A DNA stretch of 37,235 nt, taken from the NCBI GenBank assembly GCA_003056285.1, contig NDWU01000001.1:1-37235 (forward strand). The letters run 5' to 3'. Below, in pieces: positions 1-37,235 of this stretch. The notes under the pieces were generated by a model that was not told where the DNA came from, did not search any database, and was given only the letters and a program-made list of their open reading frames with translations. The position numbers and the translations under genes were made by a program. Each line of letters opens with the position of its first letter. Position 1 is the first letter of the stretch. The stretch comes from Candidatus Terraquivivens tikiterensis (GTDB lineage: Archaea; Thermoproteota; Nitrososphaeria_A; Caldarchaeales; Wolframiiraptoraceae).

Positions 1-868
1 GAAGCTCCAGAAGTTGTTTATCATGGCGTTTGCTTTATTGCTATGGTTACTTTCTCTTATTCCCTTAAGCTTTCCAAGCACTATCTCTGATACGCTAAGC
101 GCATATGCGTCTTCAATTATGGTTTTTATCATAGCGTTTATTGCATGCCTGAAGCGCCTCTGCCTAATCCTGTACAGCTTCCTAAGATTTTTTGATGTCT
201 TGGCTCTGTTTACCCTCGCAAGCCTGCTCTGCTCTTTTGCTATCCGCTTAGTCCAGTACCACCAGTCCGCCAGAACCGCTTTACCCGAGAAGGCTATGGG
301 CTGCTTCAACCCTTCAAACCACACCATTGCTAAGTTTATTACGCCTAAGTCAATATAGAGGGGCTTATCGCCTCCACGCTTGGGAGGCTTCTCGACTTCG
401 ACAGCCATAAAGCCCCTCCACACTTCATCCACATCATCATAGAATATTTCAAGCCTTCCCTGTTTTCCATACCATTTCAAGCTTCCCTTATACCTCACTC
501 TAAGCCCATTTGGGAGGTATAGATACTTTCCTTCAACTCTGTAGCAGTCGTTCCTGATAACTATTCTCAGCTCCCTTTTTCCGTTCCTCTTCCAGTATCT
601 CGGCATCGAGATTTTTGCTATGTGTTTTGGAAGTCTTCCTTTAGCCTCAAGCCTCGTTGTTCTTGTTTATTATCTGCTGGGCTGTCGCCGAACCTACTAG
701 TGGAGCATACTTCCTGTACAGGTGTTTGGGATACCATGGGAACTTCCTGTAGTGTATGTATGCATGCCTGCGTTCAAAGTTCAGCTCATTATACAACCTA
801 GCGCAGTTGTCAGCTAACACCCATAGAGCTTTGTCACCTTCAACTACGAAGACGTTCGTTCTTTCCAA
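1..868 (-). pseudogene. tnpB: IS200/IS605-type tnpB, partial and frameshifted
   Basis: TnpB-family (OrfB) RNA-guided nuclease of an IS200/IS605-type element, running off the left window edge. The first 73 codons (868 to 647, TTG start) have the usual N-terminal pattern ending in INKNNEA. Reading then continues in another frame without a stop to base 1: a segment starting RLEAKGRLPKHIAK, then a RuvC-I-like YIDLGVINLAM with its catalytic Asp. Related proteins have a short aromatic stretch between NNEA and RLEAKG; here it is missing. The junction sits on a short AGGCTTG sequence, so I infer a small deletion between direct repeats that also broke the frame. The C-terminal zinc ribbon lies outside the window. 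The gene is therefore probably dead as TnpB. Family assignment is firm; the deletion mechanism is inference. Confidence 0.88.
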
Positions 869-981
869 ACCTTAATCAGCCTCCGGATAACATCATCGTA
901 CGGCTCTCTAGGATGCACCTTCAGCCTCTTAAGCTCCTCTAAAGTATCCTTGCCTATCTTTACGGAGACCTTTTCTACCAT
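844..981 (-). CDS. Small DUF7557-like antitoxin-type protein upstream of tnpB
   Basis: A 45-residue ORF starting MVEKVSVKIGKDTLEELK and ending VWKERTSS, overlapping the tnpB start by about 25 bases in another frame. The pattern (short beta strand, then helix with LKRLKVHPREPYDDVIRRL) matches the small archaeal DUF7557-type proteins, which resemble ribbon-helix-helix antitoxins. Such proteins are often found next to archaeal tnpB or toxin genes; its job here is unknown. A TATA-like TTTAAATA lies about 25 bases upstream of the ATG, so the transcript is probably leaderless and carries tnpB as well. It may autoregulate the element. The reading frame is intact although tnpB behind it is broken. 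Confidence 0.6.
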   Translation of the reverse strand: MVEKVSVKIGKDTLEELKRLKVHPREPYDDVIRRLIKVWKERTSS

Positions 982-1004
982 CGACCACCACAGTAGCATT
1001 AGGT

Positions 1005-1017
1005 GGTATTTAAACTT
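1005..1017 (-). promoter_or_regulatory. TATA box of the tnpB element
   Basis: On the minus strand the sequence reads GTTTAAATACC. Its centre is about 28 bases upstream of the ATG at 981, the spacing expected for an archaeal leaderless promoter. It lies between the terminal palindrome and the first gene of the element. Confidence 0.5.
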
Positions 1018-1025
1018 ATCGACAA

Positions 1026-1055
1026 TTCATCCCACGGTTAAAACCGTAGGCTTTC
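1026..1055 (-). repeat. IS200/IS605 left-end palindrome
   Basis: The plus strand reads CCCACGGTTAAAACCGTAGG at 1031-1050, an imperfect hairpin. On the minus strand it is followed by ATGAAT, the common form of the subterminal left end of these elements. It marks the upstream boundary of the tnpB element and abuts the truncated nucleotidyltransferase gene at 1056. Confidence 0.65.
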
Positions 1056-1403
1056 TTGTCGAGTTTCTGTAAGGACTCTTTACTCGTCATCCTTTTCGGC
1101 TCCAGGGCCAGGGGCGAGGCTACGCCAGTAAGCGATTACGACTTATTAGCTGTAAAGCAGGAGCATATTGGAGATAGGCTTATCATAAGGTGGCCAGCAC
1201 AGATATTCGCTTATAGCATAGATGAGGTAGATAAGGAGATAGAAAACCTCAACACGATAGTATTGGACGCTCTGGTGGAAGGGGTTCTCCTATGCGGAGA
1301 TAGGCTGCTTTTCCAAAAACTACGAAACAAAGTGGATAACGTTGTGAAGAAAAGAAACCTACATAAAACAAAAATCGGATGGGTCCCAGTAAGCAACCGC
1401 TAA
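1056..1403 (+). pseudogene. MNT-type nucleotidyltransferase, 5' end cut off by IS605 insertion
   Basis: Minimal nucleotidyltransferase domain: residues about 10-30 read VILFGSRARGE followed by SDYDLL, the GSx10DxD catalytic motif. Family members act as antitoxins that AMPylate a partner HEPN protein. Normal members have 15-30 residues before the VILFGS strand; here only about ten are left, the first codon is a TTG, and the bases immediately upstream are the IS605 palindrome with an in-frame stop. So the original 5' end was probably replaced by the element. The C-terminus (KTKIGWVPVSNR) looks natural. No intact HEPN gene follows; 1404-1749 may hold decayed remains of one. It could still be translated from the TTG. 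Confidence 0.65.
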
Positions 1404-1749
1404 GGCGTTTTTGATGGAGCACAAACATATTCGCCTAGCTGTTCTACAATCTTCCCTCACAGTCTGCCAATACACTCTGACCAGAAGCATCCCAAGCAAG
1501 CGCTCTGGGTAGGACTTCAGGGATAGCGTGGTTATCCGCTATCTCTCGAGGTCTCTCATTAAAAGCAGCCAATCCATTAATACCAATTGCGCGGCATCGA
1601 ACACCAAATCCTTCGCCGAAATTATTTTAACCTTTTCCCAAAAGCTTAAGCAAAAGTTTAACGGCATATTCCAAAACCTCAACCGTGCCGGCGAAAGTAG
1701 AAGTAGCTCCCATAAAAGCTAGAGAAGAGATGATGCGGCATAGCCCACT
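1404..1749. other. No intact gene; possible decayed HEPN remnant
   Basis: No convincing ORF. On the minus strand near 1560-1630 a short stretch reads like DLVFDAAQLVLMDWLLLM, which resembles a HEPN helix, but frames are broken and I cannot assign it. Confidence 0.3.
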
Positions 1750-2094
1750 CTATAACAGTTTGATCCAATACTCTTTCGCATCTTGTATGAGGACTCCTCC
1801 CTCCGCCCTTCTGAACTCCTCTGGCGTGTATAGGAGCAACTCGACGGAGAACTCCGTTGACAGCAGGCCCCTAACCAGCACGTACCTTTCTCCTAGGCTG
1901 AGCTTCTGGAATGCGGACGATACCACTATCAAGTCTATATCGCTATCGTGTAGCCAATCGCCCCTAGCATAGCTCCCGAACAGGTACACTTCCGCATCGC
2001 CTAGCTTCTTTTTAACCCTCCTAACAAAGTCTTTGAGAGCGTCCTTAACCTCCTTCGGAGCCCTCAGCTCATCCAAGCCCTGCGACCCTGCCAA
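1750..2094 (-). CDS. MNT nucleotidyltransferase antitoxin (HEPN partner)
   Basis: A 114-residue minimal nucleotidyltransferase. The strand VYLFGSYARGDW followed by HDSDIDLIVV gives the GSx10DxD motif that binds Mg-ATP. MNT proteins of this type neutralise HEPN ribonucleases, in studied systems by AMPylating a tyrosine of the toxin (family knowledge). The start is a TTG inside the end of the upstream HEPN gene (26-base overlap), so the two are translationally coupled. Codon use and length are normal and no damage is visible. A second MNT gene, damaged, lies 350 bases away on the other strand. Confidence 0.85.
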   Translation of the reverse strand: MAGSQGLDELRAPKEVKDALKDFVRRVKKKLGDAEVYLFGSYARGDWLHDSDIDLIVVSSAFQKLSLGERYVLVRGLLSTEFSVELLLYTPEEFRRAEGGVLIQDAKEYWIKLL

Positions 2095-2470
2095 CCTCCC
2101 TCACCACGCTCTCGGCAACATCTACAAGCCTATTGGCTAAAGTTTTATCGATCGTCTCCCAAGGCCTCTCCAAGCCAGCATTAGGGTACATCGCTATGAC
2201 GTAATATGGCGAGAGCTCCGAGAGGCCAGCCTTCAGCTCGCAAGGCAATTCTAACCCCAACCCGCTAACCAACCTGGTGAGGTCGTGGGTTCTAGGAGGT
2301 CTGCTCCTCTTAAGAACGATGAAGGCAGCCTTCAACGCCTTCTCGACGGCCTGATGGGCTGCAAACAAAGCCCAGTTGGCCCTATTATTGAGTAGGGCCG
2401 ACCGTGCCTCCTCAAGGTCGACCAACGCCCCATCAAACCAGTCCTTAGCCTCCTCCCTAACCCTACTCAT
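2069..2470 (-). CDS. HEPN-domain protein (toxin of HEPN/MNT pair)
   Basis: A 133-residue all-helical HEPN protein. Residues 1-50 include WFDGALVDLEEAR and WALFAAHQAVEKALKA, the classic HEPN helix pair. RSRPPRTHDL at about 54-63 supplies an R-x(4-6)-H type motif, and SPYYVIAMYPN is typical of the archaeal branch. HEPN proteins of this group are RNases whose activity is held by the adjacent MNT protein. The ATG at 2470 has no strong Shine-Dalgarno. The order HEPN then MNT with overlapping frames is the standard arrangement. Confidence 0.85.
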   Translation of the reverse strand: MSRVREEAKDWFDGALVDLEEARSALLNNRANWALFAAHQAVEKALKAAFIVLKRSRPPRTHDLTRLVSGLGLELPCELKAGLSELSPYYVIAMYPNAGLERPWETIDKTLANRLVDVAESVVREVGRVAGLG

Positions 2471-2506
2471 CTAAAACGGCCTCGAGCTAGGATACACTCC
2501 ATGACA

Positions 2507-2745
2507 TGTGAGCTACTCCACGGCTAAAGCCGGAGCTTCCAGCGTTCGCCGGGCTTTTCGCCTCCGGTCACATCTGCTGGTTCGCGGGGCTCACACCTCC
2601 GCCATCCCATGCCTCTCGTTAAGGCATGGGCTATTCTGCCAGCCCAACCTCGGCCAATATGGCTTCATGGGTCATCGGAACATTTCTAAACGATATATTT
2701 GAATTTTGCACATTCATTCCAGAGCTAAAGCTCTAGGTTTTCTGG
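2507..2745 (-). mobile_element. IS605-derived mini-element with three palindromes
   Basis: Three hairpins lie in 240 bases: 2516-2535 (CTCC-A-CGGC TAAA GCCGGAG), 2606-2630 (CCCATGCC, nine bases, GGCATGGG; perfect) and 2719-2737 (AGAGC TAAA GCTCT). On the minus strand the last is followed by ATGAAT like the left end at 1031, and the first is followed by a GTAGCTCAC that also occurs at 10155-10163. So both ends of an IS200/IS605-like unit seem present with no transposase between them. Between them is an AT-rich promoter-like stretch (2690-2710). I read it as a non-autonomous deletion derivative; it could also encode a structured RNA. Confidence 0.5.
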
Positions 2746-3190
2746 GCATCCATTTTTATAAAGAGCGGGTTGAAACCGAAGGGCTCAACCTTCTAAGTTT
2801 TTGGATTTCTTGAATTAGTTGACTTCCTGGTTTCCGTTGGAATTTGGATCGCCTTAAATCCATGCGTCCCTGTCGGAGTTTCTCGGGGACTCCTTGCCCT
2901 GCTGCCTAGCACCCTCGGCGATGAGGCCCGGGCAAGGGGTATGAGGATGAGGCCGTGTAGCACGGCCTAACGGATGCCGTGAGGGGGCGAGGCCGCACAC
3001 GGCTGATGCGGGTCGTTTTACGATACAAAGACGACGCAGACGGCTCCTGCCCTTTCCGTCCGGATGCCTCCGTGCCGCGGACGTGCCTTTCGGCATGCCC
3101 CTGAAAGAGGGGCAGGGGGCTCCTCGCACTGCCCCCTGATGAGCCCGAAGGGCGCTCCCTTGCGCAAGGAGCACCGGCGAAGGGGGAGGA
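2746..3190. other. GC-rich hairpin-laden leader; no supported gene
   Basis: No convincing gene. An open stretch without a start codon at about 2800-2968 on the plus strand reads like a hydrophobic fragment (FLELVDFLVSVGIWIALNPC). Hairpins: 2951-2967 (GGCCGTG/CACGGCC, 3-base loop), 3097-3113 (GCCCCT/AGGGGC), 3113-3138 (CAGGGGGC/GCCCCCTG, 10-base loop) and the palindrome CCTTGCGCAAGG at 3158-3169. They lead straight into the 3200 gene. Confidence 0.4.
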
Positions 3191-3199
3191 GTGGTCTGC

Positions 3200-3466
3200 G
3201 TGAAAAGTTTTGAATACGCACTGGTGACGGCGGGCGAGGTCGGTGACGTTGGGCACGCGATAGCAAGCGCAATCAAAGATGTCGTAATGTCCGTGATAGA
3301 TTTCTTGGTACCCATAGTGAACACGGTCGCCATCTCGCTGATTCTTATAGGTCTGCTTTTGATTGCGCTGAGGCAGGAGTTCTACGGAATTAGGTTAATC
3401 CTGGGCGGCGGAGTCTCGTTGATCATCCTTCACCTCGTTTTGCCCGTCGTCCTATCTTTCCTGTGA
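3200..3466 (+). CDS. Small two-helix membrane protein, VirB2/CedA1-like
   Basis: An 88-residue protein starting at GTG 3200, chosen because GAGGAG lies 8 bases upstream; a GTG at 3191 is in frame but overlaps that site. After an N-terminal helix (SFEYALVTAGEVGDVGHAIA) come two hydrophobic segments, about residues 32-56 and 66-88, joined by a short basic turn (LRQEFYGIR). This is the size and shape of VirB2-type conjugative pilins and of CedA1/TedC, the pilin-like subunits of archaeal DNA-import systems. The similarity is architectural only; I cannot align it reliably. The HerA/VirB4-like membrane ATPase 2 kb downstream is what makes the idea attractive. It could also be an unrelated small membrane protein. 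Confidence 0.6.
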   Translation: MKSFEYALVTAGEVGDVGHAIASAIKDVVMSVIDFLVPIVNTVAISLILIGLLLIALRQEFYGIRLILGGGVSLIILHLVLPVVLSFL

Positions 3467-3867
3467 CGCTGGAGCCTTCCTGAGGGCCAACTTGCTGTCG
3501 GCTTTGCACGCTGGCAGTTGAGGCTCGAGCGCGAACACGAATCTGTGACCATAAGCAGTACGGCATCCTATCTTCCCAGCGAATTGAAAGGTTATCCAAG
3601 GATTACGACCGCCCGCTCGAGGCCGCATTCGCTGGCACGTAGAGACTGACAGCAAGGTAATCTCGAGGATGCTTACTGTTAATTTGAGACCGAATTCGTA
3701 AAGAGGAGGACGCAGCCTTTCAAAATTTACCGAGATAGGTGCCTGCTTCTGAACGTAAGCTCGGGGATTTATCCGTTGAGAAGATGTTCTTCGAGCAGGA
3801 TGTGCTGGATGACAGAAGGTTTGTCGGGAAATCATAAGACAAGCCGCAGGCTACGTTGCTAGCGGGT

Positions 3868-3898
3868 GCCGGCCGCGGCCGGCCAACCTCCCCTATTT
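3868..3898 (+). terminator. Perfect GC palindrome followed by T run
   Basis: GCCGGCCGCGGCCGGC at 3868-3883 is its own reverse complement, and CAACCTCCCCTATTTTTT follows. A GC hairpin plus U run would act as an intrinsic terminator. Related GCCAAC-TCC-T(n) strings occur at 4392-4410 and 8745-8768. Confidence 0.35.
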
Positions 3899-4020
3899 TT
3901 TGCCCATCGAAGGGCACCCCCGCACCTTTCCGGATCATGCGGGGGAAAGGGGGAGCGGCCCCGCGGCCTCAGGCCACCTGCTTGAGGTTGCTATGAGCCT
4001 TATCCAAGGTGTGAGGAAGA

Positions 4021-4113
4021 ATGGATGAATACGTTCTCCTGCTGGAGCTGGGCCTTCTACTTGGAGACGAGGAGGCCGTCGAGGAACTCAAAAAGGTGCT
4101 TTGTGTACTGTGA
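4021..4113 (+). CDS. Possible 30-residue acidic/leucine-rich peptide
   Basis: ATG at 4021 opens a frame reading MDEYVLLLELGLLLGDEE and then AVEELKKVLCVL. Its ATG overlaps the TGA of an upstream open frame (ATGGATGA), as in coupled genes. No family recognised; it may be a chance frame or gene remnant. Confidence 0.2.
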   Translation: MDEYVLLLELGLLLGDEEAVEELKKVLCVL

Positions 4114-4387
4114 GGGCAAAGCGAGAAGGCATAATTAAACGATTGGTTGTCGAAGGGTAACGCATCGAGGCCAAGGGCTTGCGGCCGACTGGCAACGCTT
4201 CCCTGCGCATCCTTAGAAGAAACTCTCCTGAAGGGCTTGTTCAGATCTTCCTGGAGGAAAGGGGCGCAAAGCCTTAGGCGAACGGATGAAAAATACGACG
4301 CAGCATAACCTGACGTGATTAGATACGACGGCACCTTACCTCATTTGCTCACGTGAAATGAGACGCTATAAACACCAAGACCAACAA

Positions 4388-4479
4388 GCCAGCCAACTTC
4401 CTCCTTTTTCTTTGAGCTTTCCCGCCTTCGCTGGCGGCGTCCGGTCCACGATCCCGGACGGAGGGGGAAGTTGGCTGGC
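4388..4479. other. Candidate three-way-junction structured element
   Basis: Outer stem: GCCAGCCAACTTC (4388-4400) pairs perfectly with GAAGTTGGCTGGC (4467-4479), 13 bp. Inside are two further perfect hairpins: CCGCC/GGCGG (4422-4437, 6-base loop) and GTCCGG/CCGGAC (4439-4459, 9-base loop). The fold is a closed three-way junction of 92 bases with no coding signal. Either strand could be transcribed. Function unknown: structured RNA, recombination site or transposon end. Confidence 0.4.
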
Positions 4480-4578
4480 AGATGCTGGATGCATGCCTTG
4501 TCCATGCATCCTGTGCAGCGTGGTTCCGGTTCCGTTCCGGCGTCGGACGGCCTTGTACGTCCTGACGATAATTATACC

Positions 4579-4695
4579 ATGCCGGTGCGGCCTTGCCCGC
4601 TCGGCATGAGCCGGACCATGCTGCACGTAGCCATCGCGTACTTCGCGGTATTCAGCGGTTTCAAATACTTTCAAAATTTCTTTGAGGCCGTATGA
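4579..4695 (+). CDS. Possible single-TM peptide
   Basis: A frame of 38 codons (or 29 from the ATG at 4606) ending in a hydrophobic/aromatic helix, HVAIAYFAVFSGFKYFQNFF. ATAATTATA at 4568-4576 could be a TATA box, which would favour the inner ATG at 4606. No family recognised. If the surrounding locus is a DNA-transfer machine this could be a minor membrane subunit, but that is speculation. Confidence 0.3.
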   Translation: MPVRPCPLGMSRTMLHVAIAYFAVFSGFKYFQNFFEAV

Positions 4696-4769
4696 GGATC
4701 TTGCTATCCCCTAAGGAGCTAGGGCCTTGCTAAGGGTCGCAACGATACATCACGGAGTTTGGTAAGGGC

Positions 4770-4918
4770 CGTCAGCCTCCGGGCGGAAAGCTCCGGTATT
4801 GCGGGCAGGATTTTCCAGTAAAGAACACAAGCAGGACCTGTCCAGGATGCGGGCGTTTGTACAATCGCAGGTCTTTAAGTGCAAGTACTGTGGTTACGAA
4901 GCCGATAGGTACTCGTAG
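4770..4918 (+). pseudogene. tnpB: tnpB zinc-ribbon fragment
   Basis: On the plus strand one frame reads VKNTSRTCPGCGRLYN and the next frame QVFKCKYCGYEADRYS then a stop. Together they rebuild the CxxC...CxxC zinc ribbon (OrfB_Zn_ribbon) of IS605-type TnpB, split by a one-base frameshift near 4868. The rest of tnpB is not recognisable upstream, and no catalytic RuvC part is seen. This shows that the GC-rich region has also been hit by IS605-type elements. Confidence 0.7.
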
Positions 4919-5159
4919 CATGCGCGAACATGCTCGGCGTGGAGGCGGGTTCGTCTCGGGTGTCCTCAATGAAATGATCGGGATGGAGGGGTCAGTAGAT
5001 GTAATGGAAGAGAAAGAACCTTGCAAACCTCTACCTAGCTCGAACCCTTACATGTCCAGGATGCTCCTAGGGACTGTCTTGTACGCCAAGATGCTTTCCG
5101 CTCCGCTGAGCGCAAGCGATTCTACGATGCCCGCGCCTCCTTCGGTCGATGCCCGAAGC
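4919..5159. other. No supported gene
   Basis: Follows the tnpB zinc-ribbon fragment and probably includes its 3' flank. I see no intact coding frame. Confidence 0.3.
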
Positions 5160-5370
5160 CCCACCGCGTAAAAGCGGTCGCCCCCAGCACGACGGGGGCG
5201 ATTCGGGGAGCCCTTCAGTGTTCCGCCCCTTGAAGCCCGAGGCATTCGGGGAAGCGTGGGCGAGGCGCACGGCTTAGAGCTGCGGGTACCTTAGTGCGGC
5301 CATGCGCATTCTGCCCATGCGACCCCTGAAGGGCTCCCCTTGAATGCTTCGGGCCTCTCCAGAAGGAGGT
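5160..5370 (+). promoter_or_regulatory. Structured leader upstream of the membrane ATPase
   Basis: Two simple hairpins, ACCGC/GCGGT (5163-5178) and TCGCCCCC/GGGGGCGA (5178-5201, 8 bp perfect), are followed by an interleaved pair of inverted repeats. GGGGAGCCCTTCAG (5205-5218) pairs with CTGAAGGGCTCCCC (5326-5339), and GAAGCCCGAGGCATTC (5232-5247) pairs with GAATGCTTCGGGCCTC (5342-5357, 14 of 16). The order A-B-A'-B' is a pseudoknot topology. It ends at the AAGGAGGT ribosome-binding site (5363-5370), so folding could control translation. It could also be a recombination or transfer-origin site. Confidence 0.4.
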
Positions 5371-5382
5371 GCGGGTCGTTGG

Positions 5383-7035
5383 TTGGAAGGAAAAGGGTCG
5401 GGCTTTGCGAATGTTGCAGAGCGCATTCCGGTGGGGTGTCGTTTGGTGTGGGCTAGGGTAATCGCCGTGCTGGCGTGCGCATTCCTGCTGGCTGGCCTAG
5501 CCGTCTACGGGTTCTTGCAGGTTCAGCAGGAGCTGTACGAGCGCGGTATGCTGGAAAGGGTGCCGGGAGGGCCTAGGTCTCCGATAAGCATCGGAGACGT
5601 GGCAGCGTACGGAGCCGCGACGTTGGCGCCCCTAGCCTCGGCGGCCCTCTTTTGGAGGGCATTCGTGGAGAGGGGAAGGCTGCTCGGCGTCGTTAGGTAC
5701 AGGGACTTCGTAAGGCACCTTCTCGTATTCGGCCCTACAGGCTCTGGAAAGACGACCGTGGCCAAGAAGGCCCTCATAATGTCGCTGAGGCACGGGTCAA
5801 GGGTCGTCGTCCTAGACTGGAAGGGGGAGTACGTCGGCTTCGTAAAAGGAGCTACGGTCATCCGCAAGATGGAAGTATTCACGCCCGCAGACTGGGAGGG
5901 CTACGAGCAGCACGCGATGGCCGTCGTGGACATCCTGTCCGACGTCCTGGACCTGACGGAGCCCCAGAGCTTCACGCTGTACAACGCCCTGGTGGAGCTG
6001 TACGAACTTAGGAAGGGACAGAGGGTCACGGCCACCGACGTCATGAACCACATAGGAGACATTCGCGACCGGGCGCTGACGCAGAGGAACGTAATGCAGG
6101 CAAACATATGCGAGGCCCTCATGCGGAGGATCCTGCCGTTGACGTTCGACGATAGGAGAAAGGCCTCGAACACGAGGGGCTCGGAAAGCGTCGTGATATA
6201 CGACCTGAGCTGCCTACCGACTTACCACCTGAAGAGCCTATACGGCCTAATAATACTTTGGAGGCTTTACAGGGAAGCCGCGAGGAACCCGGCCGCTCAA
6301 CCGTCCCTTCGGAGTTTGGTAATCGTCGAGGAATCCCAGAACTTCGTAAGGCCGAGGAGGGCTGAGAGGCCGCCTGGGATAGGGGAGCGCGTCGTAAACG
6401 AGCTTAGGAGCTACGGGTACGGCGTACTCATGATAAGCCCAGATCCTACGCAGCTTCCTTGGCACTTAGCCCGGGACGCAGGGGCTGTTATAAGCATAGG
6501 ATACCAGGGCCTTCCGGAGTTCTTATCGGACCTCCTAAGCTTTTACAGGTATGCCGACGCGAAGAAGCTGATAAGGGTAATATCGAAACTAAGAGCGTAT
6601 GTTTTCTCCAACTCGAGGCTTCACGTCAAGGAACTGCCCAAGCCCGTGAAGGGTACAGTAGACCTAGGGGTGGAGACCGTCGAGGAGGTAGTCGAGCCTG
6701 CCGTAGAGCCGCTGAGGCTTGGGGATGGGCCAAAGGCAGCTGGTGTTGAGGCTGCTCGCTGTGGAGAGAGGTGTGCCGTCGAGGAGCCCAGGCGTAGGAG
6801 CCTGGCGCTATTCGGCCATGACGTAGAGGAGGTGGAGCTCGGCGGGGACGTCAGCTACCTAAGGTGTACAGCGTGCGGCTTGACTGTGCCAATCACGGAT
6901 GCTGCTAGGCTAAAGGAAAATGCGTGCTCTGGAGAGGCAAGGACAAGGGCTCCGGCCGATGGGGCGAATGGTTACCATACTCGGCGAGAAAGCCCACGTC
7001 CTTTAGGCGTGGGATGGATCGCTTACAAATGGTGA
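5383..7035 (+). CDS. Membrane-anchored HerA/VirB4-like ATPase (CedB-like)
   Basis: A protein of 550 residues counted from TTG 5383, chosen because AAGGAGGT lies just upstream; an in-frame ATG at 5344 precedes that site. Two N-terminal membrane helices (about 24-46 and 75-95) are followed by a RecA-type motor: Walker A GPTGSGKTT (117-125), VVVLDWKGEYVG, Walker B LVIVEE (about 312-317), and a NELRSYGYGVLMISPDPTQLP segment typical of HerA/FtsK/VirB4 pumps. A C-terminal CTAC...C patch may bind zinc. N-terminal helices plus HerA core are the hallmark of CedB, the motor of crenarchaeal DNA import. The last 16 or so codons (RESPRPLGVGWIAYKW) are encoded by an IS605 terminal palindrome, so the native C-terminus has been replaced. 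Confidence 0.8.
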   Translation: MEGKGSGFANVAERIPVGCRLVWARVIAVLACAFLLAGLAVYGFLQVQQELYERGMLERVPGGPRSPISIGDVAAYGAATLAPLASAALFWRAFVERGRLLGVVRYRDFVRHLLVFGPTGSGKTTVAKKALIMSLRHGSRVVVLDWKGEYVGFVKGATVIRKMEVFTPADWEGYEQHAMAVVDILSDVLDLTEPQSFTLYNALVELYELRKGQRVTATDVMNHIGDIRDRALTQRNVMQANICEALMRRILPLTFDDRRKASNTRGSESVVIYDLSCLPTYHLKSLYGLIILWRLYREAARNPAAQPSLRSLVIVEESQNFVRPRRAERPPGIGERVVNELRSYGYGVLMISPDPTQLPWHLARDAGAVISIGYQGLPEFLSDLLSFYRYADAKKLIRVISKLRAYVFSNSRLHVKELPKPVKGTVDLGVETVEEVVEPAVEPLRLGDGPKAAGVEAARCGERCAVEEPRRRSLALFGHDVEEVELGGDVSYLRCTACGLTVPITDAARLKENACSGEARTRAPADGANGYHTRRESPRPLGVGWIAYKW

Positions 7036-7310
7036 TAAAAGTTCAAAGCGAGTCGCTTGGATGCGGCCTGATCCAAAGGCCCGAATAAGGCTCCAGGCCG
7101 AAAAGGGTGGGGGAAGGTTCGGGCAGAGGCGTCCTGAATATAGGGCTCGCTCAGGGGCTAAGCTCCCTGCGGGAGCCGTTAATGGGGTGGTGGCACACCC
7201 ATTGCAGATAGCCCTGGAGCCATGAGGGAGCGAATGCTACCGCAGATGTGCTCCAGAGCGTTGAAGGGGCTGTGTGCGAGAATCCCATGGCTAAAGCCGT
7301 GGAAGTGTCA
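6986..7310 (+). mobile_element. IS605-type element remnant without transposase
   Basis: A left-end-like palindrome (GCCCACG...CGTGGGATGGA, 6992-7016) and a second palindrome (CCCATGGCTAAAGCCGTGG, 7284-7302) flank about 270 GC-rich bases. A frame in between ends AVNGVVAHPLQIALEP at about 7224, which resembles the tail of some archaeal TnpB proteins; no catalytic part remains. I read this as an internally deleted IS605-like copy inserted in the 3' end of the ATPase gene. The tail assignment is weak. Confidence 0.45.
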
Positions 7311-7660
7311 AGTCGGCCGTCTCCGAAACGCTTTACCTCGCCCGATATGTGGCGAATAAGCCGAATGGGCGCAAAGCTTCCGATGTCTGTGCTTTACCTT
7401 TGCTCCCGAGGGTTTAACCGATAGGGATGGGATCTACGAGCCCTACAACTGCGGCGCTGTCGATCTTGTGGGATGTGATTAAATCGCATACTCACAGTTG
7501 GCGGACGGCCTGCCATGCGTCTCCCGCTACACCAAGGCCGGAGCCCGAGGGCGTCGCGGAATCGGGAGAAAGAGAAGGCGCAGGATACGACGGTTCCGGG
7601 CATGCGAGGCCGACGCGGGAACACGTACCGGAGCATAGGCCCACGGTTAATCTGCTGCTC
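7311..7660. other. No supported gene upstream of priL
   Basis: Open in the priL frame from 7427 but the predicted residues are compositionally unlike PriL and probably untranslated. Another plus frame ends at about 7490 (…DGIYEPYNCGAVDLVGCD) without a recognisable family. Confidence 0.35.
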
Positions 7661-8638
7661 ATGGCAAAGTACCCTTGGCTCGAGGAGGCAAGGATGTTCG
7701 CTGAAGGCTTTGGCCACGGGGACTTACCCGATGCTGCTTACAAGCGGGCCGTGGAGAGGGTTCGGGAAGCTATGGCTAAAGGGGAGCATGGCGTATCCTT
7801 CAAGGCAGAGGACGTCCTCGCCGAGGTCCTGAGCTTTCCGACGGCAAGGGCCCTGTGCATAGTTGTCGATGACATATGGCTGAAAAAGAGGTGGACGTCG
7901 GCCGAGGCAGCCAGGTGCGAGCGGCTGATGCATGCAGAGGAAGAGGATACGTTAAGGTTCCTGATCTCCAGGAGTCCCTTGAAGGCCTGCGCCGCCGACG
8001 TAGCCGAGCGCAGGTACGGAGAATTCAAAATGCACATCGCAGACTACCTGTCGAACGCCAAAGACCTTCTAACGGATCCGGCATGGAAGCTCGTGAACCA
8101 AGTCGTAGACGGCGGTTACGTTTACTTGGACAGGGCCAGGACCGTTAGGCTCCTCGGGCAGGCGGTATACCGCAGGCTCCTGGAAGGCCTTATGGGTGCT
8201 AGGCCAGTTGACGTGAGGCCTGAGGGATTGCCAGAATCCTTCATGAGGGCCGCCGAAAGCATCAAGAGGATCGTGGCAAAGAGGAGGCCTAAGCGTAGGC
8301 ACCCCTCGGATTCTGACGCGTGGCCGCCCTGCATGGCTGCCATACTCCAAAGGGTAAAGGATGGTAAGGACGTTGCGCACGTAGAGAAGTTCTCGCTAGC
8401 AGCATTCATGCTTGCAAGGGGCTTTACCGTCGACGAGGTCCTCGGCCTGTTCTCTGGAAGGGCAGACTTCGACGAGAGGACTGCTAGGTACCAGGTAGAG
8501 CACATAGCTGGCCTAAGGGGCTCGAGGACGAAGTACCTGCCGCCTTCGTGCGAGAAGATGAGGAGCTTAGGGATGTGCGTGGATGGCGGCGTCCGATGTG
8601 CCGGAAAAATCAGGAACCCAGTTCAATACCATGAGTAG
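7661..8638 (+). CDS. priL: DNA primase large subunit PriL
   Basis: Archaeal/eukaryotic-type primase regulatory subunit, which partners the catalytic PriS in RNA primer synthesis. The start at ATG 7661 (MAKYPWLEEAR) is chosen because PriL proteins begin with a K-Y-P-[FW] motif close to the N-terminus; this gives 325 residues, normal for the family. Residues 65-160 follow the family pattern (EAARCERLMHAEEE, then GGYVYLDRARTVRLLGQAV). The C-terminal Fe-S domain is complete: C224 (WPPC), C297 (PPSC), C306 (LGMC) and C313 (VRC), with RYQVEHIAG between. This is a core replication gene, so the chromosome backbone runs through here. PriS is not in the window. Confidence 0.93.
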   Translation: MAKYPWLEEARMFAEGFGHGDLPDAAYKRAVERVREAMAKGEHGVSFKAEDVLAEVLSFPTARALCIVVDDIWLKKRWTSAEAARCERLMHAEEEDTLRFLISRSPLKACAADVAERRYGEFKMHIADYLSNAKDLLTDPAWKLVNQVVDGGYVYLDRARTVRLLGQAVYRRLLEGLMGARPVDVRPEGLPESFMRAAESIKRIVAKRRPKRRHPSDSDAWPPCMAAILQRVKDGKDVAHVEKFSLAAFMLARGFTVDEVLGLFSGRADFDERTARYQVEHIAGLRGSRTKYLPPSCEKMRSLGMCVDGGVRCAGKIRNPVQYHE

Positions 8639-8743
8639 TCCTATAGAATGACGCTCGAAATCGTTTTGGCATGCGCTACGGTTTTATTCGATAACGTCCC
8701 GATGGGATTGAATAGAATATCCGTCTCCTAAGCCCAGCCGAAG

Positions 8744-8768
8744 CCCGGCCAACTTCCTCTTTTTTTGT
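8744..8768 (+). terminator. T-rich terminator motif after priL
   Basis: CCCGGCCAACTTCCTC is followed by seven T. Poly-T tracts act as archaeal terminators. The same GCCAAC-TCC-T(n) string is at 3880-3898 and 4392-4410. Confidence 0.4.
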
Positions 8769-9137
8769 AAAAATAAGGCTTCAGGCTTTAACCTGAAGCG
8801 TTTAAAGCCTATGGCCTACTCTGGCAAACTAGCGGTAATGCATTAGGTGGATAACAAAAAGGAAGCGAACCTAGAGAACTCTCGCTACTGTACATAATAT
8901 ACTAGTGTTGATTCCACAAAGCTCAACCTACCATCAGCTTTTCTATCACAACTATTATATTTTGCAGTACTTGGTGCAATCAAGGAAGTTTAAAAACATG
9001 CTAAGAAAAGCTCTTTCTTTATCGTACTGTAAAAGAGGCTTTCTACAATCCACATCTTATTTCTTGTGAAAAAGGTCCCATAATAAAAATGTTTATCTAT
9101 TTCTTCTATATAACAATTAACTGGGTGTAATGCTACG
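8769..9137. other. Palindrome and promoter region; no gene
   Basis: A perfect hairpin CTTCAGG/CCTGAAG (8779-8798, loop CTTTAA) resembles the IS605-type palindromes elsewhere. GC content drops sharply after 8830. AT-rich TATA-like sequence near 9100-9115 precedes the small gene at 9138. Otherwise I see nothing coding. Confidence 0.35.
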
Positions 9138-9314
9138 ATGCAGAAAACCATAGCAGATATTCTCGAGATTCTGCTGACAAAGAAGAGGGCATGGAACGTT
9201 GATACGAATTTAAAGATTGTGGTTGGCGGCACGGAAATAGGCAGTATAAGTATAACTGGAAAAATTGAATATCTTCCTCAAGAAGAGAAGGTGGAGGAAA
9301 GAGCTACAAAATAG
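9138..9314 (+). CDS. Small hypothetical protein (58 aa)
   Basis: ATG 9138 opens an intact frame: MQKTIADILEILLTKKRAW, a middle VDTNLKIVVGGTEIGSISITG, and an acidic/basic tail EEKVEERATK. It looks like a helix followed by beta strands. Codon choice is normal and an AT-rich promoter-like region precedes it. I do not recognise a family. Short frames between it and 9516 (for example EWKTLESGEVEAKARQLI near 9350-9420) look like remnants of another small protein. It may belong to a small two-gene unit with the protease-like gene at 9516. Confidence 0.5.
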   Translation: MQKTIADILEILLTKKRAWNVDTNLKIVVGGTEIGSISITGKIEYLPQEEKVEERATK

Positions 9315-9515
9315 TTCATGGAGCTTTGTGTCTTAAATCTTGAAGGAATGGAAAACATTGGAATCGGGAGAGGTAGAAGCAAAAGCCAGACAGCTTATCA
9401 AGCAGAGACATCCTTGATTAGAACTGATCTTTTCAGAACAACTTCTTGAGTTGGTTTTGATGTTGGGATATGGTTAAAATGGGAGTTAAAAATCGATATC
9501 TATAGAGGGTTTGAG

Positions 9516-9920
9516 GTGCTGGTCTTAAAAGATGTCGAGGTGACGATCGAGGGGAAAACTTCTAGGCTAAGGGCTTTATTCAATTCTGGCTCAAGCTTCA
9601 CAATCATGGGTTATGAGATACTTGGGGAACGCTTTGGAGAGGTTAAGGTTAGAAAGTTGCCCGAAACGGTCGAGGCCTTTCTTTTGAATGGACAAAAAAT
9701 GATTATCGATGGCTACGTTGATGCTGAAATCCGCATAGAAGAATACAGAATCTACGATAGAATCTATCTCTCGAAAGGCGTGGTGAAGGAGATAATCTTA
9801 AAGGGCGAGAGGAAACCAATGCCAGAGTTGATAATAGGAGCGCCAACGTTGGAAACCTGGGGGCTTGAGCTAGACCTTAAAACAGGCGAGGTAATCAGTC
9901 GAGGGACCCTTATCCTATAA
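9516..9920 (+). CDS. Retropepsin-like aspartic protease homologue, catalytic Asp replaced by Asn
   Basis: A 134-residue single-domain protein of the archaeal/bacterial clan AA retropepsin-like type. Residues 7-30 read VEVTIEGKT...ALFNSGSSFTIM, where active members have ALxDTG or DSG; here N23-S-G is present (AAT codon). The C-terminal half has the usual ELIIGAPTLETWGLELDLKTGEV, matching the family's LIG-x(n)-LE-x-LGL-x(n)-G. Active proteins dimerise so that two Asp form the site, so Asn should abolish or cripple cleavage. The start is GTG 9516. It is probably a decaying or pseudo-enzyme, unless it works with another subunit. Confidence 0.7.
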   Translation: MLVLKDVEVTIEGKTSRLRALFNSGSSFTIMGYEILGERFGEVKVRKLPETVEAFLLNGQKMIIDGYVDAEIRIEEYRIYDRIYLSKGVVKEIILKGERKPMPELIIGAPTLETWGLELDLKTGEVISRGTLIL

Positions 9921-10153
9921 AGGAGATTTCCGGAAAACCTTGAAAACAACAACCCTCTTTCAATCTTCTGGCTACTTCCAATTCCCTTAGGTAACCTTTT
10001 CTGTAGACTGATCTCTCGGCCATTTTTCAAATAAAGACCTTTTGTTTTCCCATTTTTTATAAATTTATCAAATGGGCAGAGAAACATACTGACAGCGAAA
10101 TTCCTGTCAATGATATTTTTTAACTTATCCGGAGAGTGCTTCCTCAACCTCTG
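9921..10153 (-). other. Possible gene fragment truncated by IS605 end
   Basis: On the minus strand from about 10147 an open frame starts RKHSPDKLKNIIDRNFAVSM and uses AGG/AAG-rich archaeal codons, but it has no proper start and runs into the antisense of the protease gene. It begins right at the palindrome 10155-10184, so it may be a gene whose 5' part was cut off by the insertion. No family recognised. Confidence 0.25.
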
Positions 10154-10154
10154 C

Positions 10155-10260
10155 GTGAGCTACCCACGACTATAAGCCAGTGGCTTCCTGCTTCAACGAT
10201 GAAGCTTGCGGGAACCTAGATTGGTTCCCGTAGAGGCTCCACCTCGGCAGCAGGCGGATC
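10155..10260 (-). repeat. IS605 right-end-like tandem hairpins
   Basis: Three tandem hairpins: CCAC...GTGG (10163-10184, next to GTGAGCTAC), GCTTCA/TGAAGC (10190-10205, 4-base loop) and CGGGAACC/GGTTCCCG (10209-10230, perfect, 6-base loop). GTGAGCTAC and the GGCTTCC after the first stem are shared with the mini-element at 2508-2540. Tandem hairpins at the right end are where TnpB guide (omega) RNAs arise. No tnpB remains here, so this is a solo end. Confidence 0.5.
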
Positions 10261-10465
10261 AGGGCTGCCCCATCCCCTCATCTTTATTCTACATGCTGAG
10301 ACCCAATCCCTATAAGGATTCTTGTATCCTATGCTTTCAGAAGTGCCCCTTGGGGGAACCTTCACCACCTAAACACCGGCTCTTTCAGCCTTGTATCCGA
10401 GTAGATAAAGGTAATTATCATTCACTCATTAGTTTTAAAATTGTGGTTGCTTTATTGTTTTACCA

Positions 10466-11750
10466 TTAATAAGATGGAAGAGGTATGAGTCTTACGACGT
10501 AAGAACCGTCCCTTGCAACGTTTATGTTTGCATACGAGACCGCGTTGTACTCTTTACCTGCTATGACCAGTTTTCCGAAAACAAATACGGAGTATTCGCC
10601 GCTTAGCAGATTAGCCTGTAGTATTAACTCTTTCGCCGGCCCTTTGCCGTAAAGTGTCACGAAGTATAGCCCCTCTATATTCCTATTTAGAAGGTCCTCA
10701 AAGCTTATTTTAGATGGAAGAATTATGAGAGCTACTCCAAACCGCTTGTCGACTGCAGCTCCATTGATAAGATCTATAAGCTCGTAATAGGATCTATCGT
10801 TTCTGCATAACCTATCTTTATTTTCCGAGAGTTTTTTAATTGCTCTTGAATTGTTACCTTCCCATACATCTTGCCTTACTTGAAATAAGGTACGATAAGT
10901 TCGTAAGGCGGAAATATACTTGGCATAACTTTGCTCAGATACGTTTTTCTCTTCCAGTATCTCAAACAGTCTATCCTCATTAATTCGCCAAGGAATCTTT
11001 CTATCCAAAACTTCACGCAAAACATTTGCAACACTTGCCATTCGAAAAGAGAACCATAAATCAAGCTTTTTTGCATATGTGGAATCTAATTTTATCACAT
11101 AAGTTCTTGTCATAGGCGCAACAGCAGCATCTGATGAAATACCTACAGCGGTTAAATGCTTCTTTGTCTCAACTGTTCTCTCAGAGCCTGGAATAGTCAA
11201 TCCTAAAACGATGGTATTATAAGAATTTATTAGGTTAAGCACTAAATATTTATAGTAAACAGCATATCTATAACATCCAGCCTCTTCTCCAAGGCTTACT
11301 ATTTTATGGGCTTCGTCGAAAACAATTATGCTAAATTGTTCAAGGTTTATTCTGCGTAAAATAAAGTCATTATTTAGAACTCCAGCTGTCATTATTAGTA
11401 TGCTACCTTTAAAAGTAGAAAGAGCATGTTCTCTTTCTTTAGGTGGTATATAACCTGTTATATACATAACTTCTGATGTTGCATCACTAAGCCATTTTTC
11501 AATTTCCTTTTTCCATGGATTATAAACAAGAACTCTTCTAGGAACCACTATTAAGACTCTACACTTGCCTCTTATATTCCATAATACCCTTTATAAATTC
11601 TAAAGCTATTCTTGTTTTACCGATGCCTGTAGGGCCTTCAATTAATAAACGTCTCTCTCCTTTATTAAAAAATTTATAGAAAAGTTGTTTTAATATGTCA
11701 TTTTGTTCAGGTCGAAGGTCATCTGATTCAAATAAACTGCTGAAGTCCAT
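10466..11750 (-). pseudogene. DEAH-type SF2 helicase/ATPase, frameshifted
   Basis: Begins with ATG 11750. Residues 37-46 read IEGPTGIGKT (Walker A, motif I). The frame stops at 11559, and reading continues in the next frame as RGKCRVLIVVPRRVLVYNPW (motif Ia-like), then IIVFDEAHKIV (motif II) and LGLTIPGSE where motif III (usually TAT) should be. A one-base shift near 11562-11575 explains the break; total length is 1285 bases. No second RecA domain with motif VI is visible; the C-terminal 250 residues are helical and unrecognised. So this was either a one-domain nucleic-acid ATPase or a divergent helicase, likely accessory. A TATA-like TTTTAAATAAG (minus, 11800-11812) precedes the gene. Confidence 0.65.
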
Positions 11751-11759
11751 TACAGGTAT

Positions 11760-12109
11760 TTATGTTAATTAGCATACTTATCATTTTGGTTACCTTCTTA
11801 TTTAAAAGTACTTTTGCCAGAAAGCTAGAGCTGGAGTAAAGAATCAGGTTCGACAAAGCTTAAGTTGGTATTCTCCTACATCTGAGAAAGCTAAACTCAT
11901 CAACCCAGAGGCCAAGCTAAAGCTCTTCAAGAAAATAACAATCGTCTCTGATTTTAACATCATTTATGGTGGCTAGTATTACGGTTACTGTTGTTCTACA
12001 ATTAACAATCCTATTTTAACAATAGAAGCACATTGTGAAATTCCCTCTTGAGAAGCTTCCTAAGCCGAAAGGTGCGCGAACGATGAAAGTAAAAAGTGTT
12101 AAACATTTA
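11760..12109. other. No supported gene
   Basis: Contains the helicase promoter. A plus-strand stretch at about 11870-11976 (SPTSEKAKLINPEAKLKLFKK) looks coding but has no clear start or family. Confidence 0.3.
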
Positions 12110-12269
12110 TGAAACGTTATGAAGGTGATGAAAATATCCTCGTCTTCTTTCTCCGTCAATGCGGTAGATCTCCTTAAGTTTACCTTTTATTCTATACTAT
12201 AGACGTCCATGCCGATTTTGTAGTTTGAGGGGTTAACTAATCTGGCAGTACCAGCTCACGTTTTTCCAT
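12110..12269 (-). pseudogene. Small frameshifted protein, third gene of a decayed operon
   Basis: ATG 12269 has an excellent ribosome-binding site (GGAGGTGA, 12276-12283). The frame reads MEKRELVLPD and stops; other frames continue LVNPSNYKIGMDVYSIE and KLKEIYRIDGE, then EDEDIFITFITFH. At least two frameshifts are needed. It is directly downstream of the small gene ending at 12283. No family recognised. Confidence 0.45.
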
Positions 12270-12282
12270 CAGTTGTCACCTC

Positions 12283-12438
12283 CTATTTTATGTGCCTTTC
12301 CATACGACTGCGATACCACCAAAATACGATGCTGACAAGATCGCCATTTTTATCGCGAATAAAAGTATAACCTTGAGCATGTTTGCTTATACCATGTTCT
12401 TCGTCGAACTTCCATCTCGGTATGTCAATTATTTCCAC
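12283..12438 (-). CDS. Small intact protein in a decayed operon (51 aa)
   Basis: GTG 12438 lies inside the last codons of the upstream pseudogene (its TAA is at 12429-12431), so the pair was translationally coupled. The sequence runs VEIIDIPRWKFDEEHGISKH, AQGYTFIRDKNGDLVSIVFW, then WYRSRMERHIK. The aromatic, beta-rich composition with a basic tail suggests a small fold such as a toxin or accessory subunit. I do not recognise it. The next gene's Shine-Dalgarno overlaps its stop. It is the only one of the three operon genes without visible damage. Confidence 0.5.
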   Translation of the reverse strand: MEIIDIPRWKFDEEHGISKHAQGYTFIRDKNGDLVSIVFWWYRSRMERHIK

Positions 12439-13060
12439 ATCCCAAAGCCAAAATTGATAAAAGGTCCGACTTCTGCAGGCTTGGGAGCCTCTTCTTCTTG
12501 GTATAATGGTGTAAAACGATGTAAGGTTTCTCCAGTTTGAGGGTTAACATACGTTTCTATTGGAAGGTAGCGTATAGGTATGCTTATGTAATCTTGAACC
12601 TTTGTCAAAATTTCATTAAAGCCATCGATCAGAAAGAATAATCACTGTGGGAATATCCCCATCCATCGCAGAATCTATCAATTGGTATAGGTACCTGAAC
12701 TTCTTAGATTCTGTTAATCTGTTTGCTATTTTTCTCAAGAATTTGCATCAACCCTGATGATCTCCTTAAAGAATACATTGAGCTTGGATTTGCTTTCTTT
12801 GTATGAGATTGCGAACTTAAGTACTTGAGTAGCGATGTGCTCTAGTCCATGGCTTCTCAACTCAACCTCTAAAACATATAAAATAGGATTGTCGGGATCG
12901 GATAAATCTAGGAGAAAACCATCGGAAATTGAACCGAGTTCTGCTTTTCTAGACGTTAACTTTGACTTTGGAAATACAAAGCTATGTTCTCCGAATAAAT
13001 CCGGTGCAATCTCCATTACAACCTTCTCTAATTCTGATTCTTCCTTGTAGAGACTGAGAA
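12429..13060 (-). pseudogene. PD-(D/E)XK-like nuclease protein, multiply frameshifted
   Basis: The intact part (13016 to 12735) reads LTSRKAELGSISDGFLLDL, then LYVLEVELRSHGLEHIATQVLKF, a D...ExE pattern like restriction-type nuclease cores found in many archaeal hypothetical proteins. It continues after a frameshift as KIANRLTESKKFRYLYQLI, and after another as IDGFNEILTKVQDYISIPIRYLPIE, ending at 12429 with FGFGMWK. The 5' end (YKEESELEKVV upstream of 13016) lacks a start codon. So the gene has at least two indels and probably a lost start. It heads a coupled three-gene operon (with 12283-12438 and 12110-12269). Confidence 0.6.
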
Positions 13061-13235
13061 AATATTTAATATACTGTTTTTATAGACACTAGACTTGCGC
13101 GCTTAAAGTTATAGACAAGGTTAAAAGTTAAAAAAGATATATTTTTGTAACCAGTCAATCGTTTAAATTCGAAAAGAAAAGGTTATTAATTTATATTGAG
13201 AAATTTTACTTAGCGAATTTAAGGAGAGAATTATT
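13061..13235. promoter_or_regulatory. Divergent AT-rich promoter region
   Basis: Contains TATA-like sequences for both directions: TATATTAAATATT (minus, about 13057-13075) and AATTTATATTG (plus, about 13189-13199). TTAAGGAGAG (13219-13228) is the ribosome-binding site of the ATPase at 13236. Confidence 0.45.
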
Positions 13236-14414
13236 ATGATTAAACAAATTCAGATTAAAAACTTCAGATCGATCAAAAATGTCCAAATTGAAATAAAACC
13301 TCTTACTCTTCTATATGGTCATAATGCATCTGGAAAATCTTCTATTCTATATGCTCCGTTTATCCTAAGGAATATTATTCTTAACCCTAATCAGACAGTG
13401 GATGGTTTTCCAAACCTAATTTTCTGTAATTTTGGCGGTTTTGATCAAGTAGTGTATAACCATGATCCAAAACTAGAAATAGAGATAGGTGTTACATCTG
13501 ATACCGAATTCGGTGAATTATCGTATACTGTCGCATTTAGCAAAGATAGCGGGAGTTTTAGATTAAAATTGGAGGACAAAATTGACGAAACCTTACACGT
13601 AAAGTTTCCATATCCAGTTAACTCCCAGAAAAAGATACAAGTTAAAACTGAAGAAGAAACTGTAGAATTTATTTGGAACGGAATTACCGCTAATCCTACA
13701 ATTCAACCATTGACACAATTTGGAGAAAAATTACTTAAAAACTTGAATTCTGTTATTGAATTAATTAAAAATATAGATATAGTTCCCTTAAAACGCGGTT
13801 TCTCAAAGCCGGTCTATTCTCCTATTTCAGTAGGTCAAATTGCTATTAATGAAGATGAAGTAGCTACTTTACTCACGAGAGGTTTTGGGTACCTCAAGAA
13901 CAAAGTTCATATTTACGTTAGGAAAATTTTCAATAAAGACTTTCAACTCACTTCCACCCCAGGAACATCTATCTTTTATCTACAAACTGTTGACGAAAAA
14001 GGTCTCACGTCAGAGCTCGTAAACGATGGGTTTGGTGTAAATCAGACTATTTATTTGTTGACTAAGGTATTGCGCCCAGAAGCTTCTGTACTTTTAATTG
14101 AAGAGCCAGAAATTCATCTCCATCCTGTAGCACAAAGTAAACTAGTAGAGGCCCTTGTAGAGATTGTTGAAAATGAAGATAAAACACTCATAATCTCCAC
14201 ACATAGTGAACATATAATCTCCTCTCTTCTTTCTCTTGTGGTTGAGAACAAAATATCACATGATCAAATAGCATGTTATTTGTGCAAAAAGGAGAAGGGA
14301 GTAACTGTTGTTCAAGAACAGAAGGTTAACTCCAAAGGACAAATTGAGGGTGGTTTAACTTCCTTTATGGAGGCTGAAATTGAAGTACTGAAGAAGATGA
14401 TTGGACAAAAATGA
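13236..14414 (+). CDS. OLD/RecF-like AAA ATPase of an ATPase-PIN pair
   Basis: A 392-residue SMC-like ABC ATPase (AAA_15/AAA_21 group). It opens with MIKQIQIKNFRSIKNVQIEI, the typical N-terminal strand, Walker A GHNASGKSS (28-36), a signature-like ELVNDGFGVNQ (260-270), Walker B VLLIEEPEIHLHP (285-297), and the H-loop STHSEH (321-326). The start ATG has an AAGGAG site 8-13 bases upstream. The stop overlaps the next ATG by four bases (ATGA), so the two products are made together. ATPases of this class paired with a nuclease (for example OLD/Gabija, Septu, PARIS, RloAB) are antiviral. Here the partner is a PIN-like protein, which I do not know as a described pairing. AT content is high compared with the core genes. 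Confidence 0.85.
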   Translation: MIKQIQIKNFRSIKNVQIEIKPLTLLYGHNASGKSSILYAPFILRNIILNPNQTVDGFPNLIFCNFGGFDQVVYNHDPKLEIEIGVTSDTEFGELSYTVAFSKDSGSFRLKLEDKIDETLHVKFPYPVNSQKKIQVKTEEETVEFIWNGITANPTIQPLTQFGEKLLKNLNSVIELIKNIDIVPLKRGFSKPVYSPISVGQIAINEDEVATLLTRGFGYLKNKVHIYVRKIFNKDFQLTSTPGTSIFYLQTVDEKGLTSELVNDGFGVNQTIYLLTKVLRPEASVLLIEEPEIHLHPVAQSKLVEALVEIVENEDKTLIISTHSEHIISSLLSLVVENKISHDQIACYLCKKEKGVTVVQEQKVNSKGQIEGGLTSFMEAEIEVLKKMIGQK

Positions 14415-14863
14415 AAATAACAGTAGATGAATGGATATGTCACTATCTATCGGATAGAGAGAGATTAGAACTAATTAGTAAGTTTCTGCAGAAGATGGAA
14501 GAAAAATGCGATAAAATAGTAGTTAAACGTGGATCCAAATTGATGAGTAAGATTTGGAATATATCCAAGGAATCACAATACTGGGAATTAGAAAGGAGAC
14601 TGCTTGCTAAACACTTTTTTAATTCTTTCATTAAAAACTCAAACAAATGCGAAATTTTAGAAGAGCATGAAATTCCTCCTATGCCGACGGGATTGGCTCA
14701 GTTGGTGCCAAAAGATGATCATTACCTTGTTCAGACAGCTCTTGCAACCGAAGACAAATTCATATTGACAACTGACGAAAAGCTCTACAAAATTATATCT
14801 TCTCATTCCAGTATCAAAATAGAGCTTGTTGAAAGTTTCTTAAGCAAATATCTTGCTAATTAA
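14411..14863 (+). CDS. PIN-like putative nuclease, effector of the ATPase pair
   Basis: 150 residues. The C-terminal half has the layout of a PIN domain: VPKDDHYLVQTALATEDKF then ILTTDEKLY, giving D102/D103 and D122 as candidate metal ligands, with an early acidic pair D6/E7 (TVDEWICHYL). The expected Glu of the second strand is not obvious. PIN proteins cleave RNA or single-stranded DNA. It overlaps the ATPase gene by four bases, so it should act in the same complex or be controlled by it. It could instead be the toxin of a toxin-antitoxin unit in which the ATPase is the sensor. Confidence 0.65.
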   Translation: MKITVDEWICHYLSDRERLELISKFLQKMEEKCDKIVVKRGSKLMSKIWNISKESQYWELERRLLAKHFFNSFIKNSNKCEILEEHEIPPMPTGLAQLVPKDDHYLVQTALATEDKFILTTDEKLYKIISSHSSIKIELVESFLSKYLAN

Positions 14864-15116
14864 TCTAACATGGCATCCCTTTAAATTCACTTGATTAACG
14901 AAGACATATTACCACAACAGATCGATAACCAGTCTAAATTCGAGACTATTTTTAAAACGAATTATGCAAAGCTAGGAATAGAAGGGATGACTGTATAGCT
15001 TCAAAGAGGCCTACTCCTGGGTTTCACTTGATGATAACTCAAAAGTGGGACAATTGGGGGAAAGGATAAGCCTATCCTGCCCAAAATATAAACCGTAGAA
15101 TTTGGAGGGGTAGAGT
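14864..15116. other. Intergenic; promoter of the 15117 gene
   Basis: Mostly featureless. AAAATATAAACC (about 15081-15092) is a TATA candidate and TTGGAGGGG (15100-15108) a ribosome-binding site. Confidence 0.4.
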
Positions 15117-15566
15117 ATGCCTGAATGGGAAATTCATAATAAATGGGCAAGGAGGTTAGGAATACCAGAAAAAATTTCGAACTTTGTGAACAGCTTAGTC
15201 GACTTTCCTGAAGAGAATCAAGAGTTTATGGAGTTTTTAGATACGGAGGATAAAAAACTATGCATGGGTAAACGTAAACATATTGTCATATTGCCTTACA
15301 GGGCAACGGTAGGAAAGCACGATTCTGGGAGAAGGAGAAAAACCGCCATGTATCTTCAGTTAAGATTTTTGCGACAGAAAGGAAGTGAATACGTAAAAGC
15401 ATGGTATTTGCACCATATTCTTGATTATATAAAAAGCGCACCTGTATTAGGTATCGAGGAAATATTAAAGAGAGTTGAAAACAAAACAGAGTCTTGCAAA
15501 GAATTGGAAATCGTCAAAAACTTTGTGATGAGCAATTCAGATGAAATATTAGAAGAGTGTAGATAA
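15117..15566 (+). CDS. Conserved archaeal hypothetical, His-rich (HD-like?)
   Basis: 149 residues starting MPEWEIHNKWARRLGIPE with a good ribosome-binding site (GGAGGGG). Helical throughout. Histidines and acidic residues are spaced as if to bind metal: H7, the KHDSGR around residue 67, and the HHILDYI around 110. That recalls HD or zinc-dependent phosphohydrolase folds, but the motif order does not let me name one. It follows the ATPase-PIN pair on the same strand after 250 bases and has its own promoter. Whether it belongs to that system is not known. Confidence 0.55.
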   Translation: MPEWEIHNKWARRLGIPEKISNFVNSLVDFPEENQEFMEFLDTEDKKLCMGKRKHIVILPYRATVGKHDSGRRRKTAMYLQLRFLRQKGSEYVKAWYLHHILDYIKSAPVLGIEEILKRVENKTESCKELEIVKNFVMSNSDEILEECR

Positions 15567-15851
15567 ATTTTCAAAGCTGAGTACAGCCCTCGCTTCAGTA
15601 TCAACATATCGTTCAGATTCCTTACTTCACTCGAACTTCAAAATACTCCAACCTTGCCAATCTCTTTAGCCCTTCAAGTCCATGGCTCTAAGGTGTTTAT
15701 CTACATGTAAAAGCTTTGATTCAAGTTAATTGGATGTAGCGAAAAGGTAAGATTTCACATTTTGCTAGTAACTAGGGGTAATCATTTTGCAGCTGGCTGA
15801 ATTAAAAGCCTAGAAAATACCGTACAAAAGCTGCTGGAAAGATTGGAAGGG
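15567..15851. other. No supported gene
   Basis: I see no intact frame, repeat or RNA here. Confidence 0.4.
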
Positions 15852-15861
15852 TTTTATACTT
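15852..15861 (+). promoter_or_regulatory. TATA box of the 15883 gene
   Basis: TTTTATACTT centred 27 bases upstream of the ATG at 15883, with no ribosome-binding site between. This fits a leaderless transcript. Confidence 0.55.
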
Positions 15862-15882
15862 ACAAACGCCATCCTTCAACCG

Positions 15883-16947
15883 ATGCTTACACTCAGCGAC
15901 CAAGCAAGGGCCAAGATCGCAGAGTTCCTACCTAAGTTCCAGAAGTGGCTAGAAACAGACGAGGCAAAGGAATTCTTGCGGGAGAGGGAGGCCAGGGAAA
16001 AAGAATTCAGAACCCTACTCGACACGGCTAGCATCGACCAGCTCACAGAACTTGACTACAGGCGCATAATAGCATCGCTCTGGGCATACGCGGGCTGGAC
16101 AAACAAGGACTACGTGGCGAGCCGCGTGCTAAAGAGTACAGATTTCAACCTCTTCAAATCGGAGCTAAGAAACCTACTACACGGCGATGCCCCTTTGGGT
16201 GTCAGGTACGACAAATTCTTCGAGAGGGTTAAAGGTATAGGACCGGCCGGTGTTACGGAGATACTCGCCTTCGTCAAGAGGGAGCAGTGCGGTATATGGA
16301 ACGACAAGAGCAGGAAGGGCCTCGACATGCTTGGCCTCGGGCAGGATGTACCGATCAAGAAGTACAAGATCTCAGGCTCTGAGTACGAGAAGGTAAACGA
16401 GGTTCTGAAATCCATCTTTAGGGTAATCAAACCTGGAGCTAAAGAACCTGACCTGCTCTTCGTGGACCTGTTCTTGTACTACGTTGCGACCCATATGCAG
16501 GAGGCTGAGGCTCAGGCGGAGGAGGAAGATTACCAGTTCGACCACGACGAGGTCGTCGATAAGCTTGTCCAGATAGGAAACGGGCTGGGGTTTGAGGCTG
16601 AGAGCGAAAAGCTCGTAGCCAAAGGGGCCAGGGTGGATGTCGTCTGGGAGGCAAAGATAGCGAACCTAGGCACACTGAGCTACGTCTTCGAGGTGCACCA
16701 GGCAGGGAGCGTGGACTCATTGATACTCAATCTACAGAGGGCCAAGAACAACCCTACGGTCCAGAAGCTCGTGATCGTAGCCAACAGCAGGAACATCAAA
16801 AAGATAAAGGAGGAGGTTGGGTCCCTGAGTGAGGACTTCAGGAAGTTCTTGGCTTTTCTTGAGGCGAGGGACGTGGAGAGGGCCGCAGACCTTTTGTCAG
16901 AGCTTGGCTCCATATTGAGCAAGCTGGAGCTCGTGAGGCCTTTCTAG
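15883..16947 (+). CDS. HhH plus PD-(D/E)XK-like protein, possible restriction/repair nuclease
   Basis: 354 residues with two parts. Residues about 55-195 contain a helix-hairpin-helix-type segment (VKGIGPAGVTEILAFV, then IWNDKSRKGLDMLG). Residues about 225-310 form a restriction-like core: DKLVQIGNGLGFEAESE, RVDVVWEAKI, YVFEVHQAGSVDSLI, with D (RVD) and FEVH in place of the usual E-x-K. The same C-terminal domain is common in archaeal and bacterial proteins near restriction genes. Lack of the final Lys makes catalysis uncertain. The promoter is leaderless. It stands alone between an intergenic gap and the YwgA/PIN pair, and is much more GC-rich than the defence genes before it. Confidence 0.6.
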   Translation: MLTLSDQARAKIAEFLPKFQKWLETDEAKEFLREREAREKEFRTLLDTASIDQLTELDYRRIIASLWAYAGWTNKDYVASRVLKSTDFNLFKSELRNLLHGDAPLGVRYDKFFERVKGIGPAGVTEILAFVKREQCGIWNDKSRKGLDMLGLGQDVPIKKYKISGSEYEKVNEVLKSIFRVIKPGAKEPDLLFVDLFLYYVATHMQEAEAQAEEEDYQFDHDEVVDKLVQIGNGLGFEAESEKLVAKGARVDVVWEAKIANLGTLSYVFEVHQAGSVDSLILNLQRAKNNPTVQKLVIVANSRNIKKIKEEVGSLSEDFRKFLAFLEARDVERAADLLSELGSILSKLELVRPF

Positions 16948-17272
16948 AGAGGCAACACAGTACGGATGCCTGACCGAAAAGCAGCCCGCAAAACCCTCTT
17001 TTACCCCACGTTCCGGAACGGCAACACCATTACCTTTGGGACGGGTAGAAGTTATAACCATCCAACCACTTTTTCACCGTCTGCGTTTCTAAAAAGCATA
17101 CTTATTTCTCCTACTATTCACCCACTAAGTCCGAAATATATTTCCTTGCCTTCTCAAGGGCCATGCTCATAAGGCATATGCGCTACTTCATGCAACAAAG
17201 CATGGGGCGAACGATCTAACGAGTTAGATGTTCCAGATAAATTTAGAGCCATCCACGTACTTCGGAGGAGAA
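16948..17272. other. No supported gene
   Basis: Follows the nuclease-like gene. I see no coding frame or clear repeat; a TATA box for the next operon lies at 17273-17283. Confidence 0.4.
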
Positions 17273-17307
17273 TCTTTATAACGTACGTTACTATTTTGAA
17301 AAACGTT

Positions 17308-17826
17308 ATGGTTAGAAGGATATTTAAGGTTTTTATTCGGCGAAGAGAAACCGTTGAGGCTTCAGATAGGTTGAGAGTGCTGGCCAGCTTTATCCGATTC
17401 CTTGAAGAGAGCTTAAATTATAAGTTTAACGTGAACAGGGAGTTTGAAAAACGTTTTCTCTTACAAAAATACGTCTTTCTAGCTAGGTTGTTTGGCTTGG
17501 ACATGGGATATAGGTTCTCGCTATACCTATACGGTCCGTATTCGAGCGAGCTAGCCGATGATTACTACGAGGTGGCCAAAAAACGAGGCTTAGCTTTAAC
17601 CCCTCTTCCCAACACATTCGAACGCGAGGGGTTCATAAACCTAGTGAAGGATAAAGATTCTACTTGGCTTGAGATAGCTTCGAGCATAATACTGGTGAAG
17701 GAGCGGTACCCGAATCTATCTGGGGAGGAGGCATATAACGTGTTGAGGTTTTCTAAACCCTGGCTAAGTAAAGAGTTGTTCGACGAAGTCTATTATGTCT
17801 TAGAGGGTAAAAGGGTAATTGGGTGA
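17308..17826 (+). CDS. YwgA-like (COG3432) protein, putative antitoxin of a PIN pair
   Basis: 172 residues from ATG 17308. TCTTTATAACG at 17273-17283 is about 30 bases upstream, so a leaderless start fits; a TTG at 17296 is also in frame. The core LLQKYVFLARLFGLDMGYRF followed by SLYLYGPYSSELADDYYEV is the signature of the uncharacterised archaeal/bacterial YwgA group (COG3432), related in pattern to the DUF4065/Panacea antitoxin fold. Panacea proteins neutralise many unrelated toxins. The next gene overlaps it by 8 bases and encodes a PIN protein, which fits an antitoxin-toxin order. Function as antitoxin is inference. Confidence 0.7.
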   Translation: MVRRIFKVFIRRRETVEASDRLRVLASFIRFLEESLNYKFNVNREFEKRFLLQKYVFLARLFGLDMGYRFSLYLYGPYSSELADDYYEVAKKRGLALTPLPNTFEREGFINLVKDKDSTWLEIASSIILVKERYPNLSGEEAYNVLRFSKPWLSKELFDEVYYVLEGKRVIG

Positions 17827-18313
17827 GGTTGAAAAACATTATTTTCTTGATACAAATTATCTCCTTAACTTTCTATCATTTAGGAATAAGAAATTATCTA
17901 AGGTGATAGCGGCCAAGCATGAACAAATTCAGGTCGCGAACAGTGTGATAAAAAGTTTAGAGAAGCACATCAAGGTGCCAATAATTGTTGTAGCGGAGAC
18001 CGTACACCAGCTCCATGAGTTAGGAGTTAATGTAGGTATTTCGGAGCTTATGGTTTTCGAGACATCGTATCTCAAACGGGAACATTTATGTTATTTCGTT
18101 AAACTTATGCATAAGTTATCTGAGAAGGATCCAATGCTGGAGTCCATGGACTGCATGATAGTCGCTTTCTCTCTTGCAGACCCTCAGTGCGTGGGCTTGC
18201 TCACCTTTGATGCTAACTTGCATAGCAACAGGGCCATCCAGGACGTTCTGAGAGAGACGTTTACGGATCGGGACTTCGTCATAACGGATGACCCAAGGTC
18301 TAGGAAAAGATAA
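17819..18313 (+). CDS. PIN-domain ribonuclease, putative toxin of YwgA/PIN pair
   Basis: 164 residues with a complete set of PIN acidic residues: D11 (YFLDTNYLLNF), E60 (VVAETVHQL), D111 (SMDCMIVAFSLAD) and D131 (LLTFDANLHSN). It starts with TTG 17819 inside the 3' end of the YwgA-like gene. PIN proteins of this form are RNases of VapC-like toxins or rRNA/tRNA processing enzymes. An insert at 30-50 and a longer C-terminus make it larger than a typical VapC (about 130). It is not accompanied by an AbrB or RHH antitoxin; the YwgA-like protein takes that position. Confidence 0.8.
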   Translation: MGEVEKHYFLDTNYLLNFLSFRNKKLSKVIAAKHEQIQVANSVIKSLEKHIKVPIIVVAETVHQLHELGVNVGISELMVFETSYLKREHLCYFVKLMHKLSEKDPMLESMDCMIVAFSLADPQCVGLLTFDANLHSNRAIQDVLRETFTDRDFVITDDPRSRKR

Positions 18314-19006
18314 ACAAGATTTATGAAGACGCCATAACCCTCCAAAGGGAAGACGATCCTTATGATGCACAGTCCCGGAAATCCTCACAAACGATCCTCT
18401 CATCCTTGGCGTAGGCGTGGCCTCATAACAAAAGGGCATTATACTACACACGAAGGGTCTTTCCTTTATAAGAGCACATAGTATCGGAGACAAGATGTGC
18501 CCATGACCGCTCCATACCTTTCACCCCACGTCGGATTGGAATCTGGAAATAACACGACCTATTGAAAATTCATCAACCTCCAAGAAAAATCTAAAGCGAA
18601 ACGGTCGTGAAGGCTAAGCAATACATTAGGGTAGCGCTTTCGTCGCTGTCAAAACGATTTTACAACCCTCTTGGTCCCAGATACTATAAGTAGGACGTTA
18701 AAGGGTTCTGGTCTATGTAGACCTCGGCCATCATCAGACCTTGTCCCCCTCCGGCCTCATGGGAGGCTCTGCATCGCCCCCTGACATTTCGGTTCGAACC
18801 CGCCCAATACGTCTCCTCCAGGTCCTTTCGAACCAGGCGTCATCCCTACGGGAAACTCTCCACACCTTAGGCTACGCATCATGCACGATGTCCGCGCTTT
18901 TACGATAGAATCACGACCTCATGTTATACTATGTATTCTGAAACTTTTCTAACGTCGTTACACCGTTAGAGGTGCTGGGCAAGGGCCGGCGCATACCTCC
19001 GCTGGA
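18314..19006. other. Long stretch without a supported gene
   Basis: A minus-strand open frame at about 18730-18870 (VWRVSRRDDAWFERTWRR…RPEGDKV) looks like a degraded transposase tail, but it is not assignable. GGTTCGAACCC at 18790 resembles a tRNA T-loop, yet flanking stems do not pair. Confidence 0.3.
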
Positions 19007-20045
19007 CTAGGCGAGCTTCTCCCCGCAACTCGGGCAGAACCTGGATCCAGCCTGAACCTCGCTTCCGCACTTCGGGCACCTATTCGGCTGGAGGGGGTTT
19101 CCGCAGTTTTGGCAGAACTTGGCCCCAGAAGAGTTCGACGCTCCACACTTTGGACAGCTGACTCCCCCAGCGGCCTGCAGTGGCGCGCCACAGTTGCTGC
19201 AGAACCTTGCGGTCTGCGGGTTCTGGAAGTTGCATCTCGGGCACAACACCATCGGAGCCGCCGGTGCCGCCGTTGGCTGAAAGACTTGCGGAAGGATGAC
19301 GGCTCCGGCGCCTACAGCTGCGCCCGGGCTTTTGGACAGGCTTTCGCTCGACTTCTGAACCGTCTCCATCCTTAAGACTTCGGATGCCGCAACACCAGTC
19401 CTCACGTAGAACAGCCTATCCCTCCATTCTGGCGTCGTGTCGATGCCCTCGAACTTGACGTCTATCAGCTCGAGGCCTATCCTGGAGAAGGCGTCGAAAA
19501 GCGCGTTCTTAGCCAGGAGGCTCGTCTCGTCCAGCTTTCCGTAAACCTCAGCAAGCTGGTACTGGCTCAGAGCGTCTATGAGCCTCTCGTTGATGTATCC
19601 CCTCAAAAACCCTTGAACCCTATCGGTCGTGAAGACCCCCTGCCCGCCGACCACCCCGTTGACGAAGAGGTTTGGCTCCTCAACCCTGAACCAGAAGCTC
19701 CCGAAGAACTTTATCGGGGCAAGCTCCCTAGTCTGGCTTTGGCCGCCGAACTTCCCCTTGAAACTGTTTAAGCGAAACGAAGAGTACCGTGCACCTGAAA
19801 GGGACCTTATCGAAGCCTGCAATTTTTGATAATGCCCTCGTCAGTAACGGTAGGTTCGCCGTCGTCAAAACGTGGCGTCCAGCCCTGAAGACGTCGTAGG
19901 CCTTTCCATCCCTGAAGAAGACAGCGGCCTCGTACTCGTGGACTATAAGGTTGTCGCCCCAGGCTATCTCTTCGTCGGGGTACCTCCAGACGACGTCTTC
20001 CTCCTTAGCGCCAACCCACTCTATAACTTTCGGCACCAAGCCCAC
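19007..20045 (-). CDS. SPFH protein with three zinc ribbons (YdjI-like), one frameshift
   Basis: Starts MGLVPKVIEWVGAKEED. The first 90 residues read in one frame, the rest in the next: CTVLFVSL joins NSFKGKFGGQSQ at a run of A near 19770, where removing one A restores the frame (1039 bases = 3n+1). The product, about 345 residues, has an SPFH/band-7-like domain (FGSFWFRVEEPNLFVNGVVG, GIDTTPEWRDR) and three C-terminal zinc ribbons (CPRCN...CSNCG, CPKCG...CQNCG, CPKCG...CPSCG). This is the architecture of Bacillus YdjI and related 'virion core-like' proteins of membrane-stress operons. The frameshift may be a sequencing error or decay. Confidence 0.75.
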
Positions 20046-20051
20046 CTCCTT

Positions 20052-20589
20052 CTAGCCATTCAGCCCCCTGAGGATTTCGGACCTCTCGTCGATCATCCTG
20101 TCTAGCTCTTCAACTTTCGACTTCAGGCTGTCCATGGCCTGCCTCCACTCCCCTCCTCCTACGTCCATCCTGACTATTTTCTCGACGTCCGTCCTTATGG
20201 ATTCGGCCTTCTCGATGAGGCTTAAGTCGTACTGGAGGGCTTGGTCAAGCTTTTCCTCATGCACCTTTAGGGCGTCGAACATGCCGGCGTACCCGGCCAC
20301 GGCCCTATCTATCCTCTGCGTTACCCTGTCGAGGCGGGATAACAGCGCCTCATACCTGTACGCGTCCTCTCCCGAGAGCTTCTGGGCAACGGACGGGTCT
20401 GCGAGGCCCCTCCTGAAGACTGTTTTCGCATCCCTAAGCCTATTTACAACCTCAGTCCGGACAAGGCGGTCGCTCTCCCCTCCGAAGCTCCTTCTCCTTA
20501 TAGCCCCTGTACCCAGGTATATAGCCCATGATCCTCTCCAATAGGCCCCTTTCCCCGCGGACCTTTTCTAGATAGTCTTTCCTGCTCAT
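20052..20589 (-). CDS. Coiled-coil partner protein, one frameshift
   Basis: ATG 20589 follows GAGGAGCAGGTG. The first frame reads MSRKDYLEKVRGERG...YIPGYRGYKEKELRR and would stop early; removing one G from a GGGG run near 20483 restores RESDRLVRTEVVNRL and 120 more residues to 20052 (538 bases = 3n+1). The product is about 178 residues of heptad-like helices (VEKIVR, MDSLKSKVEELDRMIDERSEIL). It ends 6 bases before the SPFH gene. The IPGYxGYKEKELRRE stretch is typical of the small helical partners found beside SPFH/zinc-ribbon genes. Position and shape recall the PspA-like YdjF next to YdjI. Confidence 0.65.
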
Positions 20590-20635
20590 CACCTGCTCCT
20601 CTTGTAGGCAGCCATACCTAAGACAGCGATTATAA

Positions 20636-20947
20636 TTAAAAGTATCCCTCTAGAGCTAGAAGCGGGGGTATGACCGTGTAGGATGCTGAAACTACGCCGA
20701 CGCACGTCATACACAATCCCCAGACCAGATAGTAAATTGGGTCTTTATGGCTGAAAATCGTGTAAAAAAGCGTGTAAATTCCTAGTGGGCAGAAAATCCA
20801 AGCTGGAAGGTGAAGGTATTCGAAGGGGATTATGTTAACGCTGTAGACTATGGCTGCGAAGCCTAGGGATGCGACGAGGGCTGCAAGAGCGCCAGCGCCA
20901 TAACCAAGTGAGGGCGTGTTTCTTTTAGACTTCAACACTTTCCCCAA
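20636..20947 (-). CDS. Three-helix membrane protein
   Basis: About 100 residues with hydrophobic segments near 17-38, 46-66 and 72-95 (ALVASLGFAAIVYSV, AWIFCPLGIYTLFYTIF, YYLVWGLCMTCVGVVSASY). No family recognised. The TTG at 20947 is one start; a TTG at 20935 overlaps the upstream stop (TTGA) and may be the real one. It sits between the coiled-coil gene and the GRAM/zinc-ribbon gene, so it could be the membrane anchor of the module. Confidence 0.6.
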   Translation of the reverse strand: MGKVLKSKRNTPSLGYGAGALAALVASLGFAAIVYSVNIIPFEYLHLPAWIFCPLGIYTLFYTIFSHKDPIYYLVWGLCMTCVGVVSASYTVIPPLLALEGYF

Positions 20948-21117
20948 TTATAAAAGGAAAGGCTCGATATAATTCTATCAGCCTTGAGCAACAATTCGAT
21001 GGTTATTGACATAACTTGGCTCAAGGTTTCCACGTGCTTGTCAACGCTGGAAAGGCTCATTTGTGCGTTCAAGCATCGTTTTAACAACCTTATCCGAGAC
21101 TTTTTAGCATCCTGCAA
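20932..21117 (-). CDS. Small helical hypothetical (61 aa)
   Basis: Starts TTG 21117 (MQDAKKSRIRLLKRCLNAQM) and ends SSLSFYNWGKC with its stop overlapping the start of the membrane protein gene. It looks like one long amphipathic helix. Coupling suggests it is real; no family recognised. Confidence 0.4.
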   Translation of the reverse strand: MQDAKKSRIRLLKRCLNAQMSLSSVDKHVETLSQVMSITIELLLKADRIISSLSFYNWGKC

Positions 21118-21337
21118 AGTTGCTGTCCATTCAAACCAGCACCAATAAGATGCATCTTTATAGCCGAGCCTTTTGAATGGCGCATTGGGGTTCTGGGCTA
21201 ATCATGGATACGTATCACGCTTAGCCCTTGAGCTCCATCCTCCTATGGGTTCATCGGAGGCATTCCATAGGGCTCTGCTCCCTTCGGGTCTTTATCGTGG
21301 TACCCACTTGGGAGAGGCCCTTGGCCCATCGTCTCTC

Positions 21338-22411
21338 CTACGCCGTGCCATGGAGGGCCTCAGGGTTGATGAGTATAGATGTCCCGCAGTACTCGCACTG
21401 AACGGATGTCTGTCCTTTGTAAATTTCCCTCGTGTAAGGCGCTCCGCAGTTGGGGCACCGGATGACCATTAAGGCTGGCGCCTCCTTCTGTGCTATGCCT
21501 TTTATGGCCGCTATGTCCCTGTCCGCCTCGCCTCCGACGATGTACTGGAAGAACCGAGTTATCACGTCGGCCTCCCACCCTTTAACGTCGAACGGCATCT
21601 CTTCCAGCCCGAGCTCAGGCTTAAAGCGGATGTAGATGCCAGTCCAAGCAACCAGCCCAACCCTCCCCTTGGATATTCCCTGGAGCGCTCCTATGGGCTG
21701 CTCCACCAGAACCATGCGCTCAACCCTCTTCTTTGTGGCTATGAAGAGCTTCTTTTCCAGCACCGCTTCCCTCGTTCCCTCGAAGATGAACCTCTGGTTT
21801 GTGAAGTAAAGCGTCCCATCGCATTTTTCCTTTGTCATGATCTTCCCCTCGATTGCCAGGACTGGGCTTTCGCCCGGCTTAAGCGGAAATGACGCGTAGG
21901 AGAAGAGCCTCATGGTGTTTTCGGCTATTTTCAGGTCCCGGTCTATAGCCTCTATGCCTCCCAAGAACTCACCAATGGATGCGTTGATCCTTGATGTTTC
22001 GGCGAAAACCCGCGCCCTCAAGGCAGAGGCCTCCGCCGAAATGCGCCCAACCGAGGCCCATCCTAAAACCGTTCCGCCGAGGGCCGCTCCAGCCCTTAGC
22101 CCCTGAACCTCTGACTGGAGCGCGCGTATCTGGGCAGTTAGAGGCTGGACGCTGCCGTAAAAGCTCTGCTTGATTGCCGGAGAGGCTTCCGCCCACTTCT
22201 TTGCCAGAAGGTCTATGCTCTTTTCGAGGTGCCCCATGGCGGCGTAGCCGCGCTCTCGGATCGTTGCAAGCCTGCTTGGAAGGGAGGACATGGCACCGTC
22301 GATGGAGGACAGCTTGCGTTCGACATCGCTTATCGCCCAAGAGGCGTTGGCAAGGTCGGACTCTATTGATCGAAGCCTAGCGTAGAGAGCATCCCTGTCC
22401 GTTTGAGCCAT
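21338..22411 (-). CDS. Coiled-coil, GRAM-like and zinc-ribbon protein
   Basis: 357 residues in three parts. Residues 1-165 are helical coiled coil (DALYARLRSIESDLANASW, LEKSIDLLAKKWAE). Residues about 180-290 contain a PH/GRAM-like fold (CDGTLYFTNQRFIFEGTRE, then KRVERMVLVEQPIGALQGISKGR), the 'short PH domain' pattern that binds membranes. Residues 315-350 are a zinc ribbon (IRCPNCGAPYTREIY...VQCEYCGTSI). A TATA-like TTTTTAAGC (minus, near 22450) gives a short leader. It stands 220 bases upstream of the small-helical/membrane pair and looks like a soluble sensor of the same membrane module. Family assignment is by architecture only. Confidence 0.7.
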   Translation of the reverse strand: MAQTDRDALYARLRSIESDLANASWAISDVERKLSSIDGAMSSLPSRLATIRERGYAAMGHLEKSIDLLAKKWAEASPAIKQSFYGSVQPLTAQIRALQSEVQGLRAGAALGGTVLGWASVGRISAEASALRARVFAETSRINASIGEFLGGIEAIDRDLKIAENTMRLFSYASFPLKPGESPVLAIEGKIMTKEKCDGTLYFTNQRFIFEGTREAVLEKKLFIATKKRVERMVLVEQPIGALQGISKGRVGLVAWTGIYIRFKPELGLEEMPFDVKGWEADVITRFFQYIVGGEADRDIAAIKGIAQKEAPALMVIRCPNCGAPYTREIYKGQTSVQCEYCGTSILINPEALHGTA

Positions 22412-22745
22412 CGTCTAAACCACGGAATGCTCTCGGCACTTAATGCTTAAAAACGTTTACGTTTCCCTAAAAAACGCTCCACCTTCAACCCAGTTGAGAC
22501 CCTTAGGACTTGGATGATAGTAAAGGCTTTCTTAGGCTGAGAAGCGTCCAGCTTTATGGCTGCCATTCATGTGTTTTAAATCAGCGCAGACCCTAGTCTT
22601 TGCGGTGTTGGCTGTCGCTGAAAGGCATGCCGCTTCTAACGGATGCTGACAGATGCTAAAGGAGCTTTTCAGAGCATTCTGGATAAGCGGAGCGAAAGCT
22701 ATTTCTGCAACCAGACTCATCTGGGAGACTGCTTCACGGTAGGTA
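22412..22745. other. Intergenic between divergent genes
   Basis: Promoter sequences at both ends: TTTTTAAGC (minus, about 22448-22456) and AAATTTATATG (plus, 22746-22756). No gene in between. Confidence 0.4.
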
Positions 22746-22787
22746 AAATTTATATGAGCCTTACCATCTTATGAGAACGTGTGAATC

Positions 22788-23801
22788 GTGTTGAAAAAGC
22801 TCTTATCCCTGATGCTGGTCTTCTTGTCATGCTTAAGCATCTTTGCAGGTGTGGTTGGTGTGCAAGCACAAAACATTAAAGAGGCGAGAAAGCATGCCGA
22901 GGAGATACTGCTTCCGCTCGAGGGCATTGCTGGGGTAAGCCACCGTGAGGACCCTCCAAGGATAATCGTATACATCGAGCACGAAAAGTATAGGGGCATG
23001 GTTCCTAAGGAGGTAGATGGGTTTAAAACTGAGGTCATCGTAACGGGAAAGATAAAAGCCCTATCGCTGGTTCAAGTCGAGGAAGAAATCGAAACAGCCT
23101 ACACGTACGATGAGGCTGTTAGCAGGATCGCCGAGGTGAGGCCGATCGTCGGGGGCATATCCGTAGGGGTTCCTGAGGATGCTTATGGCGGCAAGATGGC
23201 TGGAAGCCTAGGCCTAGTAGTGTGCGGTCCAGGGGGAGGCTATTACATACTTAGCAACGCTCATGTCATAGCCATGAACAGCAAGGCACAGTTTCTACCT
23301 TTAGGTACGGCCGTACTTCAGCCTGGAACGTACGACGGTGGCGCTAGCGAAGAGAAGGTTGGAGAGCTTTTTAAGTACATCAAGATAACCTTTGGGCCTA
23401 AGGGAAAGAACTACGCTGATGCCGCCATAGCAAAGGTTACAACAACAGAGTACCTAGCCGGTGAGGTCCTAGGCGTGGATAACAAAAATACATATAGAAT
23501 TGCCGGAACGACCGAGGTTGCTGAAGGGGATGTTGTAAGAAAGTCTGGAAGAACGACAGGCGTTACTCAAAATACTGTCGCCGATACGGATGCTACCGTA
23601 AAAGTCTGGTACACTTTATCAAAGTGGGCGATATTCTACGACCAAATACTGGTAAATCAACCATTCATCCAAAGCGGTGACAGTGGAAGCCCAGTGGATA
23701 AGGATAATAAGTTTGTCGGACTAGCGTTTGCTGGAAGCGACACCATAGCTGTTGTCTGCAAGGCCAAATACATAATCAGCGGGTTAAGAATAACCGTATG
23801 A
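22788..23801 (+). CDS. Secreted trypsin-like serine protease
   Basis: 337 residues from GTG 22788. Residues 1-28 form a signal peptide (MLKKLLSLMLVFLSCLSIFA, cleavage likely after VQAQ). Residues 30-115 are a pro-region-like alpha/beta part. The chymotrypsin-fold triad is visible: H159 (SNAHVIA), D211 (YADAAIA) and S299 (SGDSGSPV). This is the arrangement of S1-like extracellular proteases of archaea. The TATA AAATTTATATG lies about 36 bases upstream of the start. It faces the SPFH module divergently. It likely degrades protein outside the cell or acts on surface proteins. No membrane anchor is seen at the C-terminus. Confidence 0.85.
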   Translation: MLKKLLSLMLVFLSCLSIFAGVVGVQAQNIKEARKHAEEILLPLEGIAGVSHREDPPRIIVYIEHEKYRGMVPKEVDGFKTEVIVTGKIKALSLVQVEEEIETAYTYDEAVSRIAEVRPIVGGISVGVPEDAYGGKMAGSLGLVVCGPGGGYYILSNAHVIAMNSKAQFLPLGTAVLQPGTYDGGASEEKVGELFKYIKITFGPKGKNYADAAIAKVTTTEYLAGEVLGVDNKNTYRIAGTTEVAEGDVVRKSGRTTGVTQNTVADTDATVKVWYTLSKWAIFYDQILVNQPFIQSGDSGSPVDKDNKFVGLAFAGSDTIAVVCKAKYIISGLRITV

Positions 23802-24032
23802 TAAATACCGTCTTATTAGAAGTTTACGGAGGCAAAGTTTCTATGCGTAGATAAGCGCTTCAGAGCTCACTGTTTAAGGAGAGGTGAAGTTGCTTAGTGG
23901 AACGATCGGCACCTAATATGCTTACGTAGCAGTAAAAATGACCTGGATTAAAGCGAGGGGTAGAGGGTCGACAAAAGCTTAACACCTTATAGAGGCATAA
24001 TGAACCTATCCTTCTCACATGCAGTAAATTTG
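23802..24032. other. No supported gene
   Basis: I see nothing coding between the protease and the broken HepT. Confidence 0.4.
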
Positions 24033-24400
24033 TCACCTTTCCTGTATGCTTTTCTCCGCCTGCTCGATTTCTGTCAGAAGTTCCGATGCTTGCCTCTTTA
24101 GTTCAGGTAGTTTGTTTTTAATTACGTCCCACGTAGTCTCGAGGTCTGCATCAAAATATCCGTGAATTAGCATATCTCTGAGCCCAGCAATCTCCTTCTA
24201 TTCTATTTCAGGGTGCTTATTTCTTATTTGTTCCGGAATTTTTTTAACAGCTTCCCCAATAACCTCGAGATTTCTCACAACGCATCTTGGACCATATCAT
24301 TTCTTAAAAAATCATTAAAGTTCAAGTTCTTCGTATAGTTTTCTATTTTCTCAATTGCCCTCAGAATATCCTTCAGATAGATTTTAGCATCCCGCTGCAT
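24033..24400 (-). pseudogene. hepT: HepT toxin (DUF86), frameshift plus nonsense
   Basis: ATG 24400 starts MQRDAKIYLKDILRAIEKIE, in the HepT/DUF86 pattern, up to DMVQDAL and a stop. One base is missing near 24285: shifting gives RNLEVIGEAVKKIPEQIRNKHPEIE, then a TAG where the family has Trp (TGG), then KEIAGLRDMLIHGYFDADLETTW to 24033. RDMLIHGYF is the R-x4-H-x-Y RNase motif and is itself intact. So the toxin carries two inactivating changes while its antitoxin mntA (overlapping start, 24384-24686) is intact. Coordinates span 368 bases, consistent with one deletion. Confidence 0.85.
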
Positions 24401-24686
24401 ACCTAACACTTTTTAGGATGTAAGGCTTTAGCTCGGGCTTTATTGATTCGGAGATCACGAGGTCAACCTTATTTTTCAAAAGCTCCTCTAAGAAGAATTT
24501 AAGCTCCATGTAATTGTCAAAAGTTTTCTTCCCCTTTTCAAATTCCACGATTACATCTATATCGCTATCCGGCTTCTGCTTTCCCTTAACATAAGAACCG
24601 AAAATACCTATTCTCTTTACCCCATAACCCCTTATAACGCTCATGTTCTCTTCAATCTTCCTTAGTATAGTATTCGTGTCAGGCAT
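24384..24686 (-). CDS. mntA: MntA nucleotidyltransferase antitoxin
   Basis: From ATG 24686 (a TTG at 24692 is also in frame), 100 residues. It has the antitoxin motif IGIFGSYVKGKQKPDSDIDVIVEF (the GSx10DxD signature). MntA AMPylates the Tyr of HepT to silence it. GTATAAAAAGTG (minus, about 24713-24724) gives a leaderless transcript. The 3' end overlaps the start of hepT by 17 bases. It is intact although its toxin is broken. Confidence 0.85.
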   Translation of the reverse strand: MPDTNTILRKIEENMSVIRGYGVKRIGIFGSYVKGKQKPDSDIDVIVEFEKGKKTFDNYMELKFFLEELLKNKVDLVISESIKPELKPYILKSVRYAAGC

Positions 24687-24905
24687 TCCCAACCATTAAT
24701 AAGAAACAAAGATCACTTTTTATACATTTCCAAAGTTGTCTACTTTCTCTTGGCATCTTTGGCATTCTGACCATGTAATCGACTAAATGGTAGCGTTTAA
24801 TGTCAGTTGATCCTGGATGAACATCGGCCCAATTTGGAAATACCTTTACGTATACGTGCGCTATTGCCTGCTGCTAACTGCATACCGCCTGGGTCTGTAT
24901 AGGCC
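24679..24905 (-). pseudogene. Fragment of an unrecognised protein
   Basis: On the minus strand a frame ends at 24679 and reads VYVKVFPNWADVHPGSTD then IKRYHLVDYMVRMPKMPRES. The adjoining frame upstream reads AYTDPGGMQLAAG. Coding-like composition and a one-base shift suggest the 3' part of a decayed gene. No family recognised. Confidence 0.35.
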
Positions 24906-25037
24906 ATCTGAGCCGTAGCAATCAGTCCGGCCACCGACTAAAAGATGCATGAGTCCACGTTTCCAGATCTCAGCCCGACATGGTCTGTTAAAGCAGGGAA
25001 GACAGCGTGCACTCATGCGGTAAACACGCCCTCAGGC

Positions 25038-25955
25038 TCATAGCAACCTACCGCCAGGGTCATCTTGATCGTCCTGAGCCTCTCGATCGCTCCTTGGGTC
25101 CAGATCTTCGGGTGGCTCTATATGGATCGTGAGATTTACGTACGGCATCTCGCGCCTCACCTCGCTCTCTATGCGATCCGCTAAATCGTGGGCATCCTTC
25201 ACGCTCACGGATCCGTGGATTATCAAATGCAATTCCGAGAAGACCTTATCGCCGCTTCTCCTAGTCTTCAATTCATGGTAGCTGACGAAGGATTGCTTAT
25301 GCCTCGACAGGATCTCCTTTATCCTAGCCTCGGTTAAGGCGCAAGCAGGATCCATTAGGTATCTTGACGACTTGACTACGAGCAGTATCCCGGCCCTCGC
25401 CACTAACGCCGAAACGATGATCGCGAGGATCGGGTCTATGACGGCATAGCCCGTTGCCTTTACCAAGAGCAAGCCGACCCAAACGCCCGCGGAAGAAAAA
25501 ACGTCCGAGAATAGGTGCTTCGCTCCGCCCTCTAGGGCCGGGGACCATTCAGACCTAGACTTCTTCAGGAGGATCAGCGCGATTGCCGCGTTCAAGGCCG
25601 ATGCCACGATTGAGACGGGTATAGCTATCTCGATGTACGATGGGTACGTCGGGTTGAGGAGCCTTTGAGACGCTGCTTGAAGAAGCGCTGCCGCAATCGC
25701 TGTTATCATCACCCCCTCGAGTAAGCGCGTTATCTCTTCGATTTTCTGGTGGCCGTATGGATGGGAGGCGTCGGGAGGCTTCCCGGATAGGCGGACCGAG
25801 AAGAGCAGCAGCGCGGCGGCCGCGACGTTCGTCACAGATTCGGCGGCGTCCGATAATAGGGCGATAGAATTGGAGATTATGTATGCTGCTATCTTTATCG
25901 AGAAAACGGAGATGCCTCCCACGATTGCCAAGACAGCGGCTTCCGATTTTCTCAC
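25038..25955 (-). CDS. Cation diffusion facilitator (CDF) metal transporter
   Basis: 305 residues, GTG start. Six transmembrane helices in the first 200 residues, then a cytoplasmic domain (VKDAHDLADRIESEVRREM, VNLTIHIEPPEDLDP), the standard CDF layout for export of Zn(II), Fe(II) or similar metals in exchange for protons. Metal-site residues are visible in TM2 (LLSDAAESVTN, D36) and TM5 (HLFSDVFSS). ASHPYGHQKIEEI between TM2 and TM3 is typical. The end is acidic (DREAQDDQDDPGG). Its TM2 site differs slightly from FieF (D-x-x-E-S). It has no obvious operon partner. Confidence 0.9.
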   Translation of the reverse strand: MRKSEAAVLAIVGGISVFSIKIAAYIISNSIALLSDAAESVTNVAAAALLLFSVRLSGKPPDASHPYGHQKIEEITRLLEGVMITAIAAALLQAASQRLLNPTYPSYIEIAIPVSIVASALNAAIALILLKKSRSEWSPALEGGAKHLFSDVFSSAGVWVGLLLVKATGYAVIDPILAIIVSALVARAGILLVVKSSRYLMDPACALTEARIKEILSRHKQSFVSYHELKTRRSGDKVFSELHLIIHGSVSVKDAHDLADRIESEVRREMPYVNLTIHIEPPEDLDPRSDREAQDDQDDPGGRLL

Positions 25956-26004
25956 GTTCTCGTCCCCGAGAAGATTGGCCAGCTTTTAAGGTTGAGGTCG
26001 GGCG

Positions 26005-26199
26005 CTAGGCGTTCCTAATTTTCGAGTTGACGGGCAATGCGCCCACTATTCCTTTTGCAAGCTCTCCCATGAGTATCATGGCGCTTGGACGTTGGCCTCG
26101 CTCCATGCTCTGGAAATCCAGCCTTTTTGGTGTCCACGCAGGGGCTACAGTATCCCTAAACTTATCCACGGCGACGGATACCTTGTGACCATTAGACAT
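26005..26199 (-). CDS. Small hypothetical protein (64 aa)
   Basis: ATG 26199 lies about 20 bases after a TATA-like CTATATTTTTAG (minus), fitting a leaderless start. The sequence runs MSNGHKVSVAVDKFRDTVAP, contains MERGQRPSAMILMGELAKG and ends NSKIRNA. No family recognised; the basic composition may fit a nucleic-acid-binding or regulatory peptide. It is divergent to the radical SAM gene. Confidence 0.45.
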   Translation of the reverse strand: MSNGHKVSVAVDKFRDTVAPAWTPKRLDFQSMERGQRPSAMILMGELAKGIVGALPVNSKIRNA

Positions 26200-26351
26200 C
26201 TCGTTTGGGTTTCCCTAAAAATATAGATAGAGCTAGAACGTGCTGCACACGGCTGCTACGGGCCTGAAAACACACTTGGGTACAGCAGAAAAGGTGAAAA
26301 GCGTCTATTAACCTGCTGCTTAAAACAAACCCACGGCATGGGGGCGAAAGC

Positions 26352-27731
26352 GTGAGGGTATGCCTAATTTCGCCTCCATACGATTCGGCAGTCAAGTCCG
26401 TAGTTGGGGTCTCGTCGCCGCCATTAGGCCTGGCATACATCGCCTCGATGCTTAGACAAAACCACGACGTGAAGATCATAGACTCGAACATTCTCAACTA
26501 CACGCTAGAAGACGTCGAAAGGGAGTTGCGAGGCTTTAACCCAGACGTAGTAGGGATAACCTCAGTGACGCCCTCAATTTATGAGGCGTATAAGGTTGCT
26601 GAAATTGCTAAAAAGGTTAATGAAGGGTGTACCGTGGTTTTAGGAGGACCCCATGCAACCTTCACGTCTATACAGACTTTGAAAGAGTGCAAACACATCG
26701 ACGTAATCGTTAAGGGCGAAGGCGAGGAGACTGTAAGAGAATTGGTCGAAAAAATTGAAAGGGGAGCTCCACTAAAAGAAGTGAAAGGGATAACCTTCAG
26801 AAAGCAAAACGAGATAATAGACACAGAGCCCAGACCGTTTGTAAGGAATATCGACGCCATACCATTCCCAAGCTGGGACCTGCTTCCCATGCACCTTTAC
26901 AAATTCAATGGGATAAAGTACGCGACAATGCTGACGAGCAGAGGTTGCCCATTTAGATGCTCTTTCTGCTCATCCTCTAGGCTTTTCGGTGGATACTGGA
27001 GGGGGAGAAGCCCAGAAAACGTCCTCGAAGAGATAAAAATACTATACGATAGGTACGGCATCAGAAACATCGAATTTTTGGACGACACTTTCACGTTCGA
27101 CCAGGAAAGGGCCGAAAGGATTTGCAACGAAATAATCAAGGAGGGGTTGGACATAAGCTGGGGTGCGTCGTCGAGGGTGGACACGCTTTCCAAAGAGCTT
27201 GTCGAAAGGATGAAGAAGGCTGGATGCTGGATCGTATTCCTGGGCATAGAATCGGGCTCGCAGAAGATACTCGATGCAATAGGTAAAAGGATAACGCTTG
27301 GGCAAATAAAGATGGCCGTAAAAATTCTGAAGGATGCTGGAATCCAGGTTTTAGGCTCCTTCATCATAGGCTTCTTGGAAGATACAAAAGAAACGATAAA
27401 AGAGACTATAAGGTTCGCTAAAAGCCTGGACTTGGATTATGCCGAATTCTCCATACTTACGCCATACCCAGGAACCCCGGTATACGAATATGCAAAGAAG
27501 AACAACATGCTTCTAACAGAGGATTGGTCAAAATACACGGCGGTCGAGCCGGTTCTAAAAATCGAGGGGGTCTCGGAAAAGGAGGTCAAAGCCCTTTTCC
27601 AAAAAGCATACATCACATTTTATCTTAGACCAAAAATGGCCTTAAGGTGGCTGAAGAACAAGCAGTTCGGATTCATAAAAAGCGGCATTAAAGCCGTGAT
27701 AAGTTATTTAAAAAGGAGGGGGGAACAATAG
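26352..27731 (+). CDS. B12-binding radical SAM protein
   Basis: 459 residues, GTG start (MRVCLISPPY). Residues 1-130 form a cobalamin-binding-like Rossmann domain (PPLGLAYIASMLRQNHDVKI, GGPHATF, KGEGEETV). Residues 190-400 are the radical SAM core with C199-x3-C203-x2-C206 (GCPFRCSFC), GGYWRGRSPENVLEEI, FLDDTFTF, and GIESGS. The C-terminus is helical. Class B-type enzymes of this layout methylate, rearrange or ring-modify substrates (for example lipid or cofactor methylases). The substrate cannot be read from the sequence. The gene stands alone, with the VapBC pair 220 bases downstream. Confidence 0.9.
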   Translation: MRVCLISPPYDSAVKSVVGVSSPPLGLAYIASMLRQNHDVKIIDSNILNYTLEDVERELRGFNPDVVGITSVTPSIYEAYKVAEIAKKVNEGCTVVLGGPHATFTSIQTLKECKHIDVIVKGEGEETVRELVEKIERGAPLKEVKGITFRKQNEIIDTEPRPFVRNIDAIPFPSWDLLPMHLYKFNGIKYATMLTSRGCPFRCSFCSSSRLFGGYWRGRSPENVLEEIKILYDRYGIRNIEFLDDTFTFDQERAERICNEIIKEGLDISWGASSRVDTLSKELVERMKKAGCWIVFLGIESGSQKILDAIGKRITLGQIKMAVKILKDAGIQVLGSFIIGFLEDTKETIKETIRFAKSLDLDYAEFSILTPYPGTPVYEYAKKNNMLLTEDWSKYTAVEPVLKIEGVSEKEVKALFQKAYITFYLRPKMALRWLKNKQFGFIKSGIKAVISYLKRRGEQ

Positions 27732-27951
27732 AACCAGGACGAGCGTATCCGTGCTATCCCGTTAGACTCATGCATAAGTTCTCTGAGGAGAAAGTTGTTG
27801 ATATTTAAAGGAGGCAGTCCTCATAAATTTTTCATCCGACATAGGCTTCGCTTGAAGATTCTCTAAATAGGGAAGATATAAAAGGGGCAAAAACATTTTT
27901 GAGTAAAACTAAAATATGGGTTTTATTCTGTCCCATAGTGGGCAATAAAAA

Positions 27952-28176
27952 ATGGGCAAAGTGATAGTAGAAAAAAGAGGAAGGATAGTTATTCCTGCTG
28001 AGATAAGGAAGGCTCTTGGAATTAGAGAGGGCTCCGAGCTCATTGTAGAAATAGAGAACGGAAGGATGGTGCTAACGCCCGTTAGGAAAATCACCATCCG
28101 AGACCTCTTTGGCATAGCTGGTGAGGAAGTAGTAAGCCTAGAGGAAGTCGAGAATGCCCTCTCAGATGAAGCGTAG
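27952..28176 (+). CDS. vapB: VapB antitoxin, AbrB/SpoVT type
   Basis: 74 residues: the swapped-hairpin AbrB domain MGKVIVEKRGRIVIPAEIRK, ALGIREGSELIVEIEN, then a C-terminal toxin-binding tail (IRDLFGIAGEEVVSLEEVENALSDEA). It overlaps vapC by 11 bases if the latter starts at 28166. The AbrB dimer binds its own promoter and the VapC tail-binding groove. It is intact. Confidence 0.85.
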   Translation: MGKVIVEKRGRIVIPAEIRKALGIREGSELIVEIENGRMVLTPVRKITIRDLFGIAGEEVVSLEEVENALSDEA

Positions 28177-28576
28177 GTTCGTAGACTCGAACATTTTCAT
28201 ATACATCTTGCTAAAAGATCCGAGATACGGGACGGCATGTCTGAGGATGTTGGAAAGGATAGAAAAAGGGGAAGACGAAGGGGTCACCTCGACCCTAGTG
28301 GTAAGCCAAGTTATAGCGCACTTAGCAAGGCGTGGGAAGGATGAGGCAATTAAGCTTTTTATAGATTACATTCAAGAGGCCGGGATTGCGGTAATGGAGA
28401 CGACATTCTTAGATTTCGTGGAGGCCGTCGCGGAAATGAACAGGCTTAATCTAAGCTGCAGCATGTGGGACGATCTCGTTCTCGCATGCCAGATGAGGAG
28501 GGGCAAAGTGCAGGAAATATATACAAACGACAGGGATTTCGAGAAGATAGGCTGGGTAAAACCAATCTTTCCATGA
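28166..28576 (+). CDS. vapC: VapC toxin, PIN RNase
   Basis: 136 residues from ATG 28166 (MKRRFVDSNIFIYILL); an upstream in-frame ATG at 28154 is possible, but 28166 gives the typical VapC start. PIN acidic residues: D near 7 (FVDSN), E in the middle helix region, D of MWDDLVLA and D of YTNDRDFEKI. The toxin should cleave RNA and is held by VapB. The pair is intact. Confidence 0.88.
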   Translation: MKRRFVDSNIFIYILLKDPRYGTACLRMLERIEKGEDEGVTSTLVVSQVIAHLARRGKDEAIKLFIDYIQEAGIAVMETTFLDFVEAVAEMNRLNLSCSMWDDLVLACQMRRGKVQEIYTNDRDFEKIGWVKPIFP

Positions 28577-28692
28577 GGATAAGGAATAATCTAAGCCTAT
28601 GGGCACCTTTCCAGGCCTTGATGGTACGCATTAGAAGGTTAGGGAATAGAGTAGAGTTTGACAGCAGTTTCTGAATAATTAACTTCGCATAA

Positions 28693-28941
28693 AAGTTCAG
28701 AGCATACTCTATTGTAGAAGCGCTTATCAATTTCCCGTTAAGTTACGACGCGAAGGATAAGGTTAGGAAGCTCCTAGAGGGCTTCAGGGACGTTGTCAAA
28801 CTCTGCATGGAATATGCCGTCAAAAGGAGGATAAAGTCTCATGCTAAGCTTAGGAAAGGGGTATACGGGATTGGAAAAGGCGCCGGGACTACTCGACGCG
28901 CTTCTGCCGCCCGGCTTGTAAGGAAAATTTGTCATTCTTGA
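28693..28941 (+). pseudogene. tnpB: tnpB N-terminal fragment
   Basis: The plus frame reads FRAYSIVEALINFPLSYDAK, then KLLEGFRDVVKLCMEYAVKR, RIKSHAKLRKGVYGIG, and ends in KICHS. This is the OrfB_IS605 N-terminal pattern. It lacks a start codon and stops after about 80 codons, directly before the palindrome at 28944-28965. So only the first part of tnpB plus an element end is left. Confidence 0.75.
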
Positions 28942-28943
28942 TA

Positions 28944-28965
28944 CTCCCACGGCTAAAGCCGGGAG
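28944..28965. repeat. IS605-type terminal palindrome
   Basis: CTCCC-AC-GGC TAAA GCC-GGGAG, a bulged hairpin matching those at 2516-2535 and 10163-10184. It separates the tnpB fragment from the IS5-like transposase fragment. Confidence 0.55.
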
Positions 28966-29400
28966 ATTCTTGCGCGCGGCCCATGCCTTACAACGAGCTC
29001 CCTGAACAGCCTTATCGCCTCGCGCCTAGCGTGATGACCCATATCTGCGCGACTGTTACTTTTAGGTTTAACGACGGCTTCGATGCCCTTAGCCTTCAGG
29101 TATTCGTAGGTTTTCCATGAACCATACGATGAATCCATGTAGGCCTCAACTACCTTCCTACACTTCGAAGCCTCATTAGGCCCGGTAGGGGAGTCTTGCA
29201 CGTCGTCGGTTACCTCCATCGATAAAACCTCCTTCGTTTTAACGTCAACAGAAGTGTTTAAGGTAGCGCTTTTACAATGCACGCGCTTAACCCAACCGAA
29301 CTTATGGACATGCACACCGCTGGCGTCAATAGCTATAACCAGGCTCCTTTGAATCAAAACTTCGCCAAGCGATAGGTCAAGCCTTAGTACGATGGTATGC
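28953..29400 (-). pseudogene. IS5-like DDE transposase fragment
   Basis: On the minus strand: LVIAIDASGVHVHKFGWVKR, NTSVDVKTKEVLSMEVTDDV, then AYMDSSYGSWKTYEYLKAKGIEAVVK and HHARREAIRLF. This is the central DDE core of IS5-group archaeal transposases with the first D (AIDASG) and second D (MDSSYGS). The N-terminal third is missing (open frame continues to about 29405 without a start) and the C-terminal Glu part is cut off by the palindrome at 28944. Confidence 0.8.
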
Positions 29401-29436
29401 GAGGGGTTAAATGTTTGCGGCGCTCTAGCCCATCTT

Positions 29437-29556
29437 ATGAGTGCCTATGTTGGATTAGACGCGCATAAGGACTTTACGTTCGCCACTGTCCTCGACCAGA
29501 CCGGTCGAGTTGTCGTTCAGAATCTAATCAAAATATCTTTTCCCGGTGATAGATGA
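29437..29556 (+). pseudogene. IS110-family transposase N-terminal stub
   Basis: ATG 29437: MSAYVGLDAHKDFTFATVLD then QTGRVVVQNLI, the start of the DEDD transposase of IS110 elements with its first catalytic Asp (GLDAHK). Similarity stops after about 34 residues. IS110 elements use a structured guide (bridge/seek) RNA from their ends; here only the 5' end remains. Confidence 0.75.
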
Positions 29557-29622
29557 TTTACATAACCTTCTGCACTTTTTTAAGGCATCATCTATGCTTC
29601 TTTCTTCTATATGCCGTCGCCA

Positions 29623-30741
29623 TTATTCCTTACCTTCGCCTAAATTGATTGAAGTATAGATAATACCAATACCTCCGCCTTCATAATCAAATTCTACAAC
29701 TTCTCTCATGCCTTTCTCATTGTTACTATATGGATACTTAAAAAATTCGTTTATAAAATTCATAACTTCAGTTTTTCCCTTTTTTTGGGCTTTTCTCATT
29801 ATTGCGGAAAGTAACTCACATAGGAAATTAAAAGCAGGTTTGTTATAAACCCCAATATCTGAATAACTTATTTCTCCAATATGCCCTCTTAAATACATAT
29901 CCACAAAATCATGAATATTAGAAGCAAAATGAGAAAAACCAAGAATGCCTATAGAATAGGGTGGGAAAAATGGAACGAGTATTCCGCGCCTCCATAATTT
30001 TCGCCACAAGTAGAACAATTCTTCAATGTAAGAGCAACAAAAAGGTATGGAATAAGGGAAATAATAACCTGGGACCTCCCGCAACATGGATACATCGATT
30101 ATGTTGATGGATTTCCTATTTCCTACGAAACCCTCTAATCGTTGAGCACTTATAAAAACAAAATCTCCGGGTCTAAAAAGCAAATTGAAAGAACCTAAAC
30201 ATCCAGAATAATTAGGTAGATTGATCTCCCTCATAGGAATTATAGAACCCCTTACCCCTCGAAATGATGGGAAACGGGAGAGTAAATAGATTTGCTCTTT
30301 GTTACTGAGATCCCATCTTAATTTATTGTCATCTTTTTTAAACTGTGAAATCGTAAACTTTTCAAAATATTTTTTCCCATTATAGATAACAGATAGTATG
30401 AAAATGAGGTCTCCCAATTCTCTTTGGACTCTTCGCCCATAATATTCAAATTCTACCTGAGACTTGTTTCCGTGAACAAAAATACTTTTGGTAGAAATCC
30501 TAAATCTATTGGTTGATACTGATAATCCATTCAGGTTATTTATAATTCCTTCTACTATTTGGACCATTGTTGGTTCACAAAATCCTTGCTTGTATCCTTC
30601 ATTTAAACCTAGTTGAATCCTGCACGCAAAATCCTTCTCATATTTGGCAAAATGTTCTGTCTTTATTAACTGAAAGTACTTTTCTACTACTTCTATAAGC
30701 ATTTGCGCGTGCGCTTCGGAAAGCAAGTTACATCCTTCCAA
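29623..30741 (-). CDS. Unknown AT-rich protein (372 aa) inside IS debris
   Basis: 372 residues, TTG start at 30741 (an inner ATG at residue 14 is possible). No motif that I can assign: the N-terminal half is mixed alpha/beta (MLIEVVEKYFQLIKTEHFAK, EFEYYGRRVQRELGDLIFIL), the middle holds an aromatic stretch (LFRPGDFVFISAQRLEGF, REVPGYYFPYSIPFCCSYIE), and the end is helical then acidic/glycine-rich (FDYEGGGIGIIYTSI). No signal peptide or clear TM segment. Its base composition is far more AT-rich than the surface gene remains to the right, and transposon stubs lie to the left. It looks like recently acquired cargo, possibly a defence gene, but function is unknown. Confidence 0.65.
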   Translation of the reverse strand: MEGCNLLSEAHAQMLIEVVEKYFQLIKTEHFAKYEKDFACRIQLGLNEGYKQGFCEPTMVQIVEGIINNLNGLSVSTNRFRISTKSIFVHGNKSQVEFEYYGRRVQRELGDLIFILSVIYNGKKYFEKFTISQFKKDDNKLRWDLSNKEQIYLLSRFPSFRGVRGSIIPMREINLPNYSGCLGSFNLLFRPGDFVFISAQRLEGFVGNRKSINIIDVSMLREVPGYYFPYSIPFCCSYIEELFYLWRKLWRRGILVPFFPPYSIGILGFSHFASNIHDFVDMYLRGHIGEISYSDIGVYNKPAFNFLCELLSAIMRKAQKKGKTEVMNFINEFFKYPYSNNEKGMREVVEFDYEGGGIGIIYTSINLGEGKE

Positions 30742-30744
30742 TGC

Positions 30745-31590
30745 GGATCTAGCTTCAGGACTCCCTCAAAGAACTGCATAGCCACCGAGGGAGATTTAAG
30801 CGTTACCCACCTCAGCGGGTAGGTGTGTTTGAAAACACCTTCATCTACGACAACTGTTAAGCTCTCTCGTTTTCGTATACAACGGAGACTATCTAGTCGT
30901 CAACTCCATCATAGCCGGAAACTCCAGGAAGCCGGAGTGCCGGGACTATTCAGCCACGATCGGCTACCCGGAGATAGGGGCCTTGGGAAGGCAGGATGAC
31001 CTTAGGGTTAGGATCTACAACACAATATTCGCGTTCAACGGCCCACGCGACGCCCCCATCGGGATATACGTGGCAGAAGATGGACGGCCGAAACGGGAAA
31101 CGATGGGCACAGCATAGTAGCCGACCCTATGTTCGTAAACCTAGAGGCGGGAGACCTACACCTAAAGGCCGGTAGCCCGGCGATAGACGCAGGCTCCTCA
31201 GAACACTGTCCTAGAGTAGACCTGGAGGGTGGAGGGAGGCCGACGGGAAGGGGGTGCGACATAAGAGCATACGAGTACGCAGCAGCCCCTACTACTGTAA
31301 CAATGACGACGGCATGGCCTACGACTACTCAACCCACCACTACAACAACGGCTACCCAGCCGGAAACCACGACAAAGACTGTGACGCAACCCACAACCCA
31401 GACGGTAACCGTAACCAAGCCATTCACTACGACCCAGCCGCCGACTACTGGGATAGTAACCGAAACGGTTACCTATGAAGTATTACCCCAACAGAAGCCT
31501 GAGGAATACCTGTCGATGCTCTGGCTCTTGGCGGGGTTGGTCGCTGGTGGATTGATAGTGGCGGCAAGCTCATTAGCCTTTAGACGTTGA
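30745..31590 (+). pseudogene. Surface protein: beta-helix, Thr-rich stalk, C-terminal TM anchor; broken 5'
   Basis: The intact 3' part (31129-31590) reads MFVNLEAGDLHLKAGSPAID, then DIRAYEY, a parallel-beta-helix end, followed by a Thr/Pro stalk (about residues 50-110 rich in TTT and QP) and one membrane helix (SMLWLLAGLVAGGLIVAASS) with an RR tail. Upstream, in different frames, come pieces of the same protein: NCIATEGDLSVTHLSG, VFENTFIYDN, FVYNGDYLVVNSIIAGNS. At least three frame changes and a missing start make it a pseudogene. The stalk is the kind of region archaea O-glycosylate, which fits the PMT gene at 33340. Confidence 0.75.
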
Positions 31591-31664
31591 CGTTGACCAG
31601 TAACACAAAGGCGTCCAACAACCTCCTAATTTTTACGCTAAATTTTACTCAGTGGGTAAAGACT

Positions 31665-31895
31665 TCATCTATGGTCTAAAAGTAGGTTAAACAGTTTTAT
31701 TGTTTCTGGTTCTTCTTCTATATTACAGTCACCTCTGAGTTTGTATTTACCGTTTCTTCTCTCAATCGTGAACACTCTATGCGGATACCTACCATAACCC
31801 GATAACATGTCGGTAGAATGTTTTATGAGTAGTTTAGGTGGCAATCTCAAGACCTTATAATTTACTATTACCACAAACGAAAGCCTTCCTCCCAC
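31665..31895 (-). CDS. Possible small protein (76 aa)
   Basis: GTG 31895: GGRLSFVVIVNYKVLRLP, then YPHRVFTIERRNGKYKLR, ending IKLFNLLLDHR. It looks like beta strands followed by a helix, and composition is coding-like. No family recognised, no ribosome-binding site seen. Confidence 0.35.
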   Translation of the reverse strand: MGGRLSFVVIVNYKVLRLPPKLLIKHSTDMLSGYGRYPHRVFTIERRNGKYKLRGDCNIEEEPETIKLFNLLLDHR

Positions 31896-32148
31896 ATAGG
31901 TTAATGCCTTTTTCGGATATTCCTTGCCTTATACTTAAGGCTCGCGAATTTTGGAGATGTCTATCGTTAAAATCCATATTTCCCTTTCACGCATTCCATT
32001 TTAATCCTTTCAAAATAGTACTCTTTATCCTCATTCAACAACGTAAGGCCCCTTAATTGTTGTGATCGTCTTAGTTAACGCTGGGTGTATTAGGGAGCAT
32101 CGCGTAGCGATGGGAACGCATGGGAGAAAATTATTATAACATTAGGGC
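31896..32148. other. Promoter region of the glycosyltransferase genes
   Basis: ATTATTATAAC (about 32129-32139) is a likely TATA box for the next gene. No other feature. Confidence 0.35.
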
Positions 32149-33192
32149 ATGCCCATTGATAGAACATGCGTGGATAAGAGGCTCGTAAGGATGGATGAGA
32201 AACAAGTAAAGAAGATGATTATCGTATCCGCTACTTTATCATTCACATCATCGTATCTACTCCACCACCCAAAGATCCCTGGGGACATCTACTCGGATAT
32301 CGTCTCCTTCTGGTATAGGCCTTTGGTGAACGGCGTTAGGATACCGTACGTTCAAGAGGGGTTCGAGTACCCACCGTTGTCGGGCTTGATAGTGTACGTC
32401 TCGTCCCTCGTCGGCGGTGGCGGACTAGTACCTTACTATAACACCTTCTCCCTCGTTCTCTTCTCATTCTACATGCTTCTGGTGCTGACGGTGCTCAAGG
32501 TCATGGAGGAAAAGAACGTACCGCTTATCTACGCCTTTATCTATCTCATCTTTGCACCCAGCGTGATCTACTACCTGAACTATAACTTTGATGTGGTATT
32601 CGCAGCATTCTTGGTACTGTCGCTTACGTTCCTCGAGAAGGGCAGATATAGGCTCTCAGCATTACTATTCTCTTTCGCGATGCTGACAAAGTTGATCAAC
32701 GTAGTGCTCTTGCCGCTGATCCTTATCTACATGAAGGATTGGAAGGGTAGGATGGCTTACCTGTTTTATGCTCTTCTACCTTTTGCTACAGTCAATGCAG
32801 CGTTACAGGTACTTAACCCTAGCTTCATCAGAGAAACGTACATCTACCACGCAAAGTGGGGGCTTGAAAATGCCTGGTTCGTCTACCTATTCCCCTCGAG
32901 GGATTCGTGGGATGCTGCTAAGCTATTCAGTGCCTTACTTATGGTCTATGGTCTGCTGAAGGTCTACATAAGCAACTCTGGAGGCTTGTACGAGAGGTCT
33001 TTCATGCTTTTATCAACCTTCCTCCTGACGAGCTACGTTTTTACACCGCAGATGGTGATATTTATCCTCCCGTTCCTAGCTATAGCCGGTAGGTTCCAGC
33101 CGGCTTTCTACGCGCTGGAAGCCGGTAACGTTGGAATACTGCTCACGTGGTTTATGGAAGAGGACCCGCTCCTGCCCGGCTCGTTGCCCTAA
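32149..33192 (+). CDS. GT-C glycosyltransferase, in-frame stop near the C-terminus
   Basis: 347 residues up to a TAA at 33190. Nine to ten hydrophobic helices, with a short acidic loop after the first (HHPKIPGDIYSDIV) and FEYPPLSGLIVY, typical of GT-C (DUF2029-like) polyprenyl-phosphate-sugar transferases. The same frame stays open after the TAA: NLALLRAAALFYMLVETYLM to a TAG at 33327, including one more membrane helix. So the natural protein probably ended at 33327 (392 codons) and a CAA-to-TAA change shortened it by about 44 residues. The start could be the inner ATG at 32191, better placed relative to the TATA box. It is likely co-transcribed with the PMT gene. Confidence 0.75.
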   Translation: MPIDRTCVDKRLVRMDEKQVKKMIIVSATLSFTSSYLLHHPKIPGDIYSDIVSFWYRPLVNGVRIPYVQEGFEYPPLSGLIVYVSSLVGGGGLVPYYNTFSLVLFSFYMLLVLTVLKVMEEKNVPLIYAFIYLIFAPSVIYYLNYNFDVVFAAFLVLSLTFLEKGRYRLSALLFSFAMLTKLINVVLLPLILIYMKDWKGRMAYLFYALLPFATVNAALQVLNPSFIRETYIYHAKWGLENAWFVYLFPSRDSWDAAKLFSALLMVYGLLKVYISNSGGLYERSFMLLSTFLLTSYVFTPQMVIFILPFLAIAGRFQPAFYALEAGNVGILLTWFMEEDPLLPGSLP

Positions 33193-33339
33193 AACCTTGC
33201 ATTGCTAAGAGCGGCGGCACTGTTCTACATGCTGGTTGAAACTTACCTTATGGCCTCTGGGAAAAGGATGTTCTTAAAAGGCTTGGTAAGGCCCCTAGCA
33301 AAGACCTACGAGAGGATGCGTATGTAGGGTTGAGGTTTC

Positions 33340-34632
33340 ATGATTCTGGTTTTTCTGAGAAAGCATCTAGGCAGGCTGGACACCCAGCTAGTGTTGTTGT
33401 CGGCTATAATCCTTCTCTTAAAATTATCGATAATAAGCAAGCCCTGGCCCAAGCTTCCACCATCCCAATGCGTTAACCCGCCACTCTCAACGGATTGCGC
33501 GCTGATCTTTGATGAGGCCCACTACGTTCCAGCAGCCCGTAAAATGCTGATGGGGATTGCCGTGAACAACGAACACCCTCCCCTATCTAAGGCATTGATA
33601 GTGCTGGGCATTCTATTGTTTGGAGATAACCCGATCGGGTGGAGGGTCTTCATGGCAATCTCTGGGGCTGCTTCCGTATACCTACTGGGCAAGATGGCGA
33701 ATTTTGTTTTGAAGAACAACGTTCTGGCCCTATGCTCGGCTACGCTCTTCGCCTGCGATGTTACCTCGTTCAACATCAGCTCGATGGCCATCCTAGATGC
33801 CCCAGCGATGATGTTTAGCCTACTCTCGGCGTTACTCTTCCTCCAGGGCAGATACTTTACTTCTGGCATTGTCATGAGCCTCGCGCTGCTGTGCAAGATC
33901 TCAAGCGCATTCATCCTCCTTGGACTAATGCTATATCTTTTCTTAAAGATGTGCTACCTACGGATGAGGTTAGTTGATGCTATTAGGGAGACGTTGAAGG
34001 TCTTCGAGAAGACGGCCATAACATCCCTAGCGATCCTGCTGGCCGGGTTAGCAGTATACGATTACTCTTTTAAGGCCTACTCAACGCCTTTCCAGCATCT
34101 TGACTATATCCTAAACTATCATACCATCTTAACGTTCAAAGAAGGGGATGTAGTTCACATGCCCATTACTTGGGCAAGCCCTATCGTTTCTTTCCCGCGT
34201 GAGGCGTATTTTGTTGTAACTGTAACTGTCGACGGTAGAGAATATCATCCGATAGCTTACTATGGTATGCAGTCGCCCCTATGGTTGATGACTTGGCCGT
34301 TACTCGCTTTCGCAACCTATTCGTCCATATCCTCGTTGAAAAGGAAAACATTTCCAGATAATGAGGTGTTAACGATTTCATGGATATCTATGACATACCT
34401 TACATTCTTCCCTCTAGCATACATTCTCCATAGATGGGTTTACCCGTTCTACTTTTACTCAACCGTGCCCATGCTGGCCGTTGGGCTAACGTGCATTTTT
34501 GGTGAGGACAAGCTCTCTAAGATCATACTATTCGTTATTTGTGCGTTACAGATAGGATGGTTCATAGTCTGGTTCCCTGTAAAACCCCAATGGTTAATAG
34601 ACTTCCTACTATCGGTCGGCTTACCGGCTTGA
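33340..34632 (+). CDS. PMT-family protein O-mannosyltransferase-like (GT-C)
   Basis: 430 residues with about ten TM segments. The first loop has the catalytic acidic pair D58-E59 (ALIFDEAHYVPAARKML) and NNEHPPLSKALI, the pattern of dolichyl-phosphate-mannose protein transferases (PMT/GT39 group). LDAPAMMFSLLSALLFLQGR and LCKISSAF follow as in family members. Start ATG 33340 is 13 bases after the reconstructed stop of the GT-C gene, so they form an operon. Substrate is probably a Ser/Thr-rich cell-surface protein such as that at 30745-31590. Specific sugar and protein are not readable. Confidence 0.85.
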   Translation: MILVFLRKHLGRLDTQLVLLSAIILLLKLSIISKPWPKLPPSQCVNPPLSTDCALIFDEAHYVPAARKMLMGIAVNNEHPPLSKALIVLGILLFGDNPIGWRVFMAISGAASVYLLGKMANFVLKNNVLALCSATLFACDVTSFNISSMAILDAPAMMFSLLSALLFLQGRYFTSGIVMSLALLCKISSAFILLGLMLYLFLKMCYLRMRLVDAIRETLKVFEKTAITSLAILLAGLAVYDYSFKAYSTPFQHLDYILNYHTILTFKEGDVVHMPITWASPIVSFPREAYFVVTVTVDGREYHPIAYYGMQSPLWLMTWPLLAFATYSSISSLKRKTFPDNEVLTISWISMTYLTFFPLAYILHRWVYPFYFYSTVPMLAVGLTCIFGEDKLSKIILFVICALQIGWFIVWFPVKPQWLIDFLLSVGLPA

Positions 34633-34665
34633 ATGCTAACGGCTAGTTTGACTTTCCGATTAATT

Positions 34666-34880
34666 TCAACCGACCTCTGATATGTGTATCGCGTTCGCTG
34701 CACTTCTCCCGGATTCGTATAGGTTTCTATCAACTATGATAAACGCCGTTTTCGCCTTGACGGCTAGGCTTAGGTAGGAGGCATCGTATAAAGTGATGTT
34801 AAGCTCAGTCGCCAGGTTTATGGCCTTATCGGAGGTTACGGCATCGCCTTCCGACCCTTTTAGGTCGGACTCATACTACA
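34666..34880 (-). pseudogene. PIN-domain (VapC-type) fragment
   Basis: The minus frame reads SEGDAVTSDKAINLATELNI, TLYDASYLSLAVKAKTAF, then IIVDRNLYESGRSA. D of LYDASYLSLA and D of IVDRNLY match the last two PIN acidic residues. Upstream the frame hits a TAG (EDM-stop-YESDL) and no N-terminal FxDTS strand is found. So only the C-terminal half of a VapC remains. Confidence 0.7.
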
Positions 34881-35403
34881 TATCCTCTTGGACTGCTTCC
34901 AGCCCGGGGTCATCCGCATGAAAAATCCCCACCATCCGAGGCTTGCGTAATCCATAGGCCGCCAGGCCATCAGAAAAACCTTAAAACTGCTGACAACAGC
35001 GAATACATCGTGCATTAAGTCTTAGCCTGGGTCGGGTAGCCTCTGGTATTCTACGCTCCGCGCCGTTATTCTCACGCCTACTACGTTAACGCCCTGTCAC
35101 AGCTAACCTCCGCCAGCCTCGTAAAGTCGTAGATGAGCGTTCCAACATCTGCGCAATACCTATTGATGTGTTGATGGACAGCGCCAAAGTTAACAAACCC
35201 TGAGAAAATGGATAATACGATTTTTGTTTAAACCAAATTACGGAAAAGACGAACAGCTCGTGTGTATGGGTCTTTCATTTAACTCATTAGCTGGACGAGG
35301 TTTGGTGAAACCGTGTGATGCCTCCAATAAACTTCAAGAACTCTTCCGGCACCAGAAAGTTGCGTTAATTTCTCCGTCCGAACAGATGACGGCTTGCCAT
35401 CTC
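34881..35403. other. No supported gene
   Basis: I see no intact frame. Probably remains of the VapC locus and the 3' flank of the ATPase operon. Confidence 0.35.
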
Positions 35404-36069
35404 CTATTCACATAAACATTTAAGCCCTTTAACTTGTTGTGGAAAAACGTCTTCTATATCCTTCGTCTCTTTCAGCTTTTTGTAAACTTCATATTGCCTG
35501 TCTTTAAGCTCATTCCAAACTTTCTTTGGATCGTTTGAGCTAATTTTAACTTCTGGAAGTTTTTCGGCAACCTTCAACAGGTGATCTTCTATAGTATGCC
35601 TCTCAAAGGGATGTTCATCTAAACCGTTCACGATGGATATCAGCTGAAATTCCTTTACGCCATGCCTACATCTATAAACCTTTAGCCTTCTTTCTTTAGC
35701 CGCATTTTGTATAACGATCCCGGTTTCTGATACTTTCTTCTCAATTTTGTTAAAAACGGAGGCGAGGCCCTCGTTCTCTTGATCGATCAGTACTGCTATC
35801 TTATCTACTTTATATTTTAAATAAACTGGAAGGTATCTGAAAACGTCATAGCGTTTTTCTTCCGGCTTCACAACACCCACAGACTTCTTTCCGTTTAAGT
35901 GATACGCTATCACGGCTATTGCACAATCATCCGGAGTTCCGTCAGCTAAGATTACGATACCATTCAACGTAACTGGCTCAAACGTCAATACATCGATTCC
36001 AAGCCTTCTAGAAATGTTGTTGATATTCGTAGCCGTCCTGCTAGCTTGAGATAGGGGGTACAACTTCAT
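35404..36069 (-). CDS. TOPRIM-like (DUF3226-like?) effector of ATPase pair
   Basis: 221 residues, ATG 36069 overlapping the ATPase stop by four bases. Residues 36-60 read GIVILADGTPDDCAIAVIAY and residues 87-105 VDKIAVLIDQENEGLASVF, alternating strands and helices with acidic residues D43, D47/48, D96 and E98, as in the TOPRIM-like fold of DUF3226/DUF4435-type proteins. The usual first Glu is not certain. Paired ATPase plus TOPRIM-like genes form antiphage systems such as PARIS (AriA/AriB) and OLD/Gabija. The C-terminal third is helical and unrecognised. Effector role is inference. Confidence 0.55.
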   Translation of the reverse strand: MKLYPLSQASRTATNINNISRRLGIDVLTFEPVTLNGIVILADGTPDDCAIAVIAYHLNGKKSVGVVKPEEKRYDVFRYLPVYLKYKVDKIAVLIDQENEGLASVFNKIEKKVSETGIVIQNAAKERRLKVYRCRHGVKEFQLISIVNGLDEHPFERHTIEDHLLKVAEKLPEVKISSNDPKKVWNELKDRQYEVYKKLKETKDIEDVFPQQVKGLKCLCE

Positions 36070-37097
36070 AGCAATAATGGCTCCGCAACCCTCACGTCTA
36101 CGCCGGCCTTTAAAAGGTCGTCAACCTCATTTAACGTAAGCTCTTTAACTTTTAACAGGCCGTCCTTCAGAAAAGTGAGGGAGATCCTTGCCTTTTCCTC
36201 GCTTAAACTTGCTATGGTTCTAGCGGCCTCCAGGCTATGAGTGGTTAAGATTACCTGTCCCCCTTCATTTATTATGTTAGAGAACCATTCCGACAATTTT
36301 AGAAGTACCCTAGGGTTAAGGTGGGCTTCAACATCGTCCCACAGCAGGACTTTAGGTCTTACCACCTCATAAAGTATTTTTGCAATTACGTAGTTCTGAA
36401 TGCCCTCTCCCAAATCTCCCAGCCTTATTCTCGTTCCATCTTCTAAAAGTACATAAACTGCTAATTTTCTGCCTAGAAAAGGTTCTATCGTTATGTTCTT
36501 GTACTTTTCAGGTGATAGTACCGAGGCCTCTTCAGCAACCTTTCCGCATATACCCGAGTTTATTATAAAGGCCCAGTTCTCCTCCATGTAACCATAAGCT
36601 GCCTTTACTAAATTCGAATTCATCAGAAGCGTATTATCTATAAACAGGCTTTCATCATAAAACTCATACTCTTTAGATGACAGCCCAAGCTCTCCGAAGA
36701 ATCTTATCTTCTCACCGTATAAGTTCGTCGCATAAGGAGACTTCGTCTCCTTGTTTGTAGAAACGTAAATTCGAGTATCGCCTTTAATGAATTGAAGTAT
36801 ATAATCATCCCCATTTACCCTACACATAATCTCAGCCCGTTTAGAAACATAACCATTAAGTAGAAAAGCGAACCCTTCGCTCGATAGAGTTTTATGTATT
36901 TCATGCACAACCTCTATCGCAGTTTTTGAGCCTCCGTTATACGGAACTCTACGTGATGGATTGGGAGCTAAAAATAAAGCCTCTAACACTGTCGTCTTTC
37001 CGGAGTTATTAGCCCCTAGTAGGATCGTTAGCGGGGCCAGTTCTATCTCCCCGCTCTTTATGCCTTTAAAATTCTTCAACCTTAAGCCTTTTATCAT
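36066..37097 (-). CDS. OLD/AriA-like AAA ATPase of a second ATPase-effector pair
   Basis: 343 residues from ATG 37097, chosen because MIKGLRLKNFKGIKSGEIEL is the usual N-terminus and a TATA-like CTTATTTAC lies about 26 bases upstream (leaderless); an upstream in-frame start at 37166 would add 23 atypical residues. Walker A is GANNSGKTT (28-36). The signature-like region is RIRLGDLGEGIQNYV, Walker B KVLLWDDVEAHLNP, H-loop TTHSLEA. Note D-D-V-E in place of D-E-P-E in Walker B. Its stop overlaps the next gene's start (ATGA). The pair recalls AriA/AriB of PARIS. It is unrelated in close detail to the ATPase at 13236. Confidence 0.8.
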   Translation of the reverse strand: MIKGLRLKNFKGIKSGEIELAPLTILLGANNSGKTTVLEALFLAPNPSRRVPYNGGSKTAIEVVHEIHKTLSSEGFAFLLNGYVSKRAEIMCRVNGDDYILQFIKGDTRIYVSTNKETKSPYATNLYGEKIRFFGELGLSSKEYEFYDESLFIDNTLLMNSNLVKAAYGYMEENWAFIINSGICGKVAEEASVLSPEKYKNITIEPFLGRKLAVYVLLEDGTRIRLGDLGEGIQNYVIAKILYEVVRPKVLLWDDVEAHLNPRVLLKLSEWFSNIINEGGQVILTTHSLEAARTIASLSEEKARISLTFLKDGLLKVKELTLNEVDDLLKAGVDVRVAEPLLL

Positions 37098-37235
37098 AAC
37101 TATTGTTAAAATGGTTGTGTAGTAAATAAGGTTAACTAATGATAAGCCGTATCCACGATCGTTCACGGCAATAATTTCCGGTGTAACCTAATCCCTTCTT
37201 TAACGTGTCGAAGACGCATGTTATCGCAAACGTTT

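Follow-up and report, generated by a model that had tools for sequence, protein, structure and literature searches.

A putative DNA-transfer cassette with a CedD-like ATPase and an extra primase large subunit in Caldarchaeales

Ced and Ted systems are known from Sulfolobales, Desulfurococcales and Thermoproteales. At the start of contig 1 of a genome from a hot-spring member of the Wolframiiraptoraceae (order Caldarchaeales, 'Aigarchaeota'; 1.54 Mb, 39 contigs, 96.9% complete), a membrane ATPase gene, a small membrane-protein gene and a primase large-subunit gene lie close together, raising the question of whether they are the remains of a DNA-import locus and, if so, of which kind. The window, i.e. 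the whole stretch of DNA analysed, covers the first 37,235 nucleotides of this contig; an Rfam scan of it gave 0 matches. The features at and near the locus are as follows.

1-645, minus strand: TnpB gene cut by the contig start (from a weak match, E 0.053, and visual inspection)
2551-2634, minus strand: C-terminal TnpB remnant immediately beyond the cassette (75% over 28 aa)
3191-3466, plus strand: small two-helix membrane protein, a partner gene conserved in the cassette (91 aa; 88 aa from GTG 3200)
3467-5343, no strand: decayed non-coding spacer of about 1.9 kb, with no convincing cassette or T4SS remnant
4788-4910, inside this spacer: weak zinc-ribbon trace, possibly TnpB debris
5344-7035, plus strand: CedD-like ATPase of 563 aa; two helices at the N-terminus, zinc ribbon at the C-terminus
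5731-5754, plus strand: Walker A motif of the ATPase, GPTGSGKT, residues 130-137 (from the alignment)
6781-7005, plus strand: zinc-ribbon tail of the ATPase (tblastn with the zinc protein of genome G028, E 1.5e-8; blastp of tails)
7427-8638, plus strand: additional primase large subunit (PriL2) that lacks the N-terminal extension; its homology spans roughly 7616-8629

The ATPase was matched in Pfam to DUF87/HerA (E 2.3e-11), to TrwB (1.7e-5) and also to VirD4-type domains. Among NCBIfam families CedD ranked first (E 7.7e-35, 120.5 bits), followed by CedB (3.9e-7, 29.1 bits), both scores lying below the equivalog cut-offs of 600 bits for CedD and 700 bits for CedB (NF041017). The match to the CedD profile covers positions 215-463 of 527, and the N-terminal domain of CedD is absent. 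CedD was also the top NCBIfam family for the cassette ATPases of the related genomes G028 and G024. The frame has 563 codons, compared with a longest frame of 406 in 300 Markov resamples of 2900-8640, and relatives align along it at 34-50% identity.

In a tree with a HerA outgroup, five cassette ATPases grouped in a single clade (100/100), which fell together with CedD (95/94); this second tree omits own_D4, two other HerA paralogues of the same genome, CedB_L190 and six near-duplicate CedD-type rows. In the first tree, from which the true HerA rows had been dropped by a motif filter, the cassette stood beside, not inside, CedD with weak support (80/66). Both trees omit three rows (failed or duplicate extraction). 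The grouping obtained was thus with CedD and not with nuclear HerA, although in AU tests constraining the cassette ATPases with CedB (p 0.21) or with HerA (p 0.097) neither placement was rejected. The original prediction had described a two-TM HerA/VirB4-like ATPase of CedB architecture; the Ced/VirB4/HerA kind and the two-helix anchor were borne out, but in sequence the ATPase resembles CedD and not CedB.

The AF2 model of the ATPase is of modest quality (mean pLDDT 62.3); it shows long helices at residues 30-70 and 83-110, then the P-loop domain and, at the C-terminus, a small beta region. At the threshold of the hydropathy scan only the first helix was called as transmembrane, and two transmembrane helices were called in four relatives. 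Foldseek matched the model to HerA (4d2i, E 3.0e-10), VirB4 (4ag5, 2.4e-9) and TrwB (1e9r, 3.1e-7). Its tail resembles zinc-finger proteins encoded by separate genes in G028, L058, G012 and G025; the fusion of the zinc ribbon to the ATPase in the window and in G024 ties the two genes to each other. A role as a known defence gene was considered and rejected, PADLOC giving matches to generic HerA/Mad8 at E 3.2e-11 or weaker.

The small protein had been likened to VirB2 and CedA1 in shape. It is real and conserved, with 32-43% identity to four relatives; homologues occur in 5 of 60 related genomes (one copy with a stop), i.e. in 6 of 61 with its own genome included, as well as in L058, and the gene is linked to the ATPase in all five loci where both were found. 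The AF2 model of the 91-residue protein is a two-helix hairpin (pLDDT 80.8). Aligned using hhalign with 12 CedA1 references, which were genes taken from beside CedA genes, it showed no similarity (Prob 0.09, E 0.49). The sole match in a PDB sequence-profile search was an unrelated designed protein (E 0.1), the best Foldseek match had E 4.7, and with VIA-align the matches were confined to long helical hairpins (Z at most 7.8). Its identification as CedA1 found no support in the hhalign, PDB sequence-profile and Foldseek results, so that 'CedA1-shaped' is a fair description and 'CedA1 homologue' is unsupported: the likeness is in shape only. Since CedA1 and TedC have no sequence similarity to each other according to the accessible text of PMC9905601, the protein might still serve as a pilin.

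The neighbouring priL was found as predicted (PF04104, E 3.4e-27; invariant C302, C375, C384 and C391), but it is not the housekeeping gene. A second, better-scoring PriL in the same genome (contig 32, C32:24930-25475) is the housekeeping copy and groups with Ca. Terraquivivens in the PriL tree (100/100), which makes the organism a Terraquivivens-like representative of its family; the gene in the window is a second, divergent copy. The tree separates cassette from housekeeping PriLs at 96/98, on a branch holding 34 housekeeping rows and the ambiguous G025, while the complete ten-row cassette group reaches only 76/51; 35 of 80 loci were used beside the cassette rows, L067 was left out and G024_707 forms a very long branch. 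The relatives of PriL2 have an N-terminal extension of 140-180 aa that the window copy lacks. A match of the G027 PriL extension at 5884-6006 (E 0.004) falls within the ATPase gene and was regarded as fortuitous. In a 2018 survey PriL was found nearly exclusively with chromosomal primases, as far as the accessible part of PMC5862659 reports, which makes a cassette-borne PriL unusual. No PriS gene was recognized on reading the cassettes.

The genes of the window belong to a recurring cassette encoding a small membrane protein, a CedD-like ATPase, a zinc-finger protein, an XPD/DinG-type helicase and an extra PriL, found in related Caldarchaeales and in one other MAG (S6B1_HD70, locus L058). The gene set recurs in G024, G027, G028 and L058 and is partial in G012, G017 and G025. 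In order of transcription the cassettes read as follows.

G024: small protein, ATPase, helicase, PriL2
G027: small protein, ATPase, zinc protein, helicase, PriL2
G028: ATPase, zinc protein, helicase, PriL2, small protein
L058: ATPase, zinc protein, 304-aa protein, helicase, PriL2, small protein
G017: PriL2, small protein, then contig end
G012 and G025: zinc protein, helicase, PriL2

Here, G027 appears to be Ca. Caldarchaeum subterraneum H1_Bin, G028 Ca. Calditenuis fumarioli, G017 Ca. Wolframiiraptor gerlachensis and G012 Ca. Geocrenenecus huangii. Of the 61 genomes examined, 11 had any match to the ATPase and 4 of these a cassette-type one (38-42% identity, or the genome's own); for the helicase, 14 had any match and 5 of these a close one (at least 47% identity). 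Neither the ATPase nor the small protein was found in the five genomes of the same genus. The helicase has DEAD_2 and Helicase_C_2 domains and resembles CRISPR type IV DinG (E 2.6e-59). Several copies are broken: the ATPase of G027 and the helicase of G024 are each in two frames, and the helicases of G012 and G025 contain a stop. The PriL2 of L058 is 69% identical to that of Wolframiiraptor. The housekeeping PriL of the same MAG (L058, L124) groups with Thermoproteota despite this Wolframiiraptor-like cassette PriL, a conflict due to either horizontal transfer or a misbinned contig.

Other genes were noted around these cassettes. In G024, which is a single contig and 99% complete, a 707-aa protein beside the cassette (L042:1739-3862, minus strand) has a region resembling the PriL2 core and no Pfam match; by eye, several hydrophobic stretches precede this region and the end is HEPN-like. 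A few kilobases upstream of the same cassette, Rad50, Mre11, HerA and NurA genes were seen by eye in a row (L042:13488-18983, minus strand). Three genomes share a conserved protein of roughly 285 aa that is encoded close to the cassette PriL2 (L241:973-1821, L044:4938-5801 and L053:2792-3652); two members were scanned, with no Pfam match.

Compared with this set, the window copy has lost the helicase (none in the genome at E 1e-15) and the PriL2 extension, contains a non-coding gap of 1.9 kb and has TnpB remnants nearby. The proposal that the region between the small protein and the ATPase is decayed stands: tblastn of the spacer with cassette and T4SS proteins gave nothing convincing, the best match (E 1.1e-4) being short and of low complexity with composition correction off. 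GC content is 0.58 in 2900-8640. To the left of the cassette, a toxin-antitoxin-type MNT-HEPN pair was observed at 1753-2470 (minus strand; nucleotidyltransferase PF01909, E 8.8e-16; HEPN PF05168, E 1.4e-24). Further along, an apparently broken DEAD-type helicase in two frames (360 and 63 aa) occupies low-GC DNA at 10466-11750 (minus strand), and a 392-aa AAA_15/AbiEii-like ATPase (PF13175, E 1.4e-29) lies in DNA of GC 0.32-0.35 at 13236-14414 (plus strand).

A CedA-like pore is indeed missing from the window, as had been stated, but a search for cedA elsewhere in the genome located one on contig 2. There, a T4SS-like operon (831-12907, all genes on one strand) encodes a 136-aa pilin candidate, a 286-aa CedA-like protein, a 1174-aa multi-TM protein, small membrane proteins, a 937-aa VirB4-like ATPase, a 705-aa VirD4/TrwB-like ATPase and a 454-aa membrane protein. 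The 286-aa protein aligned with CedA references at Prob 98.3 and E 1.4e-13 (hhalign) and matched the NCBIfam families CedE (4.3e-5) and CedA (4e-4). The 136-aa protein reached E 1.9e-5 against CedA1 but only Prob 53.6, and the 937-aa protein matched CedB (E 2.2e-23) and AAA_10 (2.7e-11). On this sequence evidence, systems of the CedA/VirB4 type are suggested to extend to Caldarchaeales. The GC content of the operon is 0.59, compared with 0.45-0.49 around both it and the cassette; the equally high values fit a shared origin and are no proof of it.

The contig-2 VirB4 has a single relative among the 60 other genomes, in G027 (57% identity), giving 2 of 61. The T4SS operon of G027 is encoded on the strand opposite the cassette, 1.2 kb away from the cassette's small-protein ORF; in L058 pilin-like and CedA-like genes lie on the opposite strand 2.2 kb from the ATPase. 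The T4SS flank in G027 (L240:5905-11255, minus strand) carries a Hel308-type helicase, two RecA-like ATPases and an MCM-like AAA protein. In the window's genome the cassette is on contig 1 and the operon on contig 2. A divergent layout like that of G027, with the starts of the two contigs adjoining, was considered and is unsupported, though the two may still adjoin; the contig ends hold two different TnpB-like reading frames over the same TnpB region and have no 21-mer in common.

We read the locus, as an evenly balanced judgement, as the eroded form of a cassette for DNA transfer and strand processing, which is sporadic in Caldarchaeales and would work with a Ced/Ted-like apparatus. In the intact form, the membrane-anchored and probably hexameric CedD-like ATPase would pump DNA through the membrane, with the small two-helix protein and a DNA-binding zinc-finger protein as its helpers. 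Opening or stripping of the incoming DNA would fall to the XPD/DinG-type helicase, and the second strand would be initiated by the extra PriL acting with the host PriS. Pore and pilus would be supplied by the T4SS-like operon with its CedA-like, CedA1-like, VirB4-like and VirD4-like products. The direction of transfer would be import, because S. islandicus requires CedD to take up DNA (PMC11868833, accessible text). The ATPase and PriL core frames are still open in the window's genome; with the helicase gone, the cassette as a whole is unlikely to work there. G024 and G028 carry the cassette with no match to VirB4 or CedA, so that the T4SS partnership is not proven, and the system may be either a domesticated exchange system or an integrative-conjugative element.

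The latter possibility, in which cassette and T4SS genes together are a decaying element whose transfer and replication genes would serve the element and not host repair, is judged less probable than the reading above. It accords with the sporadic distribution, including the absence from the same-genus genomes, with the GC contrast, with the stops in the G012 and G025 copies and with the PriL conflict of the L058 MAG; a DNA methylase gene also adjoins the L058 cassette, and thaumarchaeal integrative-conjugative elements encode VirB4, VirD4 and VirB6 (PMC6563490, accessible text). In the loci read, however, no integrase, att site or tRNA border was seen, and the repair-type genes in the T4SS flank of G027 suit a repair island equally well. 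Plasmid scans with the ATPase and VirB4, a phage scan with PriL2 and viral-contig scans with four queries likewise gave no match; single-protein viral-contig scans reach only close relatives, and the ATPase scans are weak, having failed a positive control when a genome-contig scan of the same kind was also blank although a genome among those contigs, L055, encodes the ATPase.

The VirB4- and CedA-free carriers, together with the likeness of the helicase to type IV DinG, lend some weight to a rather unlikely alternative in which the cassette is independent of a T4SS and forms a membrane-tethered HerA-type translocase with a helicase and a primase subunit for repair, segregation or defence; the tight linkage to T4SS genes in G027 and L058 and the position of CedD as the nearest known relative of the ATPase speak against it. 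From the same complete cassettes in G024 and G028 one could derive a separate minimal import machine, in which the small protein would be the conduit and a dedicated helicase and PriL would begin to copy the incoming strand at the membrane. This seems improbable, and no archaeal import coupled to priming was found in the literature searched. Least probable is a partly dismantled or minimal CedB/CedA1 machine, the interpretation first given to the locus: a membrane ATPase, a small two-helix protein and a decayed spacer are present, but the bit scores favour CedD over CedB, CedA1 similarity is lacking and the genome's own CedA-like and CedA1-like genes are located elsewhere. The observation behind the original prediction is thus confirmed and the locus is partly dismantled; its interpretation is supported in part and needs changing, the CedB/CedA1 identity being unsupported.

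In our preferred reading of an eroded transfer and strand-processing cassette, for which no earlier description was found in the literature searched, the association of a CedD-like translocase with an Fe-S-type helicase and a free PriL suggests how transfer may be linked to second-strand synthesis. It bears on the open question of how the imported strand is processed in Ced and Ted.

Among known systems, the closest component is CedD (SiRe_1715) of the Ced system of Sulfolobales, described in Saccharolobus islandicus as needed for import (PMC11868833, accessible text). The window ATPase likewise has a HerA/VirB4-type domain behind membrane helices, has CedD as its best family match and lies on the same supported side of the tree; it differs in having no VirB4-like N-terminal domain, in its added zinc-ribbon tail and in scoring far below the CedD cut-off. 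In Ca. Calditenuis fumarioli a VirB4 ATPase is listed as a unique gene cluster, with neither cassette nor function given in the accessible part of PMC10547907; it is probably the cassette ATPase of G028. The thaumarchaeal integrative-conjugative elements are alike in bringing together VirB4, VirD4 and VirB6 with DNA-metabolism genes, whereas in the accessible texts (PMC6563490, PMC5797428) theirs is a primase-helicase fusion, compared with the free PriL and the lack of any integrase or borders seen here. In the Ted system of Thermoproteales a single region holds VirB4, a small pilin and a CedA-like channel, and recombination or helicase genes are found close by; the contig-2 operon, with its candidate pilin, and G027 resemble this arrangement as described. 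The accessible text of PMC9905601 describes no Ted locus in which an XPD/DinG helicase is joined by an additional PriL. In Thermofilales, CedD occurs with VirB4 and without CedB, according to the accessible text of PMC11868833, and the window's genome similarly combines CedD-like and VirB4-like ATPases.

What the first reader, a model, noticed from the sequence alone, without database searches (positions are those of the whole stretch)
17308..18313. YwgA-like protein fused in operon with a PIN nuclease: new toxin-antitoxin type
The YwgA signature (YLYGPYSSELA) is close in style to DUF4065/Panacea antitoxins. It overlaps by 8 bases a PIN gene with all four acidic residues (D11, E60, D111, D131). 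No classic VapB is present, so the YwgA-like protein would be the antitoxin.
Basis: partly seen in the sequence, partly recalled or inferred. Interest (0 to 1): 0.7.

Follow-up and report, generated by a model that had tools for sequence, protein, structure and literature searches.

The report
Candidate archaeal toxin-antitoxin gene pair
Two overlapping genes in a hot-spring archaeon look like a mobile toxin-antitoxin pair: a VapC-like PIN-domain RNA-cutting enzyme, held in check by a small folded protein related to the DarG and Panacea antitoxin domains rather than by the usual VapB partner.

Summary
Two ORFs (17308-17826 and 17819-18313, 8-nt overlap) encode a 172-aa YwgA-like protein and a 164-aa PIN protein with D11/E60/D111/D131; no VapB is nearby. 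Linkage recurs: 16 of 65 YwgA-like genes retrieved from Thermoproteota adjoin a PIN gene, and 15 of the 16 best hits of the PIN profile adjoin a YwgA-like gene. Two relatives from different genera share a 91%-identical 1,057-bp segment that is exactly promoter plus both genes, although their RpoB proteins are only 75% identical: the pair moves as a unit. The YwgA-like fold (pLDDT 92) credibly matches one solved structure only, the toxin-binding domain of DarG, and its profile aligns with the Panacea antitoxin domain (E about 1e-9). Relatives sit beside MazF, HicA and HD-domain genes, so the domain swaps partners. The PIN model matches VapC toxins. Best reading: a type II toxin-antitoxin (or abortive defence) cassette, PIN as toxin, the YwgA-like protein as directly binding antitoxin. 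Toxicity and binding are inferred, not shown. Not a new TA 'type', but an apparently undescribed pairing, and a sign that this domain is a second promiscuous antitoxin family related to Panacea.

The parts
17274..17282 (+). TATA-box-like CTTTATAAC, 26-34 nt before ATG 17308; would give a leaderless or near-leaderless transcript
   Evidence: read from sequence; a different TATA-like box (GCGAAAGGTTTTAAGCGC) is conserved upstream of the G034 and G038 pairs; function inferred
17308..17826 (+). YwgA-like, DarG-CTD/Panacea-like protein, 172 aa, proposed antitoxin
17803..17815 (+). purine-rich GAGGGTAAAAGGG, possible ribosome-binding site for the PIN gene inside the 3' end of the antitoxin gene
   Evidence: read from sequence; inferred
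17819..18313 (+). PIN-domain (VapC-like) nuclease, 164 aa, TTG start directly after a stop in its frame, proposed toxin

Best explanation
The two genes are a mobile type II toxin-antitoxin (or abortive-infection) cassette. The PIN protein is a VapC-like metal-dependent endoribonuclease that would stop growth by cutting an RNA (tRNA, rRNA or mRNA, target unknown). The YwgA-like protein, made first from the same transcript and probably translationally coupled through the 8-nt overlap, folds as a compact domain of the DarG-C-terminal/Panacea class and binds the PIN protein directly, blocking or deforming its active site. Shown here: the genes, their predicted folds, recurrent linkage, selection on both proteins, and transfer of the pair as a unit. 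Inferred: toxicity, neutralisation, direct binding, and any release trigger such as virus infection.
For: Reciprocal: 15 of the 16 PIN-profile hits above 40 bits adjoin a YwgA-like gene, including 6 of 7 not used to build the profile, while the 10 hits below 34 bits do not. Unit of transfer: a 1,057-bp segment, 91% identical in G034 and G038, starts about 55 bp before the first ATG and ends 7 bp after the PIN stop; the proteins are 89% and 92% identical although RpoB is 75%, whereas G034 and the window genome share 94% RpoB but only 59% and 44% in the pair. Both genes under purifying selection. YwgA-like fold: AF2 pLDDT 91.9; the only credible PDB matches are the two DarG chains of DarTG 7YK3, probability 1.00 and 0.99; profile hit to the same chain E=1.1e-5; 37 of 50 relatives hit the DarG model, best 4.6e-11. 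The DarG C-terminal domain occludes the DarT active site (PMC11481870). Panacea profile-profile E 1.7e-9 and 2.6e-10; the model has 7 helices and 2 strands, as described for Panacea in PMC10440598. Other partners of the family include toxins: PemK/MazF 1.3e-16 and 4.2e-7, HicA 2e-10. PIN: VapC matches by profile and fold, probability 1.00. Four PIN partners (L058, L059, L068, L071) are frame-disrupted beside an intact YwgA-like gene, as expected if PIN is the costly half.
Against: No experiment. In 4 of 16 cases the PIN gene is convergent, not co-directional (L043, L069, L076, L091), so a shared operon is not universal. Between the window and G034 the YwgA-like protein is more conserved (57-59%) than the PIN (43-44%), the reverse of what I expect for most TA pairs. 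About half of the YwgA-like relatives have no recognisable toxin neighbour, and 13 sit beside HD-domain proteins not known to be toxins. The Foldseek E-value for DarG is weak (0.07) with TM 0.54; the profile of the 17 sequences nearest the window (A5) hits DarG only at E=0.089. The broken-PIN asymmetry is biased because loci were found through intact YwgA-like genes and some are fragmented assemblies.
Confidence: 0.68

Rival explanations
1. Regulatory or sensor subunit of a nuclease effector, not an antitoxin: the YwgA-like domain detects a trigger and switches on PIN (or the HD phosphohydrolase in its relatives) as a defence effector; PIN alone is not toxic.
For: HD-domain partners in 13 loci; convergent gene order in some pairs; the authors of PMC10440598 propose a sensory role for Panacea in multidomain antitoxins. 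A candidate defence-type AAA operon lies about 3 kb upstream.
Against: MazF and HicA partners are classical toxins; the best structural relative is a toxin-inhibiting domain.
Confidence: 0.14
2. Proteolytic-adaptor antitoxin (SocA-like, type VI): the YwgA-like protein does not block the PIN active site but delivers the PIN protein to a protease (proteasome/PAN or Lon in archaea).
For: The Panacea Pfam family includes SocA (PF13274 is named SocA_Panacea), which acts as a ClpXP adaptor for SocB (own knowledge). The profile relationship is.
Against: The closest structural match is DarG, which binds and occludes its toxin; stand-alone Panacea proteins neutralise directly in PMC10440598.
Confidence: 0.1
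3. Housekeeping RNA-processing pair, with the YwgA-like protein as a general cofactor of nucleic-acid hydrolases.
For: The HD-linked relatives are fairly coherent on the tree (2 label changes).
Against: Patchy presence (3 of 44 genomes in the class), cassette-sized horizontal transfer and repeated breakage of PIN do not suit a housekeeping function.
Confidence: 0.05
4. Chance neighbours.
For: PIN genes are common: 15 in this genome.
Against: Reciprocal linkage, 15 of 16 and 16 of 65, and transfer of exactly the two genes.
Confidence: 0.02

Closest known systems
DarTG: C-terminal domain of DarG (7YK3)
   Same: Same fold class by Foldseek (prob 1.00) and profile hit (E=1.1e-5 with A3); QK...GPYS signature shared; an antitoxin domain that binds its toxin.
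   Different: No macrodomain; partner is a PIN nuclease, not the ADP-ribosyltransferase DarT; the window protein is basic (pI 9.3), so the ssDNA-mimic mechanism cannot be assumed.
Panacea/SocA (PF13274) antitoxins, PanAT
   Same: Profile-profile E about 1e-9; 7 helices plus 2 strands; several different toxin partners.
   Different: Window protein does not hit PF13274; only 8 of 50 relatives do, weakly. No PIN partner is mentioned in the main text of PMC8832971.
VapBC
   Same: PIN toxin of VapC fold with the catalytic acidic residues, antitoxin gene upstream and overlapping.
   Different: No VapB (RHH, AbrB, HTH); the antitoxin position holds a 172-aa globular protein. Not among the PIN antitoxins listed in the PIN section of Makarova et al. 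2009, PMC2701414.
YwgA (Bacillus) and its HD-domain neighbour YwfO
   Same: Relatives of the window protein sit beside HD-domain proteins in 13 loci; the ywgA-ywfO adjacency is from memory.
   Different: Window protein is paired with PIN; direct comparison with YwgA was not possible.

Membership tests
PIN/VapC toxin | PIN fold with VapC as nearest structures | tested here: met
   AF2 pLDDT 89.9; Foldseek top hits are VapC chains of VapBC, prob 1.00; profile hit 3zvk VapC E=1.4e-4
PIN/VapC toxin | Conserved acidic active-site residues | tested here: met
   D11, E60, D111 invariant and D131 nearly so in 9 sequences
PIN/VapC toxin | RNase activity and toxicity | not testable with these tools
   needs experiment
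VapBC system | VapB antitoxin (RHH/AbrB/HTH) next to VapC | tested here: not met
   no VapB-like ORF of 30 aa or more beside the pair on inspection; YwgA-like protein has no Pfam hit
Panacea (PF13274) | Match to the Pfam model above cut-off | tested here: not met
   no hit for the window protein; 8 of 50 relatives, best E 2.6e-4
Panacea (PF13274) | Homology at superfamily level | tested here: met
   hhalign prob 96-97, E 1.7e-9 and 2.6e-10; one locus (G085:C192, L100/L107) is hit by both models
DarG | C-terminal toxin-binding domain | tested here: met
   Foldseek prob 1.00; 37 of 50 relatives hit NF048014, window protein aligns weakly (E=0.017) to model positions 173-229
DarG | N-terminal macrodomain (DNA de-ADP-ribosylation) and DarT neighbour | tested here: not met
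   protein has only the C-terminal-type domain; neighbour is PIN
Type II toxin-antitoxin system | Compact two-gene module, overlapping or adjacent | tested here: met
   8-nt overlap; 12 tandem cases
Type II toxin-antitoxin system | Mobility and patchy distribution as a pair | tested here: met
   3 of 44 genomes in class; cassette-exact transfer between genera
Type II toxin-antitoxin system | Antitoxin protein binds and neutralises toxin | not testable with these tools
   no complex prediction or assay available

The most novel reading that the evidence does not exclude
The stand-alone YwgA-like/DarG-CTD-like domain is a second broadly promiscuous antitoxin family, homologous to Panacea, that in Thermoproteota neutralises PIN, MazF and HicA toxins and regulates HD-domain hydrolases; DarG would be this domain fused to a macrodomain. 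The window pair is one instance, a PIN toxin-antitoxin system with a globular antitoxin that has no recognisable DNA-binding domain.
Probability: 0.45. Interest if true: 0.7.

Novelty: new variant of a known kind. Interest (0 to 1): 0.58.

Why it matters
Archaea carry many PIN genes. If this is right, one recurring set of them that lacks VapB gains an antitoxin, and the uncharacterised YwgA-like family gains a function. It would tie the DarG inhibitory domain, Panacea/SocA and YwgA-like proteins into one superfamily of folded toxin-neutralising domains, and makes testable whether that fold inhibits unrelated toxins by one common surface.

Tried and rejected
Searches of IMG/VR with three YwgA-like proteins and of plasmids with the window protein found no relatives; the plasmid search with an HD-linked relative found only two proteins annotated as macrodomain proteins in Agrobacterium, consistent with the DarG link. 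Foldseek against viral models gave nothing credible. The genome-wide scan with the diverse alignment could not run; with the close alignment it returned only the two known relatives, which supplied organism names. Literature: no relevant paper for YwgA or COG3465 in the held library. Rejected: chance neighbours, pseudogenes, and a classical DNA-binding antitoxin (no HTH, RHH or AbrB signal). Not done: complex prediction of the pair (no complex mode offered) and direct comparison with Bacillus YwgA (no sequence at hand).

Full report
OBSERVATION. The window contains two overlapping ORFs on the + strand: 17308-17826 (172 aa, ATG; an in-frame TTG lies four codons earlier) and 17819-18313 (164 aa, TTG placed immediately after an in-frame stop, so it is the only listed start that keeps the LDTN motif). 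The overlap is 8 nt. A TATA-like box CTTTATAAC lies 26-34 nt before the ATG and a purine-rich stretch precedes the TTG (read; function inferred). No VapB-like ORF is seen beside the pair.

ARE THE GENES REAL. A class-wide search found the first protein in 3 of 44 genomes. In both other genomes (G034, Candidatus Terraquivivens tengchongensis; G038, Candidatus Wolframiiraptor sinensis; names) a 160-aa YwgA-like gene is followed at 16-17 nt by a 164-aa PIN gene. Between those two genomes dN/dS is about 0.13 for the first gene and 0.19 for the second, so both proteins are under purifying selection.

THE PAIR MOVES AS A UNIT. RpoB is 94% identical between the window genome and G034, and 75% between either and G038. 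The pair shows the opposite pattern: G034 and G038 share 89% (YwgA-like) and 92% (PIN), while the window and G034 share only 59% and 44%. BLASTN of the two flanked loci finds a single shared segment of 1,057 bp at 91% identity, which begins about 55 bp before the first start codon and ends 7 bp after the PIN stop (coordinates). This reads as horizontal transfer of promoter plus two genes and nothing else.

RECURRENT LINKAGE. A profile of the three YwgA-like proteins matches 49 of 398 sampled Thermoproteota genomes. I retrieved 60 of these loci and examined 65 YwgA-like genes in all. PIN genes adjoin 16: 12 in tandem downstream (window, L006, L007, L047, L052, L053, L058, L059, L060, L068, L070, L071) and 4 convergent (L043, L069, L076, L091). 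The reverse test is sharper: with a 9-sequence PIN profile searched over 398 genomes, 15 of the 16 hits above 40 bits adjoin a YwgA-like gene, including 6 of 7 that were not in the profile, and none of the 10 hits below 34 bits does.

OTHER PARTNERS. The same family adjoins HD-domain proteins in 13 loci (one tested by Pfam, the rest assigned by their evident similarity), PemK/MazF toxins in 2 (E=1.3e-16 and 4.2e-7), a HicA toxin in 1 (2e-10), and a weak ParE-like candidate in 1 (below cut-off). On a maximum-likelihood tree the PIN label needs 7 changes and the HD label 2; well supported branches force at least 5 changes for PIN. Gains and losses cannot be told apart, but one single origin with no loss is excluded.

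WHAT THE FIRST PROTEIN IS. It has no Pfam family. AF2 with the 50-sequence alignment gives a confident model (pLDDT 91.9, pTM 0.85) with seven helices and two strands. Against the PDB the only credible matches are the two DarG chains of the M. tuberculosis DarTG complex 7YK3 (prob 1.00 and 0.99, TM 0.54, E 0.07 and 0.15). Independently, the sequence profile hits the same chain at E=1.1e-5, and 37 of 50 relatives hit the NCBIfam DarG model, best 4.6e-11; the window protein itself aligns weakly (E=0.017) to model positions 173-229. With only the 17 sequences nearest the window the PDB hit falls to E=0.089, so the link depends on the wider family. Profile comparison with archaeal Panacea proteins gives probability 96-97 and E 1.7e-9 to 2.6e-10, and one locus is hit by both models. 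Panacea was described as seven helices and two strands in PMC10440598, which is the make-up of this model. The DarG C-terminal domain is reported to occlude the active site of DarT (PMC11481870).

WHAT THE SECOND PROTEIN IS. AF2 gives pLDDT 89.9; the top PDB matches are VapC toxins of VapBC complexes (prob 1.00), and the profile hits VapC chains 3zvk and 6nkl. D11, E60 and D111 are invariant in the nine sequences aligned. In four loci (L058, L059, L068, L071) the PIN gene is frame-disrupted, in L058 by what reads as an 11-bp tandem duplication, while the YwgA-like gene is intact. That fits a toxic PIN, with the caution that loci were found through intact YwgA-like genes and that some are fragmented assemblies.

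MECHANISM. The most likely reading is a type II toxin-antitoxin or abortive-defence cassette: a PIN RNase toxin neutralised by direct binding of a folded DarG-CTD/Panacea-class protein. Steps shown: gene pair, predicted folds, linkage, mobility, selection. Steps inferred: RNA cleavage, toxicity, binding, trigger. DNA mimicry as in DarG should not be assumed, since the window protein is basic overall (pI 9.3; 6.0 in the two relatives). Points against a plain TA operon are the four convergent pairs, the higher conservation of the proposed antitoxin, and the many relatives without a recognised toxin.

AGAINST WHAT IS KNOWN. It is not VapBC (no VapB), not DarTG (no macrodomain or DarT), and not a Panacea member by the Pfam cut-off, although related to both antitoxin domains. 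The PIN-antitoxin section of Makarova et al. 2009 does not include it; the main text of the Panacea paper mentions no PIN partner; NetFlax validates PIN toxins with other antitoxins and does not mention DarG. No paper in the held library treats YwgA in a TA setting. Subscription papers, preprints and supplements were not searched, so novelty is provisional. It is not a new TA type in the formal sense; it is a new pairing within type II, and a pointer to a second promiscuous antitoxin family.

SURROUNDINGS. The pair lies about 3 kb after a candidate defence operon (AAA ATPase, PADLOC NsnB E=1.3e-42) and about 9 kb after a HerA/TrwB-like ATPase and a second primase large subunit gene that differs from the chromosomal copy, which suggests an integrated mobile element or variable island.

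Noticed in passing
window 18714-18958 and 21188-21305: Two families of dispersed repeats (about 240 bp and about 110 bp) with a dozen or more copies each, many partial, across the window's own genome and none found in the five sister genomes searched; the first lies just downstream of the pair.
   Followed up: partly
window 5344-8638: HerA/TrwB-like ATPase followed by a second DNA primase large subunit (38% identical to the chromosomal copy on contig C32), suggesting an integrated mobile element.
   Followed up: partly
window 13236-14863: AAA ATPase (PADLOC NsnB 1.3e-42, AriA-like) overlapping by 4 nt a 150-aa ORF without family; candidate defence operon, the small protein's C-terminus looks PIN-like by eye only.
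   Followed up: no
window 17154-17252, minus strand: Short ORF with a HEVAH metallopeptidase-like motif, possibly the remnant of a peptidase gene directly upstream of the pair.
   Followed up: no
L058, L059, L068, L071: PIN genes next to intact YwgA-like genes are frame-disrupted, one by an 11-bp tandem duplication.
   Followed up: partly
L048, L055, L095: YwgA-like genes next to PemK/MazF and HicA toxin genes, the MazF cases with a winged-helix gene upstream.
   Followed up: partly
L075, L077, L081, L083, L086, L087, L088, L090, L092, L094, L097, L098, L102: YwgA-like genes next to HD-domain proteins (most 425-443 aa) in 13 loci of Thermoproteota, a possible separate regulatory pairing like Bacillus ywgA-ywfO (the latter from memory).
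   Followed up: partly
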